A stretch of 64,000 bases of DNA from Methanosarcina vacuolata Z-761 (GTDB lineage: Archaea > Halobacteriota > Methanosarcinia > Methanosarcinales > Methanosarcinaceae): positions 2,790,001 to 2,854,000 of the forward strand of contig NZ_CP009520.1 of the NCBI RefSeq assembly GCF_000969905.1, given 5' to 3'. Under the pieces are notes generated by a model. The model was not told the DNA's origin. It saw only the letters and a program-made list of their open reading frames with translations, and did not search any database. The position numbers and the translations under genes are program-made. Positions 1-64,000 of this stretch are shown here, piece by piece. The number at the start of each line of letters is the position of its first letter. Within the stretch, counting starts at the first letter, position 1.

Positions 1-237
1 TGGCTAAATTATGCTTTTGACGGCGGGATTAGCGGAAGAGACACTCTGGAAAAGTTTCTGGACGAAGTAAGAGATTATCTCAAGCCTGGAGGAGAAATTC
101 TTGTTCTTATCTCTTCCATTACTGGGTTGGATGCCGTTAAGGAGAAAATGGAGACGCTGGGGTTTGCAGTTGAAGTTGTAGCGAGGAAAAAGGTTTCTTT
201 TGAAGAGCTGATCGTTGTTAAAGGTAAACTTTTGTGA
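1..237 (+). CDS. HemK/PrmC-type (Mtq2-like) methyltransferase, C-terminal fragment
   Basis: The reading frame is open from the window edge and stops with TGA at 235-237, giving the last 78 residues of a protein. It contains the pattern FDGGISGRDTLEKFL, followed by LKPGGEILVLISS and a terminal FEEL-I-VV strand. This is the layout of the C-terminal half of archaeal HemK-like N5-glutamine methyltransferases, which modify release factor aRF1. The SAM-binding loops and the NPPY motif would lie upstream of the window and cannot be checked, so the family assignment is good but the exact substrate is inferred. The downstream spacer is AT-rich and holds no partner gene. Confidence 0.7.
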   Translation, partial: WLNYAFDGGISGRDTLEKFLDEVRDYLKPGGEILVLISSITGLDAVKEKMETLGFAVEVVARKKVSFEELIVVKGKLL

Positions 238-300
238 CCAAGTCTACCTCAAAACTAATATTAGTTTAAAATTATAAATATTATAGTTTTTTATTCCGTT

Positions 301-412
301 TTACATTTTGGAGACTTTTTGAGGTTTTTTAGACGTTTTAAGATGTTTTAAGATTTTTTGAAATGTTTTAAGACATTTTAAGACATTTTAAGATTTTTTG
401 AGACTTTTTATT
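301..412. repeat. Degenerate short tandem repeat (TTTTAAGA units)
   Basis: About nine imperfect units of 10-12 nt built on TTTTAAGA or TTTTTTGA follow each other after the methyltransferase stop. No coding potential is visible. The remaining spacer up to about 835 is AT-rich. It carries a 19-nt sequence at 678-696 that recurs exactly at 8339-8357. Confidence 0.6.
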
Positions 413-836
413 ACTTTCTGGGCTCCAGATTTTCTCTCTAAATTGTGCAAAACAATAAAATTTTAATTATATTGAGATAATTTTTGATTTATGGGAAAAG
501 GAAACATCGCAATAGATAAATCAATGGTAAAACCGATTGTTGATACCAAAATAATAATTCCTTTACCAAGGATTTTGGTTACTCCATAAATTTTAAAAAA
601 TTATTAAAATAATTTTTCAAAGTTAATTTAAATTTTGGTTGCCCCATAATAAATTAAAAAGTGTCTAACGTTTTAAACCTTAACCGATGACCAATGAAGA
701 GATATTTAAAAACAAGGAAGTAGTTAATATATAAATTATTAATTTCATCTGTATATTAACAAATTATCTTCATTAAAATCAATAACTGTTGGCTTAAGTT
801 TATCTTATTCTAAGCCGGAGGGACTGTATAAAGTTT

Positions 837-2416
837 ATGGGGGTTTTGTTCTGGGAATCGCGCTTATCGAAGATTATCATAACAGATGGAGGTTCAGTGC
901 TGCATTTGTTACCATCTTATTTCTGTATTCAGCAGGTGTTGGAAGTGCAGAGGTTATTTATGTAGAACCCGGCAATTCAATCCAGGCTGCAGTAAATAAC
1001 TCTACGGCCGGAGATCTAATCATTGTAAAAGCTGGGGAATACCAGGAGAATATTATTGTCAATGTTTCAGGGATAAAGATCAGTTCGGAGTTTGAGAACC
1101 CTGAAGATGTGCTTATAAGGACCAGGGATGAAAATTCCAGCGTGTTTCAGATTAAAGCCGATAATGTAACTGTCAGCGGCTTCAATATAACTGGTTCAGG
1201 TGAGGCTTCCAACATTTCTGTTTCCAGCATCTCCAATATTTCAGGTTCTGCAAATTTTTCCGAAATGGGAAGTAATTCCAATAACTCCAATAATTCCAGT
1301 AACTCCAATAATTTCAATAACTCCAATAATTCCAATAATTCCAATAATTCCAATAATTCCAATAATTCCAATAATTCCAATAATTCCAATAATTCCAATA
1401 ATTCCAATAATTCCAATAATTCCAATAATTCCAATAATTCCAATAATTCCAATAATTCCAATAATTCCAATCCTGGGCAGGCTTCCGGTTCAGAGCCAGA
1501 TAAGCCTATTTACCAATGGGATGGATTAGGTTGTCCTGCAGCAGGGATTTGCCTTGAGCAGGTTAGCAACTGCACAATTGAGAATAACACGTTTTTCGGA
1601 AACCAGTACGGGGTTTATCTGCAGGACTCCAAGAACAGTACAGTCTTGAAGAATACTTTTTTCCGCAACGGCATCTGGCTTGATGAAGGGTGCGGCAAAA
1701 ACCTGCTGATAAATAATTCTATTGAAGAGAGTAAATTCATTATTGGGGCTAACTGCTGGGACAATATAATGTTCCAGAATCGGGTTTCAAACGGTGAAGG
1801 AATAAGTATTGCCTGCTGTGGCGGAAACAATCTCGTCTCAAGGAATGAAATCGTAAACTGCAGTAATGGAATTGACATCTATGACGTTCAGGCAAGGACC
1901 GTTCTACGTGACAACATTATTATAGGCTGCGAGAAAGGGATTTATCTAACTTTTGTCTTCGATTCCAGAGTTTATAATAATACTATCTCAAACGGGACCA
2001 CAGGCATTTTTCTAAGAGAGGACTGCCACGATAATGAGCTGTCTAACAATACAATAACAGCGAGTAACGAATCTGGCATTTACTTGCTGGACTACAGTGC
2101 AGATAACCGCATTTATAACAACTACTTCAATAATAGCATAAATGTTAAAGCCGAGAATACTAAAGGAAATATCTGGAATACGACACAGTCGCCAGGGACA
2201 AACATCGTAGGAGGACCAAACCTGGGAGGAAATTTCTGGGCAGATCCGGAAGGAACCGGCTTCTCTCAGGTCTCAAATGATTCAAACTCGGATGGTATCT
2301 GCGATTTGCCATTCCAGATTAATGGAAGCGATTTTGATTATCTTCCACTTGCCAGACCTCCTTTCGTAACCGGCGTGGATCTTGAAGTCACAATCAGAAT
2401 TCCTGAACCAAAATAA
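837..2416 (+). CDS. Secreted parallel beta-helix (NosD/PbH1-like) protein with Asn-Asn-Ser repeat; 5' frameshift suspected
   Basis: The frame that codes for the protein is open from 743 to 2416 but has no ATG, GTG or TTG before the GTG at 1109. That GTG is too late, because residues upstream encode a hydrophobic signal-like segment (FVTILFLYSAGVGSA) and a first strand VEPGNSIQAAVNN typical of NosD/PbH1 surface proteins. An ATG at 837 followed by five Gs would enter this frame if the tract had six Gs, so a homopolymer slip, phase variation or a sequencing error is likely. Residues counted from 1109: about 40-125 are an (NNS)n linker, and about 150-360 are right-handed beta-helix repeats (CTIENN, GIYL, YNNTISNG). 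The protein is probably exported to the cell surface. Function unknown. Confidence 0.7.
1272..1471. repeat. 9-bp minisatellite (TCCAATAAT)n encoding Asn-Asn-Ser
   Basis: About 200 nt of 9-bp repeats, perfect from roughly 1324 onward with about 16 identical copies. It lies in frame inside the beta-helix protein. Each unit encodes Asn-Asn-Ser, so each contains an N-X-S glycosylation sequon. The unit length is a multiple of three, so copy number can change without frameshift. The apparent Leu-rich and Ile/Pro-rich frames across it are artefacts of the repeat. Confidence 0.95.
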
Positions 2417-2498
2417 TGCCATGGACATTTCCATTGAAATTTACAGAGAGACCCCTAATTTAGGAACCATGATCTTCAGGCGGTCAACAGACAGTAGT

Positions 2499-2600
2499 TC
2501 CGAATAACCAAAGTTCTGAATAACCAAAGTTCTGAATAACCAAAGTTCTGAATAACCAAAGTTCAGAATAACCAAAGTTCCAAATAACCAAAGTTCCGAA
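2499..2600. repeat. 16-bp tandem repeat, six copies
   Basis: Six consecutive 16-nt units with the core GAATAACCAAAGTTC, differing at one or two positions, begin at 2499, 2515, 2531, 2547, 2563 and 2579. A partial seventh follows. They sit between the convergent ends of the beta-helix gene and the MFS transporter gene. Confidence 0.92.
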
Positions 2601-2690
2601 GCTCGCAGGTGTCATTCCGGATTGAGACCGTCTTTTGTAATATGTATCTGTGCACATACACAGAAATAAAGTTTTATCGCTTGCCTATGT

Positions 2691-3932
2691 TCAAGCAATT
2701 CCCTTTACCCCTCTTTTCTGTATAATAAACCATGCTGCAAACACCAGAGCTCCGCAGCCTACAGCAGTGGTTCCGAGCACAGGGATCTTATCCGCCCATT
2801 CCAGAGAGATGAACCACATACTCACAGCTCCAAAGGTGAAATACGTGAAAATCAGCAGGGAAGAAGCTGAACCTATATCCCGGTCAACCTGTTCCAGCAC
2901 AAGGTTATTGCTGGGAGGACGGCTTAAACCCAGGGAAAACGAAACCATAAACATGGGAAGAGCAAAGCTCCAGGGACCATGTTGTCCCATAAAAAGCAGG
3001 AAAATACCACCCAGGAAAACTCCCGCAAATGCGATTGTCATCAAGTGCTTTGAATTCACCCTTCTTGTTAACCGAAGGCAAGAGAAGGCCCCACTCATAA
3101 TGGCAAGGGCATTGAAGGCAAAAAAGTAGCTGTATTTTTGCTCGCTAAGGCCAAACTCGTTAATATAGATGGCAGAAGAACCTGCAATGAAACTAAACAA
3201 TGGGAAAAAACTGACTGACATGACTAGAACCATGATCATATACGAGGGATTGAGCAGCAATCTGCCGTAGGTATTCATGACCTGAGATAAAGGAGCTTCA
3301 GATTCTTCTGGCAGTGTTTCAGGAAAACGGAGAACGCCAAACATTGCGATAATTCCCATGAATGCCTCCATTAAGAATATCCAGTGCCAGGACAGATACA
3401 GAAGGATCCACCCGCCAATGATCGGAGCAAGCATGGGAGCAAGGCCCATGATTACAGCAATATATGCAAGAATTCTTTCCCTTTCCGGACCTACGAAAAT
3501 GTCTTTAGTCATTGCCATGGATATAGAGGAACCGGCAGCAGCTCCTGCAGCTTGCAGTATGCGAGTACCTATCAGCATGGGTGCACCGGACACAAAAGCA
3601 CCTAGCAGGCTTGTTACGATGTACACTGCAAGCCCTACAAGGAGAGGACGTCGACGTCCATAACGGTCAGAAATCGGGCCGTAGAAGAGAAGGAAAAGCC
3701 CATAGGTCACAAAGAAAAAAACCAGGTTCAGATTAATTAGCGATAGAGAGACGTTCCAGCTTTTGGCCAGAGAGGGAAGGGCCGGTAAAATCATGTCTGT
3801 GGTAAGAGGAGGAAAGGCAGACAGAAGTGCCAGAAGCGGCACTGTCACTTTCAAATTTTTTTGTATTTTCTCTTTAGAAGCGTTTGTTTTTTGTTTGAAA
3901 GCCATAGCTAAATCCTTTATCATTATTGACAT
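2691..3932 (-). CDS. MFS drug/small-molecule efflux transporter, Bcr/CflA type
   Basis: This 413-residue protein has the 12-helix layout of the major facilitator superfamily. Early motifs fit the Bcr/CflA drug-proton antiporter subfamily: TTDMILPALPSL in helix 1, then YGPISDRYGRRRPLL as the loop 2-3 signature (GxxxDRxGRR). A second-half loop (CLRLTRRVNSKHLM) marks the six-plus-six duplication. The length is normal for the family. The encoded start may be the first Met or the Met at MAFKQK a few residues later, because the N-terminus is hydrophilic until residue 30. It is monocistronic, with repeats on both flanks. The substrate cannot be read from the sequence. Confidence 0.85.
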   Translation of the reverse strand: MSIMIKDLAMAFKQKTNASKEKIQKNLKVTVPLLALLSAFPPLTTDMILPALPSLAKSWNVSLSLINLNLVFFFVTYGLFLLFYGPISDRYGRRRPLLVGLAVYIVTSLLGAFVSGAPMLIGTRILQAAGAAAGSSISMAMTKDIFVGPERERILAYIAVIMGLAPMLAPIIGGWILLYLSWHWIFLMEAFMGIIAMFGVLRFPETLPEESEAPLSQVMNTYGRLLLNPSYMIMVLVMSVSFFPLFSFIAGSSAIYINEFGLSEQKYSYFFAFNALAIMSGAFSCLRLTRRVNSKHLMTIAFAGVFLGGIFLLFMGQHGPWSFALPMFMVSFSLGLSRPPSNNLVLEQVDRDIGSASSLLIFTYFTFGAVSMWFISLEWADKIPVLGTTAVGCGALVFAAWFIIQKRGVKGIA

Positions 3933-3937
3933 TAGAA

Positions 3938-4001
3938 GGTTATTAATGGAAGTTATTAATGGAAGTTATTAATGGAAGTTATTAATGGAAGTTATTAATT
4001 C
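3938..4001. repeat. 13-bp tandem repeat, about five copies
   Basis: About five copies of TTATTAATGGAAG lie directly upstream of the MFS gene start, between it and the divergent hydrolase gene. They occupy the place where the MFS promoter would be expected, so copy number could change promoter spacing (inference). Confidence 0.85.
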
Positions 4002-4142
4002 AAAATATGGTTACATATGCAACTATGTCGTATGAATACCGAAGGAATATAATTGTATATAACAATTACGATAGTAAAAATGAAGCCCGGCAAATTTGAT
4101 ACCCGTTTATAATAAAGTCAAAAAACAGAACTGGATACTATA

Positions 4143-4925
4143 ATGAAAAATTATATAAACATGAATAAGTTGAGAAAATATGGAAAACCACCTTTTGGTC
4201 TTGCTGTAATCCATGGCGGCCCGGGAGCTCCGGGGGAAATGGCACCTGTTGCAAGAGAACTCTCCGATTTTGGAGGCGTACTTGAACCGCTTCAAACCGC
4301 AGTAACCGTTGAAGGGCAGGTCAGGGAGCTCAAGGAAGTTCTGGAAGGTCACAGCGACCTGCCGGTTACATTAATTGGTTTTTCCTGGGGTGCAATGCTC
4401 AGCTTTATTTTTACTGCCCGGCATCCCCACCTGGTAAAAAAGCTAATACTTATCGGGAGCGGCCCATACGAAGAAAAATATACTGAGTGCGTAGCGAAGA
4501 CCCGGATAAACCGGCTCGGAAAAGAAGACCTGGAGAACTTCATTTGCCTGACCGAAACCCTGAACGATCCTTCAGCTAAAAACCGGAATGAAGCCCTGTG
4601 TAATTTTGGGAAGTTAATCTCGAAAGCCGATACTTATGATCCGCTTCCCCATAAAGATGAGGTGCTTGAGTGCAACTACGAGAGCTTCAAAGGCGTATGG
4701 GAAGAAGTAAGTGAACTGAGAAGCCAAGGAAAACTGCTCGAAATCGGAAAAGAAATTCGCTGCCAGGTAGTTGCAATTCATGGTGACTATGACCCCCATC
4801 CTTTTGAAGGAGTTAGAGACCCTCTTTCCGGGGTTTTGAAGGATTTCAGGTTCATTTTGCTGGAAAAATGCGGGCACAAACCCTGGATCGAAAGGGAGCA
4901 AAGGAAAGGTTTTACAGTTTACTGA
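4143..4925 (+). CDS. Alpha/beta hydrolase
   Basis: A 260-residue alpha/beta-hydrolase fold protein. An oxyanion-type HGGPG motif lies near residue 22, the nucleophile elbow GFSWG near residue 80, an acid candidate in HGDYDPHP near residue 217, and the catalytic His in EKCGHKPW near residue 243. No signal peptide, so cytoplasmic. HGGPGAPGE is reminiscent of proline iminopeptidase-like and thioesterase-like hydrolases, but the substrate is not deducible. A second Met (MNKLRKYG) seven codons in could be the true start. The LysE-type exporter gene follows after 72 nt on the same strand. Confidence 0.85.
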   Translation: MKNYINMNKLRKYGKPPFGLAVIHGGPGAPGEMAPVARELSDFGGVLEPLQTAVTVEGQVRELKEVLEGHSDLPVTLIGFSWGAMLSFIFTARHPHLVKKLILIGSGPYEEKYTECVAKTRINRLGKEDLENFICLTETLNDPSAKNRNEALCNFGKLISKADTYDPLPHKDEVLECNYESFKGVWEEVSELRSQGKLLEIGKEIRCQVVAIHGDYDPHPFEGVRDPLSGVLKDFRFILLEKCGHKPWIEREQRKGFTVY

Positions 4926-4997
4926 GGAACGAAATTTAAGTAAAAAAGAAAAGCGGGAATAAGGAAAAGTGGAAAAGAGAAAAACAAAAAAGGAACA

Positions 4998-5633
4998 GTG
5001 AGAATCTTGATAGAACAGTCTCAGTTAATATATTTTATTGCAGCCTCTGCGGCACTTACGCTTCTTCCGGGCCCTGATATTCTATTCGTAATTACCCAGA
5101 GCATTTCGCAGGGCAAGAAAGCAGGAATTGCAACAGCCTCCGGCCTCTGTACAGGCGTACTCGCCCATACTACGGCAGCCGCACTCGGAGTTTCCGCCCT
5201 TGTATATAAGTCTGCTCTTGCTTTTGAAATTGTAAAATACGCTGGCGCAGCTTATCTGCTCTACCTTGCCTGGCACGCCTTAAAAGAAAGTGAAGAGCTA
5301 ATATCTTCGGCTCCTGTTAGGGAAAACAATACCTTTGCCCTTTACAAGCGCGGGATCTTTATGAACGTTTTAAACCCAAAGGTTGCCCTCTTCTTCCTCG
5401 CCTTCCTGCCCCAGTTTGTAAACATAGATTCGGGAAACGTCCCGATGCAGATGATATTTCTGGGAATCATTTTCATGGTTCAGGCCTGGCTGATCTTTTC
5501 CGCTGTATCGGTTTTTGCCGGAACCGTTGGTGAGAGAATAATACAGAAGCCGGGAGTTGGCAGGTATATCAACTGGGGAAAAGCAGGAATTTTCACGTTT
5601 ATTGGGATAAAACTTGCATTGACTCATAAATGA
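4998..5633 (+). CDS. LysE/RhtB family amino-acid exporter
   Basis: A 211-residue, six-helix membrane protein. The N-terminal LTLLPGPDILFVITQSISQGKKAGI motif, split over helix 1 and the first loop, is diagnostic of the LysE/RhtB superfamily, and NVLNPKVALFFLAFLPQFV is the conserved mid-protein motif. Members export amino acids such as threonine, homoserine or lysine. The start is a GTG preceded by AAAAAGGAACA; a TTG three codons later is an alternative. The specific substrate is unknown. Confidence 0.85.
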   Translation: MRILIEQSQLIYFIAASAALTLLPGPDILFVITQSISQGKKAGIATASGLCTGVLAHTTAAALGVSALVYKSALAFEIVKYAGAAYLLYLAWHALKESEELISSAPVRENNTFALYKRGIFMNVLNPKVALFFLAFLPQFVNIDSGNVPMQMIFLGIIFMVQAWLIFSAVSVFAGTVGERIIQKPGVGRYINWGKAGIFTFIGIKLALTHK

Positions 5634-5950
5634 ACCGGAAATCAATGAAAACACACATGAAATCCTTCTAATCACAGGAATAAAAAATGAAAGTACTTGA
5701 AAGAACTTTCATGCTAAATCATGAAAATTAATAGTGAAAGCTGGTCGTCGTTAAAAAAATTAACATTGACGTCTTTTAATTGCGGCTGGCTTTCTGGCAG
5801 AAACAAAGTTAGAACTGAATATCATTAAGAGAATCTACAAAAATACAGTTAGAACTGAAAACATTGAGTTTCACTATTCAAGCTCAACTACTCAAAAATT
5901 TCAACAATCATATATGGTTTTCATTTTTTTAAGTAAAGAATATCCATACT

Positions 5951-6256
5951 TTATTGAGAATTATCTGGCCTGCTCAATCTTTCAATCTGGTATACTGTGG
6001 AATTTTTAAAATCTTTGGCCTCTATGACAGGAAACACATCAATCTGGCATAAATCAGTAAATGGCAAATTATAAGCCAGATAATCTTTAACAGTTTCTAC
6101 ATCAAATAGAGTTATTACACGTCCTCCTCCTGCATCAAACCACTGGTTAATAATCTTCAACCCATCTGGAAAAACCGTATTTTCGACCTGTTCCCATCGT
6201 TTAAATAGCTCTATAGTATTCTTAGGGTCAAAGGTTGTTATGTCTAATAATAACAT
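5951..6256 (-). CDS. DUF3303-like small protein
   Basis: A 101-residue cytoplasmic protein. It has the pattern of the DUF3303 family: an N-terminal beta strand (LLLDITTF), then LFKRWEQ, a central FPDGLKIINQWFDAGGGRVITLFD, and a C-terminal strand with VFPVIEAKDF. The fold is probably ferredoxin-like (dimeric alpha-beta barrel), but no function is established. It stands alone in AT-rich sequence between 5634 and 6911. Confidence 0.6.
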   Translation of the reverse strand: MLLLDITTFDPKNTIELFKRWEQVENTVFPDGLKIINQWFDAGGGRVITLFDVETVKDYLAYNLPFTDLCQIDVFPVIEAKDFKNSTVYQIERLSRPDNSQ

Positions 6257-6922
6257 ATTTTTATTTCCTGATCTGGTCTTGTAATCTATAATAATTTTAT
6301 ATGTACAATATAGCGCATTTAACTTATAAATATTTTGTAAACAGATAAATGATTATATTAAAGAGAGAGTCGCAAAAGTCCAAAATTAACTAAAATCCTG
6401 CTTTCGGTAGGTGCGACATAAAAATCCATTCAATTTTTCTAGTTATATCGTTTTATTAGAACTTTTGAGATTCATTTTAAATCAAAAAGTACCAACTAGT
6501 AACGATTACATAATTAATATATATTAATAGTGAGTGAAATAAAAGACCGCCACTGCCAGATATATAATTCGCATGATACTGGTTTTTAAGTGAACCTGTA
6601 AAAAATAACAATTAAAAATATTTGAATATTATGACGTGCTTGCTGCCGAATGTAGATAAAATTCAGCCGACCATATCATAGCAAATAAATTTCATAATTT
6701 TATATAATGCCGATTTATGAAATTGAAGTTCGATGACTGTATGTAATTAATTAGAATCTCTAGACTTTTACAACGCTCTCACTACATATATAAAACTCAG
6801 ATTTCTTCCAAAATATTAAATAAAACTACATATAAGATTAATAATAACCCAATCAGACTTTTGATAGAAAGGTTTTAATATCTATACGACATATTAACTG
6901 TATATATAATATGGGGGTGATG

Positions 6923-7027
6923 ATGGTGGCACAATCAAATAAACTTATGAAATATTTAGTCCTCGGTGTTTTCGTAGGGATGTTACTGGTTTATCTTAAG
7001 TTTAAGAGAGTAAATATTGAAAAATAA
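6923..7027 (+). CDS. Small single-pass membrane protein (about 34 aa)
   Basis: A short frame encodes a hydrophilic N-terminus (VAQSNKLMK), one hydrophobic helix (YLVLGVFVGMLLVYL) and a basic tail (KFKRVNIEK). A strong archaeal ribosome binding site, GGGGGTGAT (6913-6921), stands directly upstream, so the start is the ATG at 6923 or the GTG at 6926. A TATA-rich stretch precedes it. The rest of the 6257-7564 spacer shows no gene. It has two copies of a GGTGCGAC core (near 6408 and 7371), the first pairing with a GTCGCA at 6369. Confidence 0.45.
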   Translation: MVAQSNKLMKYLVLGVFVGMLLVYLKFKRVNIEK

Positions 7028-7564
7028 GTCCCAAAGGACTTTATCTATACATTTTTTAAACTGAAAAACTTTATTTTCTTAAAATATTTTAACTCATAAC
7101 GAGCGGATCCCAAAACGCAAAATTGCTTCTCTGAATATCGTATTATGGATTATTAATAAGAGCTTCTGATCCTGAAAAAATAATTTTAAAACTCTTATTA
7201 ATGTGGCAATAAAATTAGTTTTGGGATGAGCTCAACAAGTAATGTCACTGAAAAATAACTAAGCAAGATGTGTAGCTTTGAAAAAGCTATCCTCTCAGAC
7301 TACGACTCAGTTCCAAAATCAAGTGATAAAAGTAAGTGTAACATCACTATATAAATCCGCCCTTCCGCAGGTGCGACAAGAAGCTATACTATGAATTACG
7401 TTACACTACGAGTTACTATTCTCTTTAAGGAATGATTCAAGTATAACATCAAGGTATTTGTTGCCAAGAATCATTATTTAGATACTGAAATTACGGATCA
7501 ATTCCTGAACTGCAAATTTGAAGTTATCTTTTTATTATTCCTAAATTACAACTATCTATCAGCC

Positions 7565-8059
7565 TTAAAACTTCAAGCCATCATCGGTTATTGTGATATC
7601 GTAGTTTCCAACAAAAAAGGTATCATGCACATTTACACCGTTTATGGTTTGCCTGGGAGTATCGTTTATTTCCACAGTACGGTCAGTTATATGAATTTTC
7701 TTTCCTCCTACATAGAAAATTCCGCTCACTGCTACATATCCGTCTTCTGTGATTTTAGCATTGAAAATAACATCACCGTTTTCCCTTTTTGTTAACGTGA
7801 TCCCATTTTCGGTCTCGATTTCTCCCTGCACATCAAAGTTTTTGTTAATTTGAGTGAGCTCGTTCCTGTCGATTTTTGCTATGAGTTCTGAGTTTTCATC
7901 CCTGATCTCGGTTGTCAGAGTAAGGTTGCCATCGGAGTTTTCCAAGGTAAACAGGTTTGTTCTGTCTCCGGTTTTTATATCTGTCTGATATGACACCATG
8001 TATGCCTGGTCTGCATAGACGTTTGATCCCAGAATTAGCATATAATCGTCGTGAGTCAT
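7565..8059 (-). CDS. Hypothetical beta-rich protein
   Basis: A 164-residue protein without signal peptide or membrane segment. It is dominated by alternating hydrophobic/polar strands with many Thr, Asp and Asn residues (GDRTNLFTLENSDGNLTL, ENGITLTKRENGDVIF). I recognise no family or catalytic motif. It stands alone, convergent to nothing, and may be a mobile-element passenger because a group II intron remnant lies 300 bp further right. Confidence 0.5.
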   Translation of the reverse strand: MTHDDYMLILGSNVYADQAYMVSYQTDIKTGDRTNLFTLENSDGNLTLTTEIRDENSELIAKIDRNELTQINKNFDVQGEIETENGITLTKRENGDVIFNAKITEDGYVAVSGIFYVGGKKIHITDRTVEINDTPRQTINGVNVHDTFFVGNYDITITDDGLKF

Positions 8060-8347
8060 GTGATTTTCGCCTGTGATTTTATGTATCTATTTACTAATAT
8101 GATTATATAAAACGCTTCTTAATCAACTTTTATTGTGGAAAACGGAACATCCTAACAAAAAGGTATTCATGTGTCTTCGGTTAAGTGAGAAATCATGACA
8201 AATTGCGTCAATTTTCACAACATTTATTGAATATGGTAATAGACTGGAAAATGGAATATGGTATTGACTTCATGTAAATATGCCAAAATTTAAGGCCGGC
8301 TTCTAATGCAAAATCGATAGCTTTCAGGCAAGAAAATTCCTTAACCG

Positions 8348-8754
8348 ATGACCAATGGGCCCTATTTGTTCCCTTTAAGAGGTAGGAACTTCGGAAGGAG
8401 CAACAATGGCAAAGAGTGTAAAAGATTCAGTGAAAAGCGAATGTCAATCTGCAAAGGATTGAATAGTGGTTCAAACTTTGCCCTGATCCAAAAGAATGCT
8501 AACTTACTGATGTTGTTTTCTTGTGTGAACCGAAGCAAACTCACGAATGTAAGGTACTCAAAGACACTGATAGGTGAGAGGCTTACAGACAGTAATGTCA
8601 GTTGGCTATTATCAAGAATCACAAAATCAATTATGCAAATAGCTGATGCCTGGTACAGAAAAGATTTGAAAACACTCGAACCGTATAAAGGGAAACTTTC
8701 AAGTACGGTTCCTGGGGGAGAAATGAGGAGTAATCCTCCCGATTTACCCGACAA
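8348..8754 (+). mobile_element. Group II intron remnant (3' end with domains V and VI, no reverse transcriptase)
   Basis: Positions 8678-8711 form a canonical 34-nt domain V: GAACCGTA pairs with TACGGTTC, the apical helix AAAG/CTTT carries a GAAA tetraloop, and a two-nucleotide bulge follows. Directly after it a GGAG...CTCC hairpin ending in TTTACCCGAC fits domain VI and the 3' splice end. The upstream 300 nt resembles structured intron sequence rather than coding DNA. The 136-residue frame that crosses it, ending NPPDLPD, is the kind of spurious protein often predicted on such introns. The reverse transcriptase/maturase gene and the 5' end (GTGCG) are missing, so the element is dead for autonomous movement. 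Confidence 0.72.
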
Positions 8755-9126
8755 ATAATTTAAGTACTTCAATAAACTCTCATAATATAGCAGTATAAAC
8801 TCAATTTTATATATTAATAAGTATTATATTTAGTTGGGCATCTGTGTACTCTTCATTTAAACACCCTCCATCTATCTCCGTTCCTCCTCTCTAAAGACGG
8901 ATGCCCTCTTTCTTCTAAAACTTTCTGAATTCTTTGCCGAGAAATATATGCATGAAAAACAAACTCAGCCCCTTTAACTTTTGTTTTACTCTTTTGATTT
9001 TTTCTCTTTTCTTCGGACCTTCTCCTTTTGACCTATTTCTCCTTCCTTCTTACTCCTTTTGACCTTCTTTTGGCTCTTCGTTGTGGCTCTTCGTTGTTTA
9101 TGCGGATATCCTCGTAATGTCTTCAG

Positions 9127-9190
9127 AAAAACCAATGCGGTCTTGAATTGAAAATCGTCTTATCCCCAGGGAATGACGGAGAGCCCATAT
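9127..9190. repeat. Dispersed repeat, copy 1 (AAACCAATGCGGTC family)
   Basis: About 60 nt including AAAACCAATGCGGTC and later GAATGACG recur with about 80% identity at 27333-27396. No coding potential in either copy. The spacer 8760-9126 before it is pyrimidine-rich (CTTTT/TTCTCC) and holds no recognisable gene. Confidence 0.7.
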
Positions 9191-9443
9191 AAAAGACTAG
9201 CAGCGAAATTTTTAACTGTGTGGGGAAATTGGGGGGACTTAAGCCTATTAGATCTCTCATTGAGGACATACTTAAAGTGACCAAAAAACGTCCAATATGG
9301 AAAATTTACACCGATATACGATGCGTTCTGTAAAAGTATTGTTCTTTAGCTGTATTTTTGACAGGAAAAATTACTGCGTTCTTTATTAGTGATAAAAAGG
9401 ATTAGAACACTTGGCTGAGAGCTAAGAAAAAAAGCACCATAAA
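9187..9443 (+). pseudogene. Decayed 3' end of the DDE transposase found intact at 19.6-20.6 kb
   Basis: The translated pieces NWG, LKPIRSLIEDIL and FFISDKKD-like text match the C-terminus of the intact transposase on the minus strand at 19561-20625. Several indels and stops break the frame. Both copies end with the same AAGAAAAAAAGCACCATAAA and then diverge, which places one end of the element at about 9443 here and about 19543 there. The N-terminal three quarters are missing. Confidence 0.8.
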
Positions 9444-9469
9444 ATAAAAGTAAATGAAAGTGCCCAAAA

Positions 9470-10510
9470 TTAAATTGTTTGAGTTCTTATGTAATTAGTT
9501 TTTCAACTGAATTATTAGTTCTGGATGAATAAAATGAGACTGGGCTTATTCGTTAGTCCTTTCTTATGAGTGACGGTTAATTGCAGGAAAACCTTTCAAT
9601 ACGTATCAGGGTTCTGATGCAATCAAGGTTCTCCTGCTTATATATCCCGGCGGAGGATTGTACAAATGAGCCCACAATCGGTTTTTATGTCTTTATAGAT
9701 ATTTATTTAACCTGTGGTTAAATTAGTCAGCATTCAGCTATTGGACTAGCGATTGCTCTTAGCAGTCGCCCCACCAGCCGTCACCACAGCCGCCGCTTTT
9801 AATCTTGCAGGCACGAACTGCTGTTATGCAGCAAGCCTCTTTCTCCTTTTTGCATCCACAACCACAGCCGCCCCAGCCGCCACCAAAGCCGCCAAAGCCG
9901 CCAAAGCCGCCAAAGCCGCCCCAACCGCAGCCGCCGCATCCACAACCATCGAACTTTTTAAAGAATGGAAATCCTCCCATATAACTACCTCCAGATTTTA
10001 TATTTTATTGTTTTATGCTTTTTAGTTAATTTATACAACTTTTTACATATCGGAGCAAATATACTTTTTAGACTGAAGTGTATTTCTCCAATCAAATTAT
10101 ATATCGACTCGCCAACTCTACTGTTATTCCTGACAACCGTATTTTGGTCTGTCTTCGCGTAAAGAGATGCAGATTTAATTTCAGTTGTCAGAAAATACAA
10201 TTTATAATATAATTGTAGATTATATAAGCATAATAGAATAATATGTCCTTAATATTAAATAGTCATTGAAAAAGCTGGGAAATCATGCTCGGTAAAATGC
10301 GTTTAATTTTACGTTTAATTTACGAATTTTAGTTCCTTTAATTTATATAAAATCAGGATTTCAAGCTTCCAATTAATGATTTATTCAAAAATATAGTCTC
10401 TATGGCACAAAGAAATTATATTATCCAATTATAACCTTTTTAGAGGTTTAATACATGTGAATTTAGCAGAGGAAAATACTATTACTTATCTGATTTTTGA
10501 ACTTTAATAC
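9470..10510. repeat. Duplicated segment A carrying a Gly/Trp/Cys peptide gene
   Basis: About 1,040 nt can be matched by eye, with many substitutions and small indels, to 10887-11940. Shared landmarks are GTTT-GA-TCTTATG at the left end, TTAGTCAGCATTCAGCTATTGG before the peptide stop, the peptide gene itself, and GAAAAAGCTGGGAAA near the right end. The non-coding flanks are conserved as well as the gene, so the whole unit was duplicated. Confidence 0.75.
9759..9980 (-). CDS. Gly/Trp/Cys-rich small peptide, paralogue 1 (73 aa)
   Basis: The start ATG is preceded by CTGGAGGTAGTTAT, a strong ribosome binding site conserved in all three paralogues. The product begins MGGFPFFKKF, then has a Cys/Gly block (DGCGCGGCGWGG), about four FGG units, a WGGCGCGCK block, and a C-terminal core CCITAVRACKIKSGGC ending GDGWWGDC. 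There is no signal peptide, transmembrane segment or known domain. Eleven Cys and four Trp in 73 residues suggest metal binding, disulphides or enzymatic modification; this is inference. No modification enzyme or transporter gene lies next to it. Confidence 0.65.
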   Translation of the reverse strand: MGGFPFFKKFDGCGCGGCGWGGFGGFGGFGGFGGGWGGCGCGCKKEKEACCITAVRACKIKSGGCGDGWWGDC

Positions 10511-10886
10511 TCTAATGTGTTTATAAAAAAGTAAATAATTGAGAAAGTTGACTGTTTCTTCTAAACACTTAATTTTCGATTAAATTATTTCTAAAACTGA
10601 ACTAAAAAACTAATCTGAAGCTGTAATCTGAAGCTGTAATCTAAAGCTGTAATCTGAAGCTGTAATTAGGAAAACAAGATGAGACTCTATTGTTGAGTCG
10701 TGTTGAGTCAACCGCAAAATGTCGTATAAAACCGGTTGCAATTATTCAAATTAATGAATCCTTGATGATTGACTCAACAGTATTTAACACTATTATATGA
10801 TTAGCAAGTAGGTAATATGAAAAGTCAGGATAGCTTGTAGAAAAGCAAATTAAATGCAGATCCAAAAACAGATCTGCAAAAATTCT

Positions 10887-11940
10887 CAGAATTATATTGT
10901 TTAAACTCTTATGCGACTGGTTTTTCAATTAAACTGCGTTAATGCTGATGAATAAAGAGAGATGGGCTCATTCATTAATCCATTTTAAAGGATACCGATT
11001 AGTTGCAGAAGAGGTCTTTGAATACATCTATAACTCTGATGCAATCAAGATTTCCCTGATTCTATATCTGGAAAAGGGCTGTATGAATGAGCCACCACTG
11101 GTTTTATGTTTTATATTTGTCTATTCAATCCATGGTTCGATTAGTCAGCATTCAGCTATTGGCCTGGCGATTGCTCTTAACAGTCGCCGCCCCACCAGCC
11201 GTCACCGCAGCCGCCGGATTTAATCTTACAGGCACGAACTGCTGTTATGCATTTAGCCTCGGGCTTACCACATCCACAGCCGCCCCAGCCGCCACCATAG
11301 CCGCCAAAGCCGCCCCAGCCGCCGCCCCAACCGCAGCCGCCGCAACCATCAAATCTTCCTTTTCCAAATAATCCAAATCCTCCACCCATAATATTTACCT
11401 CCATATTTACTATATTTTTATAGATTTTTTTATTATTTTCTTTTTATTTTTATACAATGTTTTATATATTGGGAAAGATATAATTTTAGATTCGAGTACA
11501 TGTTTCTCCAACCAAATTTTATATCGACTCCCCAACTCTATTATTACTCCTGACAATCACGTTGTAACCTATCTTCACTTAAAAAGAAGCAGATTTAACT
11601 TTAATTGCCAGAAAGTACAATCGATAATATAATTGTAAATTATATAAATCAAATAGAATAATAAGTTCTTAACACTAAATAGTCATTGAAAAAGCTGGGA
11701 AACCATGCGCTGATGAATCATGTTTAGTTTTATATTTAATTTATGGAATTTGAGTTTTTAAATCTCTCGAGAAATCAGGACTTATAGTCTGAAATTTAAT
11801 ATTTATGCAAAAATAAAACCTGGATGGTATAGATACGCCATATTCTCTAATTATAATTAATTTGGGGGCTCAAAGGGTATGCATTTAGTAAAAGAAAATA
11901 GTACTACTCATTCTGTTTTTGAACTTTTTCACTTGGGAAA
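10887..11940. repeat. Duplicated segment B carrying a Gly/Trp/Cys peptide gene
   Basis: Partner of the segment at 9470-10510. A third, more diverged and shortened version can be followed from about 12150 to 12850, where TGACCTGGCGATTATTCTTAACA precedes the third peptide stop. Between segments A and B, at 10511-10886, the sequence is AT-rich with a four-fold AATCTGAAGCTGT repeat near 10612-10665 and no gene. Confidence 0.75.
11177..11389 (-). CDS. Gly/Trp/Cys-rich small peptide, paralogue 2 (70 aa)
   Basis: I place the start at the ATG at 11389, because the earlier in-frame Met lies within the ribosome binding site ATGGAGGTAAATATT. The product reads MGGGFGLFGKGRFDG, then CGGCGWGGGWGG, FGGYGGGWGGCGCG, KPEAKC, and the C-terminal core ITAVRACKIKSGGC ending GDGWWGGDC. 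The C-terminal 25 residues are almost identical to paralogue 1, while the Gly-rich middle differs in repeat number, so the C-terminus is under stronger constraint. Function unknown. Confidence 0.65.
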   Translation of the reverse strand: MGGGFGLFGKGRFDGCGGCGWGGGWGGFGGYGGGWGGCGCGKPEAKCITAVRACKIKSGGCGDGWWGGDC

Positions 11941-12194
11941 GTTAAAACTAAAGTATAATATTCCTAAAATAAATTATTCTTACAAAATAGTGAACTTTTG
12001 ATTTAATTAGCCTGAATAGAAACCCGCTTTCAAACACATGAAGCTTGTAGTTGCTAACTTGCAGTTAATAAAATGCATAGCCATCAATTCAAGACAATTA
12101 ATCAGAAGTTATCTTTCTATCTTGAATTGATAGCTATTTTTATTCATCCATACTTAACATTTCACGGGCTCAACGATTGACCTGGCGATTATTC

Positions 12195-12299
12195 TTAACA
12201 CCAATCGCCCCAGCCGCCGCCCCAGCCGCCGCAGCGGCGCCAGCTACGACGCCAGCCCCAGCCGCCGCCCCAGCCGCAGCCACCAAACCATCCACACAT
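12195..12299 (-). CDS. Gly/Trp/Cys-rich mini-peptide, paralogue 3 (34 aa)
   Basis: A 34-residue product begins MCGWFGGCGWGGGWGW, continues RRSWRRCGGWGGG and ends WGDWC, with TAA at 12195-12197. It has eight Trp, four Cys and four Arg. The ribosome binding site CCTGGAGGTAAATATA is the same as for the other two. The conserved AVRACKIK core is missing and a cationic, Trp-rich stretch takes its place, so it may have diverged in role. Cationic Trp/Arg-rich peptides are often membrane-active; that is only an analogy here. The 12300-12992 spacer that follows holds no other gene. Confidence 0.55.
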   Translation of the reverse strand: MCGWFGGCGWGGGWGWRRSWRRCGGWGGGWGDWC

Positions 12300-12992
12300 T
12301 ATATTTACCTCCAGGATTTTACTATGTTATTTTATACTTTTCAGATACTATACAGGTAGGCTTTTAGATTAGAGAATTACACGCTCTAATCAAACTTTTT
12401 CACCCACCCCCAATCATACTTTCATGGCAACTTTTTAGAAATTATTAGAGTACTCATTTCTTTTTAGAGAGAAACAGTTCTCCCATGTTCTCCCATGAAA
12501 GTACAATTAAACATATAATTAGAAATTATATAAAAGATCTAGAATAACTGTTTCTGAATATAAATAATCTATATAAAATTGAAGAAACCCTCTATCAATT
12601 AAACAAGCTTACTTTTGAAATTACTCTACAATCCCTAGTTCTATAAAAACTCTCAATAAATCAGGAATAAAAATCTGTAATTGAATATTCAGCCAAAAAA
12701 TATCACCTTAATAATCTCTATCAGCTCTATTTCCTGGCTAAATCCAATTTAAAGCCTGAAAATAACTGAATTTTGTTGAAAAAGTAGTACAACTCTTTTT
12801 AGTATTTAACTTTAGAACTTTAGTCTTTTTATTTTATGCAAAATATCAATATAAAGGGCGACGATTAAATAGGATAATTTTTTTGATTCAGCTTATGAAT
12901 AAAAAAAATCGAATTTGTCAATTTATTGTCTTTTTATTAGTTTCAGTAGAATCATTAGCACTTTTAATTAGATCGTTTTCTTTTTAAAAATC

Positions 12993-13682
12993 TCAGATCC
13001 CTATCAGTTTCTTTGCCCATTTCAATTTCTTTTTCTTAATCGGGTTTACATTGTTATCTTCAAAATCAAAACCTGCTAGTCTGATTTTATTAGCTCCAAA
13101 TTCCCTGGCTACAAAAAAACATCGGTCTCCATCACTGAAGCCGCCAAAATTATAGATATCATCAAAAGGCTTTGCCTGGGTAGTTGCAATAAATCGTTTA
13201 AAGCGGGGAACATATTTCTCAAGCTTATCGATATTATCCCCATGCGCATGAATAAGGACTATTGAGCCCTTTTCACAGGCAAGGATCTCTTTTTCGATAT
13301 CAGCTTCGGAATTGCCGTCAAGGTCGGTACAGATGACCTCAGGCACTATGCCCATATCCATTAGTACAGCAGCAGCTCCATCGGCTGCAATTACCGTAAA
13401 AGCAGAAAAATTGATTTCCAAAAGGTCACTCCTGAGCCCTGGAGCATTTCCACAGACCAGGACAGGCTTTCCGGAAATTACTGCTTTGAGCTCAGACAGG
13501 CTGACCGTGTTTTCTTCTGTCAGCTTGTGGGAAAGGAAGAGAGCTGCCTTTTCATCGCCTTTTCGGTCGAACCCGAAATCCTCAAGGATTCTTTCGTAAA
13601 TCGGTTCCCAGGTAGCAAAATCCATATGAATCAGTTTCCTTTCCGTTTTATAGGTTGAATTCAAAACTTCTTTAATTTTCAA
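12993..13682 (-). CDS. mptE: 6-hydroxymethyl-7,8-dihydropterin diphosphokinase (archaeal MptE, DUF115)
   Basis: A 229-residue protein of the DUF115 family. Visible motifs are VLVCGNAPGLRSDL (nucleotide/pterin loop), the diagnostic CTDLDGN near residue 117, IVLIHAHGDN, and the C-terminal RCFFVAREFGANKIRLAGFDF. MptE transfers pyrophosphate from ATP to 6-hydroxymethyl-7,8-dihydropterin in the synthesis of tetrahydromethanopterin/sarcinapterin, the C1 carrier of methanogenesis. It acts in the cytoplasm. The gene ends 14 nt after the IleRS gene on the same strand, so the two are probably co-transcribed. Confidence 0.85.
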   Translation of the reverse strand: MKIKEVLNSTYKTERKLIHMDFATWEPIYERILEDFGFDRKGDEKAALFLSHKLTEENTVSLSELKAVISGKPVLVCGNAPGLRSDLLEINFSAFTVIAADGAAAVLMDMGIVPEVICTDLDGNSEADIEKEILACEKGSIVLIHAHGDNIDKLEKYVPRFKRFIATTQAKPFDDIYNFGGFSDGDRCFFVAREFGANKIRLAGFDFEDNNVNPIKKKKLKWAKKLIGI

Positions 13683-13696
13683 CTCTTTTTAAGAGT

Positions 13697-16600
13697 TTAT
13701 TTCTTTGCAATTCCCATCTTCATGGCAATGCCTTCGACATCCCAATCCTTTACAAGGGCGCCGGAAACATCGATATCACTGCCAAGGTCAAGGATATCGG
13801 CTCTTACCTCTTCTGCAATCAGGTCTTTGAGGGTTTCAACAAGTTTCAGGACTCTTTCATCTTTGATCTGGACTGAGGCACGGATGTTTTCATCCACTAC
13901 AAGGTCAAGTTCTTTCCGCATATCCTGAAGCCTGCGAATTACTTCCCTTGCATACCCTTCAGCTTCCAGTTCCGGAGTAAGGTTTGCGTCCACATAGACA
14001 AGACCGGCATCAGACTCTGCACTCGCTGTACTTTCTGGCAGAGTTTCTTTGAAGTTTGCCATACCCGGAGTAACTGTAACCGTTGTTCCGTCTGCAAGGG
14101 AGAGTTCAAACTCACCAGCCTCAGCAAAGGCTTTCTTCAAAGCAAAACCGTCAACTTTCTGCAGGGCAGGAATGACTTTTCCTGCATCCTTCTTAAACAC
14201 AGGACCTATTTTGCTCGGGTCAGGAATTACTTCAAGCCCAAGTTCATCCCAGCTCTCACCAACTGGCGTCAGGACAATTGCCTTGGAATTTGTCTGATCC
14301 ATAAGGACTGAGCGCAGTTTCTCGACAGCCTTTGCTGAATCCTCATTTTCAGGGGAAACAACTATTCGGGAAACAGGCCACCTGAGCTTTCTTCCTGCTT
14401 TCTGGCGGGCGTTTGAAGCAGCTTCCACAATAGAACGTGCAGTATTCATGGCCGCTTCGAGTTCAGGGTCAAGATAGGCTTCATTGACTTTTGGCCAGTC
14501 GCACATATGAACCGATTCCAGTGCATTCGGATCTACATTTCTCATAAGGTTCTGATACATCTCTTCAGCCAGGTAAGGCATAAAAGGAGAGATCAATTTT
14601 GTAAGGGTTACGTAGACTTCATAAAGCACGCAGTAAGCTGCAAGCTTGTCAGGGTCATCAGCTTCAGTCCAGGTTCTCGGGCGGATAAGCTGAATATACC
14701 AGCGGGAGAGGTCCTCCAGAGTAAATTCAAGAATCTCACGCACTGCCTTATGCAAAAAGTACCCACTCATTGCTTCATCTACGGCCTTAACAACGGACTG
14801 AACTCTTGAGAGAATCCACCTATCCTCTTCTCTGAGAGCGTCTTTTACGGAATCAAGGCTAACCTTAAGCGGATCAAAATTATCAAGTGCCATATAAGGC
14901 AGCGGGAACCTGAAGACATTCCAGAGGATATTGATTGAACGATTAACGGTTTCTACTTCTTCCAGGTTAAATTTAAGGTCATCCCAGGGCGCACTTGAAG
15001 AAAGCACATAGGCACGCAGAGTGTCAGCTCCGTATCTGTCGATGATCTCAAGCGGGGAAACAACGTTTCCAAGGCTTTTGGACATTTTCTTTCCGCCGGC
15101 ATCAAGCGTAAAACCATGCATGAGTACACTCTTGTAAGGAGCTTTTCCGAAGCCCACCATACTTGCTCCGAGCTGGGAGTAGAACCAACCGCGAGTCTGG
15201 TCATGTCCCTCAGTGATAAAGTCAGCAGGCCACCATTTATCGAACTCCTCCCTGGTCTGAGGGAACTTCAGGGTAGCCCAGGAAGCAACAGCCGAATCAA
15301 ACCAGACATCGAAAACGTCTTCAACACGTTTTTTCTCTCCGCCGCACTCACAGGGAATAGTTAGTTTGTCCACATAGGGGCGGTGAAGTTCAACATCGCC
15401 GACTATTCCGGATTTTTCCAGCAGCTCGGCTTTAGTTCCTACTACCTCAAGTTTTCCGCATTTCTTGCACTTCCAGACCGGAATCGGAATTCCCCAGTAG
15501 CGCTGCCTGGAAATGCACCAGTCTCGGGCACCTTCTACCCAGGTCCTGAATCTGGCTGAACCTGCCCAGTCAGGGTACCAGTCTACGGCATCAATTGCCT
15601 CAAGCATTTTGTCCTTTATCTCTGTAACCTTGAGGAACCACTGCTCGGTTGCAAGGTAGATTATAGGCGTTTTGCAGCGCCAGCAGTGCCCGTACCTGTG
15701 AGTAACCGTTCCTTCTGCAAGCAGCTTGTTGCGTTTTCTCAGGTCTTCAATAACGATCGGGTTTGCCTCTCTGACGTTCTTCCCCGCATATTCCCCGGCT
15801 TCTTCAGTATAGGCACCGTTCGGGCCCACAGGGCAGAGGATTGGAAGGTTATACTTCACGCCAACGTTAAAGTCATCCATACCATGCCCTGGGGCAATAT
15901 GTACACAGCCTGTGTTTTCTGCAGTTACGTAATCGGCAAGATAAATGCCATGCTTTATCTCATTCTGCACAGGCACCAGGTCCCCAACAGGGCTTTCATA
16001 CTCAAGTTTCGTCAGGTCTTCCCCGAGCATTGTCTCAAGCACTTCGTAGTCAACATACCTGCCCTGTTTAAGGACGTTCTCGATCAGGTCGGTAGCTGCA
16101 ATCAAAATCTCTTCAGAGCCGTCCTGCCTGATTGCCCTGAATTTTGAGTATTCAAAACCAGGATGTACGGCTACAGCTACGTTTGCGGGAATTGTCCAGG
16201 GGGTTGTTGTCCAGATGACTATGAAAGTATTTTCTTCACCTTTGATCTTAAACTTCACATAGATTGAAGGGTCTGTCCTCTCAGCATATTCGACCTCGGA
16301 GTCTGCAATTGCAGTCTCACAGCGAGGGCACCAGTTGACTGAACGTTTGCCCACGTCCAGAAGGTCTTTCTCACTGGCCTGCTTGAGGGTCCACCAGGCA
16401 GCTTCAATGTAATCGTCTTTTAAGGTCATGTAGGGGGCATCCCATTGCATCCAGACCCCTAACCTCTGGAACTGTTCAGTCATTTCCTGCTTCTGGTTGA
16501 TGGCAAATTCCTTACATTTCTCAATAAAATTCTCTACCCCGAAGCTCTCAATGTCCTTTTTGGACTTGAAGCCGAGCACGCCTTCAACTTTGACCTCAAT

Positions 16601-16873
16601 CGGCAGGCCGTGCATATCCCAGCCAGGACGCTCGAGAATATTACGGTTATTCATGGAGTAATAGCGAAGAATGGAATCTTTAATGATCTTATTCCAGGCA
16701 GTTCCCAGGTGGATATGTCCGGTCGTATACGGGGGGCCGTCAACAAAAAAAAGTCTTTTTCCAGTCTTGCGGTGCTCTCGGGTCTTTCTATAAGCATCGC
16801 TATCTTTCCAGAGCTGCGTTATCTTTTTTTCGATTTGCTCTGCGTTGTACTTGGCAGTGATTTCTTTTATCAT
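13697..16873 (-). CDS. ileS: Isoleucyl-tRNA synthetase
   Basis: A 1,058-residue class I aminoacyl-tRNA synthetase. The HIGH signature appears as HIHLGT at residues 53-58 and the KMSKS loop as KMSKSLGN in the second third. The CP1 editing domain between them carries [16 protein letters not shown], and the C-terminal anticodon-binding domain is full length. Zinc-ligand pairs are visible in WCPRC and WKCKKCGK. The archaeal/eukaryotic-type length and the extended C-terminus fit the family. The gene precedes mptE and is separated by 65 nt from a divergent truncated recombinase. Confidence 0.97.
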
Positions 16874-16938
16874 AGAAGAACACCAAACGTGACGTCTTTT
16901 ATAGGATATAGTTTATATATCTAAACATTGAGAATGAA

Positions 16939-17454
16939 TTGATCTTTAATGAATACTTGCAACGGTTAGAGGATGATGGATTAAGTAAACGAACATTGGA
17001 TAATAACATATTCATATTAAAACCTTTTATCAAATGGCTTGATGGACAAGAGATTACAGACAAAACTGTTTTAGCTTACCTCAGATCACTAAAGCCCAAA
17101 AACTATAGTGATAGTACATTGTACCAATACAAAGCTGTCTTAAAAAAGTTTCTATCCACTATATCACCCGAAGGGGTGCGTAGTATAAAACTCAAAGTAA
17201 AAAGGAGAGAACCGCCCATTATTTTATCACAGAAGGAAATAGAACAGCTTATAGAAGCATGCAGGAATCCAAGGGACATAACCCGAATATCTTTTTTGTA
17301 TGAATCAGGTTGCCGCAAGGGTGAAATGGTATCAATCAAAATTGAGAATGTGACCTGATTATGAGGCAGCGGTCACAATTCCAAAAGGGAAAACAGGAAG
17401 TCGTACAATACCTATTGTATATTCAGCATCTTATCTTAACAGCCGGCTCCATGT
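16939..17454 (+). pseudogene. Truncated, frameshifted tyrosine recombinase (XerC/integrase family)
   Basis: The first 139 codons from a TTG at 16939 encode a SAM-like core-binding domain (YLQRLEDDGLSKRTLDNN, AYLRSLKPKNYSDSTLYQYK) and the start of the catalytic domain with the first catalytic Arg in SGCRKGEMVSI. After a TGA at 17356-17358 homology resumes in another frame (AAVTIPKGKTGSRTIPIVYSA), as expected for the next strands. The His-x-x-Arg and Tyr motifs are absent. This is a relic of an integrated element. The 17455-17600 sequence behind it is GC-richer, contains a TGCCGG...CCGGCA hairpin, and is not explained. Confidence 0.75.
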
Positions 17455-17601
17455 CGAACCGACTCTTATCCTGGTTAGTCTGCCATGCTCCCAGAGGGCG
17501 GCTATCTGGCTCTAACTAGCTTAAAGTTGCCGGTGAGACTATCCGGCATGTGCGGAGTAGGGAGAAGTACACAAGAAGAACTTAGTAAAGCCTCAATTCC
17601 C

Positions 17602-19497
17602 TTATGAAAATTTATGTGAGGCATTAAAAAATTTGCAAAAATATTTTTTCAACTTTTGGTATATATATTTTATTTTAATCAAACTAATAATTCCAATAAC
17701 TGTTAAAAATCGCTCCATCAGGCTGAAAATTTTATCAATTGATGTTTCTTCTTGCTTATTATTTAATAACTCAATTAAAACCGAATCATGTGCGATTCCA
17801 TATTGATCAGCTTTACTGAATATTGCGTTTGCATCTCTCAATCTAGCGTAACTATTTGTTTCATAATATCCAGTAGTTTCCTTTTCTTTATAATCAGTAA
17901 CTAGTTTACCAATTTCACGATAACCTATTCCTGTTAATTTACTATAGTTAAAAATTCTATCAATTTGTTCTTTGTATATAAAGCCTATAACATCTTCTTC
18001 TGCCTTTTCTTTTGTCCAATCCTTTTTCAGATCACTTTTCATAATTACTTTTGAATCGTTTAATATTAAAGAGCCATTGAATATTAATTCTCCTTTTCGG
18101 AATACATTATTGGAATCAATGTAAGTAATGCCATTAAGATGGGCTCCTTCGCCCAATATGATGGGAGCGTTAGTAAGTTTATATAAAGAACTATTACTAG
18201 AGTTATTAGCGTAAACAAATCCATCTCTTATGCTGTAGTTCTCCATATCAGAAATATTAGAAACATTACCTCCGTAGAAGATTTGTCCAATAGAAATATT
18301 AGAACTATTTCCAGTTATTGATAAACCCCTTATCGAGGGGCTATTCAATTCTTCATTATTTATTATAGGAATCAGTTTTTCAATTGGATATGGTACTTTA
18401 GTTACCTTGCTTTTGTCAGTAGAATGTGGAATAAACGTTACAGATGCCCCATTTGTGTTAGAAATAGTTGCGTTCACTGAATATGGATAGTTTTGATAGA
18501 AAGAAAATAGCCCTAAATCATCACTTGTGAGATTAGATTCATTTATAATATCTTCATAGGTTTTCAAATAAATTTGCGCATATTCAAGTAAATCATCTTC
18601 TTCCACGAACATATTGCTATTAGAGAAAAGCGATTTATTTGAGTTTAAGAGAATTGATTCTTTTAGACTCAAAGCATATGAGTATTGAGGATCAATTTCA
18701 ATAGCTTTATCTAAAGCTTCTACTGCTTCATTGTACTTACCTAAATGTGCAAGACAAGTTCCTTTATTGTACCACGTGTCTGAATCTTGAGAGTTAATAT
18801 CAATTGCTTTGTCAAAGGCTTTTACTGCTTCTTCGTAGTTGCCCAAACACTCAAGAGAATATCCTTTATTGTACCATGCATCTAAATATTGAGAGTTAAT
18901 GTCAATTGCTTTATCAAAGGCTTTTATTGCTTCCTCATAATTGCCTAAACATTCAAGAGAATATCCTTTATTGTACCATGCCTTTGAGTCTTGAGAGTTA
19001 ATATCAATTGCTTTATCAAAAGCTTTTACTGCTTCTTCGTAATTACCTAAATACCCAAGACAAAGTCCTTTATTACACCATGCGTATGAATTTTGAGAAT
19101 TAATTTCAATTGCTTTGTCAAAGGCCTTTATTGCTTCCTCGTAGTTGCCTAAACATTCAAGATAATATCCTTTATTGTCCAAAGCACCCGTATTTTGAGG
19201 TGTAATTTCAATTGCTTTATCAAAGGCCTTTATTGCTTCCTCATAATTACCCAATTCTGCAAGACAAAGTCCTTTGTTATACCATGCTTCTGAGTTTTGA
19301 GAATTGTTTTCAATGGCTTTATCATAGACCTTTATTGCCTCTTCGTAATTCCCCTGAAATACAAGAGCATTCTCATTGTTGGCTGCCAGTGCAGTCGATG
19401 AGAAAATAATTAAAAATAAAAAGAGGGCTGTTAAAGCTAAAACAAGTGGATATAATTTTTCCCTCTTTTTCATTATATTTTTATCCTCCGGTTGCAA
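17602..19497 (-). CDS. Exported TPR-repeat protein with C-terminal membrane anchor
   Basis: A 631-residue protein. An N-terminal signal segment (LYPLVLALTALFLFLIIF) precedes about seven near-identical 34-residue tetratricopeptide repeats with the consensus AWYNKGLCLAELGNYEEAIK and AFDKAIEINSQN. A non-TPR region of about 300 residues follows, containing a beta-strand block (NISIGQIFYGGNVSNIS, GAHLNGITYIDSNN) that looks like a polymer-forming-type surface domain. A hydrophobic helix (FLTVIGIISLIKIKYIY) near the C-terminus probably anchors it. It is likely an extracytoplasmic scaffold; the partner is unknown. The high identity between repeats at the DNA level suggests recent repeat expansion. 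Confidence 0.8.
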   Translation of the reverse strand: MQPEDKNIMKKREKLYPLVLALTALFLFLIIFSSTALAANNENALVFQGNYEEAIKVYDKAIENNSQNSEAWYNKGLCLAELGNYEEAIKAFDKAIEITPQNTGALDNKGYYLECLGNYEEAIKAFDKAIEINSQNSYAWCNKGLCLGYLGNYEEAVKAFDKAIDINSQDSKAWYNKGYSLECLGNYEEAIKAFDKAIDINSQYLDAWYNKGYSLECLGNYEEAVKAFDKAIDINSQDSDTWYNKGTCLAHLGKYNEAVEALDKAIEIDPQYSYALSLKESILLNSNKSLFSNSNMFVEEDDLLEYAQIYLKTYEDIINESNLTSDDLGLFSFYQNYPYSVNATISNTNGASVTFIPHSTDKSKVTKVPYPIEKLIPIINNEELNSPSIRGLSITGNSSNISIGQIFYGGNVSNISDMENYSIRDGFVYANNSSNSSLYKLTNAPIILGEGAHLNGITYIDSNNVFRKGELIFNGSLILNDSKVIMKSDLKKDWTKEKAEEDVIGFIYKEQIDRIFNYSKLTGIGYREIGKLVTDYKEKETTGYYETNSYARLRDANAIFSKADQYGIAHDSVLIELLNNKQEETSIDKIFSLMERFLTVIGIISLIKIKYIYQKLKKYFCKFFNASHKFS

Positions 19498-19542
19498 TAT
19501 TCTCGAAAAGTATTGAATGAATACAGAAAATTATACAAATAA

Positions 19543-20700
19543 TTTATGGTGCTTTTTTTCTTAACTCTCAGCCAAGTGCTGTAATCCCTTTTTATCACTA
19601 ATAAAGAACGCAGTAATTGCCCCTGTCAAAAATACAGCTAAAGAACAATACTTTTTTACAGAACGCATTGTATATCGGTGTAAATTCTCCATATTGCACG
19701 TTTTTTTGGCTAATTTAAATATGTCCTCAATGAGAGATCTAATAGGCTTAAGTCCTCCCCAATTTTCCATCAAAGTTTTAAATTTTACTACAAGTCTTTT
19801 ATATATTTTCTTATCTTCTTCCGTATTTCTTTTTGAATCAAATATGTTCAAAGGATAGCTTAACATGTTGAAAAGTTTGTTATAATTGCAATTAATCCTT
19901 GGAAAAATAATCGGAACTATTTTGTATTTCGCTATTCCTATTACATAGTTTTCATATGAAAAATAACCTTTATCGAAATAAAGTACATCTCCTTGTCTTA
20001 TTTTCTTCCTTTTCTTTAGCTCTTCTAGAATCTGAGGATAAACCGTGTATTCACTAACATTTGCTTCATTAATAATGAAAGTTAAAGGTTTTAAGCTTGG
20101 ATATTCTATGGCAAGACTCAGTTTCATCCCTATGAAATAACCTCGATGCTTAGAGTGTCCCCATTTAAATTCTCGATCTTCTAACATCTTTTTGCTAATT
20201 TTTCTCTTAAACCAGTTAAGATCAAGATTGATGTCTGTGCTATCGATTATGATATGGCTTAAACCTCTTTTACGCTGAGAACAAACATTGTTAAGTAATC
20301 CAATAACAAAGTTGATAAACTGCATAGGATCAAAGCTGCTTATGATACTGTATACTTCATTTTCAGAAGGTACTGATGTTATTCTCATAAATTTTCTTAA
20401 TTTCTTCTTTTCTTCCAATTCTCTGACTACATAGGAAATCTCAAGGCAGAAATACATGCTCGTAATAACGATTTTCAGAGCAGGTATTGATCTTTCGAGA
20501 GGTAAGATTTCATATTGTGAAAGAATTTGCTTGGTGGATCGTAAATCAAAAACGTTTAATATCTCTGAAAGCAATTTCCATTTGTAATCTTCGTTTATTG
20601 GGATAAGCGGAGGTTTCACAAACAAACACCAAAGGAGGATTATACATCCTCCTCAATAAATTTTACGATTTTTAACGAGGTAAAATCAAATTTTAGACAA
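19543..20700 (-). mobile_element. Insertion sequence (DDE transposase element)
   Basis: The element is defined by one transposase gene and by comparison with the decayed copy at 9187-9443, which fixes one end at about 19543. The other end could not be placed by terminal inverted repeats and is given approximately. The promoter side holds GGAGGATTATACATCCTCC at 20633-20651, an inverted repeat immediately upstream of the gene. Confidence 0.65.
19561..20625 (-). CDS. IS4/IS5-like DDE transposase
   Basis: A 354-residue transposase with a plausible complete DDE triad: the first Asp in HIIIDSTDINLD near residue 128, the second in VLYFDKGYFSYENY near residue 220, and Glu in PIRSLIEDIFKLAK near residue 304. 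The YREK-like Tyr/Arg positions after the Glu (LHRYTMRSVKKY) are of the type seen in IS4/IS5-group enzymes. The reading frame is intact, so the element could be active. A partial copy lies at 9.2-9.4 kb in the opposite orientation. Confidence 0.85.
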   Translation of the reverse strand: MFVKPPLIPINEDYKWKLLSEILNVFDLRSTKQILSQYEILPLERSIPALKIVITSMYFCLEISYVVRELEEKKKLRKFMRITSVPSENEVYSIISSFDPMQFINFVIGLLNNVCSQRKRGLSHIIIDSTDINLDLNWFKRKISKKMLEDREFKWGHSKHRGYFIGMKLSLAIEYPSLKPLTFIINEANVSEYTVYPQILEELKKRKKIRQGDVLYFDKGYFSYENYVIGIAKYKIVPIIFPRINCNYNKLFNMLSYPLNIFDSKRNTEEDKKIYKRLVVKFKTLMENWGGLKPIRSLIEDIFKLAKKTCNMENLHRYTMRSVKKYCSLAVFLTGAITAFFISDKKGLQHLAES

Positions 20701-20969
20701 AAAGAGAATGTATTTTTTTAAGGGAAAACTAAATTTCATGTTATTTGAGGGAATAAAACAATTATAACACTCATTGTTTCATAAGATTTTTTAGGTCCCT
20801 AAAATAATTGTTAAAGTTTTCTATTTTAATATGGCCTTTATAAAAATACTGATAACTAAATAAGACGTTTTACCAGAATTTCCACAAAGTTTATTTATAT
20901 CTGTATTTTAGCTAATGATTTTATAAATTAAAATTATTGCCCAAAGTAGAACAGTTTTTATTAGTTTCT

Positions 20970-21495
20970 AAATTTAGGTGCAAGTCCCATACTTAAGGTT
21001 ACTTGATAAATCCTATGCCCTGTCGCCTTAGGCATGTACTTGTTTTCAATAACGGGTAACGATAGGGCTGTTATACATGATCTAAGGTACAAATCGGGGT
21101 TCTAGAGTTTGAGAACGTATGGCTTGGGCTGGCGGGTAGTGTCTCAATAATGGGTATAAGGGTTCCTAATACCTACGTATGGCTCGCGGTGGTATCGGTG
21201 GGCAGTTGGTATCAGGTGCAGGTGCTAAGGGTCTAAGACCTGCCGCATGGTTTGGGCGGTGCATGTGGGTAGGCTGGTCTTGTTCTTTGCGTATAAAGAC
21301 TGGATGAAACTTTAGGTATATCTCTATAGGTTTTCCTAAAGCTGGATTCTTTGTCCGGTCTTTCCCTGCGGGCAGGGTAGCAAAAAGAGGTATTTTTCTT
21401 AATCCTTTCTAGATTTGGTACAGATTGATTGCCTAAATTAGTAAAAAGGGAAGTTAAGCCGGAGCGGGAGGGAAGGCTTGCCTTCCCTCCTTTCA
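20970..21495. ncRNA. Candidate structured non-coding RNA (GC-rich, hairpin-rich block)
   Basis: This 520-nt stretch is much richer in G and C than the AT-rich flanks and has no convincing frame. It contains several hairpins: ATGCC...GGCAT (21015-21035), GTTCT...AGAAC (near 21099-21116), GGTAT...ATACC, GGTCTAAGACC and TTTAGG...CCTAAA (21311-21340). Three degenerate copies of CGTATGGCTTGGGCTGG-like sequence are spaced about 60-65 nt apart (21116, 21176, 21244). It ends with a strong GGAGGGAAGGC/GCCTTCCCTCC hairpin followed by Ts, like a terminator on the plus strand. Strand and class are undecided; it is not a tRNA, and no RNase P or SRP core motif is seen. Confidence 0.4.
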
Positions 21496-21578
21496 AAATT
21501 TAGTTTATTTGTATCTTTTTAGTGAGAAAAAGAGTTCTGTTTAGCTAAATTGACAACTAATTTTTTACGTGACGACGT

Positions 21579-21965
21579 TTATCTATATTTGTATTTAGTT
21601 GAAGGGCTAGCTGTTTCGATATCAGATACCTTTCCATCGACTACCCAAACCCAATTTCTACCATAGCCCTCCATTATGTTATTACATCGGAATTTTTCCA
21701 TAGCATTTTGATACTGAGAAAGCATTATTGTTATATCACTATTAGTAGGTAAATCATCTTCATCGAAAAGTTCGAAGTCATTAAATGGCTTAAAGTTCTC
21801 TCCTAGAATTTTATTTGCATTTTCTACGATTTTATTTATGTATGTAAGTTTGAATTTATTTATGGCATTATCAGGTTTTTTCTTGGACATTTCAGATATT
21901 TCTTTGTGCATATCAAATAACTGCGCATTAACTGTTATAAAAAAATCTACATCTTCTTCTTTCAT
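21579..21965 (-). CDS. Small helical protein paired with PD-(D/E)xK nuclease
   Basis: A 128-residue, mostly alpha-helical, acidic protein (MKEEDVDFFITVNAQLFDMHKEI, NKFKLTYINKIVENANKIL). No family is recognised. It lies 10 nt downstream of the nuclease gene on the same strand, with a GAAGGTGATAAT ribosome binding site, so the two are surely co-transcribed. A role as accessory, immunity or regulatory partner of the nuclease is inference from that pairing. Confidence 0.6.
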   Translation of the reverse strand: MKEEDVDFFITVNAQLFDMHKEISEMSKKKPDNAINKFKLTYINKIVENANKILGENFKPFNDFELFDEDDLPTNSDITIMLSQYQNAMEKFRCNNIMEGYGRNWVWVVDGKVSDIETASPSTKYKYR

Positions 21966-21975
21966 ATTATCACCT

Positions 21976-23346
21976 TCAAGATGGACATAATCTCATAAAC
22001 TCAACATATTTTTTCTTAAGTACATCAATTGGTAAACGCTGTTTTGTTTCGTAGAGTAAGCACATTGTCTTAAGGTCTTCATCGTCTAAAATTAATATAC
22101 ATCTTCTTTGCCCAGACCACAAATTAATTGTATTTTTTACTATTTTTGAAGGAGGTTTTTTCCGGGTAACAATGACTCCAAATTTTCCAAAGTTATCATT
22201 TAAGTATCTATTTAATTGATAAATATGGTCTCTTGAAATCTCTTTTACATTTTTTAGCTCAAAAACGATTTGTTGACTTCCGTAGTTATCATATATATCC
22301 TTTAAAAAATCATATGAGCGATTGTTATAAAATATCAAGTCCCGAATTAAAACACCTGAATCAGTTCGGCTTTGTTCGGCAGCAAAGTCTAGCTTTGGAT
22401 AGAATAATGACGCCAACAACTGACATACATAATCTTCATATTTTTTATCAGCATTGTCAGTTTTCCCAGTCGGTAAATTTATTATTGTTGATAATTTTCT
22501 CTGACTAGAAGTAACTGGAATTGGTGCAAACAATGGATCGTTTTTGCAATCTGAACTTGTTCTCTCTTTTATTTTTATATAAGTTTGAATAACATCATAA
22601 TTTTGCCTGTTATAGTTAAGTAAAGACACATGCTCAGTTTGTTTACTATCCCCACTTTGAACGTTTTTTATATAATAGCTATGTAGATAGTCCTGATAAT
22701 TTATCCATGACATTCGCCTTAACCATCTTTTTGGGACTAAAATTATTGGACTTTTTGTGATGGGATTTACAGGTAAGGTCACATCTTCTTCATCAAGAAC
22801 ATGCTTTCTATAATTATAGACAGTAATATGTGTGCTTTCAGTAGGAATACTGTGTTCCTCACATTGATCAATTGTATAATCTATTAAGAATGATTTTAAA
22901 AAGCTGCACGCAAAATCGCTTATTCTATCAGTTGATATCTGTTCTACAAATAACTGTATTTCTTCAAAGTGAACAAAACCAGATGAGTTAATCTGAGGTA
23001 TGTTTTCAAATAATGAGAGAATTCTTTCAGCCACAGCTTCTCCTATTGGCATTCCTTTTCGTGTTTTTGAGTTCCCTAAACCCACCTCATCACATTCAGA
23101 ACATTTTACTAGAACGTCAATAGCCCCTGATTTTTTTCCTTTTCTTAGCAAATAACCTAGATGGTTAAAACTATTTACTAAAGAAGTATGCAAAGAGTTG
23201 TCTTGTAAAGAAGGGGATTTCCATAAAAGAAATGGGTCTAAATATAAGGGTATATCCTCATCCAAAAAAGGGATTGCAAAATCAACTTCTTCTTGAGTAA
23301 AAGGCAAGTTGTAGTAATCATTTAATCTAGGTCTGATTAAAGACAA
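21976..23346 (-). CDS. Predicted PD-(D/E)xK endonuclease, candidate defence protein
   Basis: A 456-residue protein. Residues 1-290 form an unassigned N-terminal domain (RPRLNDYYNLPFTQEE, DIPLYLDPFLLWKS) with a CSEC pair. Residues 300-395 show the order of a restriction-endonuclease fold: Glu304 in KYEDYV, Asp336 in LIRDLIFY, Glu363-x-Lys365 in IVFELKN, and Gln377 in the following helix. It is therefore a likely metal-dependent nuclease. Together with its small downstream partner, and next to mobile elements and a hairpin-rich RNA block, it has the look of a two-gene defence island. No methyltransferase accompanies it, which argues against an ordinary restriction-modification system. Confidence 0.65.
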   Translation of the reverse strand: MSLIRPRLNDYYNLPFTQEEVDFAIPFLDEDIPLYLDPFLLWKSPSLQDNSLHTSLVNSFNHLGYLLRKGKKSGAIDVLVKCSECDEVGLGNSKTRKGMPIGEAVAERILSLFENIPQINSSGFVHFEEIQLFVEQISTDRISDFACSFLKSFLIDYTIDQCEEHSIPTESTHITVYNYRKHVLDEEDVTLPVNPITKSPIILVPKRWLRRMSWINYQDYLHSYYIKNVQSGDSKQTEHVSLLNYNRQNYDVIQTYIKIKERTSSDCKNDPLFAPIPVTSSQRKLSTIINLPTGKTDNADKKYEDYVCQLLASLFYPKLDFAAEQSRTDSGVLIRDLIFYNNRSYDFLKDIYDNYGSQQIVFELKNVKEISRDHIYQLNRYLNDNFGKFGVIVTRKKPPSKIVKNTINLWSGQRRCILILDDEDLKTMCLLYETKQRLPIDVLKKKYVEFMRLCPS

Positions 23347-24003
23347 TTTTGTACCACATCTTGTGTAGATTTTTATACACTTTTACAGTTAACATTCATA
23401 TATAGCTTTGTTTTTTTATTAGTATAACTATTCAAAAATATAATTTCCACTCTGATATGTAAGTTGCGGCATAGTAATGTTTATAGGATTTTAGCGCATC
23501 ATCATATAACAGCAAATTTCCGATAAGAATCCTTCAATTAGTAATTCTTATAGGAATTTGCAATGTATGACTACAATACTTTGTTGCTATGGTTTGCATA
23601 TTTCTTCGAAAACTTTTACCTTATAAAACTTATTTTTTTTCAAACAAAGTAAAAAGAGAAAAGTAAAAGATCTCAGGTATAACTATCCTCTATCATATAG
23701 GGTCTCCCTGAAGAAGATTAGCTAAAGTGAAAGTGCGGTCAGTGCAGTCCCGTCCTGAAGATGTCCTGCAGCTGTCCGATAAGTATTGACAATAAATTTC
23801 TAACCGGTGGACTGTTGGAAAACTTTACTACCGGCCGCTTATATATTTAACTTCAAATAAGTATTTAACGAACACAATATCAGTATTCGGGAAAGAATGC
23901 CTTTACCTGTTGAAGGAAACGGACCTTCCACGCGTCAATCAATTTATTCAGTAATTACTGTACTTGATTTAAGCTTTGTTATACTGCAAGCCTTTAAAAA
24001 AAT

Positions 24004-24245
24004 TGCTTGCTCATAAGCCTTTTCAAAAAAAGCCTTAGAGAAAAACCCTTCGGAGCGGCGTGATCACAACCCTTTTCAAAAAAGGCTTGACCGAAAACCC
24101 TGACCATTTGAGTTTGAGAGCCTTATCCCCAAACCCTATCAGCGTGATCAACCGGCGCAACGGTTGTGGGACAACCCTTTTCAAAAAAGGCTTGACCGAA
24201 AACTTCAGCAACGTGGTCGGCGTGATCAAACAGCGCACAATGGTT
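24004..24245. repeat. Dispersed palindromic repeats (CCTTTTCAAAAAAGG and AACCG-n-CGGTT)
   Basis: Two copies of a unit with ACAACCCTTTTCAAAAAAGG followed by CTTGACCGAAAAC lie at about 24067-24098 and 24172-24203, with a third variant at 24008. Between them sits GATCAACCGGCGCAACGGTT, a small hairpin. Very similar units occur at 28215-28375, and the hairpin alone at 36120-36138. The spacer from 23347 to 24003 shows no gene. Confidence 0.85.
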
Positions 24246-24357
24246 GCGGGTCAACGATGCGATCAAAAGGAGCAGAAGCAGGTTAATTTAAGAAAAAGAA
24301 AAAGGAAAGGAAAAAGAAAAAATAGAGTTTAAATATAAATTATATTTAATATAAATT

Positions 24358-25323
24358 TTATTTATCTGGAGATCTTAAAACCGGTTTTTTTCTGACAAAC
24401 GTCCTTTTACCAAAGGCTGTCCTGTCCCGGAAAAGCAGTTTTTTCATGGAAAATGAATCATCAAGGCTTATTACAATTGCTCCAGCAAGGATGAAAACGC
24501 AGCCGATAAGCATCCCACTGTGAATCGGGCTTCCAAGTACCGTATAATCGAAGAATATGCAGGAAACCGGCTCAAGCAGAGTAAGGAGACTGCCTGTAAT
24601 AGCATTCACGCCTGCTACACCCCTTATATAAAATACTGCACCGATTCCTGTGATTAATACCCCAAAGAGCACCAGGACTGGAAGGTTTGTGATAAGTGTA
24701 TCCCGTGGAACGGAAACTGCAAACGGTGAAAGGAAGAAAAGGCTAATTGCACTCTGCCAGAAGAGCTGAGTAAGCCCGTTATATTCATCTCTGAGATAAC
24801 GAACCGAGATTATTACGCCACTGCTGAAAAGACCTCCAATAAGCCCGAAAAGCACTCCCTTAAGATAACTACTGCCAAACTCAAGCTGTTCAAAACCTCC
24901 TTCAGGCCTTGTTATATAAAAGATCCCTATCAAACCAAGGAAGAGGGCAAGAATAGTTTTTCCCGTGTTCTTTTCTCCCAGAAGCAGAGGGGAAAGAATA
25001 GTCAGATAAATCGGGTCCGTATAGAGAAGAAGAACAGCTGAAGAAGCTCCTAGATACCGAATTGCCGAATAATAGGAAAACATTTGCGAAACATAGAAAA
25101 CTCCCAGGAGAAGCAGGTACTTCTTCTTTCTTTTTAGAGCGAGCTGGCCTAAATTACCGGTAATTGCAAGATAGAATAAAAGAGCTGTTAGTCCAAAGAG
25201 TATTCTGTAGAAAATAATTGAGCCTATGGACATATCCTCAAGCTGTTGCATGTAGATCCCAACGGTGCCGTAAATGACGCATGCGACTAGCAATTCAAGG
25301 TGATGTTTAGAAGTATCAGTCAT
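24358..25323 (-). CDS. EamA/DMT family transporter
   Basis: A 321-residue integral membrane protein with about ten helices in two homologous EamA halves. The first half carries GTVGIYMQQLEDMS, then ILFGLTALLFYLAI; the second half carries YIRGVAGVNAITGSLLTLLEPVSCIFFDY, the typical end-of-repeat motif of drug/metabolite exporters. The length is usual for the family. The substrate cannot be inferred. The gene stands alone, with a basic C-terminal tail (RKKPVLRSPDK). Confidence 0.85.
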   Translation of the reverse strand: MTDTSKHHLELLVACVIYGTVGIYMQQLEDMSIGSIIFYRILFGLTALLFYLAITGNLGQLALKRKKKYLLLLGVFYVSQMFSYYSAIRYLGASSAVLLLYTDPIYLTILSPLLLGEKNTGKTILALFLGLIGIFYITRPEGGFEQLEFGSSYLKGVLFGLIGGLFSSGVIISVRYLRDEYNGLTQLFWQSAISLFFLSPFAVSVPRDTLITNLPVLVLFGVLITGIGAVFYIRGVAGVNAITGSLLTLLEPVSCIFFDYTVLGSPIHSGMLIGCVFILAGAIVISLDDSFSMKKLLFRDRTAFGKRTFVRKKPVLRSPDK

Positions 25324-25492
25324 AGATTATTTAGAGTGATCAAATGTATATATATTTTTAGTAAGATATCACTTTTTAATATTTATTACACTGTTTAAAA
25401 TTATAATTCTTTGCAGGTCCCAAACTCAGTTTTGAGATCACAAACGTTTTTTACAGGCTACAACCTTTGTATTTTTTACAGGCAGGACGGCT

Positions 25493-27184
25493 TTAATTTT
25501 TAAATTTTTGGAGGCTGAGCACCACATGCTGTCTGCTTCCAGTTCTATAGATAGTAAGCCCCTTCAAACCCTGTTTCCAGGCATAAACCAAAGCCTGTTT
25601 GATATCCTCTTTTCCTGCAGAACCAGGCATGTTTATAGTTTTCGAAATACCGGCATGGCAGTGTCGTTGAAACGCAGCCTGCATATCAATATGGGCCTTC
25701 CAGTCAATGTCAAGAGCTGACCTGAAAAGCTGCTTTTCCTCTTTACTTACAAGTTCTGGACTTTCCACATCCTGCAACGTACCGTATTTATAGACATGAT
25801 CCAGAAGCCAGTTATAGTCAGCTTCCGAAAGTTTTGATTTGAAATGAGCCTTGAAAAACGGATGCACAAGCATAAATTCTCTGCCTACGGTTTGAGTTCG
25901 CCTGTAGACCCAGCTGAAAACAGGTTCAATTCCTGCCGAACAACCGGCAAGAATGCTGATCGTGCCTGTCGGAGCGACTGCGGTTAATGCAGCATTCCTC
26001 ATAGGAAGTTCCCATGTGGAATTCTCATATTCCGGAAAACTTCCTTTTTCCACAGCAAGCTTCCTTGATTCCCTGATAGAAGCCCATGTAATCTGTTCCA
26101 TAAGCTTTTCCGCAAGCTCGAGAGCCTCCTGTGAGTCGTAGGGCAGCCCGAGCTTTAAAAGCATGTCGTGAAGCCCCATTACTCCAAGCCCTATTTTCCT
26201 GGTCCTCTTAGTTGCAGCCTCGATCTCCGGAGCAGAATATGCGTTCTTATCAATTTCGTTATCAAGGAAACGGATAGCTTTTCCAGCTACTTCTCTGAGA
26301 AAGTCCCAGTTTACTTTCTCGTCCATAACGAAAAGGGAAAGGTTTATGCTGCCCAGGTTGCAGGCCTCAAAAGGCAGAAGTGGTTCTTCCCCGCAGGGGT
26401 TTGTGGCCGAGATATCACCAAGTGCAGGCGTGAAGTTATCCCTATTTATTCGGTCATAAAAAAGAATACCCGGTTCGCCGTTTCTCCAGATCCCTTCTAC
26501 AATCTCGGAAAATATGCGCCCAACTGTTACACCGGTTTGCCCGTTCCAAACTTCGTCAGCCTTATCTGCTTCAACAAGTTCCATGAAAACATCAGGTACC
26601 ATAACCGAGAGATTGAAGTTGCTCAACTCGCCTTCGACATGCTTTGCCCTGATGAAAGAAAGGATATCGTTGTGGGAAATATCAAGGATGCCCATGTTAG
26701 CACCCCGTCGCCTTCCAAATTGTTTTACGATCTCAGTTGCTTCATTAAAAAGTTTCATGACAGCTACAGGACTGCTCGTCGTGTCATTGTCATATGTGCT
26801 GGAAGACCCTTCAGGGCGTATTTTTGAGAAATCAAAACCTGTGCCTCCTCCGGTTTTCTGGATCAGGGCTGCAGTTTTTATCGAATCGAAGATTTCCTCA
26901 ACCCTGTCCTCCACAGGAATTACAAAACAAGCTGCAAGCTGTCCGAGTTCAGTGCCCGCGTTCATGAGCGTGGGTGAGCTCGGAAGAAAAATCTTTCTGA
27001 CCATGAGATCTTTAAAATCAAGATACTCTTCCTCAGTTGCTGCTACTGCCTTTGCAACTCTCTCACATACCTCCTCCCAATCCTTTTCTCCCTCACGCAG
27101 ATACCTGGCTTTAAGGGTTTCACTTGCCAGAAAATCCAGTCCCTTTTCTGTTTCCCACACAAAAATCTCCTCTCCTGTGAGCAT
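25493..27184 (-). CDS. nrdJ: Ribonucleotide reductase, adenosylcobalamin-dependent (class II), compact form
   Basis: A 563-residue catalytic subunit that makes deoxyribonucleotides. Class II features are the first redox Cys in LGQLAACFVIP near residue 88, GGGTGFDFS, and the active-site finger loop NPCGEEPLLPFEACNLGSINL near residue 262. Further ones are TGTISILAGCSAGIEPVF and the C-terminal substrate loop region LTIYRTGSRQ. It ends shortly after that point, so it lacks the long C-terminal Cys-pair tail found in many class II enzymes. Reduction of the active site may then depend on another protein or tail. No partner subunit is near. Assignment to B12-dependent class II rests on the domain pattern. 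Confidence 0.88.
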   Translation of the reverse strand: MLTGEEIFVWETEKGLDFLASETLKARYLREGEKDWEEVCERVAKAVAATEEEYLDFKDLMVRKIFLPSSPTLMNAGTELGQLAACFVIPVEDRVEEIFDSIKTAALIQKTGGGTGFDFSKIRPEGSSSTYDNDTTSSPVAVMKLFNEATEIVKQFGRRRGANMGILDISHNDILSFIRAKHVEGELSNFNLSVMVPDVFMELVEADKADEVWNGQTGVTVGRIFSEIVEGIWRNGEPGILFYDRINRDNFTPALGDISATNPCGEEPLLPFEACNLGSINLSLFVMDEKVNWDFLREVAGKAIRFLDNEIDKNAYSAPEIEAATKRTRKIGLGVMGLHDMLLKLGLPYDSQEALELAEKLMEQITWASIRESRKLAVEKGSFPEYENSTWELPMRNAALTAVAPTGTISILAGCSAGIEPVFSWVYRRTQTVGREFMLVHPFFKAHFKSKLSEADYNWLLDHVYKYGTLQDVESPELVSKEEKQLFRSALDIDWKAHIDMQAAFQRHCHAGISKTINMPGSAGKEDIKQALVYAWKQGLKGLTIYRTGSRQHVVLSLQKFKN

Positions 27185-27332
27185 TCAACAGGCTTAGTCT
27201 CCGATAAAAGAAGTTACTCTTATTAGGCGGGCTTTTTTATCATTGTATCCGAAAATATGATCATAAATTGTGATCAGAAATAATGGTCAAAAATTGTGAT
27301 CAGAAATAATGGCCAAAAACTAACTTTCTCAT

Positions 27333-27396
27333 AAAAACCAATGCGGTCCTTGGATTAAAAATCATTTTATCCATAGAGAATGACGAATAGCCAAAA
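27333..27396. repeat. Dispersed repeat, copy 2 (AAACCAATGCGGTC family)
   Basis: Matches 9127-9190: AAAAACCAATGCGGTC, then GAATGACG near the other end, with scattered changes. Just before it, at 27258-27310, an ATGATCA/GTGATCAGAAATAATGG motif is repeated twice. No gene between 27185 and 27497. Confidence 0.7.
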
Positions 27397-27497
27397 TGAT
27401 GGTAAAAAATAGAAATAAAAAGCAGAATGTATAAAAATAGAAAGCTGGAAAGATAGGAAAAATAAAAAGCGGGGGTTGCCCCTAAGTATAAGAAGTT

Positions 27498-27965
27498 TCA
27501 GACCAGCTCAGCTTTTATAATTTTTACTTCGGTTTTCGGGCGGTCCTGACGGTCAGTTTTCACTTTTCCTATAGAATCCACAACATCCATGCCCCCCACT
27601 ACCTTTCCGAAGACAGGGTGCATCTTGTCGAGATAATTATTGTTCACAAGGTTGATAAAGAACTGGCTGCCGCCGGTGTTCGGGCCTGCATTTGCCATGG
27701 ATAGAGTGCCCCTATCATTGCGGTTATGGCTTGTGAATTCATCCGGGATCTCATAACCTGGACCTCCCATGCCCGTACCTGTTGGGTCTCCGCCCTGGAT
27801 CATGAATTTGTCGATTACCCTGTGGAAAATAACTCCGTCATAGAAACCTTTTTCCACCAGTTTTGCGAAATTTCCTACCGTAATCGGCATGTCTTCAAAG
27901 AGCTCGATTGTTAAATCACCCATAGTGGTATGTAGAACCACTTTCTTTCCTTTCCATACAGCCAT
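27498..27965 (-). CDS. Peptidyl-prolyl cis-trans isomerase, cyclophilin type
   Basis: A 155-residue single-domain cyclophilin that catalyses proline isomerisation in the cytoplasm. Conserved active-site segments are FHRVIDKFMIQGGDPTGTG (Arg, Phe, Met, Gln of the catalytic pocket), SMANAGPNTGGSQFFI and LDKMHPVFGKVVGGMDVV. No signal peptide. The length matches bacterial/archaeal small cyclophilins. It is monocistronic, with the start preceded by TGAGGAAAAGCA. Confidence 0.95.
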   Translation of the reverse strand: MAVWKGKKVVLHTTMGDLTIELFEDMPITVGNFAKLVEKGFYDGVIFHRVIDKFMIQGGDPTGTGMGGPGYEIPDEFTSHNRNDRGTLSMANAGPNTGGSQFFINLVNNNYLDKMHPVFGKVVGGMDVVDSIGKVKTDRQDRPKTEVKIIKAELV

Positions 27966-28059
27966 TGCTTTTCCTCAGCTAGTCATCCAGTTTTATTTTT
28001 ATTTTCGCCTGTCTTTTTGTCGGCTTTTCGTGCACTTTATGTTCACCTTACATGTAAAT

Positions 28060-28140
28060 GCTTCGCTGCCCGAGTCCCGTCTCGGGAGGACGGGGCCCTT
28101 TTCGCTCACGTCGTTCGCTCAAGAGGGCTGAATTCGGGGG
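28060..28140. other. GC-rich hairpin block in spacer
   Basis: An 80-nt GC-rich patch has overlapping inverted repeats (CCCGAGTCCCGTCTCGGG and CCCGTC...GACGGG) and the sequence CGCTCACGTCGTTCGCTC. It lies upstream of the cyclophilin gene and is unlike the AT-rich neighbourhood. It could be a terminator or a repetitive element; no gene is visible. Confidence 0.4.
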
Positions 28141-28214
28141 GGTAAAAAATCCACATTTTCAAAGAATTCAGGATGATTTACCAAATTTCTTGTTGGACCT
28201 GTGGAGGGAGTGAT

Positions 28215-28375
28215 TACAACCCTTTTTAATAAAGGATTTACTGCAACCCTTTTCAAAAAAGGCTTGACCGAAAACCTCAGCAACATTTGAATTTGATGAA
28301 CTTAGCCCCAAACCCTATCGGCGTGATAAACCGGCGCAACGGTTTGTAATCAAACGGCGCAACGGTTGCAACCCA
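28215..28375. repeat. Dispersed palindromic repeats, second cluster
   Basis: Contains CAACCCTTTTCAAAAAAGG followed by CTTGACCGAAAACC (about 28245-28275), and two copies of the CGGCGCAACGGTT hairpin (28330-28370). The order and the linking CCCAAACCCTATCGGCGTGAT are the same as at 24004-24245, so this is one composite repeat present twice. Confidence 0.85.
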
Positions 28376-28478
28376 ACAGAAAACCGATTACATAAAAATT
28401 ATGGCAGAGTGAAGTTTTACTGAGGAAAATTGGTTTAAGAATGAAATAAGTGTAAGAGATTGAAAGCGTACTTCTACC

Positions 28479-28712
28479 TTACCACAGTCCTATCAATTTT
28501 AGAGAATACAAAAACATAATCCCTGAAAGGATATTGAGTGCTACAAGTTGACCTTTCCTTTTCCTCCATCTTTTTGCCATGACATGATTCATCCAGTAGG
28601 CCATCGAAGTCGCCAGCATCCCGACCACGAAAGCAACACAAACATCAGGGAACCCAAAAATTCGACTGAGAATAAATCCGATTCCTCCAACTACACATAC
28701 TGGGCAAACCAT
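28479..28712 (-). CDS. Small membrane protein with N-terminal CPVC motif
   Basis: A 77-residue protein with a CPVC motif at residues 3-6, then about three hydrophobic segments (GGIGFILSRIFG, VCVAFVVGMLATSMAYWM, ALNILSGIMFLYSLKLIGLW) separated by a very basic loop (MAKRWRKRKGQ). No established family is recognised. It is transcribed in the same direction as, and downstream of, a thioredoxin-like lipoprotein with a CPEC motif. The Cys pair suggests it takes part in the same electron relay across the membrane; this is inference. Confidence 0.6.
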   Translation of the reverse strand: MVCPVCVVGGIGFILSRIFGFPDVCVAFVVGMLATSMAYWMNHVMAKRWRKRKGQLVALNILSGIMFLYSLKLIGLW

Positions 28713-28837
28713 AGCTATCCTCTTGCTCTTCGATTCTATTCGAAACCTTAATTTTACCTTAAGCTTTAGTTTTTAAGCTTTAGTTTTTAGGCTTCAGTTT
28801 TCGATTTATATATGGACGTTGTGATTAAAGTTATTAG

Positions 28838-29359
28838 TCAACGTTTCGTTTCATTTGCATCTGTTTTTTCCTGTTGAACAAGGGCAAGATCCAGAACTTT
28901 TTTAAACATTTCTTCGTCAGTATCATTTCGTCCAACAAACCTGGCCTTATATCTGTCTGCGCTGAGATTTCCATTCTCCTGCATATAGACATATGTTCCA
29001 TTTTCAATGCCCACAATCACAAAAGAGTCAGGAATAAACTCTACTTCAAAATATTCTGCAAGTTCGGGGTTTTTGTCTGCATCTATGGCAGCAATAGTCG
29101 CTTTTCCCTGGTATTCTACTGCTAAGTTATCAAGAACAGGTTTTAAAGACCGACACTCTGGACACCATCTAGATCCTATCTTCACAAAGACGGGAGTTTT
29201 TTGAAGGGATGTGTTTACTTGCTCCAGTTGGGTTATAGCCACAACACTTTTCTCCGTGTTTGCTTCTGAGCTTGTTGAGTTTTTTGGATTTTTTTCATCA
29301 CATCCAGCCGTAAAGAGTACTAATACAAGCAAGATCAGTAATATAACTGATTTCTTCAT
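28838..29359 (-). CDS. Thioredoxin-like lipoprotein
   Basis: A 173-residue protein. The N-terminus is a lipoprotein signal with lipobox FTAGC (Cys at 19), followed by a Ser/Asn-rich linker. Residues 45-160 form a thioredoxin fold: KTPVFVKIGSRWCPECRSLKPVLDNLA carries the redox motif CPEC, and the cis-Pro region is FEVEFIPDSFVIV. It is probably anchored outside the membrane and acts as a thiol-disulphide oxidoreductase. It lies 125 nt upstream of the small CPVC membrane protein on the same strand. Confidence 0.85.
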   Translation of the reverse strand: MKKSVILLILLVLVLFTAGCDEKNPKNSTSSEANTEKSVVAITQLEQVNTSLQKTPVFVKIGSRWCPECRSLKPVLDNLAVEYQGKATIAAIDADKNPELAEYFEVEFIPDSFVIVGIENGTYVYMQENGNLSADRYKARFVGRNDTDEEMFKKVLDLALVQQEKTDANETKR

Positions 29360-29594
29360 GTTTGGTCTTCCATTATTTTCAATATTAGATGATTGATTTT
29401 TTAAAATCTGTAAGTGTTAAACATCTCGTAACAGTTTCAATAATTAATTTATAAAGTCATCTGGACTACACATTCATATTATTGAAATAATGAGCCAAAA
29501 TTTACTCCACTTAAGAGCATAAATGTATATAACTAGATAATAAATAAAAACAGCCGAACAATTTATCCTTATTATTAAAAACTTTAAAAAATAG

Positions 29595-29790
29595 GTAACT
29601 ATTCAGCCTATCAAAATATGTCTATTGATATTGATTTTAGTGAAAGCAAGAAATCAAAGAAATAACCTATAGAAGAAGACGAAATGCAGTCATTTGCCAA
29701 CAGTTCCATAAAATCAATTTGCAGAAATTTGTCTATTGAATTTTTGCAAAGATGGCTATTGATTCTGTATTATATAGGCTGAGTAGTTAC
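29595..29790. mobile_element. Probable MITE, 196 bp, with 17-bp terminal inverted repeats and 8-bp target duplication
   Basis: The left end GTAACTATTCAGCCTAT (29595-29611) is the reverse complement, with one mismatch, of the right end ATAGGCTGAGTAGTTAC (29774-29790). Both are flanked by the same octamer AAAAATAG (29587-29594 and 29791-29798), as expected for a target-site duplication. The interior has no gene. Such an element would depend on a transposase encoded elsewhere. The rest of the spacer 29360-30513 shows nothing further that I can support. Confidence 0.78.
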
Positions 29791-30513
29791 AAAAATAGAT
29801 ATCTTTTTATGAATCAGGCTATAGTGGGTCTGCGGACATTATTGCAAATGGACAAATGATTATCGAGTCTCATGGGAGATAAATATGAAAATAAATATCT
29901 CTAGTTGCGTTAACCTGCCGAATCTAGGATCTACTCATCGAGATTCACATTTTGAGGTTTACAGAAATAGCAAAATAATGCATTTTTGATGGATCGTATC
30001 TTAACCGAATCCAAATGGATATTTGCGTAGTTTTCAAACTGAATTCGGATTTACAATGCAGGTCTGATTAAAAAGATCTTTTTCAAAAAAGATAAGTACT
30101 GTGAAAAAACGTATAACTATTAACAGTATAACCATGTTTTTATATATATTCTTGCATATTTATAAGTGAGGCATCTGAGAAAAACCGATTTTTATTGTAA
30201 ACCTCAACCAATATTTTTCCCCCCAAACCCCACTCCCAATACTCAGATGCCCTCTCCCCAATACCATTTTTTCTAATACCCCGGCATGAAATTACGCGAG
30301 AATAATGCTTTTCGCATACTCTCTCCATCTTTTTTCCCATAATTTCAATTATTCCACTAATATTGTTATTTGTTCATCAACTGAAAATGTTTCAGTTTCA
30401 GAAATTTTCCTCAATAGAAGAGACTTCAAGGTAATGCCTGGATAGCTCTATCTCATATTTTAATTTACTATTCTTCACTCAATTTCTCATCCTTCGCCAA
30501 ATTTTCCATACTC

Positions 30514-31455
30514 TCAAGTTGTGATCTTGTCAACCGACGGCTCTTCCATAATATCAGCTTTCCCCTGTTCCGGGATCTTTTCAGCCTCAAGGATCTCCCT
30601 CAGGTATTCGAGTATGTCTTCTCGGAGGTTTTCGTTTTGAAGAGCAAAGTCCACTATTGATTTTACGTACCCTAACCTGTCGCCTGTATCGAACCTTTTT
30701 CCTTTGAACCTGCAGGCATAGATAATCTGAGACCTGTTAAGAACACGAATCCCGTCAGTCAGCTGGATTTCATTTCCCACCCCGGTACCGGCTTCTTTTA
30801 TGCAGTCAAAGATTTCAGGGGTGAAAACATAGCGTCCTATTGCTCCCAGATTGGAAGGAGCATTTTCAGGTGACGGCTTTTCGACGATATCCTCAAGCAT
30901 ATAGAGGGAGTCGCAGAGTGGCTTTCCTTTTATAATTCCATAGCTGCTCAGTTTTTCATAAGGAACTTCTTCCACTGCGAGCGTGGATCTCCCATACTTT
31001 TCAAAATTTTCAATGAGTTGAGCCGTGCAGGGTTTGTCATTCACAATAATATCGTCTCCAAGAAGCACGGCGAAAGGTTCGTCTCCAATATGGTTTTCTG
31101 CCCTGAGGACCGCATCCCCTAGTCCGTTAGGTTCTTTCTGACGGATATAGTGAATATCCACAAGGGAAGAGACATCCCTAACAAGTTTAAGAAGTTCGGT
31201 ATTGTGCTTTTTCGCAAGATGCATTTCGAGTTCGGGAGAATCATCGAAATAGTCTTCAATTGCCCGTTTACCCCTCCCCGTGATAATGATTATATCCTCA
31301 ATTCCCGATGCAATGGCTTCCTCTACAACGTAGTGGATTACGGGCGTGTCAATTATAGGGAGCATTTCTTTAGGCATGGACTTGGTGGCAGGCAGGAAAC
31401 GGGTCCCAAGGCCTGCTGCAGGGATAAGTGCTTTTTTGACAGTCAAGAAGGACAC
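30514..31455 (-). CDS. galU: UTP-glucose-1-phosphate uridylyltransferase
   Basis: A 313-residue nucleotidyltransferase that makes UDP-glucose for surface polysaccharides and glycans. The N-terminal signature AAGLGTRFLPATKSMPKEMLPI binds UTP and metal. Other GalU motifs are RQKEPNGLGDAVLRAE, FAVLLGDDIIVN and VGNEIQLTDGIR near residue 220. The length is normal. The start is preceded by GGAGTGTCCTTCTTG, a weak site. It is monocistronic, with AT-rich spacers on both sides. Confidence 0.93.
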   Translation of the reverse strand: MSFLTVKKALIPAAGLGTRFLPATKSMPKEMLPIIDTPVIHYVVEEAIASGIEDIIIITGRGKRAIEDYFDDSPELEMHLAKKHNTELLKLVRDVSSLVDIHYIRQKEPNGLGDAVLRAENHIGDEPFAVLLGDDIIVNDKPCTAQLIENFEKYGRSTLAVEEVPYEKLSSYGIIKGKPLCDSLYMLEDIVEKPSPENAPSNLGAIGRYVFTPEIFDCIKEAGTGVGNEIQLTDGIRVLNRSQIIYACRFKGKRFDTGDRLGYVKSIVDFALQNENLREDILEYLREILEAEKIPEQGKADIMEEPSVDKITT

Positions 31456-31945
31456 TCCAAAAAGAGTTTGAAGTAAGAATATAAAATTTTAAATTAAATC
31501 TTGTTAAATTATACTTACCTTATAATTAATTATTCTCTGCCGTGATACCAAAGAATCAAAGTGAAGGACAATTGTAACCTAAGATATTACTTTTCTGAGT
31601 AAACTAAGCCATTAACAGATATCTAGTTTTGTCTGGCTCCTATAGATTTGATCTGAAGATATCTGGCTTTATCTGGCTCCTATACTGTTTGTATCTAAAA
31701 ATAGTGACCGAGCAATCTGATGCCTGTGAAACCTTTATGGATAGGTACTGGGAAAATCAATACAGAAGGGAAAGAAAGTGTTACGAAAAGGATTATTTTT
31801 GGTAGGTTCAAAGCTATTAATGTTCAAATTGCTGGACAAAAAAATCCAAAAAATCCAAAAAATCCAGAAAAGCCAGATTTTAACGAAAAGACAAGATAGG
31901 ATTTAAAAGGAAAGACGAGAGCCTCAAATCTCTTTCTGGCAAGAA

Positions 31946-32083
31946 TTATATGCATGCACTGAAGTTCAGGCTATCGGGGTCAATATCTTTTTGGGTTTTA
32001 ACGGCACATTCAATGCAAAGTTTTTGCCCTTTGATCTTTGTTAAGTTCTCAACTTCTTTTCCGCAACTTTCACATTTTCCCAT
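31946..32083 (-). CDS. Small zinc-ribbon-like protein (45 aa)
   Basis: A short gene with a good ribosome binding site (GAAGGTGAATAA before the ATG at 32083) and TAA at 31946-31948. The product has MGKCESCGKEVENLTK and later LCIECAVKTQKD, giving two CxxC pairs spaced like a small zinc ribbon, and ends DSLNFSACI. The coding quality and the paired Cys make it convincing despite its size. The role is unknown; small zinc ribbons in methanogens often mediate protein or nucleic-acid contacts. No operon partner. Confidence 0.7.
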   Translation of the reverse strand: MGKCESCGKEVENLTKIKGQKLCIECAVKTQKDIDPDSLNFSACI

Positions 32084-32449
32084 TTATTCACCTTCAAATG
32101 GTTTTTGAGTCCATATGTAAATATAGTCACCCATGTAATTGTTGCAACAAAAAACTTCATTGTACCAATGGGCAGTTGCATTATTTAGCTTCGTGACTAT
32201 AGATGCCTTCACAGTATAATTTAATTCAAGATAAGAAATAATTTTGCTACCACAATAAATTTTGAAAGTGGTTTCAGCAGTAGAACCTGACTTTGATAGT
32301 TAAATAAAAATAATGTGTCCTCTTCAAATTGTATGGTAAAAGTAAATTTCATGTATTTGCTGAAAATTTAAGAATTTGGTCATCCTTTATTATTTGGTTG
32401 ATATTGTTTCCAAAACTTACACAAGAGTATAATCAGCTATCTGGGGATT

Positions 32450-32676
32450 TTTGGTTCTTACATTTGGGGAGAATAAAAAGAGGATGTCGACTTTGATATT
32501 CTTACAGAATTTTCTATAGAGCCTGACCTCCTCGAATTCATTGGCTAAAAAAGGAGCTTTCAGAAATCTTAAACGTAGAAGTGGATCTTGTCATGAAAAC
32601 TGCTTTAAAAATGAAGGCAGGGAAGAAGATTCTCGAAAAAGTATTGAAGGTATGGATATTGTATGAAAAAACTTAA
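32450..32676 (+). pseudogene. Decayed MNT-type minimal nucleotidyltransferase
   Basis: Reading in frame from 32450 gives FGSYIWGE, a stop, KEDVDFDILTEFSIEPDLLEFIG. After a one-base frameshift near 32545 it continues LKKELSEILNVEVDLVMK and ALKMKAGKKILEKVLK. This is the MNT family pattern, G-S-x-A-R-G-E then D-x-D-I and EYLSELLGRKVDLV. Such proteins are antitoxins of HEPN/MNT toxin-antitoxin pairs that act on the HEPN toxin. One nonsense codon and one frameshift make it a relic. No HEPN gene is visible nearby. Confidence 0.72.
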
Positions 32677-32829
32677 AACGTGTTCTCCTTTGGATCTCTA
32701 TAATTTTATGACTTACGCAGTTGAACTGAAGAATAAATAGTATCGGACCGTTAATTCTCTAAAACGTGACTTTAATTCACAGTCTTTGTTATAATTGATT
32801 TTGTTCCTCAAGTACATAAACTCTAAATT

Positions 32830-33807
32830 TTATTCCTTTTCTCTTGCCGGGCATAAGGTATCGTCAGTAAACCAGAAACACCTCTCACATCCCAGGCAAG
32901 TATTTACAGGCTCTCCATTTATCACATGATTGGCAAAATTAGGGTCAGCCAACATGCCCCTGCCAACAGCAGCAAAGTCCACATAATTATTTTCAATTAA
33001 GAACCGTACCTGTTCTTCAGTGCGGATCTCATTGACTGCGATAACTGGAATCTTTACTTCTTTTTTGATCTTACAGCCGCTATAGGTTATGGGACTGCAT
33101 ATAAAACCGTCGGGAACCGGATTTGCTGGGGGCTGCATGCCAAATGAAATGTGCAGTAAATCAATACCAGCTTTCTCAAAGGCTTTGGCTGCTTCAATGC
33201 CGTCCTTGCTTTCCGGCAGATACTCACCCATGCGCACACTGATAATGAAATTATAATGAGTGTTGTTCCGAATCTCCGGCAGAATTTGTGTTAAAACTCT
33301 TGCTCTGTATAGAGCGTCGCCACCGTACTTATCGGTTCGGCGATTGTAAGAAGCATCAAGAAACTTACATAAGGTAAATCCGTGGGCAAAATGAAATTCA
33401 ACGCCGTCAAACCCCATTTCACAGGCACGAATAGCTGCCCGCTTCATATTTTTTTGCATTGAATGAATCTCTTCGGTTGACAACTTATTAATATCCATAT
33501 TGCCGCAATGAAGCTGCATCATTACTGTTGCAGCATATTCATGGCAGTTGCTCGCAATTTGCTTTAAAGCTGAGATATCACCTGGCGACCACATGCCTGT
33601 TGAATCTATAGCCCCAAAAACGCTGGTCGCCTGCACGATGATAAGGCCGGCACCGCCTTTTGCACGTTTCGTATAATGTTCAATGTGCTGCTTGCCATAA
33701 TAAGATCCATTATCTCCGTGAAAAGAAAAAGTAACCATAGGAGGCATCACAATTCGATTTTTAATGTGATTGCCACGAATTACTAATTCGTCTGTTATCT
33801 CAGTCAT
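32830..33807 (-). CDS. Old Yellow Enzyme family NADH:flavin oxidoreductase
   Basis: A 325-residue protein with the FMN-binding TIM barrel of the OYE/BaiC group. Visible motifs are GNHIKNRIVMPPMVTFS at the start, MMQLHCGN, the CEMGFDGVEFHFAHGFTLCKFLDASYNRRTDKYGG active-site segment (His/His pair and Tyr), and VDFAAVGRGMLADPNF, which binds FMN phosphate. The C-terminus has CLGCERC and another Cys, the start of the FeS-ligand region seen in larger relatives, but the NAD-binding domain is absent. It probably reduces an enone-type substrate, unidentified here. Confidence 0.85.
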   Translation of the reverse strand: MTEITDELVIRGNHIKNRIVMPPMVTFSFHGDNGSYYGKQHIEHYTKRAKGGAGLIIVQATSVFGAIDSTGMWSPGDISALKQIASNCHEYAATVMMQLHCGNMDINKLSTEEIHSMQKNMKRAAIRACEMGFDGVEFHFAHGFTLCKFLDASYNRRTDKYGGDALYRARVLTQILPEIRNNTHYNFIISVRMGEYLPESKDGIEAAKAFEKAGIDLLHISFGMQPPANPVPDGFICSPITYSGCKIKKEVKIPVIAVNEIRTEEQVRFLIENNYVDFAAVGRGMLADPNFANHVINGEPVNTCLGCERCFWFTDDTLCPAREKE

Positions 33808-33954
33808 TTTATTTTCCTGCTAATTTCTTTCTTTTAGGATTAGTGAATTTTAATGAATTTCCTTGATTTCTTTCTATATGGTTTTTGCCGCAGAAATTTG
33901 GGGAATGAAAAAAGCAAGACCACATTTTTGCAGAATTCCTGATTATCTACTAAC

Positions 33955-34146
33955 AAAGTATCCAATTATCTGTCAAAATATATAATTTTCTGTTAAAATA
34001 TATAAAGATTTATCAAAATATTAAATTGTCTGTTAAAATATCCAATTATCTGTTAAAATATGTAATTATCCGTTATAATATATAATTATTTATCAAAGTA
34101 TTTAATTATTTACCAAAATATTTAATTGTATATCAAAATATTTAAC
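33955..34146. repeat. About ten degenerate 20-bp repeats (TTAAAATAT / AATTATC core)
   Basis: Units of about 20 nt of the form TAATTATCTGTTAAAATATA follow each other with drift (TCTGTTAAAA, TTTATCAAAA, TTTACCAAAA). The regular period and extreme AT content suggest a bent or easily melted DNA segment, or simply an expanded microsatellite. It lies upstream of the OYE gene and downstream of the response regulator. Confidence 0.8.
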
Positions 34147-34293
34147 AAACATGTTAAAAAAGTAAAGAAAAATTCACATAAGGAATCGGGAAACTTGAAT
34201 TGAGCCATTTAGGTATTTACCTGGATTTTAAATCTATATAAATGGTTAATGACTTGCAAAAGTCTAGAAACCAATTATAATCTCACATTCAAG

Positions 34294-34671
34294 TTAGTTT
34301 GGCTCGGCAATTATTCTAATTATACTTAACATCCCTGGATCAAAAGGGTTTACCATAAAGCCCATGGCACCTATTTTTGGGGATTCAGTTATGAGGATCT
34401 GCTGGCCAAGAGAGGAAAACATTGCCATTTTTGCTTCCTGGTCTATAATAAGAAACTTGTTCAGCAAATTTTTCCAATTCACATTATCTGGCACGCTATC
34501 CGGCATCGTTATATCCATTAACACGAGGTCTGGTTTTACCTCCAGATATTTTTCAAGGGCTTCATCGTCGTCAGCCACTTCAGCAACTACTTCATGCCCA
34601 TGTTTAAAAAGTGTATCCCGGATTGCCATTCGCATAAACTCGGCATCTTCTACGATCATAACTCGTGCCAT
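34294..34671 (-). CDS. Stand-alone response-regulator receiver domain, atypical
   Basis: A 125-residue single receiver domain. The acidic pair lies at VEDAEF (Glu8, Asp9) and the phosphoacceptor Asp in DLVLMDITMP near residue 52. The expected Thr/Ser after strand 4 is present in MFSSLG. The usual Lys after strand 5 is replaced: the text reads MGFMVNPF instead of the common KGFIVKPF, and helix 4 is lengthened by a NVNWKNLLNKFLIIDQE insertion. Without the Lys, normal phosphorylation signalling is doubtful. No histidine kinase or output gene is adjacent. Confidence 0.85.
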   Translation of the reverse strand: MARVMIVEDAEFMRMAIRDTLFKHGHEVVAEVADDDEALEKYLEVKPDLVLMDITMPDSVPDNVNWKNLLNKFLIIDQEAKMAMFSSLGQQILITESPKIGAMGFMVNPFDPGMLSIIRIIAEPN

Positions 34672-34705
34672 TTACTATTCCTTCTTTTTATTTTTATTAA
34701 GATAA

Positions 34706-35735
34706 CTATGTTATTCCATGTTTATCAGTCATACATTTTTTAGTCGAGTACTCCTCAGCTTACCTGTAAATGAAAACTTACTCGAAAATATTAAGAACTA
34801 AATGATGTTTAACTTTATTAATTTTTTCATTCAGCTTTGCTAAAGAGTACGTCCGATCTTCCCGTAACTGTGTCACTATTTTGAACTACTGGTTTCTGGA
34901 AAAAGTATTTTTATAAACACAATCCGATTCCACACATTCACATCTGTGAATCCCAATCAAAAATTCAACATTAACAACGCTTGGCAAAAGAAAGCTATCG
35001 GAACCAGTGATCGGCATAGAATCAAGGCGGATATAAATTCAGGGAAAGCAACCTTTGTCCGGCGAAGAATGATTATTTGAGTTGATCCCAAAACTCTAAT
35101 TACTTTTTTAGATCTCTTGTAAGTAACTAATCGAGCTTTTGGATATTGGGTTCCAGTTGTTAATTTTACACACAACAAATTCCAAACGTTACAATTTCTA
35201 AACACCAATATAAGTTGTATTACCAAAGTCTCTAACAATTAACACTTTAGTTGACTTAATTGAAAATTGATTATTGAGGGTAAGCAGCGTACTGGAAAAA
35301 TCAGACTTTGAAGTTGTAATGTCAGCAGCAATCGGAATTAAATCAAGTTTTTAGATGAGCTCTTCAGGTAGCGGAAAATAATGTAAACTTGTTCTATCAT
35401 TTTGTGTTGCACCTGACCTTTCGCAGATGTCTTCAAAATGATAACATTTTTTTCTGCTATCGTTTTTGGAAAATTATTTGGAAATCTGCAGTTATTGTCT
35501 CAACTGAAGCTTCGGGAAATAGGCGCTGGAAGTTTTCAATGAAGACAAAAGGCAGAAAATTGTGGGATGTTTCAAAAACATATGGTTGAGTAGACAGGAC
35601 GATTTTCAGAAAAAACGATAACAGGAAAAATTGTGAAAATTGAACGGGCATCTGCGGAAAGTAAGATAAATTCAGAAAAATGAGACTATAAAGAAACGTT
35701 TTTAAAAAACGTGCGTATCGGATGGATTAATCATT
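34706..35735. other. Long spacer without recognisable gene
   Basis: Over 1 kb of AT-rich sequence. Short frames on both strands show no family resemblance and no ribosome binding site. A pyrimidine/purine-mixed patch at 35400-35650 (CCTTTCGCAGATG and a downstream AAAAGGCAGAAAATTG) could be a decayed gene but cannot be assigned. Confidence 0.5.
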
Positions 35736-36206
35736 ATGAACCAGAAAGGCTTCAGCCGGAAAAGTTCCCTTTTAAAGGAAATTGACTTCTATCTTGTAAC
35801 GGATTCCGGACTTTCAAAGAAAGGGACTTTATCCAATGTCAGAGAAGCAGTCGAGTCAGGCTGCAGGATTGTTCAGTACCGGGAAAAGAATAAAAGTACG
35901 AAAGAAATTATTGGCCAGGAAGATATGCCTGTTGAAACGGCAAGAAAGCTCCTTGGTGAGGATAAAATAATCGGCCTTCACGACTCTTACAATGGTTTAA
36001 TTTACGATGGTTCAATTTATGATGGTTTAATTTATAATGGTTCAATTTATGATGGTTCAATTTACGTTCCCCATGCAGACCTTACCCTAGCAAGTTATCT
36101 GAAATGGACTTATCGGTATGATAAACCGGTGCAACGGTTTTTTGAGAGTTTCAATCAATTACTCTCAACTGCCCATTCTCAAGCAATCCGCATCTGTCTG
36201 ACATGA
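35736..36206 (+). pseudogene. thiE: Decayed thiamine-phosphate synthase (thiE) with repeat insertion
   Basis: The first 55 codons match ThiE well: [18 protein letters not shown], then [17 protein letters not shown]. The text then jumps directly to [22 protein letters not shown], so about 40 central residues are deleted. After that, five-residue units ([10 protein letters not shown]) from a 15-bp repeat replace the rest. The catalytic C-terminal half (phosphate-binding strands) is missing, and the tail reads through a dispersed AACCGG-CGGTT hairpin and into the antisense of the next gene. Though open, it cannot be a working enzyme. Confidence 0.75.
36001..36075. repeat. 15-bp tandem repeat, five copies
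   Basis: Five units of about 15 nt (GGTTCAATTTATGAT with variants) lie inside the thiE relic and account for its GSIYD-like residues. Confidence 0.9.
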
Positions 36207-36939
36207 AACGGATAACAGCTTCATCATGGGAGATCAGGAGATATCCTATACTCTTCTCGGCCTGAACTTTTTTAAGCATGTGCAGGACCTGGGCCTGGAC
36301 CGAGACATCCAGGGCTGAAGTTGGCTCGTCAAGTACGATATATTCGGGTTCGAGCAGGAGAATTCGGCCGAGGGCAAGGCGCTGTAGCTGGCCTCCTGAG
36401 AGCTGTGAAGGATAGCGAGAAAGAACTTCTTCTGGAAGGCCAATGGTCATGAGCATCTCTTTTGTTTTTGAGGCATGTTCTATAAGGGGAATTTTGAGGA
36501 GTTTCAGGACATCGAAAACTGAGTTTCCTATTTTTTTCCTCGGGTTAAAAGCGCCCGTAGGGTCTTGAAACATTATCTGGACCTTGCGGCGAAAAGCCAT
36601 ATGTTCGGTTTTTTTCATTTTGGGAAGTGGAGAACTCTCATAGTACACAGTACCGTATGTGGGCTTCTCAAGCCCGGCAATAACTCTCCCCAGCGTGCTT
36701 TTTCCTTCCCCGGAAGGCCCCATCAGTCCAAAAGTCTCTCCTGACCTGATTTCAAAAGAAACTTCTCGGAAAATACATCTTCCCTGGCTTAACAGGCTTT
36801 TTCCGTATGTCTTTGATATGCTGTCTGCTCTCAGGGATATAGAAAACACCTCACAGCCCTTTGACCAATTTCTTTGATTTCGGGATGGATTTGAATGCAG
36901 CGCTTTTCCCTCAAAGGGCATCTCGGATGGAACCTGCAT
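36151..36939 (-). CDS. Peptide/nickel-type ABC transporter, ATP-binding protein (OppF/NikE-like)
   Basis: A 262-residue ATPase with Walker [10 protein letters not shown], signature [14 protein letters not shown] and Walker [14 protein letters not shown]. It belongs to the OppF/DppF/NikE group and partners the next ATPase. The frame overlaps the upstream ATPase gene by 109 nt, which is excessive, so the true start is likely internal, near the [16 protein letters not shown] segment. It is the last gene of a five-gene operon and energises import through the two permeases. The end overlaps the antisense tail of the thiE relic. Confidence 0.88.
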
Positions 36940-37856
36940 CCTGAAGGAAGGCTATTAAGAGGCGGAGAAAAACCGGGTATGGGAATAAAGCCCTTATCAG
37001 GCAGGCTGTTCAGTAGACCTCTGGTGTAAGGGTGTAAAGGGTTCTCAAAAAGGCTTGATGGGTCGGCGAGTTCAACAATCTCTCCTGCATACATCACGGC
37101 AATTCTGTCTGCAAGCCTTTGCACAAATCCAAGGTCATGACTTATTAGAAGCAGGGCACTCTTCCTTTCAATTTTCAGATTTCTGAGTTCAGCTTCCAGT
37201 TCAGCTATGCATTTTTTGTCAAGTCCTTTGCTGGGTTCGTCTGCTATAAGGAGTGCAGGATTAAGTATAGTTGACGCAGTAATCAAAAAGCGCTGGTTCA
37301 TCCCACCTGAACACCATGAGGGATAGTAGTTCATGCATTCAGAAAAGTTCGCAAAACCCATACGTTTCAGGGCTAATGCGGCTCTGGAAAGTGCTTTCTT
37401 TTTCTTTTCCTTCTGATGTACACACAGGGGTTCTGCAAGCTGGTGACCTATGGAATACACGGGGTTGAGGGCAAGTGAGGGGTTTTGAAAAATAATAGCA
37501 ATTTCTTTTCCTCTTATCTTTGCCATTTCTTTTTCGTTCATTCCGAGCAGGCTTTTTCCCCTGAATTCGATACTTCCTTCCACCCTTGACTCAGGAGGCA
37601 GGAGGTTCATAACTGCATGTGCGACGACAGATTTCCCACATCCGGTCTCTCCTACAAGAGCCAGAGTTTCATTTTCTTTAATCGAAAAAGAAATTCCCGA
37701 AAGTACGTTTACGGTTTCTATTCCCTGAAATGAGACCTTAAGGTCCCTTATTTCAAGCAATGTATTCCCTTCAAGTACTGTATTCCCTTCAAGTACTGTA
37801 TTCCCTTCAAGCGATGTGTTCCTTTCAAGCAATATGCTCCTGGAATGGGCTTTCAT
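36831..37856 (-). CDS. Peptide/nickel-type ABC transporter, ATP-binding protein (OppD/NikD-like)
   Basis: A 341-residue ATPase with Walker A GETGCGKS, signature CSGGMNQRFLIT, and a Walker B region with LLIADEPSKGLD. The C-terminal oligopeptide/dipeptide transporter motif carries Cys residues ([18 protein letters not shown]), diagnostic of OppD/DppD/NikD. The N-terminus contains an odd four-fold ERNTSLEGNTVLEGNT repeat from an 18-bp DNA repeat at 37758-37835, so the first Met may not be the original one. The start overlaps the stop of the permease gene by 4 nt (ATGA), showing translational coupling. Confidence 0.88.
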   Translation of the reverse strand: MKAHSRSILLERNTSLEGNTVLEGNTVLEGNTLLEIRDLKVSFQGIETVNVLSGISFSIKENETLALVGETGCGKSVVAHAVMNLLPPESRVEGSIEFRGKSLLGMNEKEMAKIRGKEIAIIFQNPSLALNPVYSIGHQLAEPLCVHQKEKKKKALSRAALALKRMGFANFSECMNYYPSWCSGGMNQRFLITASTILNPALLIADEPSKGLDKKCIAELEAELRNLKIERKSALLLISHDLGFVQRLADRIAVMYAGEIVELADPSSLFENPLHPYTRGLLNSLPDKGFIPIPGFSPPLNSLPSGCRFHPRCPLREKRCIQIHPEIKEIGQRAVRCFLYP

Positions 37857-38812
37857 AGCGTGTCTACACCTTCTCTTGAGTGTTCTTCTTCCTTTGCTTC
37901 AAGCCCGAAACCTATCAGCGCGATAGACAGTACACAGAGGGTGATACAGATCCCTGGAGGCATATACCACCACCACATATCCCGAATAAAACCACCTTGA
38001 GAAAAAGCAAAAGAAAGCGTCATTCCCCAGCTTTTCATGCTTACGTCGCCAAGTCCCAGGAAAGAAAGGGATGCCTCAGAAATCATTGCCGAAGCAGTTG
38101 CCAGCATGAATTTGGGAAACAGGACGTGGATAATGTTTGGGAATATATCTGATTTCATGATGTGGTAAGAGGAAAAACCCATACACTGAGCACTTTTTAC
38201 GTAACCTGCTTCCCTGAGCTGTAAAGTCTTTGAACGGGTGACTCTGGCAGTGGATTCCCAGGAAAGAAGCCCCAGTATAGCTATCAGGATCCAGATGCTC
38301 GGCTTCAGAAATGCTCCAAGGACTATAATAAGGGGGATTTTGGGGATAACAAGGACAACATCAGTAAAGCCCATTAACAGCTCATCAATGATTCCTCTGA
38401 AATAGCCTGCACAGAGACCTAACGTAGTCCCGATGAGAGTTGAGATCAGGGCTGCCATAAAACCTACTGTCATTGAGATCCTTGCCCCAAACACCAGTTC
38501 TGAAAGGACATCATTTCCTATGTCATTTGTCCCAAGCAAGTGTTCTTCAGACGGGGCTTCGTAGGGTATGAAACGCTCTTCTGGGGCATAAGGAGCAAAA
38601 ATTGAAGGAAAAAGAGCCATAAAAATGAAAAGTACAAAGAGAAGAACGCCTATCCAGTTGGATACTCCCTGGAAACCTTTCTGTTTCTGAAAAATCCAGA
38701 AAGAAGGTTCTCCAGGAAATTCAAAGCGGGAAGCTTCGGATTTTTTCTCAGAAAAACCTTCAATGCCTGCTTCTTTCATACAGGGAATATCAGTACAGTC
38801 AGATTGATTCAT
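37853..38812 (-). CDS. Peptide/nickel-type ABC transporter permease (OppC/NikC-like)
   Basis: A 319-residue membrane protein. After a hydrophilic N-terminus and a first helix (WIGVLLFVLFIFMALFPS), the conserved HLLGTNDIGNDVLSELVFGARIS segment of OppC/DppC permeases is present. The EAA loop appears as REAGYVKSAQCMGFSSYHIMKSDIFPNI, and a terminal helix follows. It pairs with the adjacent OppB-like permease, overlapping it by 14 nt. Confidence 0.9.
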   Translation of the reverse strand: MNQSDCTDIPCMKEAGIEGFSEKKSEASRFEFPGEPSFWIFQKQKGFQGVSNWIGVLLFVLFIFMALFPSIFAPYAPEERFIPYEAPSEEHLLGTNDIGNDVLSELVFGARISMTVGFMAALISTLIGTTLGLCAGYFRGIIDELLMGFTDVVLVIPKIPLIIVLGAFLKPSIWILIAILGLLSWESTARVTRSKTLQLREAGYVKSAQCMGFSSYHIMKSDIFPNIIHVLFPKFMLATASAMISEASLSFLGLGDVSMKSWGMTLSFAFSQGGFIRDMWWWYMPPGICITLCVLSIALIGFGLEAKEEEHSREGVDTL

Positions 38813-39758
38813 CCAGGCCTCCTCTCACCCTGGGGTCAATTAAGGCATAAAGCAGGTCAGCAAACATATTTGCTAGCAGAACGGTAAGGGCGATTACCAG
38901 AAATGCTCCTTGAAGCAGAGGGTAGTCTTTTCCCATTATTGCATTGTATATCATGACCCCCATCCCGTTTAAGGAAAAGATGATTTCTATAAACAGCGCT
39001 CCGCTGAAGAGAAAACCGAAATCCAGGGCAAGCAGGGTAATTATCGGGAGGGAGGCGTTTTTTATGATATGCCTGAAAAGTATATCGGTATTGTACAGGC
39101 CTTTTGCTCTGGCATACAGTGCATAAAGCTGCTCCTTTTCCTGAATTACGCTTCCTCGCATGACCAGAAAGTTTCTGGATGCTGAAAAGACAGACATTAC
39201 ACAGATAGGTAAGAAAAGGTGATGCAGCACACTTCCGAGTTCAGGGGTGTCATAAAAGCCTTTGGAGGGAAAGAGCCCCAGTTTAAAAGAAAAGAGATAG
39301 AGGGTCAGGAGGGCAAGAAAGTAAGGTGGGATACAGGAAAGTACCACAAAAATAAAACCTGTAAAATGGCTCATTTTTCTTTCCGGTTTCCAGCCTGCAA
39401 GGGCACCGAGAAAACATCCAAGCAAGGCCCCGATAACCACTGATACTCCCACGAAAATTAGTGTCCAGCTCATCTTATCCAGAAGAATTTCTGCTACAGG
39501 GGCATGGAGGTGATAGGAATACCCCAGGTCAAGGCGCAGGAGGTTGGAAAGATAGGAGGTGAACTGCTCGGAAAGGGGCAGATTAAGCCCCAGTTCTGCC
39601 CTCAGTTCTTCCATCACTTCTTCTGAAACATAAGCGTCTTCACCAATCAGGTTTTTTACCGGGTCTCCAGGCATGAGCCTCGGGAGGGTAAAGTTGATGA
39701 CAATTATCAGCATCAACGAGGCAAAATACCTGGTTACTTTTCTTGCTATTTCTGACAT
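38799..39758 (-). CDS. Peptide/nickel-type ABC transporter permease (OppB/NikB-like)
   Basis: A 319-residue permease. The N-terminal LPRLMPGDPVKNL motif and LGLNLPLSEQFTSYLSNLLRLDLGYSYH are standard for OppB/DppB/NikB. The EAA loop is YALYARAKGLYNTDILFRHIIKNASLP. The protein forms the channel with the OppC-like partner. It follows the binding-protein gene after a 174-nt spacer that contains a tandem repeat. Confidence 0.9.
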   Translation of the reverse strand: MSEIARKVTRYFASLMLIIVINFTLPRLMPGDPVKNLIGEDAYVSEEVMEELRAELGLNLPLSEQFTSYLSNLLRLDLGYSYHLHAPVAEILLDKMSWTLIFVGVSVVIGALLGCFLGALAGWKPERKMSHFTGFIFVVLSCIPPYFLALLTLYLFSFKLGLFPSKGFYDTPELGSVLHHLFLPICVMSVFSASRNFLVMRGSVIQEKEQLYALYARAKGLYNTDILFRHIIKNASLPIITLLALDFGFLFSGALFIEIIFSLNGMGVMIYNAIMGKDYPLLQGAFLVIALTVLLANMFADLLYALIDPRVRGGLDESI

Positions 39759-39769
39759 TGCTCTATTTC

Positions 39770-39890
39770 TGACATCGCTCTTTTTACTCTGTTCTTGCTA
39801 TCTCTGATATCGCTCTTTTTAGTCTGTTCTTGCTATCTCTGATATCGCTCTTTTTACTCTGTTCTTGCTATCTCTGATATCGCTCTGATT
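39770..39890. repeat. 44-bp tandem repeat, nearly three copies
   Basis: Units of about 44 nt (GACATCGCTCTTTTTACTCTG, then TTCTTGCTATCTCT in a second half) repeat almost perfectly three times between the binding-protein and OppB-like genes. The repeat splits the operon and may form the leader of the permease mRNA. Confidence 0.88.
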
Positions 39891-39932
39891 ACCCGTTTTC
39901 TTCAATCGGATTTCTTCTTCCGAGACTGAGTT

Positions 39933-41717
39933 TTACGCCTCCACCTTCGTTACATTTGTAAAAGTATCCAGGTTATATATTCCGTAAAGTGGATCCGCGT
40001 ACCAGCCTTCGAAGTGCCTGTTAAATGGAGTAACCGTCTTGCTCCAGTAGAGGGGAATTGCAGGCAGATTTTCTGCATAGTAGTCCTGAAGCTCGTATGC
40101 ATACTTCTGAAGTTCTGCAGAGTCCGTGGTTGCAAGGATGTTATCGCAGAGTTGCAGGAACACAGGGTCTTCTACATTATGCATAACTCCCTGGCCTGTC
40201 CGCCTGGAATCAAAATAGCCGCTTCCCCAACTTGAGTGCATAAGCATACCCCAGGGAGTGGAACGCGTTACTGTCAGGTCATAATTGTAACTGTCTTTAA
40301 GAGTAATCCAGGTATCTGAATCCACAGTTTTGAGGTCTGCAGAAAGCCCAATGTTTTCAAAGTATTCATCGAGAAGTTCGCCTGTTCTGGCGTAATCAGG
40401 TCGGATGAGGATTTCAAGCTTTATGTCTTTTCCATCTTTTCCTTCCAGTATTCCATTCCCGTTGCTGTCCGAATATCCGGCTTTTTCCAGGATTTCTCTG
40501 GCTTTTTCGGGGCTGTACTCCAGTTTTTCGGTTTCCTTATAATTTTCCATGGATGATGGCACAAAACCACGATTCGGAACTTCTCCGTACCCCAGGGTTT
40601 CAAGACTTGCAAGTTCTTCATAATTTATAGCATAGGCCAGGGCTTCCCTGAATTCCTCATCTGAAAACGGGGCTTTTTTCAAATTGGGAGCAAGGAAAAC
40701 AAGCCCGATACTGGTCTTTTCCATGAAGTCAAAATTTCCAGTTTTATTAAGTTCTTCTATACTTGAGTAAGGGTATGATCCCGCATATTTATAGTAAGTG
40801 TCAGCTTCTCCATTTTTAAGGGCTAGAGTGGCAACATCCACATTTGAGTAAAAATGGATCTCGACAGTTTTGAATTCAGGAGCCTTTCCTTTCCAGTATG
40901 GGTTTTTCTCAAAAACCAGTTTTCCGGCATTGAGGTATATCAGTTTTAGATAGTAGGGCCCGCAGCCGACATAAGGGCCGTTGTTTGTGTATTCTACCGG
41001 GTCCTCGATATTTTTCCACACATGAGCAGGGAGGATATCATAGGTTGCAAACTCCATACTGACCCGGGTGTAAGGCTTGTTAAATTTGAAGGTCACTGAA
41101 TTGTTGGCATCCGAAACTGTTGAGTTTTCCAGGGTATCATTAATCCAGCTTGCCCAGGGGGTTTTTTCACCGTAGTAGCGGATTGAGAACTCAACATCTT
41201 CTGGTGTTACTTTTTCTCCGTCATTCCAGTAGAGGTCGTCTCTGAGGTAGAAGGTCCAGAGCGTGTTATTTTCCGATACACTGTAATTCTCTGCAAGCTG
41301 CCCTACAATATGTCCTTCCGAATCCATTTTCATGAGTGGCGGGTTTGAAAGATGGGCAAAAACCCCCAGACCTGTATCTCCAACCAGGGACGCAGACTCT
41401 ATTACGTCCGGAGTTGCAATTTTCAGGACTGCGTCTTCAGAATCTGCTGACTGCTGAATGTCTGCAGCGCCGATTTTGGAAATTTCTCCTGAACTCTGCA
41501 GGTCCCCTTCTCCTGAGAACAGGCTTTTTACATATGTGATAAACCGGTCAAAAAATCCTTCTTCCGGGGCTGTCTGGTTGTTTTCAGAATCTTCCTGCCC
41601 TACCGCTCCTGAAGAAAATACGGTTGAGCAAAAGGTAAGAACAAGTATTGTAAGGATAATCGTTCGCTTTAATCTTACTTTTAATCCCAATCCCATTAAG
41701 TGTTTTATTTGTTTCAT
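39933..41717 (-). CDS. ABC transporter substrate-binding protein, family 5 (peptide/nickel type)
   Basis: A 594-residue exported binding protein. A signal segment (IILTILVLTFCSTVFSSGAVG) is followed by an Asp/Ser-rich linker and a family-5 extracellular solute-binding fold. Visible pieces are LAENYSVSENNTLWTFYLRDDLYWNDGEKVTPEDVEFS near residue 140, GPYYLKLIYLNAGKLVFEKNPYWKG, and EALAYAINYEELASL. Such proteins bind peptides, nickel or nickel chelates. No His-rich nickel site is obvious, so the ligand is open. It is the first gene of the importer operon. Confidence 0.9.
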   Translation of the reverse strand: MKQIKHLMGLGLKVRLKRTIILTILVLTFCSTVFSSGAVGQEDSENNQTAPEEGFFDRFITYVKSLFSGEGDLQSSGEISKIGAADIQQSADSEDAVLKIATPDVIESASLVGDTGLGVFAHLSNPPLMKMDSEGHIVGQLAENYSVSENNTLWTFYLRDDLYWNDGEKVTPEDVEFSIRYYGEKTPWASWINDTLENSTVSDANNSVTFKFNKPYTRVSMEFATYDILPAHVWKNIEDPVEYTNNGPYVGCGPYYLKLIYLNAGKLVFEKNPYWKGKAPEFKTVEIHFYSNVDVATLALKNGEADTYYKYAGSYPYSSIEELNKTGNFDFMEKTSIGLVFLAPNLKKAPFSDEEFREALAYAINYEELASLETLGYGEVPNRGFVPSSMENYKETEKLEYSPEKAREILEKAGYSDSNGNGILEGKDGKDIKLEILIRPDYARTGELLDEYFENIGLSADLKTVDSDTWITLKDSYNYDLTVTRSTPWGMLMHSSWGSGYFDSRRTGQGVMHNVEDPVFLQLCDNILATTDSAELQKYAYELQDYYAENLPAIPLYWSKTVTPFNRHFEGWYADPLYGIYNLDTFTNVTKVEA

Positions 41718-41764
41718 CTACTGCTTTCCCCTTTTTGAGCTCTTATCATCCAGGTTTCAAAAAC

Positions 41765-41850
41765 ATTTTTACAGACTGCAAATAGTCCTACAGACTGCAA
41801 ATAGTCCTACAGACTGCAAATAGTCCTACAAACTGCAAATAGTCCTACAG
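41765..41850. repeat. 19-bp tandem repeat, about four copies
   Basis: ACAGACTGCAAATAGTCCT is repeated at 19-nt spacing, about four times, upstream of the binding-protein gene. It lies where the promoter and leader of the importer operon are expected. Confidence 0.92.
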
Positions 41851-42098
41851 ATCCTAATTACTTCTTGAGTAACATTTCTAATCTTTGAATCGGGAACTTT
41901 TCCCATCATAGTAATAATTAACAATAATATCATATATAGTAGTTAAAAATAATACAAATTATTCATTTTTTATGCTAAATACTCTAAACAACTTCATAAT
42001 ATAAACTTTTTGATATTTTACTATTCAAAAAATAGACTGGGGAAAGCCCTTTTATGCAGGTTGATTCGAGTCATTAAAAAACTGAAAAAATCGCACTT

Positions 42099-43103
42099 TT
42101 AATTTTGTTTCTCGATTTCAATCTGCCTTTCAATATCTTTTGCCAGATTTTCTGCCGAATGAATGTAGACTGATGCAGGAAGCCCCGTGTTTGAGATCAT
42201 ATAAAACAGGTTCATGGTTGTCCTGTTGAGGCCAGGAAAACTGCTCAATAGGGTGCTTCTGGAGATTTTGACCATTGTATCAAGAGATTTTATCCCGGTA
42301 AGGTAGCCTTCTATGTCCCTGTTTTTCTGGCTTTTTTCAAAAATCAGATCTATCCAGGTATTCATTTCGTCGATCAAAAGCTCTCTGGTAAGGTCTTCGG
42401 GAACGATGTAACTTTTTCCCTGCGTTACGTTTTTGAAAAATTCATTGAAATTATCTCCTTTTGCAAGGGTGTATACTTTACCGATTCTTCCTGTATGAGT
42501 ATCGGTTGTCGCGGCAATACCTTTGCCAAGGTTTTCTGCAAGAGCAATTGTAAGTTCGTTTTTCTGCTTGAGTTCGTGCATATTGTATTCCAGTACAGGG
42601 AAAAGTTTTGCCAGCCTGGGGACTGAAGACGGATTCGGTACACTGTGAAACTCAAACCAGAATGGATGGTTATAAATAAAAGGAAGCTTGTGCCGCCTGA
42701 GGTATTTGATAAAGCTTCTCAGGTCATGTTCGATTTCCGCAATTTCCATGAGCTCAAAGAACTCCTCCCTGTCAAGCTCGAAAATATTAATATGAAGCGA
42801 ATGCCCTGCAAACTCCGGGTCATATACACTTATTTCAACCCCGGGGATAAGCTTTTCACGGTTCCACCCGAGAATTTCATATGCCTCAATGGTATCGTGG
42901 TCTGTAAATGTCACGTAATCCATTCCCATCTTTAGAGCCTTCTCATAAAGGCTCTCTGGGTGCAGGTCTCTTACAGGAAGCACGTCAAAAGAACAGGTTG
43001 TATGAACGTGCAGGTCTGCTCGCCTCCAGCCCTCTTCTATAAGCTCAACTGCTTGTTCCGGAGTTATCAGTTTCTCCTCGTAATTTCTCGACCCTCTCCC
43101 CAT
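42099..43103 (-). CDS. PHP-domain phosphoesterase
   Basis: A 334-residue protein with PHP metal motifs. ADLHVHTTCSFD is motif I near residue 30, YVTFTDHDTIEAYE is motif II, and GVEISVYDP, YNHPFWFE and TTDTHTGRIG supply the other His/Asp ligands. PHP proteins bind two or three metals and hydrolyse phosphate esters, for example histidinol phosphate or nucleotides; the substrate is not readable here. No signal peptide. Monocistronic. Confidence 0.85.
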   Translation of the reverse strand: MGRGSRNYEEKLITPEQAVELIEEGWRRADLHVHTTCSFDVLPVRDLHPESLYEKALKMGMDYVTFTDHDTIEAYEILGWNREKLIPGVEISVYDPEFAGHSLHINIFELDREEFFELMEIAEIEHDLRSFIKYLRRHKLPFIYNHPFWFEFHSVPNPSSVPRLAKLFPVLEYNMHELKQKNELTIALAENLGKGIAATTDTHTGRIGKVYTLAKGDNFNEFFKNVTQGKSYIVPEDLTRELLIDEMNTWIDLIFEKSQKNRDIEGYLTGIKSLDTMVKISRSTLLSSFPGLNRTTMNLFYMISNTGLPASVYIHSAENLAKDIERQIEIEKQN

Positions 43104-43316
43104 AGGCGTAAAACCTTGAACTTTTATTCAATTTTGATTATTTTTAGCAAGTTTTTAATTTATCCCCAATATAGTATATCCTTTTTTTAGATTAAGGTTT
43201 TCCGGAAGAATTCCTGGAAAAATTACAGGCCCACAAATGAAATATTACAGGTTCACAAATGAAATTTTTTGTGTTGAATGCAAATTCAGATCCAGGCCCT
43301 TCAAAGGTAAACTCCA

Positions 43317-43562
43317 GTGGTCATCACCCAAACAGCTTGGAAGATACAGAGTCTTGCAAAAGACAACATTATCCCGTTCTATGATGTGGTAGAACTCGGC
43401 GGTAAAGCCAGAAAACATAAAAGAGTGCTCGGAATTTCCCTAAAAGAAGCAAAGTCTCCTGCACTTTCTATGGAGATTATTGAGAAATTGGAACGCCGCT
43501 CAAAAAAGAAATTCTTCTGGAAAGAGAGACAGAAGGAGATACGCAGCCATAGAAGCAATTAA
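43317..43562 (+). CDS. Hypothetical basic protein (81 aa), possibly a gene fragment
   Basis: A Lys/Arg-rich frame starting at GTG (AWKIQSLAKDNIIPFYDVVELGGKARKHKR, EIIEKLERRSKKKFFWKERQKE). No recognised domain, no clear ribosome binding site, and the coding frame seems to extend upstream without a start (FVLNANSDPGPSK). It may be a relic of a larger gene. The flanking spacers 43104-43316 and 43563-43887 contain nothing else I can name. Confidence 0.3.
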   Translation: MVITQTAWKIQSLAKDNIIPFYDVVELGGKARKHKRVLGISLKEAKSPALSMEIIEKLERRSKKKFFWKERQKEIRSHRSN

Positions 43563-43887
43563 GTTAGGTCATGCTCGATTTATAAAATCAAATGCATTAA
43601 GCGTCATGGCTAAAATGACGAATCTGGTGGCCTCTTAAACATTTTTAGCTAGAAATCAGATAATTAAACATCTTCCTGATGTTGAGACCATAAAAATTTA
43701 ATAGAACTTAAAAGAACCTTAAATGTGATACTTAAATAATTGAACTAAAAAACAAAAGTTGCTATACGTTGTTGTTTTAATTTGTATTTTAGGTAGTTAA
43801 TGTTTAGTGCTACTTTTTCATCAGTTCAACTGCTAAAGTCCTAGCTAAAGAAGTTTTTGTGTAGAATGTCCTAAAAGGAGGTTATAT

Positions 43888-44319
43888 ATGGATAGTTCTT
43901 CTTTGAAGCCCGATCTAGCTTACGAATTCAAGTTCAAAATACCAGAGAATAAGACTGTTCCTTTCCTTTATCCAGAATCACCTGAATTTCAGGTTATGCC
44001 AAAGGTTTTTGCCACTGGGTTCATGGCTGGATTATTTGAATGGACCTGTATTCAAGCAATAAATCCCTATCTAGACTTTCCCGTTGAGCAGACTGTAGGT
44101 ACCGATGTTAAATTAAGCCATTCGGCGGCTACTCCACCCGGTTTGACCGTTACGGTAAAGACAAAATTGGAAAAAATAGAGGGAAGGAAGCTCACTTTTT
44201 CAATTATGGCTGATGATGGCGTTGACAAGATTTCTGAGGGCACAGATGAGAAATTTATAATCGACGCTGCCAAATTTAACTCCAAGGCAGAAGCCAAAGC
44301 TAAAAGTGCCAGTAATTGA
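43888..44319 (+). CDS. Hotdog-fold thioesterase (fluoroacetyl-CoA thioesterase-like)
   Basis: A 143-residue protein of the FlK-like thioesterase family. The pattern is TVPFLYPESPEFQVMPKVFATGFMAGLFEWTCIQAI, then FPVEQTVGTDVKLSHSAATPPGLTVTV, where the Glu and Thr/His positions form the catalytic region, and a DGVDKISEGTDEKF strand. It presumably hydrolyses a short acyl-CoA in the cytoplasm. The ribosome binding site AAAGGAGGTTATAT is excellent. It overlaps or abuts the methanogenesis marker 8 gene, so the two are co-transcribed, hinting that the thioesterase serves the same unknown pathway. Confidence 0.82.
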   Translation: MDSSSLKPDLAYEFKFKIPENKTVPFLYPESPEFQVMPKVFATGFMAGLFEWTCIQAINPYLDFPVEQTVGTDVKLSHSAATPPGLTVTVKTKLEKIEGRKLTFSIMADDGVDKISEGTDEKFIIDAAKFNSKAEAKAKSASN

Positions 44320-44329
44320 AGGGATAATC

Positions 44330-45181
44330 ATGCCTCATATAATGGAAATAATGGGAAAAACAAGGGTAGTAGTAAAGGATGGTAAAGTAATAGAAGTTGG
44401 AGAGGCTGAACTTGAGTGGTGTCCTCTCATTGACAAGCTAAGCGGTGTACAGAAAATTACCTCTGAAGAAGTCAAAAAGAATGTGGAGTTTAAGATAAAA
44501 GAATACGGAATGTTCACAGCCAAGCGACATCTCCTTGGACATGATACTTTCGTAGCTTTTGGAGCCTCAGAAATAATGATGTCTGGCTTGCGAAGCGGTT
44601 TTCTTGATACAACTGTAACCGCCTGTGATGGAGCAGGTACTGTTATATCCAATAATCCAGAGCTTGTTCAGGGTATAGGAGGCAGGATGTCAGGTCTGGT
44701 CGAAACTGAACCTATTGAGGATGTCATAAATGGAATTCAAAAACTCGGTGGAATTATCCTCGATACTAAAACTGCATCTATAGACCCCGTTGGCGGAGTT
44801 AAAAAAGCTGCGGAACTTGGTTACAAAAAAATCGCAGTCACCACTGCTGATTCAAAAACTGCAAAAAATCTGAGGGAAATTGAGACTGAACTTGGGCTTG
44901 ATCTTATAGTAATTGCGGTACATGTTACAGGAGTCAGCAAGGAAGAAGCTCAAGGTCTTCTGGAAAATTCAGACCTGGTGATCAGTTGTGCTTCTAAGTA
45001 TATAAGGGAGCTTGCAAAACCCATAGTTCAAGTAGCTGCTGCAATTCCACTATTTGCCCTTACTAAGAAAGGAAAAGAATTAGTGATTGAGAGGGAAAGA
45101 GATATTGAAAGCCCAATTTTGATAACTACTACAGAACTGCCAGTTGTGCCTAAACATAAGCAGCCGCGGGATTTGAAGTAA
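44330..45181 (+). CDS. Methanogenesis marker protein 8 (DUF2099)
   Basis: A protein of about 283 residues, if the start is the ATG at 44330; an in-frame GTG at 44306 would add eight residues. Typical segments are VVVKDGKVIEVGEAELEWCPL, GMFTAKRHLLGHDTFVAFGASE, TACDGAGTVISNNP, GIGGRMSGLVETEPI and GGIILDTKTASIDPVGGVKKA. The family is found across methanogens and is tracked as a methanogenesis marker, but its reaction is not established. It fits the organism assignment strongly. Confidence 0.85.
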   Translation: MPHIMEIMGKTRVVVKDGKVIEVGEAELEWCPLIDKLSGVQKITSEEVKKNVEFKIKEYGMFTAKRHLLGHDTFVAFGASEIMMSGLRSGFLDTTVTACDGAGTVISNNPELVQGIGGRMSGLVETEPIEDVINGIQKLGGIILDTKTASIDPVGGVKKAAELGYKKIAVTTADSKTAKNLREIETELGLDLIVIAVHVTGVSKEEAQGLLENSDLVISCASKYIRELAKPIVQVAAAIPLFALTKKGKELVIERERDIESPILITTTELPVVPKHKQPRDLK

Positions 45182-45297
45182 AGGGTTATGTGCGGTATGT
45201 GGAAGCTTTGAGTATTTTTCAGTTTTCTTAGAGCCTATCAATGTTTCAGCTCCAGAAAGCACACAACACACTTATTTTTCGGATAGCTCTAATAGCC

Positions 45298-46236
45298 TTA
45301 AATACCCCCATTGCAACCGGAACAGTTATCGCACGATTTTGCTTTCATATAGTTGCCGCGCATGATCAGGAATGTGCATTCAGCTATCTTGTAGACGACC
45401 TCTTTGGTATCGTCACCAACGCTTACAGTATTATCATCAAAGACTAACTTAATCGGCACAGTTTCAAACTCAGTTGTCAGGCCCGGCCTTAACGTTGGAA
45501 AAATTATTTCCTTTTCGCCATTTTTTTTCCGGACTGTAATGATGTCAAAAGTAGTGAGAGAAGTTAATCTTCCTCTTTCGTCAAAGCACACGGAGTTTTT
45601 ATCCGCATCAATTCCAAGTGCATCTGCATCATATGCATTTATCGAGCCAATAGGGGTTTCAATTGTGAATGGTTCTGCAGGTTCTACAGATTGTATGCTC
45701 CCATCTTCAAAAAGCTTAAATCCGATTCGAACTGGCATTTTTCCTGCAGGTGTGTCAATTATAATTCGTTCATTCGGCCACAAAATCAGGCTTCTAACTT
45801 TTCCGTCCGGATAAAACCGCAAACCTATTATTTTTGCATAAAAGTCCCCAAATGGGAATGAAAAATGGAATTTTTGTGCAAGTTCGCCTTCTTCTTCCTC
45901 TGACCAGAAACCGCTGATCTGGCCGTTTAGAGGGAACAAACTATTGATTGATCCGTCCTCAAAAAAAGTAACCAGTTCGGCTGGAAATGTTCCTGTTGGT
46001 GTGCTTATTTCAGTCTGCTGTTCTAGAGAAATGCTTTTAATTTTTCCACTTTTATAAAAAGACAGTACTGCTAACTGCTTTTTTCGAAATCCTGGATCAC
46101 CATATTGTGGAACAAGATCTCCGTACTTTGTGTGAATCAAATTATACTCTTCAAGCTTACAGTCCTTCAGTTCACCACCATCATATGTGGTAAAGCTCGT
46201 TATTCCTTTGAGTCCACTTGTTTCAACAGTTAACAT
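45298..46236 (-). CDS. Hypothetical protein with beta repeats and C-terminal CxxCxxC cluster
   Basis: A 312-residue protein of unknown family. It contains repeated strand-turn units with an xxDGxIxS core (FYKSGKIKSISLE, FFEDGSINSLFPL, FYPDGKVRSLILW, LFEDGSIQSVEPA), reminiscent of MORN or beta-solenoid repeats. The final residues KSCDNCSGCNGGI hold three closely spaced Cys, a plausible metal or FeS ligand tail. It lies between methanogenesis marker 8 and the metal-type binding-protein genes, and is transcribed towards the former. A role in metal handling is only suggested by context. Confidence 0.6.
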   Translation of the reverse strand: MLTVETSGLKGITSFTTYDGGELKDCKLEEYNLIHTKYGDLVPQYGDPGFRKKQLAVLSFYKSGKIKSISLEQQTEISTPTGTFPAELVTFFEDGSINSLFPLNGQISGFWSEEEEGELAQKFHFSFPFGDFYAKIIGLRFYPDGKVRSLILWPNERIIIDTPAGKMPVRIGFKLFEDGSIQSVEPAEPFTIETPIGSINAYDADALGIDADKNSVCFDERGRLTSLTTFDIITVRKKNGEKEIIFPTLRPGLTTEFETVPIKLVFDDNTVSVGDDTKEVVYKIAECTFLIMRGNYMKAKSCDNCSGCNGGI

Positions 46237-46454
46237 TATGTACCATCCTGGGTTAAAAACTAATTAAGTTCTTAGCTTTATATATTTGAGACAAATTCTG
46301 CATATTTTTGTATTTTTAGTCATTTTAATATAATTAAAATTATATTTTATATATTAACTAAAAACATGCTAAACAAAAACATGCTAAACAAAAACCTTAA
46401 CGACCTTTGATTTCTTCAGAGATTTCATTAGAAATACTAGCGTTGATTCACTAC

Positions 46455-46550
46455 TTCGATTAATTTGTCTGACTGATTTTGATTAATTTGTCTGACTGAT
46501 TTTGATTAATTTGTCTGACTGATTTTGATTAATTTGTCTGATTAATTTGA
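46455..46550. repeat. 23-bp tandem repeat, about four copies
   Basis: GATTAATTTGTCTGACTGATTTT repeats about four times and overlaps the last codons of the adjacent binding-protein gene, where it encodes part of the NDQINQTN tail. Confidence 0.9.
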
Positions 46551-47665
46551 TCATTCGTCACGTTATTATCAAGATATACTTTTGAATAAAATGTTTTTAC
46601 CTCTTTGTTCAGGTCAATTTTCACTTTATCCGGATAAAGCATTTTTGCGGTCCACAGAAGCCCCATCAGTGATTGTGTCCGGTCAAGCATCTCGTATTTT
46701 GTAGATGCGTAAACACGCTTATTCTTTACGGCAGCAATATCTTTCCAGGCGTCTTTCGAGAGAATTTCATCACGACCTTTCGCAGTTTTGGTAATAATAA
46801 CATCTGGATTCCACTGATAGATTTGTTCCAGTGAAACCTGGATTTCTTCACTTGTATTGGCCGATTCCATTTGTGGATTTGCTTCCATGAAGCTTATGCC
46901 CCCCGCCAAACTGATGATAGACGCCATAATGGTTCTGGACCCAACCGTCTTGGTGACATCTGGTTGCGCATAATACACTTTGAGCTTATCACTTTCATTA
47001 ATTTTCGAGGTTTTATCGGTAACCTTTTTGATGGTTTCATCCCAGTAATCCCCAAGCTCGTTTCCTTCTTTTTCATTTCCAACAATTTTACCGATTAATC
47101 TCCATGAATCTGCAATCTCTTCAAGCGTATCTTTTGACGCAGCAACGAATGGAATGCCAACTTTTTTTTGTTCGGATTCGATTTTTGTATCCTTTGTTAA
47201 CGTTATTACTATCTGAGGACTGACTGCTAAAAGATCTTCTACGTTCATGTCGCTGTGGAATTCTCCATTAATCGGAAGAGCCAGCAGCCTCTTTTCTTCA
47301 TCATCTGACATAAATTCTAGCCGTTCAGTAAACTGCTTGTCCACACTCACAAGTTTTTCCGGTGCCAGCCTCCATACCATTTGGCACGGTATCGGATGTA
47401 ACACTGAAATCCTGATAATATCAGCAGGCAATGTAATTTTTCTGCCTGCTAAATCGGTAATTTCCCGAGTATCTGACAGTGCAGTGTCCGATATTGTTGT
47501 TTCTTGCTCAATATTTGTTGCAGCAGTTATCTCAGCTTTGGGATTTGATGTCGTATCCATAAAATCGCTTGTTTTCTGTGAACATCCACTTACAAGCAGT
47601 ATAGGTAGTGTTATTAAAAGACACAGCACGATAAACAAACTTAGTGGACTTTTCTTTGTTCTCAT
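46529..47665 (-). CDS. BtuF/FepB-type substrate-binding lipoprotein 1
   Basis: A 378-residue lipoprotein with signal (SLFIVLCLLITLPILLVSGC, lipobox Cys near residue 28). It has two lobes: REITDLAGRKITLPADIIRISVLHP begins the mature domain, a long helix and MNVEDLLAVSPQIVITL follow, and the second lobe has QIYQWNPDVIITKTAK. This is the class III (cobalamin/iron-siderophore/molybdate MolA) binding-protein fold. It diverges from a FecCD permease gene across a spacer holding two palindromic operators. The likely ligand is a metal or metal chelate. Confidence 0.88.
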   Translation of the reverse strand: MRTKKSPLSLFIVLCLLITLPILLVSGCSQKTSDFMDTTSNPKAEITAATNIEQETTISDTALSDTREITDLAGRKITLPADIIRISVLHPIPCQMVWRLAPEKLVSVDKQFTERLEFMSDDEEKRLLALPINGEFHSDMNVEDLLAVSPQIVITLTKDTKIESEQKKVGIPFVAASKDTLEEIADSWRLIGKIVGNEKEGNELGDYWDETIKKVTDKTSKINESDKLKVYYAQPDVTKTVGSRTIMASIISLAGGISFMEANPQMESANTSEEIQVSLEQIYQWNPDVIITKTAKGRDEILSKDAWKDIAAVKNKRVYASTKYEMLDRTQSLMGLLWTAKMLYPDKVKIDLNKEVKTFYSKVYLDNNVTNDQINQTN

Positions 47666-47761
47666 CTTGATAGCCCTTCAATATTTTTTGAGTCCATCCC
47701 AAAACTTACGATTTTACTTCTTTGGATACGGCTTTAAAATTTTATACTACAGTTGGCATGT

Positions 47762-47783
47762 GATATGTACTATGTGACATAAC
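47762..47783. promoter_or_regulatory. ModE-box-like palindrome, site 1
   Basis: 22 nt with half-sites GATATGT and GACATAAC, 97 nt upstream of the substrate-binding protein 1 start. Same length and outer half-sites as the other four sites in the window. Confidence 0.5.
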
Positions 47784-48110
47784 AAAAATTATATTTAGCT
47801 AATACAGAAATCAATTACCTATTATCTAATATATATAATTATTCCATAAACTGATTTTTCAAGTTTTCAGTTGAAATATGTTATTTCAAAAGGAAACTAC
47901 GAAATTCAATCACAAAAAGGGATAAAGGCAAAATTCAAATCAAAAAAAGAGATCTCGGCCGGATTAAAAAAGAACATACCTTTCCAACTGAGGTGCTTCT
48001 ATTAACTCCTTTTTATTCGCTCGAAGGCACGGTAAGAATGCGAGTTCGTGGGAGATTATTTATACTAGCATCTAGGAAATTGATTACTGGTATTTTAACA
48101 TATATAATTT

Positions 48111-48132
48111 GTTATGTATGAATAAACATAAC
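48111..48132. promoter_or_regulatory. ModE-box-like palindrome, site 2
   Basis: 22 nt, half-sites GTTATGTATG and TAAACATAAC separated by AA, within the divergent spacer and about 200 nt upstream of the FecCD permease. The next base on the right is G, giving CATAACG, which resembles the outer CG of ModE boxes. Confidence 0.6.
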
Positions 48133-48338
48133 GCCTACGAAACGTTCGAAGAAATTCAAATTGAGAAATAAATAGTACAGGAGGAATTAAAGTGCAACAT
48201 ACAAAATTCACATATTAACACAGAAAACCAGTAGTTGAAGCCTCAAACTAACTACAATATGAGCTCGATGAGCGTACTTGAAAAAGATACTCCAAAAGAA
48301 ACTATGGATAATTTGTAAACCTTTGGTGTGAAAGAATA

Positions 48339-49370
48339 ATGAACAGGCAAATAAATTGGGAAACCATTCGAAATATATCTTTAACAACCGCGTTGATTGT
48401 ACTCCCAATACTTTTGTTCTTTGGATCTTTTATGATTGGCAGATATCCAGTATCTCCCATGGATGTAATACTGTCTATTGTATCGGTTTTTGTGCCGATC
48501 ACCACAAATTTGGATTCAACCATTTATACAGTAGTTTGGGATATACGTCTGCCACGTATAATAGCTGCGATGATTGTGGGTGCAGCTCTCTCAATCTCAG
48601 GTGCTTCTTTTCAGGGGACTTTCCAGAACCCACTGGTTTCTCCAGATATCCTGGGCGTTTCATCAGGTGCAGGTTTCGGAGCTGCAATAGCTATTTTGTT
48701 CAGTTTTTCCGCAGTAATGATTCAGGCTACAGCCTTTTTATTCGGCCTTGTTGCAGTTATCCTCACTTACTCTCTCAGCAAAAGACTTAGGGGTAATAGT
48801 ATTTTGGTGATGGTGCTGGGAGGGATAGCTATCGCAGCACTCTTTTCTGCCCTCATTTCGTGTATCAAGTACCTTGCAGATCCTGACAGCAAACTGCCAG
48901 AAATAGTATACTGGCTTATGGGTAGCCTCTCTGCAGTTAACAGTAACAATGTCTTGATGATAGTAGGGCCTGCTCTGCTCGGATTCACAGCACTACTGCT
49001 TATTGGATGGAGAATTAACGTTCTTTCAATGGGGGATGATGAAGCGCGTTCACTGGGCGTAAACACAGAAAAAATGAGGTTGCTGGTAATTTTTTGCTGT
49101 ACGTTCTTAACAGCTTCCGCTGTAAGCATAAGTGGCATCATTGGCTGGGTGGGCCTTGTAGTACCTCACGCGGCCAGGATGATCGTGGGCCCGGATCACA
49201 GAAAGCTTTTGCCTGCAAGCATTTCACTGGGGGCTACTTTCCTTCTGCTGGTTGATGATGTGTGCAGAACAGCCACATCCATTGAAATTCCTCTGGGAAT
49301 ACTAACAGCCATAATAGGAGCACCCGTTTTCATATACTTACTCCAAAAAGGCTACGAGGGATGGTCATGA
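48339..49370 (+). CDS. ABC transporter permease, FecCD/BtuC/MolB type
   Basis: A 343-residue permease with about ten helices. Signature segments are WDIRLPRIIAAMIVGAALSISGASFQGTFQNPLVSPDILGVSSGAGFGAA near residue 70, SLGVNTEKMR, and ISGIIGWVGLVVPHAARMIVGPDHRKLLP, the coupling region to the ATPase. The family imports cobalamin, iron-siderophores, haem or molybdate/tungstate. The gene overlaps the ATPase gene by 10 nt. Placement under a ModE-like site and beside the vnf genes suggests an anionic metal such as vanadate or molybdate, or iron, but this is inference. Confidence 0.92.
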   Translation: MNRQINWETIRNISLTTALIVLPILLFFGSFMIGRYPVSPMDVILSIVSVFVPITTNLDSTIYTVVWDIRLPRIIAAMIVGAALSISGASFQGTFQNPLVSPDILGVSSGAGFGAAIAILFSFSAVMIQATAFLFGLVAVILTYSLSKRLRGNSILVMVLGGIAIAALFSALISCIKYLADPDSKLPEIVYWLMGSLSAVNSNNVLMIVGPALLGFTALLLIGWRINVLSMGDDEARSLGVNTEKMRLLVIFCCTFLTASAVSISGIIGWVGLVVPHAARMIVGPDHRKLLPASISLGATFLLLVDDVCRTATSIEIPLGILTAIIGAPVFIYLLQKGYEGWS

Positions 49371-50176
49371 GCAATATTATGGATATTAAGAATGCAGAGT
49401 TCTCTTACAATGGAAAGAAAAGCGTCTTCAAAAACGTGAATCTCTCAATAGAGGAGGGAGACGTCTTATGTATTCTGGGGCCTAATGGAACCGGAAAATC
49501 TACTTTAATTAAATGTATGAACAGCCTGCTTAAACTGAAAAGCGGCGAGATATTACTGAAAAATAAGAGTATTTATTCAATGAAAGAAACCGAACTTGCA
49601 AAAATCATCGGATATATCCCACAATCAAATAGTTCGATTTTTGCGTTTTCGGTTTTCGATATAGTTCTGATGGGCAGAACTCCCCATTTGAGTTTAACGT
49701 CTGTTCCCGGAACGAAAGATTATAAAATTGCTGAAGAGGCCCTGAAAGGTCTTGGAATCTTGCATCTAAAGAATAAAATCTACACTGAAATCAGTGGCGG
49801 TGAAAGACAGCTTGTTTTAATGGCAAGAGCAATAGCTCAACAGCCCGAAATCCTTCTCCTCGACGAACCAACATCCCATCTGGATTTTGGAAACCAGATA
49901 CGAACTCTCAAAGTCATAAAGGAATTGTCCAAAACTGGACTATCAGTTGTAATGACTTCACATTTTCCAGACCACGCCTTCTTATCCTGTAATAAAGTAG
50001 CCATCATGAATCAGGGAACAATTATGGAAACCGGAAAACCGGAAATTGTTGTCACTGAACATAATATGAAACAGGCCTATGGAATAGATGTCAAAATTCT
50101 GGATGTAAATGAGCATAGGAGAGCATGTATTCCTATGCAAATACAAGAATCACACATGAATATAGGCTGTTCCTGA
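49361..50176 (+). CDS. ABC transporter ATP-binding protein, FecE/BtuD/MolC type
   Basis: A 271-residue ATPase with Walker A GPNGTGKST, Q-loop IPQSNSS, signature SGGERQL and Walker B EILLLDEPTSHLD, then the switch His in MTSHFPDHAF. It couples to the upstream permease. The C-terminal extension has DVKILDVNEHRRACIPMQ. Start overlaps the permease end (ATGAGCAATATT), so translation is coupled. Confidence 0.94.
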   Translation: MVMSNIMDIKNAEFSYNGKKSVFKNVNLSIEEGDVLCILGPNGTGKSTLIKCMNSLLKLKSGEILLKNKSIYSMKETELAKIIGYIPQSNSSIFAFSVFDIVLMGRTPHLSLTSVPGTKDYKIAEEALKGLGILHLKNKIYTEISGGERQLVLMARAIAQQPEILLLDEPTSHLDFGNQIRTLKVIKELSKTGLSVVMTSHFPDHAFLSCNKVAIMNQGTIMETGKPEIVVTEHNMKQAYGIDVKILDVNEHRRACIPMQIQESHMNIGCS

Positions 50177-50228
50177 TCTGAGGTATAATAGCAAGAAAAA
50201 TAATAGCAAGAAAATTTGAGGTGATTGA

Positions 50229-51314
50229 ATGGATAAAAGGGGTGTAATGGCAGTTGTTGTGGTTATTTCAATCCTTGCAATAGTATCTGCTGCTATACAT
50301 GTAGGTCATAGTAACACAAAATCTGACCAAGGTAGTGATATCGGGTCGGAGAAATACGTTCAGATAACAGATCAGGAAGGAAGAGTCGTAACTATACCGG
50401 CAAATGTGACTCGTGTGGCTGCTATTTCGGGTCAGGCATACGAAAAATTGATATTGTTGAATCAAACCGACAAGATCGCAGTGACGATGTCTGCGTGGAC
50501 CAATTTGCCCTGGTCATCTAGGATAGCTCCGCAGCTGAAAGGTATCCCTATAGAAGACGATCCAAATGTTGAAGATCTGATGAGCAAAAAAGTACAGGTA
50601 GTATTTTGTCGGTCATATGATGGTACTAAGGAGAAACTGAACTCAACCAATATAGCTGCTGTAGTCACTCAGAAAAACTCAGGAAATCCTGATAACGTAG
50701 ACTCATTCGTGAAATATGTGAAGCAGGAAATCGCGCTTTATGGTGAAGTAATGGGCCCTGATGCAAAAAAGACTGCTGATAAATGGGGTGCATACTTTGA
50801 TCAGAAAGTGAATTATGTGACATCAAGAACTGCGAACCTTACAGATAGTCAGCGACCAACAGTGTACTATGCCAGAGATGCGACGACAACACAGGGTAAA
50901 AACTCTTATCCGCAGTTTTACGTGGAAATGGCTGGCGGTAAATATCTTTCTGGAGATACGGAAGGAATTGAAACAATTACACCGGAGCAGCTACTTGTAT
51001 GGGATCCTGACGTAATCTTTGTAGGTCGAGTTAACAGTACGGATATAATTATGAATGATTCTAAATTTAGCAATCTGGAAGCTGTGCAAAATAACAAAGT
51101 ATACCTCTGCCCACTGGGGATCGTCTACTGGGACTATGGCGCTGAAGGGGTGTTGCTTATGGAGTATTTTGCCAAAACCCTGCATCCAGACTTATTTGAA
51201 GACCTGAACATGACCAATGAAGTCAAAGATTACTATTCGAGGTTCTACCACTACAACCTGACCGATGATGAGGCAAACAGGATACTGCAGCATTTGCCGC
51301 CTGCCAGCACTTAA
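50229..51314 (+). CDS. BtuF/MolA-type substrate-binding protein 2
   Basis: A 361-residue protein with an N-terminal signal anchor (GVMAVVVVISILAIVSAAIHVG) without a lipobox Cys. The mature part starts YVQITDQEGRVVTIPANVTRVA. Later segments are PNVEDLMSKKVQVVFCRSYDGTKE, GKNSYPQFYVEMAGGKYLSGDTEG and LLVWDPDVIFVGR. The class III binding fold matches the permease and ATPase just upstream, so this is the cognate receptor. The ribosome binding site GAGGTGATTGA is strong. Ligand unknown. Confidence 0.9.
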   Translation: MDKRGVMAVVVVISILAIVSAAIHVGHSNTKSDQGSDIGSEKYVQITDQEGRVVTIPANVTRVAAISGQAYEKLILLNQTDKIAVTMSAWTNLPWSSRIAPQLKGIPIEDDPNVEDLMSKKVQVVFCRSYDGTKEKLNSTNIAAVVTQKNSGNPDNVDSFVKYVKQEIALYGEVMGPDAKKTADKWGAYFDQKVNYVTSRTANLTDSQRPTVYYARDATTTQGKNSYPQFYVEMAGGKYLSGDTEGIETITPEQLLVWDPDVIFVGRVNSTDIIMNDSKFSNLEAVQNNKVYLCPLGIVYWDYGAEGVLLMEYFAKTLHPDLFEDLNMTNEVKDYYSRFYHYNLTDDEANRILQHLPPAST

Positions 51315-51412
51315 CATGACAAATAGAGGAAAGTTTGTCAGATTTACAGTTTAAAAATAGGATAAGGAACTGGAAAGGTAACTAAAAAGAACAACAAGAG
51401 GAGTGAAATATT

Positions 51413-51889
51413 GTGGAAAATAGGTGTTCTTTAGATTTCTCCACAGAAAGAGATGACTATATGTGTGAAACCGAACTGTGCAGCGGTGAACTTTCGCCTG
51501 GAGAATTTGATTTTATTGGGAGAATTCCGGTTCCATTAAAATACACTTTCAAAATCCGACTAAATTGCTATTTTCCTATGGGTGGAGGAAGCGGTTATTT
51601 GCCCTTAAATTCATGCGCATAATGATTTCGGCCTGGCCGTAGCAAATACCCTGGCAGCATATAAAGCGGGAGCAAAGTTTGCAAGTGTAACTGTAACAGG
51701 GCTTGGAGAACGTGCTGGAAATGCCTCAATGGAAGAGACCGCAGTTTCATTAAAACATTTTTATAACTACGATTGCGGAATTGAGCTTGAAACTTTGCCG
51801 TCTCTGGCTGAAATGGTCTCAAAAGCCAGCGAAAGGGCATTGTTTCCATATAAACCATTAGTGGGGTCGTTAGCGTCTAATCTGTTTTA
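51413..51889 (+). pseudogene. Wrecked homocitrate synthase (NifV/AksA-like) fragment
   Basis: Positions 51611-51889 translate as HAHNDFGLAVANTLAAYKAG, then VTVTGLGERAGNASMEETAV and LPSLAEMVSKASER, and end at TAG. This is the middle of the DRE-TIM homocitrate/isopropylmalate synthase family (metal-binding HxH, GLGERAGNA). In this frame a TAA precedes it closely, so the N-terminal barrel is gone. The upstream frame 51413-51622 (starting GTG, ENRCSLDFSTERDD) is joined to it but is not recognisably homologous. Homocitrate is an organic ligand of the nitrogenase cofactor, so this was probably a nitrogenase-associated gene. Confidence 0.75.
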
Positions 51890-51892
51890 GGT

Positions 51893-52008
51893 ACAATATA
51901 ATTTAGAGTCTTTCGATTAATTTCACATACTTTTTTAAAATTAAAATATTACAATATAATTTAGAGTCTTTCAATTAACTTCACACACTTTTTTAAAATT
52001 AATATATT
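51893..52008. repeat. 58-bp direct tandem repeat, two copies
   Basis: ACAATATAATTTAGAGTCTTTC begins at 51893 and again at 51951, continuing with few changes through ACTTTTTTAAAATTAA. It separates the homocitrate synthase relic from the dehydratase small subunit gene (convergent ends). Confidence 0.93.
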
Positions 52009-52513
52009 ATAAGTTTATATTTTTGCTCGCGCTTTGCTTTTTTCGATGAGCTACAAGTCCACCATCATTAAGTATCTCAAGCAGGAAATCCGGCAATTTG
52101 TTCCCTTTAAATATGTCTCTATCTGAAACCGTAACTTCACCTTTGGCCAGATCAACTTTAACTTTATCTCCTTCCTGGCACTCAATATCAACCTCTATGA
52201 GAGGTAGCCCGATATTGATCGCATTTCTGAAAAAGATTCTGGCAAAAGACTTTGCTATAACACATGATACTCCTGCATATTTCAAAGCAAGAGGAGCCTG
52301 TTCTCTTGAAGACCCACAGCCGAAGTTAGTGCCTGCAACAACGATATCTCCAATCCTGAACTTTTTTGTAAATTCCTGATCAATTCCTTCCATTGCATGA
52401 GCTGCAAAGATCTGTACATCTTTGCTCCGCAAATACTTGCCCGGGATTATTTCATCAGTATTAACGTTGTCTCCGAATTTCCAGACCCGGCCTATAATAA
52501 GACTCACAGTCAC
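52007..52513 (-). CDS. (Homo)aconitase / isopropylmalate dehydratase small subunit
   Basis: A 168-residue small (swivel) subunit: [23 protein letters not shown], then [22 protein letters not shown] and [17 protein letters not shown]. The loop after GK decides substrate in methanogens. YLRT is reported for the homoaconitase that acts on homocitrate-type substrates, whereas the leucine enzyme has a hydrophobic loop; here it is YLRS, closer to homoaconitase. No large subunit is encoded nearby. The gene sits between a homocitrate synthase relic and the vnf-linked binding protein, so an ancestral homocitrate-related cluster is possible. Confidence 0.82.
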
Positions 52514-52708
52514 ACCTCACCTGAAAAGTAATTTTCGTTAATGTTTCAATAATTTAGTAGCTGTCCACTTATTTACTGTAACTGTCCACCTGTTTACTTA
52601 TTCTGAGGTCTTGAACACAAAGCTAAAAGGCTGAGTTGTTTAATGTATCTCAACCTTACAAAACAACCTGATACCTCTAAAGGACCAAAGTTTTCACTAA
52701 AGTTTCTA

Positions 52709-53890
52709 TTAATCTGGAGCCTGTGCATTCAAAATTTTTTGAACATCCTCATCTGTAAGCTCGTAATCAAAAAAGGTCTTGTAGAACCACTTTGTTTCAT
52801 TATTTATATCAATGGATTGAAACATATCCGGATTGATGGTTTTTGCAGCCCATTGAATCTGAAGCGCTTCTTCTGCTCCGGCTCGACTCCATATAAATGC
52901 TCCCTCCGGATTAAGATATACCCTGTTATTTTGAACTGCTTTAACCTTCTTCCAGGACTCGCTATTCATTATCTTCTCTTTTTCTTCAGATTTGGCGTTC
53001 ACGCCAAGAATAATCACATCAGGATTCCACTTCAAGATTTGTTCCATTGAAACTTCCTGCATAATACCGCCTTTTACTTCTTCAGCAGCATTGATGCCTC
53101 CTGCAGCTTCAATCCAATCACTTATGATATTTCCGCCGCCATCTACGCATAAAGGTGATAGTGATACGAGATGGAGAACTTTTGGTCTTTCGTTGTAAGG
53201 TATTCTGGATGAAATATTTCTTACCGATTCCAATTTGCTATCAAGGTATGCATTATATTTTTGTGAACGTTCTAAAGCCTCTTTGTCTCCCAAAACATTC
53301 GCGGTATCTGAAAAACATTTTTTCATAGAATCGAAGTCTGTAAAACTTACTTCTACAACAGGAACTTCAAGAGCGGATACTTTCTCGATATTTTTATCTC
53401 TGCTTGGCATGAAAACAACATCTGGCCTGGTAGCAAGCAAAGCTTCCACATCATATGTTGGGCTGAGTGTTACAGCATTATAATAGGCCGGGCAAACTTT
53501 ATACGCCCATGGTCTTGTTTTGGGGCTGAACATGGTTGCAACAATCCTGTCATCAGCTCCGAGCATAGCCAGCACTTCATTGTGTCCCATCCAGGTATCT
53601 GCAACTCTTTCTACTTTTAAAGGAACTGTTACCTGTCTGCCTGCCGAATCAGTAACAATTCTAGTTTCCCCGCTTTTATCGTTTGAAGTGGATACGTTTG
53701 TTGCATTTTCCACATTTTTATCGTTTGAAGTGGATACATTTGTTGCATTTTCCACATTTATATCGTTTGAAGTGGATACCCCTATAGTATTATCCTGTGC
53801 CACCTGACTGATTTTTTCTCCCGTACAGCCGGTGAAAACTAATACTGCCGTGATTGCAACAAATAGAATAACTATTGTTTTATTGTTCAT
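52709..53890 (-). CDS. BtuF-type substrate-binding lipoprotein 3, vnf-linked
   Basis: A 393-residue lipoprotein (lipobox VFTGC near residue 22). The mature N-terminus has a three-fold 13-residue repeat of the form NVENATNVSTSND, encoded by a 39-bp repeat at 53685-53790. The binding fold follows: TDSAGRQVTVPLKVERVADTW, SPTYDVEALLATRPDVVFMP, PLCVDGGGNIISDWIEAAGG and QILKWNPDVIILG. It stands 153 nt behind the vnfX-like gene on the same strand and could be a tail gene of the vnf operon or use the FecCD importer 3 kb away. Ligand unknown. Confidence 0.88.
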   Translation of the reverse strand: MNNKTIVILFVAITAVLVFTGCTGEKISQVAQDNTIGVSTSNDINVENATNVSTSNDKNVENATNVSTSNDKSGETRIVTDSAGRQVTVPLKVERVADTWMGHNEVLAMLGADDRIVATMFSPKTRPWAYKVCPAYYNAVTLSPTYDVEALLATRPDVVFMPSRDKNIEKVSALEVPVVEVSFTDFDSMKKCFSDTANVLGDKEALERSQKYNAYLDSKLESVRNISSRIPYNERPKVLHLVSLSPLCVDGGGNIISDWIEAAGGINAAEEVKGGIMQEVSMEQILKWNPDVIILGVNAKSEEKEKIMNSESWKKVKAVQNNRVYLNPEGAFIWSRAGAEEALQIQWAAKTINPDMFQSIDINNETKWFYKTFFDYELTDEDVQKILNAQAPD

Positions 53891-54043
53891 CCAGGTACCT
53901 CTTTTTATTTTTAGAATACAGCAATAATTTTCCAGTCAAATATCAGTGGCAAAGGTACTCTTGACATAGCATCCGCTATCATCAAAAGGATACCTCTTAA
54001 TATGGCAGCTTATTACTGTCTGGAATCAGGAAAAATTATTGAC

Positions 54044-54475
54044 TTAAGATAATGCTGTAGAATGTAGGCTAATTTTTTTCATTTGTTTTTGCTTTCTCAT
54101 GGTTTGCAAATACTTTAATCCCCTCTCAACGGTGTAACAATATTCAACGCACTCGATTCCGAATTCCCCAAGCTTTTTTTGTGCACCCAGGCCTATTTTC
54201 ATCGAAAGCACAGCATCACAATCAGAGATAGTTTCTATTGCTTCTTTTTTTCCACGATATCCATTGTTAAGCTTGTTACCTCCATTGCAGTACTTCTTTG
54301 TCGAGCGTATTTCGAGAAACTTATAGTCCTCACCATTAATCTCAAAAATCATAAAATCGGTTGCTTGCCCAAAGTGCTGGTCAACAAGTTTTCCACTTGT
54401 TGAAGTAACTGCCACCTTGAATTTTTCAGAGCTCTGTTTTTCTACCTCATTTAAAGTTGTACATTCAGTGTCCAT
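54044..54475 (-). CDS. vnfX: NifX/VnfX-like nitrogenase cofactor carrier
   Basis: A 143-residue protein. After a 20-residue tail it reads KVAVTSTSGKLVDQHFGQATDFMIFEI, the start of the dinitrogenase iron-molybdenum cofactor fold, then YCNGGNKL, ETISDCDAVLSMKIGLGAQKKLGEFGIECV and YCYTVERGLKYL. Family members bind NifB-co or cofactor precursors and pass them to the NifEN/VnfEN scaffold. It begins 25 nt after vnfN, so it is co-transcribed and most probably handles FeV-co precursors. The symbol is assigned by position and fold. Confidence 0.75.
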   Translation of the reverse strand: MDTECTTLNEVEKQSSEKFKVAVTSTSGKLVDQHFGQATDFMIFEINGEDYKFLEIRSTKKYCNGGNKLNNGYRGKKEAIETISDCDAVLSMKIGLGAQKKLGEFGIECVEYCYTVERGLKYLQTMRKQKQMKKISLHSTALS

Positions 54476-54500
54476 ATTACAAGCTCCATTTTTTAGCTAG

Positions 54501-55841
54501 TTACGAATACTCTTCCCAGTTAATGTGCTTTGAACGCAGAGCCATTTCCCAATCGTTTGCAACATTTTCCAAAAAGTTCAGCATGCCTTCATATCCGAAA
54601 TATGCCCTGTTCAGGTAATTCTGCCGGTTTGTCGGGTTAAAAACGTCAAACACAAACTTTATCCCCAGTTCTTCAGCCAGATAATACTCCCAAGAAGAGC
54701 CGAATACAGCATCTACACAGTTCTCCGACAGCGATTGTTTTATCTGATATCCATCCGCCGAAAAGACAACCTTCGGGGAAATTCCCATATCGATAAGCTC
54801 ATTTTCCAGCAACAACTGAGAGTCAGAAACAGGTGACCTGAACAGCAACAGCTCCGGAATCATTTCCAGCTCTTCAAATAACATTCTGGTCAGGCCTATT
54901 CCCATAGTTGCATCCGCAGAAACGGCTACTCTGCAGTTACGGTATCTGGGAATCATCATCAGACCCCTGCGTCTCAGCACATCGATGGCCATATCTTCTC
55001 CGTCTTTTATTATTGCCTCAACCTTTTCTTCAACGCCAAAGTAATTTCCCACTGCACGAAGCCATCTTGCAGTATTTTTAAGTCCTATCGGGAGTGGAAT
55101 GTCCGATAGTATAAGCGGTATGTCGTGTACTTCCTGCATTTTTAACCCAAACTTATACCCCGCATCGTGGCTGAGAAGTATATTTGCCGATGCTAGCCCA
55201 GCATTATCCAGTTCTTCCAGAGACGTATCGTGAGGAAGTACGGCCTGAACTTTAATTCCTATTTTTTCAAGAGTTTCACGTACCCATTTCAAATCTGCCC
55301 ACCATGTAGGGTTCAGGTTTGCCTGAGGCGCTATTAGGTTCACGCTATCCGGAATTTTTTCTTCCTGTCTTCGTATAAATGGAAATAATGCATTCAGTCC
55401 CAGTTCAATACCATCATAGAGGTTTCCTCGAAACCCTCCTGCCATCAAGGGAATAAGCTTCGCATTAATTTGCGGCTGGATATTTCTGCATAAACCCTCG
55501 ATATCCTCACCAATGATATCAGCTGCACATGTACCGACTACGAATATCGCCCTGGTTTTAAATTTTGAATCAGCTTCTTTGATTAAGTTTTTCAGCTTGC
55601 TTGACGCGCCCATAACCACATCAGTTTCAAAAAGCCTGGTGCATGCAACTTTTCTTTTCGTAAAATCAATTTCATGGACATCATAGGCTGCCGAAACCGT
55701 TGAAGAACAGCCTTGCGGGGAATGTATGACAATACTAATGTCTTTGATGCCAGCCAGCACTCCGGTGGCGCCTTCAAGAGCACATCCGACCATAGGGTCT
55801 TTGCTATGGTTGCAGTTATCGAATTTTAACTCATCATACAT
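54501..55841 (-). CDS. vnfN: Nitrogenase cofactor scaffold subunit VnfN
   Basis: I choose the ATG at 55841 (MYDELKFDNC), behind AGGGAGAGAGGCAA, giving 446 residues; the longer frame would overlap vnfE by 97 nt. The start overlaps the vnfE stop by 16 nt. NifN-family features are GCALEGATGVLAGIKDISIVIHSPQGC, VVGTCAADIIGEDIEGLC and FRSPVSDSQLL, with Cys positions for the scaffold FeS cluster. The FeMo/FeV site Cys and His of the catalytic D subunit are not in the same places, so this is a scaffold rather than a catalytic K subunit. It assembles FeV-co with VnfE. Confidence 0.85.
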   Translation of the reverse strand: MYDELKFDNCNHSKDPMVGCALEGATGVLAGIKDISIVIHSPQGCSSTVSAAYDVHEIDFTKRKVACTRLFETDVVMGASSKLKNLIKEADSKFKTRAIFVVGTCAADIIGEDIEGLCRNIQPQINAKLIPLMAGGFRGNLYDGIELGLNALFPFIRRQEEKIPDSVNLIAPQANLNPTWWADLKWVRETLEKIGIKVQAVLPHDTSLEELDNAGLASANILLSHDAGYKFGLKMQEVHDIPLILSDIPLPIGLKNTARWLRAVGNYFGVEEKVEAIIKDGEDMAIDVLRRRGLMMIPRYRNCRVAVSADATMGIGLTRMLFEELEMIPELLLFRSPVSDSQLLLENELIDMGISPKVVFSADGYQIKQSLSENCVDAVFGSSWEYYLAEELGIKFVFDVFNPTNRQNYLNRAYFGYEGMLNFLENVANDWEMALRSKHINWEEYS

Positions 55842-57355
55842 TTGCCTCTCTCCCTTCCTGCATAAACCGTGCAATCCGGCAAATCCTGAGCCAGCTTCGG
55901 TGTAAGGGACTGGGCTGAACATAGCCCGGAATTTTCAGGGAATACCATTTTTTTCGTTACCCAGCTACGCGGTCTGAATGAGTACTCAAGAGCAGTGCAG
56001 ATACATTTAGCTACCTTTAAAGCTCCTCTATAACCAAATCTGGGGCGGTTTAATATGGCATTTAAATCAACTACTGGAATATTCGGAAAGCTCATTGATG
56101 ATCCAAAATATACCGTAGTCTCAGGATTCAGGTCTCCCAGATATTCCATAAGCTCATTTTCGGTCTGGACCATTGCCTCATATTTTCCAAAGGCAAGTGT
56201 ACCTTTTGTGATCAGTATTTCCGGATCAAGCCCGGTCTCTAAGAGGTAATCAATACTTGTTTCTCTTGCCTGCGTACTCCAGGGATGAAAATTGTATATA
56301 ACCGCCCTCATACCAAAATCGCGTTCGAGCATATGAGCAATTGACAGCGATTTTATCGCATCATGCCCTTCAACAATTGCCAGCTTGCCTGCAAGGTATT
56401 TTTTTGCCTCTTCAAACTCTATGCGGATGGCTCCATATTCTCTTTTGATCAGTTCTTCCGCTTCATTTTCCAGATGTAAATGCTTTGCTGCTTCTCTCAG
56501 CCACCTCTCAGTTGCGCTTATACCATACGGAAGAATAGTGGAGTTCAAAGGAGTATTAAACTGGTCAAGCATCTCTCTTCCTATCGCATACCCCAGATCA
56601 AGGCAAAGGGTACAATTTACAGCTACACTGGGAGCCTGTTTTATTTCTTCCAGTGAACAATTGCCTGCTATTACGGCATTTACACTTGCGCCCATGCTTT
56701 CGATTAACCGCCTCAACTCTTTAACATCAGTTTCAATCTCCGTCCTCTCAGGACCCATTTTGCCCCCTACGATGTTGACGGAGTTGGCAAGCCTTGATCT
56801 GCTTTCCGAATCAGGCTTATCCATAAGCTGAACAATCTGCCTGAAAACCAGGTCAAACCCACTCCTGTACTCTCCCGCAAAGCCTTCGCAGTGAATGGCC
56901 ATGATTTCGGCATTAATTTTGGGCTTGATTTTATTCACTATGGCGTCTACATAATCTCCAATTATTCCGGTGGCACAGCTTGTTGCTACGAAAATAACGT
57001 CAGGCTTATACTTTTTGTCCACCTCCAGTATGGCGCCTTTCAGTTCCTTTTCGCCACCGTATACAATGGCTTTTTCATCAATATTTGTAGTAATAATGGA
57101 TTCGTATGGAGAACCACTATTTCTACAATTTGTTAGTTTGTAAGCCTGTTTTACTCCAAATGCGCAGCCACTTGGTCCATGAGCAATAACGATAGTATTT
57201 TTAATGCCGCTTAAGATTTTCATTGCCGTCCAGAATTTACAGGGACGGGTATGGCTGCCCTGTAGTTTAGTTTCAATTTTCCCTTCTTTAGCCAATTGAT
57301 AAAGCTCGCTTAAATGCCCAAAAAACACTACACTTTCGTTAGCAATGCCGACCAT
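55826..57355 (-). CDS. vnfE: Nitrogenase cofactor scaffold subunit VnfE
   Basis: A 509-residue nitrogenase-fold protein. Cys39 in HTRPCKFW, Cys64 in AHGPSGC and a third Cys in ATSCATGIIGDYVDAI are the ligands for the interface FeS cluster. EIMAIHCEGFAGEYRSGFD is the NifE segment in place of the catalytic QSKGHH. The C-terminal half has FGYRGALKVAKCICTALE. NifE/VnfE forms a heterotetramer with VnfN on which the cofactor core is completed. It follows the ZIP transporter gene after 79 nt. Confidence 0.88.
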   Translation of the reverse strand: MVGIANESVVFFGHLSELYQLAKEGKIETKLQGSHTRPCKFWTAMKILSGIKNTIVIAHGPSGCAFGVKQAYKLTNCRNSGSPYESIITTNIDEKAIVYGGEKELKGAILEVDKKYKPDVIFVATSCATGIIGDYVDAIVNKIKPKINAEIMAIHCEGFAGEYRSGFDLVFRQIVQLMDKPDSESRSRLANSVNIVGGKMGPERTEIETDVKELRRLIESMGASVNAVIAGNCSLEEIKQAPSVAVNCTLCLDLGYAIGREMLDQFNTPLNSTILPYGISATERWLREAAKHLHLENEAEELIKREYGAIRIEFEEAKKYLAGKLAIVEGHDAIKSLSIAHMLERDFGMRAVIYNFHPWSTQARETSIDYLLETGLDPEILITKGTLAFGKYEAMVQTENELMEYLGDLNPETTVYFGSSMSFPNIPVVDLNAILNRPRFGYRGALKVAKCICTALEYSFRPRSWVTKKMVFPENSGLCSAQSLTPKLAQDLPDCTVYAGRERGKCMMS

Positions 57356-57434
57356 ATTCCCCTCTATGTTTCTAGTTCATGAAATTGGTTTCAACCAAAA
57401 AATAAAAAATTTGTTGATCGCGTTAGCTACAACT

Positions 57435-58121
57435 TTACGCCATCAAACAGGATATCCAGGCAATTACTGCTCCGAAAACCGCTACAGAAGATAGCGTAGT
57501 TATATTTAGATCGTGCTTTTTACTTAGTTTTCCTTTATCGATTGCAGTTCCATAATTCTCGGAAATGATCGTGACCAACAGGTTTCCTACGACATAAAGG
57601 ATAACACCAGCACTAAGCGCCATAAGCGGTTTTGTGATGCTTTCAGGGATGGGTATAACCGCACCGACTGGAATTAACAATGCGATCAAAGCTGCAATTG
57701 CAAACCTGGTTTTGTCCTCTAATTCGTCCAGTAATGAAAAGGAGACCATTCCTTCTGGGAGTTTGTGCAGAACCGCTCCGACTGCTAAAATCGGAGAAAT
57801 CGGTCCGAACTCAGTGGTTATAATCACGCCTTCTGCAATGTTGTGAATCGCTAATCCTAAAACGGCTGAATACTTTCCGACACTTTTTGTGTAGAATCCT
57901 GCAGCAAACATTGCAATGAACCCGATCGCGACCAGCCAGTATCCTGCTGAAAAATCTTCGGTAGCATCCGGGATGATATCCAGAAGGACAACTGCAATGG
58001 CAAAGCCAAGTCCAAGACAGGTCAATAACGTCCTTTTCACAGAATCTTCGGTTTTAAAATAAATTAAAGCTCCCAACAATTCCGCTATGACAAATGCTGC
58101 AACTACCAGATAATTCTCCAT
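57435..58121 (-). CDS. ZIP-family metal transporter embedded in the vnf operon
   Basis: A 228-residue membrane protein with about eight helices. The binuclear metal site of ZIP transporters is visible: AIHNIAEG at residues 92-98 in helix 4 and LHKLPEG at 118-124 in helix 5. Helix 1 to 3 (VAAFVIAELLGALIYF, LGLGFAIAVVLLDIIPDATEDF) and the helix 6-8 block complete the fold. ZIP proteins move divalent metals such as zinc, iron or manganese into the cytoplasm. It lies 17 nt after vnfK and 79 nt before vnfE, so it is co-expressed with V-nitrogenase. Iron supply or a vanadyl-type cation are possible substrates; this is inference. Confidence 0.85.
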   Translation of the reverse strand: MENYLVVAAFVIAELLGALIYFKTEDSVKRTLLTCLGLGFAIAVVLLDIIPDATEDFSAGYWLVAIGFIAMFAAGFYTKSVGKYSAVLGLAIHNIAEGVIITTEFGPISPILAVGAVLHKLPEGMVSFSLLDELEDKTRFAIAALIALLIPVGAVIPIPESITKPLMALSAGVILYVVGNLLVTIISENYGTAIDKGKLSKKHDLNITTLSSVAVFGAVIAWISCLMA

Positions 58122-58138
58122 TTTTTGCCTCCTTTCAT

Positions 58139-59539
<1,401 letters not shown>

Positions 59540-59543
59540 TTAT

Positions 59544-61713
<2,170 letters not shown>

Positions 61714-61760
61714 ACGGAACCCTCCAGGTGTTCAAAATTTCCGGCTTTCAGAATTACTAC

Positions 61761-62078
61761 TCATAATCCCTTTTCACCCGAGCTAATTGTGTATGCATCT
61801 TCAACCGTACTCACAAAGATTTTTCCATCCCCCATGTTGCCGGTATATGCTTTTCCGGAAATTATTTTTATTACCTCATCAACTGCCTCATCTTCTACTG
61901 CCATCATGATCATTGTTTTTGCGAGCTCATCGTAATGTACATCCCCGACAGTGATCCCTTTTTGTTTTCCTCTTCCAAAGACATTTATTTTCGTAAGGGA
62001 GTAATAACCGGCTTCTGCAAGTCCGTCGGTTACTTCTTCAGTCCATTCAGGACGTACTATGGCACGGACCATTTTCAT
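61761..62078 (-). CDS. nifI1: PII-family nitrogenase regulator NifI1
   Basis: A 105-residue PII-like protein (MKMVRAIVRPEWTEEVTDGLAEAGYYSLTKINVFGRGKQKGI, TMIMMAVEDEAVDEVIKIISGKAYTGNMGDGKIFV). It lacks the uridylylation Tyr context of GlnB, as NifI1 does. It lies between vnfH and nifI2, 18 nt behind vnfH, and forms hetero-oligomers with NifI2. Its presence here shows that ammonium switch-off applies to this V-nitrogenase operon. Confidence 0.9.
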   Translation of the reverse strand: MKMVRAIVRPEWTEEVTDGLAEAGYYSLTKINVFGRGKQKGITVGDVHYDELAKTMIMMAVEDEAVDEVIKIISGKAYTGNMGDGKIFVSTVEDAYTISSGEKGL

Positions 62079-62096
62079 TTCTCATTTCTCCTTGAA

Positions 62097-62942
<846 letters not shown>

Positions 62943-63170
62943 TTACGCAAACATTGCCCAGAAACTCATTTGCTTCTTTGAACTTAGTATCTTGAGCATC
63001 CATTTAAATTTTTAAACAAAGTTGTCGGATCTTTTATGTTGCCTACCCAAATTTATACATAATAAATTATTTTTATATGAAATGTGTTTATTTTCACACA
63101 ACGCCTCTTTTTGCCTGTGTTCTTGTATTGTGTACTCCACCATATAAAATTTAAATTATTTTTTGCAGTT

Positions 63171-63192
63171 GATATGTTTAGATAAACATAAC
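63171..63192. promoter_or_regulatory. ModE-box-like palindrome, site 3 (vnfH upstream)
   Basis: 22 nt: GATATGTTTA, GA, TAAACATAAC. The arms match in nine of ten positions. It lies about 250 nt upstream of the vnfH start, near AT-rich TATA-like sequence (63230-63260). Confidence 0.6.
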
Positions 63193-63485
63193 ATCCATTT
63201 ATTAAGCGGAATACAGCTTCTTATTTCCTATCTAATTGTATATATATATATATTTTCATTGGCCTAAATACAAAGAATGTTATTAAAAAAGAAATACATA
63301 GCAAAATTATATAAATAGTTATTACTGCAAAAACGATATCAATTGCTAGATATTCTCCCCAAATTAAAGAACAAATTCCAGCTTAAAGATAAAATTAAGG
63401 TTATATTTATGAACGTTAAATATTGTTTTATGACTGAGAACTCCAATTGTAAGAAGCAACTTATAAGGATCTAAAATCTCGAACC

Positions 63486-63507
63486 GTTATGTATAAATAT
63501 GCATAAC
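63486..63507. promoter_or_regulatory. ModE-box-like palindrome, site 4 (vnfH upstream)
   Basis: 22 nt with half-sites GTTATGTATA and TATGCATAAC. The symmetry extends outward to ACC...GGT (63483-63510), making it the strongest of the five. The flanking CG on each side matches the outer bases of bacterial ModE boxes as I recall them. Confidence 0.65.
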
Positions 63508-63611
63508 GGTCAAACCATTAAATTATAGTAATGCGGTATTTTGACACAAAAATAGAAGGACCATTACAATGTTGAATCCTGGTACATACCGCCTTGATAA
63601 AATATAGTATC

Positions 63612-63633
63612 AATATGCAAGAATAGACATAAC
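63612..63633. promoter_or_regulatory. ModE-box-like palindrome, site 5
   Basis: 22 nt with a degenerate left half AATATGCAAG and an intact right half TAGACATAACG, only 17-38 nt before the plus-strand gene at 63650. Weakest of the five. Confidence 0.4.
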
Positions 63634-63649
63634 GCTTAGAACTTAAAAA

Positions 63650-63862
63650 ATGAATAATGATGGTGTTTTAAACATAAAAAAGGTTAAAGCAACAAGTTGT
63701 AAAAAAACAAACACAGTTTTTCCGGAAAGGAATGTTAATTCAAAAACGCCCAAGTTAGGAAAACTTCAAATTATACGCGAAACTGGAAAACGAAAAGATA
63801 TTTCCTGCCATATAGTTCAGGATGGCTCCGGCTTCATTGTGGTATTATTTGAGGGAGGTTAA
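63650..63862 (+). CDS. Hypothetical small basic protein divergent from vnfH
   Basis: A 70-residue cytoplasmic protein (MNNDGVLNIKKVKATSCKKTNTVFP, LGKLQIIRETGKRKDISCHIVQDGSGFIVV). It has two Cys and a beta-rich C-terminus; no family is recognised. Its stop lies directly before the ATG of the next gene, whose ribosome binding site GAGGGAGGT overlaps its last codons, so they form an operon. Position under the same operators as vnfH suggests co-regulation with V-nitrogenase. Confidence 0.65.
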   Translation: MNNDGVLNIKKVKATSCKKTNTVFPERNVNSKTPKLGKLQIIRETGKRKDISCHIVQDGSGFIVVLFEGG

Positions 63863-64000
63863 ATGCAATGCAATGTATGCGAAGTCAGGTGCGAAATCGA
63901 TAAGCATAGTATGGGCAGATGTGGCACTTATGTAAGCACTGGCAATACTGTAATCCAGTACCCTGATATGGGATATCTGGGAGCACTTCCGGTTTCAATA
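63863..64000 (+). CDS. N-terminus of a Cys-rich, probably radical SAM-type protein (partial)
   Basis: The first 46 residues are visible: MQCNVCEVRCEIDKHSMGRCGTY, then VSTGNTVIQYPDMGYLGALPVSI. The CxxCxxxC plus a later GRCG pattern is that of N-terminal FeS domains in PFL-activase-like/AmmeMemoRadiSam radical SAM proteins (CxLCPxxCxIxxGxxGxCG). The catalytic CxxxCxxC would lie beyond the window, so the class is tentative. A radical SAM enzyme next to vnfH could take part in cofactor synthesis; this is inference. Confidence 0.5.
   Translation, partial: MQCNVCEVRCEIDKHSMGRCGTYVSTGNTVIQYPDMGYLGALPVSI

Follow-up and report, generated by a model that had tools for sequence, protein, structure and literature searches.

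Small Gly/Trp/Cys-rich peptide genes of Methanosarcina within a shared promoter, leader and 3′ hairpin frame

The closest described counterparts of the genes reported here come from the same genus. As set out in the main text of a Ribo-seq study, Methanosarcina mazei has 314 unannotated translated sORFs, many of them intergenic and conserved only in Methanosarcina, together with dual-function small RNAs (PMC11456600). Its spRNAs and dual-function small mRNAs are, like the transcripts predicted for the cassettes described below, short and encode small proteins; no family in which interchangeable peptides share a promoter, a leader and a 3′ hairpin was found in the main text of that paper (PMC11456600). 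The spRNA class comprises short translated transcripts; for our cassettes, the sequence comparisons show protein-level selection on the ORFs. A second parallel is offered by the type I toxins, small, hydrophobic and cationic peptides encoded by tandemly duplicated genes: zorO, ldr and ibs resemble the cassettes in being short peptide genes, often duplicated in tandem, on structured mRNAs, and the 5′ UTR of zorO sequesters its ribosome binding site (PMC8309996). These toxins are bacterial, whereas the cassettes are archaeal. In composition, two further groups come close. Metallothioneins are small and Cys-rich, with Cys-x-Cys motifs and few aromatic residues, and silkmoth chorion proteins are multi-copy, Gly/Cys-rich structural proteins with Gly-aromatic and Cys-Gly repeats around a conserved segment. 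The likeness to chorion proteins is one of composition only; unlike them, our peptides are archaeal, showed no export signal and are encoded by mRNAs with structured ends.

The window, that is, the whole 64-kb stretch of DNA analyzed, belongs to a genome of 4.56 Mb in two contigs and contains three peptide genes:

9759..9980, minus strand: peptide gene 1, 73 aa, MGGFPFF class; GGAGGT at 9987-9992
11177..11389, minus strand: peptide gene 2, 70 aa, MGGGFGLF class; GGAGGT at 11397-11402
12195..12299, minus strand: peptide gene 3, 34 aa, small Trp/Gly/Cys class; GGAGGT at 12307-12312

An earlier note on this DNA had proposed peptides of 73, 70 and 34 residues with GGAGGT ribosome binding sites and an extreme Gly/Trp/Cys content. 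The three ORFs were confirmed, with GGAGGT a few bases 5′ of the ATG in each; an upstream in-frame ATG in gene 2 allows an alternative product of 75 aa. Among the 13 GGAGG-ATG ORFs of at least 20 aa in the whole 64 kb, these three alone have a Gly+Trp+Cys fraction above 0.2, and no such ORF arose in any of 300 dinucleotide shuffles of the segment. The C-terminus said to be shared by two of the peptides was likewise found, as CITAVRACKIKSGGCGDGWWG(G)DC, in peptides 1 and 2, and a Gly/Cys-rich middle is flanked by conserved ends. The tandem duplications of about 1 kb, including upstream regions, that the same note described hold for genes 1 and 2, whose repeat units are spaced 1,418-1,422 bp, with blocks 79-90% identical. 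They do not extend to gene 3, which shares with the other units just a 62-nt upstream block (76% identity, 886 bp away) and a 31-nt start region, so that the figure of about 1 kb is approximate.

Orthologues from other Methanosarcina species were compared in pairwise codon alignments, in which the differences at codon positions 1, 2 and 3 sum to 586, 627 and 1,364. Since the differences fall mostly at third positions, the ORFs are constrained as protein. The dN/dS ratio, for which values near 1 had been named as evidence against the coding reading, was mostly 0.05-0.5 and reached 0.8 in some pairs. These pairs are not independent of one another, and guiding the alignments by protein favors low dN, but near-identical pairs show the same pattern, with for example 0, 0 and 3 differences. 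The reading thus came through this test. The 9-base direct repeats within the ORFs would fit GC-rich, low-complexity repeats that are open by chance, but this explanation is contradicted by the third-position excess and by the shuffles, and starts, ends and gene order are conserved across species; we consider it hardly credible. Judged from these comparisons, the genes for the three unusual peptides are genuine and under selection, and they belong to a family found across Methanosarcina in which conserved RNA hairpins enclose small peptides that change rapidly.

Upstream of the array lie two genes that also adjoin it in other species:

12993..13682, minus strand: mptE-like gene, which precedes the array in other species (Pfam MptE-like, E 3e-30; synteny)
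13697..16873, minus strand: ileS-like class I tRNA synthetase gene (Pfam tRNA-synt_1; synteny)

A Pfam scan of nine neighboring ORFs identified beta-helix, MFS, hydrolase, LysE, MptE, tRNA synthetase and TPR proteins, two ORFs being without match, and found neither a modifying enzyme, in agreement with the earlier note, nor a peptide exporter beside the array. For the peptides themselves, searches of Pfam, NCBIfam, PHROGs, PADLOC and PDB sequences gave nothing significant, which bears out the statement that no known family fits; two peptides from outside the window gave sub-threshold Pfam scores (E 0.07 and 0.14). The comparison with microcin B17 made in the earlier note fared worse. A Gly/Cys-rich middle between conserved ends would suit RiPP precursors, but a nearby modifying enzyme, by which such systems are recognized, is missing from the neighboring ORFs, the neighbors kept across species are ileS and mptE, the peptides match no family, and nothing found favors modification. 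We therefore regard a RiPP as very unlikely. The note's suggestions of metal-binding peptides and of secreted adhesives likewise gained no support. In several species mptE also occurs as broken copies close to the peptide array, and further cassettes follow some of these (examples are G028:C2:1392214-1395932, G029:C2:1299039-1299518, G013:C68:22596-23005 and G022:C21:172473-172947); the duplicated segment therefore often included mptE. On the other side of the array, window positions 8676-8752 (plus strand) match group II intron domain V (Rfam RF00029, 48.3 bits). This match, which resembles the remnant of an intron, falls just within the end of an ORF of 136 aa that has no Pfam match.

The earlier note covered the coding core only, and missed the promoter, structured leader, 3′ hairpins, genus-wide spread and varied peptides. 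In each cassette the promoter is followed by a leader of about 200 nt, which begins with a long hairpin, and by a strong Shine-Dalgarno site; the peptide gene comes next, and after it a 3′ hairpin. In the aligned upstream regions the promoter reads TTATTCTA-N6-TTATATAAT and lies about 230-300 nt upstream of the start codon; it has exactly three exact matches in the window's own genome, each 5′ of one window gene. The non-coding features of the window are as follows:

10116..10241, minus strand: promoter (10219-10241) and leader hairpin 1 of gene 1 (covariance model, E 6.4e-10; covariation)
11537..11661, minus strand: promoter (11639-11661) and leader hairpin 1 of gene 2 (covariance model, E 7.9e-11; covariation)
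12411..12547, minus strand: promoter (12525-12547) and leader hairpin 1 of gene 3 (covariance model, E 2.8e-11)
9993..10115, minus strand: remaining leader of gene 1, with hairpin 2 and an A/T-rich stretch before the Shine-Dalgarno site (single-sequence fold)
11403..11536, minus strand: remaining leader of gene 2, with hairpin 2 (single-sequence fold)
12313..12410, minus strand: remaining leader of gene 3, with a small GATTAGAG/CTCTAATC-type hairpin (alignment inspection)
9542..9672, minus strand: long 3′ hairpin of gene 1, about 130 nt (profile match, fold and alignment fold)
10964..11093, minus strand: long 3′ hairpin of gene 2, of the 130-nt type (profile match, fold and alignment fold)
12077..12137, minus strand: 61-nt 3′ hairpin of gene 3, ATAGCTATC..GATGGCTAT, of a type seen 3′ of cassettes of other species

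Hairpin 1 is situated 3′ of the TATA box, close to the expected transcription start. Its two arms vary in concert: over 25 sequences, 84.9% of its cells were paired, compared with 33-42% when the partners were slid, with 19 double changes and an equally high value in 1 of 500 shuffles; in the 16 sequences of the window clade, 89.1% were paired (31-55% when slid). RNAalifold independently recovered the hairpin 1 helix. When applied to the whole leader it returned no structure, because leader length varies, and the hairpins were then analyzed singly. Hairpin 2, before the Shine-Dalgarno site, is clear in the window clade and variable elsewhere, as judged from single-sequence folds only. The covariation of the 61-nt 3′ hairpin is modest, its percentage of pairing being far above slid partners but not above column shuffles, and a second match to that of gene 3 was not found in the same genome. 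A further candidate, pairing by which the hairpin 1 loop would hide the Shine-Dalgarno site, was discarded since it did not exceed shuffles (median rank 0.32; 2 of 54 at ≤0.05). The cassettes were unmatched in Rfam, at E 1 for the window segment and at gathering scores for six loci from other species.

About 35 bp upstream of the promoters are conserved as well (TTTTCAATGACTATTTAATATTAAG; for example, window positions 10242-10275 and 11662-11695) and include the palindrome TTAATATTAA, which is possibly a regulator site. Additionally, a 13-bp repeat, TAATCTGAAGCTG, forms a short array at window positions 10598-10675, upstream of the gene 1 promoter.

Within the window, a covariance model of the promoter plus hairpin 1 (R1) picked out the three genes with no other noteworthy match. 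Among 31 Methanosarcina genomes it identified 101 copies at E up to 0.01, spread over 25 of them, or about four cassettes per carrying genome; the copy number is approximate, being summed from a table of matches that includes draft contigs and obtained with a model trained on members. For this last reason, the informative part of the search lies in the genomes without matches: six of the 31 Methanosarcina genomes lacked a copy at this threshold, and 155 other genomes of the order gave a single weak match (E 0.0026). The fourth cassette of the window's own genome (locus L234, G000:C2:2767298-2767433, plus strand), about 23 kb to the left of the window, encodes a 64-aa Gly/Cys peptide with an Arg-rich end. 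Recognizable homologues of the peptides occur in eight further genomes of the genus (G002, G010, G016, G020, G023, G028, G029 and, in divergent form, G024), and two named Methanosarcina MAGs also carry the three genes. The homologues sit behind ileS-mptE, with the order mostly kept: the small Trp/Gly/Cys peptides, one or two in number, come first, followed by the MGGGFGLF peptide and finally the MGGFPFF peptide. In some cases a member is lost or cut short, or a second MGGFPFF gene takes its place. One extra copy in G010 lies on a different contig, where mptE is absent. There are also paralogues with His/Arg-rich ends, including His/Cys-rich ones, at a second spot close to a thioredoxin gene (neighbors named from their sequences). 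Weak peptide-profile matches in G001, G007 and one G013 contig had no convincing peptide ORF, and a motif match in another genus (G041) was taken as chance, because no Gly/Trp/Cys ORF with a ribosome binding site is found there.

In other Methanosarcina genomes, the position behind mptE is occupied by peptides that are similar in composition but lack recognizable homology, again introduced by GGAGGTAAATATA-ATG; the aligned upstream regions, with their common promoter, show that they belong to the family. The cassettes keep near-invariant Shine-Dalgarno sites and starts. G014 carries two identical tandem copies of a Gly/Trp/Cys peptide of other sequence, MCCGFGFNNWGWGFRHRFWGRGCGCGWGGGCGGWGGC. 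The same frame also contains Phe/Tyr-rich peptides of 25-27 aa, such as MGFFSLYYNKIIAYYESTQLYIWAGWD and MGYFTLYYSNYKVVYERTKLYMRARW (the latter three times in tandem in G025), with Cys absent from both members checked, as well as cationic Cys/aromatic peptides such as the very hydrophobic MCFFFFRFICIRIRCCVPRFYWRCC. Identical tandem copies are frequent, and copies inside one unit have a ribosome binding site each and no new leader. Near or behind some cassettes are proteins with a signal-peptide-like start and a Gly/His/Cys-rich or repeat-rich body (L118 2580-2861; downstream of the model matches at L200, L241 and L249). The retention of the RNA ends where the peptides are no longer recognizable, and the dual-function precedents of M. 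mazei in the main text cited (PMC11456600), would fit a regulatory RNA as the main product of the hairpin-framed transcript, the peptide being secondary. The protein-level selection on the ORFs, the near-invariance of Shine-Dalgarno sites and starts, and tandem copies that repeat the ORF but not the leader make this improbable.

The variety of the peptides also bears on what they could do. A membrane-active or toxic small peptide, its mRNA silenced by its own folding and by an as-yet-unrecognized antisense RNA as in type I systems, would account for the structured leader, for the tandem duplication of short genes at an intergenic spot and for the very hydrophobic cationic peptides of some species, traits that agree with those described for type I toxins, including the zorO 5′ UTR (PMC8309996). 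Such toxins are hydrophobic peptides of <60 aa with a predicted transmembrane helix, whereas two of the three window peptides exceed 60 aa and a 19-residue hydropathy scan found no hydrophobic or transmembrane segment in any of them (best means 0.55, 0.31 and -0.36 for peptides 1-3). Purifying selection on the ORFs is also at odds with this reading, no antisense gene was identified, and the sequestration known from the zorO leader was not found for the hairpin 1 loop and the Shine-Dalgarno site. A toxin is unlikely, although the cationic hydrophobic peptides of other species lend it some weight.

Storage or buffering of metal through Cys-x-Cys clusters, as in metallothioneins, would fit the small size of the window peptides, their Cys content of 11-15%, the Cys-Gly-Cys runs of peptides 1 and 2 and the His/Cys-rich paralogues beside the thioredoxin gene. 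Peptides 1-3, however, have 3, 1 and 0 Cys-x-Cys motifs, respectively, and are rich in Trp, Phe and Gly, with 14-26% aromatic residues, which is not the composition of that class. Several members of the family are Cys-poor, the two Phe/Tyr-rich ones checked having no Cys at all, and the structured RNA frame is a further difference. We consider a metallothionein-like role quite improbable. AlphaFold2, run on peptide 1 with peptide 2 as the sole alignment row, gave no confident fold (mean pLDDT 45.6), a result that says little with so shallow an alignment of two window peptides.

We tentatively favor, as plausible at somewhat less than even chances, a Methanosarcina-specific family of stand-alone, hairpin-protected and regulated mRNAs for small intracellular peptides. 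Both RNA ends would shield the mRNA and interact with a factor or ligand controlling the timing of its synthesis or translation; the peptide would be made in quantity under some condition, and identical tandem copies would raise its dose. The Gly/Trp/Cys peptides, with a net charge of +3, might act inside the cell without enzymatic modification, and perhaps by composition (thiols, aromatics and charge) rather than through a fixed fold, with metal binding or self-association at membranes or nucleic acid as the activity that we would tentatively put first. Peptide activity is the weakest step of this proposal. A role set by composition is preferred to a toxin because selection is purifying at preserved composition and because of the dose effect of tandem copies. 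Nevertheless, a Cys/Gly role leaves the Phe/Tyr-rich and the cationic hydrophobic members unexplained, the six genomes without a copy do not fit readily, and for the leader a function in sequestering the Shine-Dalgarno site through the hairpin 1 loop was not found.

It is possible, though on balance rather doubtful, that the cassettes represent a new archaeal gene class, in which a conserved RNA chassis of promoter, 5′ hairpins and 3′ hairpin would carry interchangeable, fast-evolving peptides, mostly at one chromosomal spot, with the RNA ends providing common control over a repertoire of peptides particular to each species. Searches of the literature by composition, electron-transfer and small-protein terms did not find the family reported. 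For the majority of small methanogen proteins no function is known, and their discovery has proceeded case by case. The cassettes, by contrast, can be defined from sequence alone as a genus-wide, regulon-like set with one promoter and one structured leader, so that a single deletion or RNA-binding assay would inform on all of its members. The set is also a clear case of mRNA untranslated ends that are better conserved than the encoded protein; since these ends outlast protein similarity, searches by protein homology miss most of the family.
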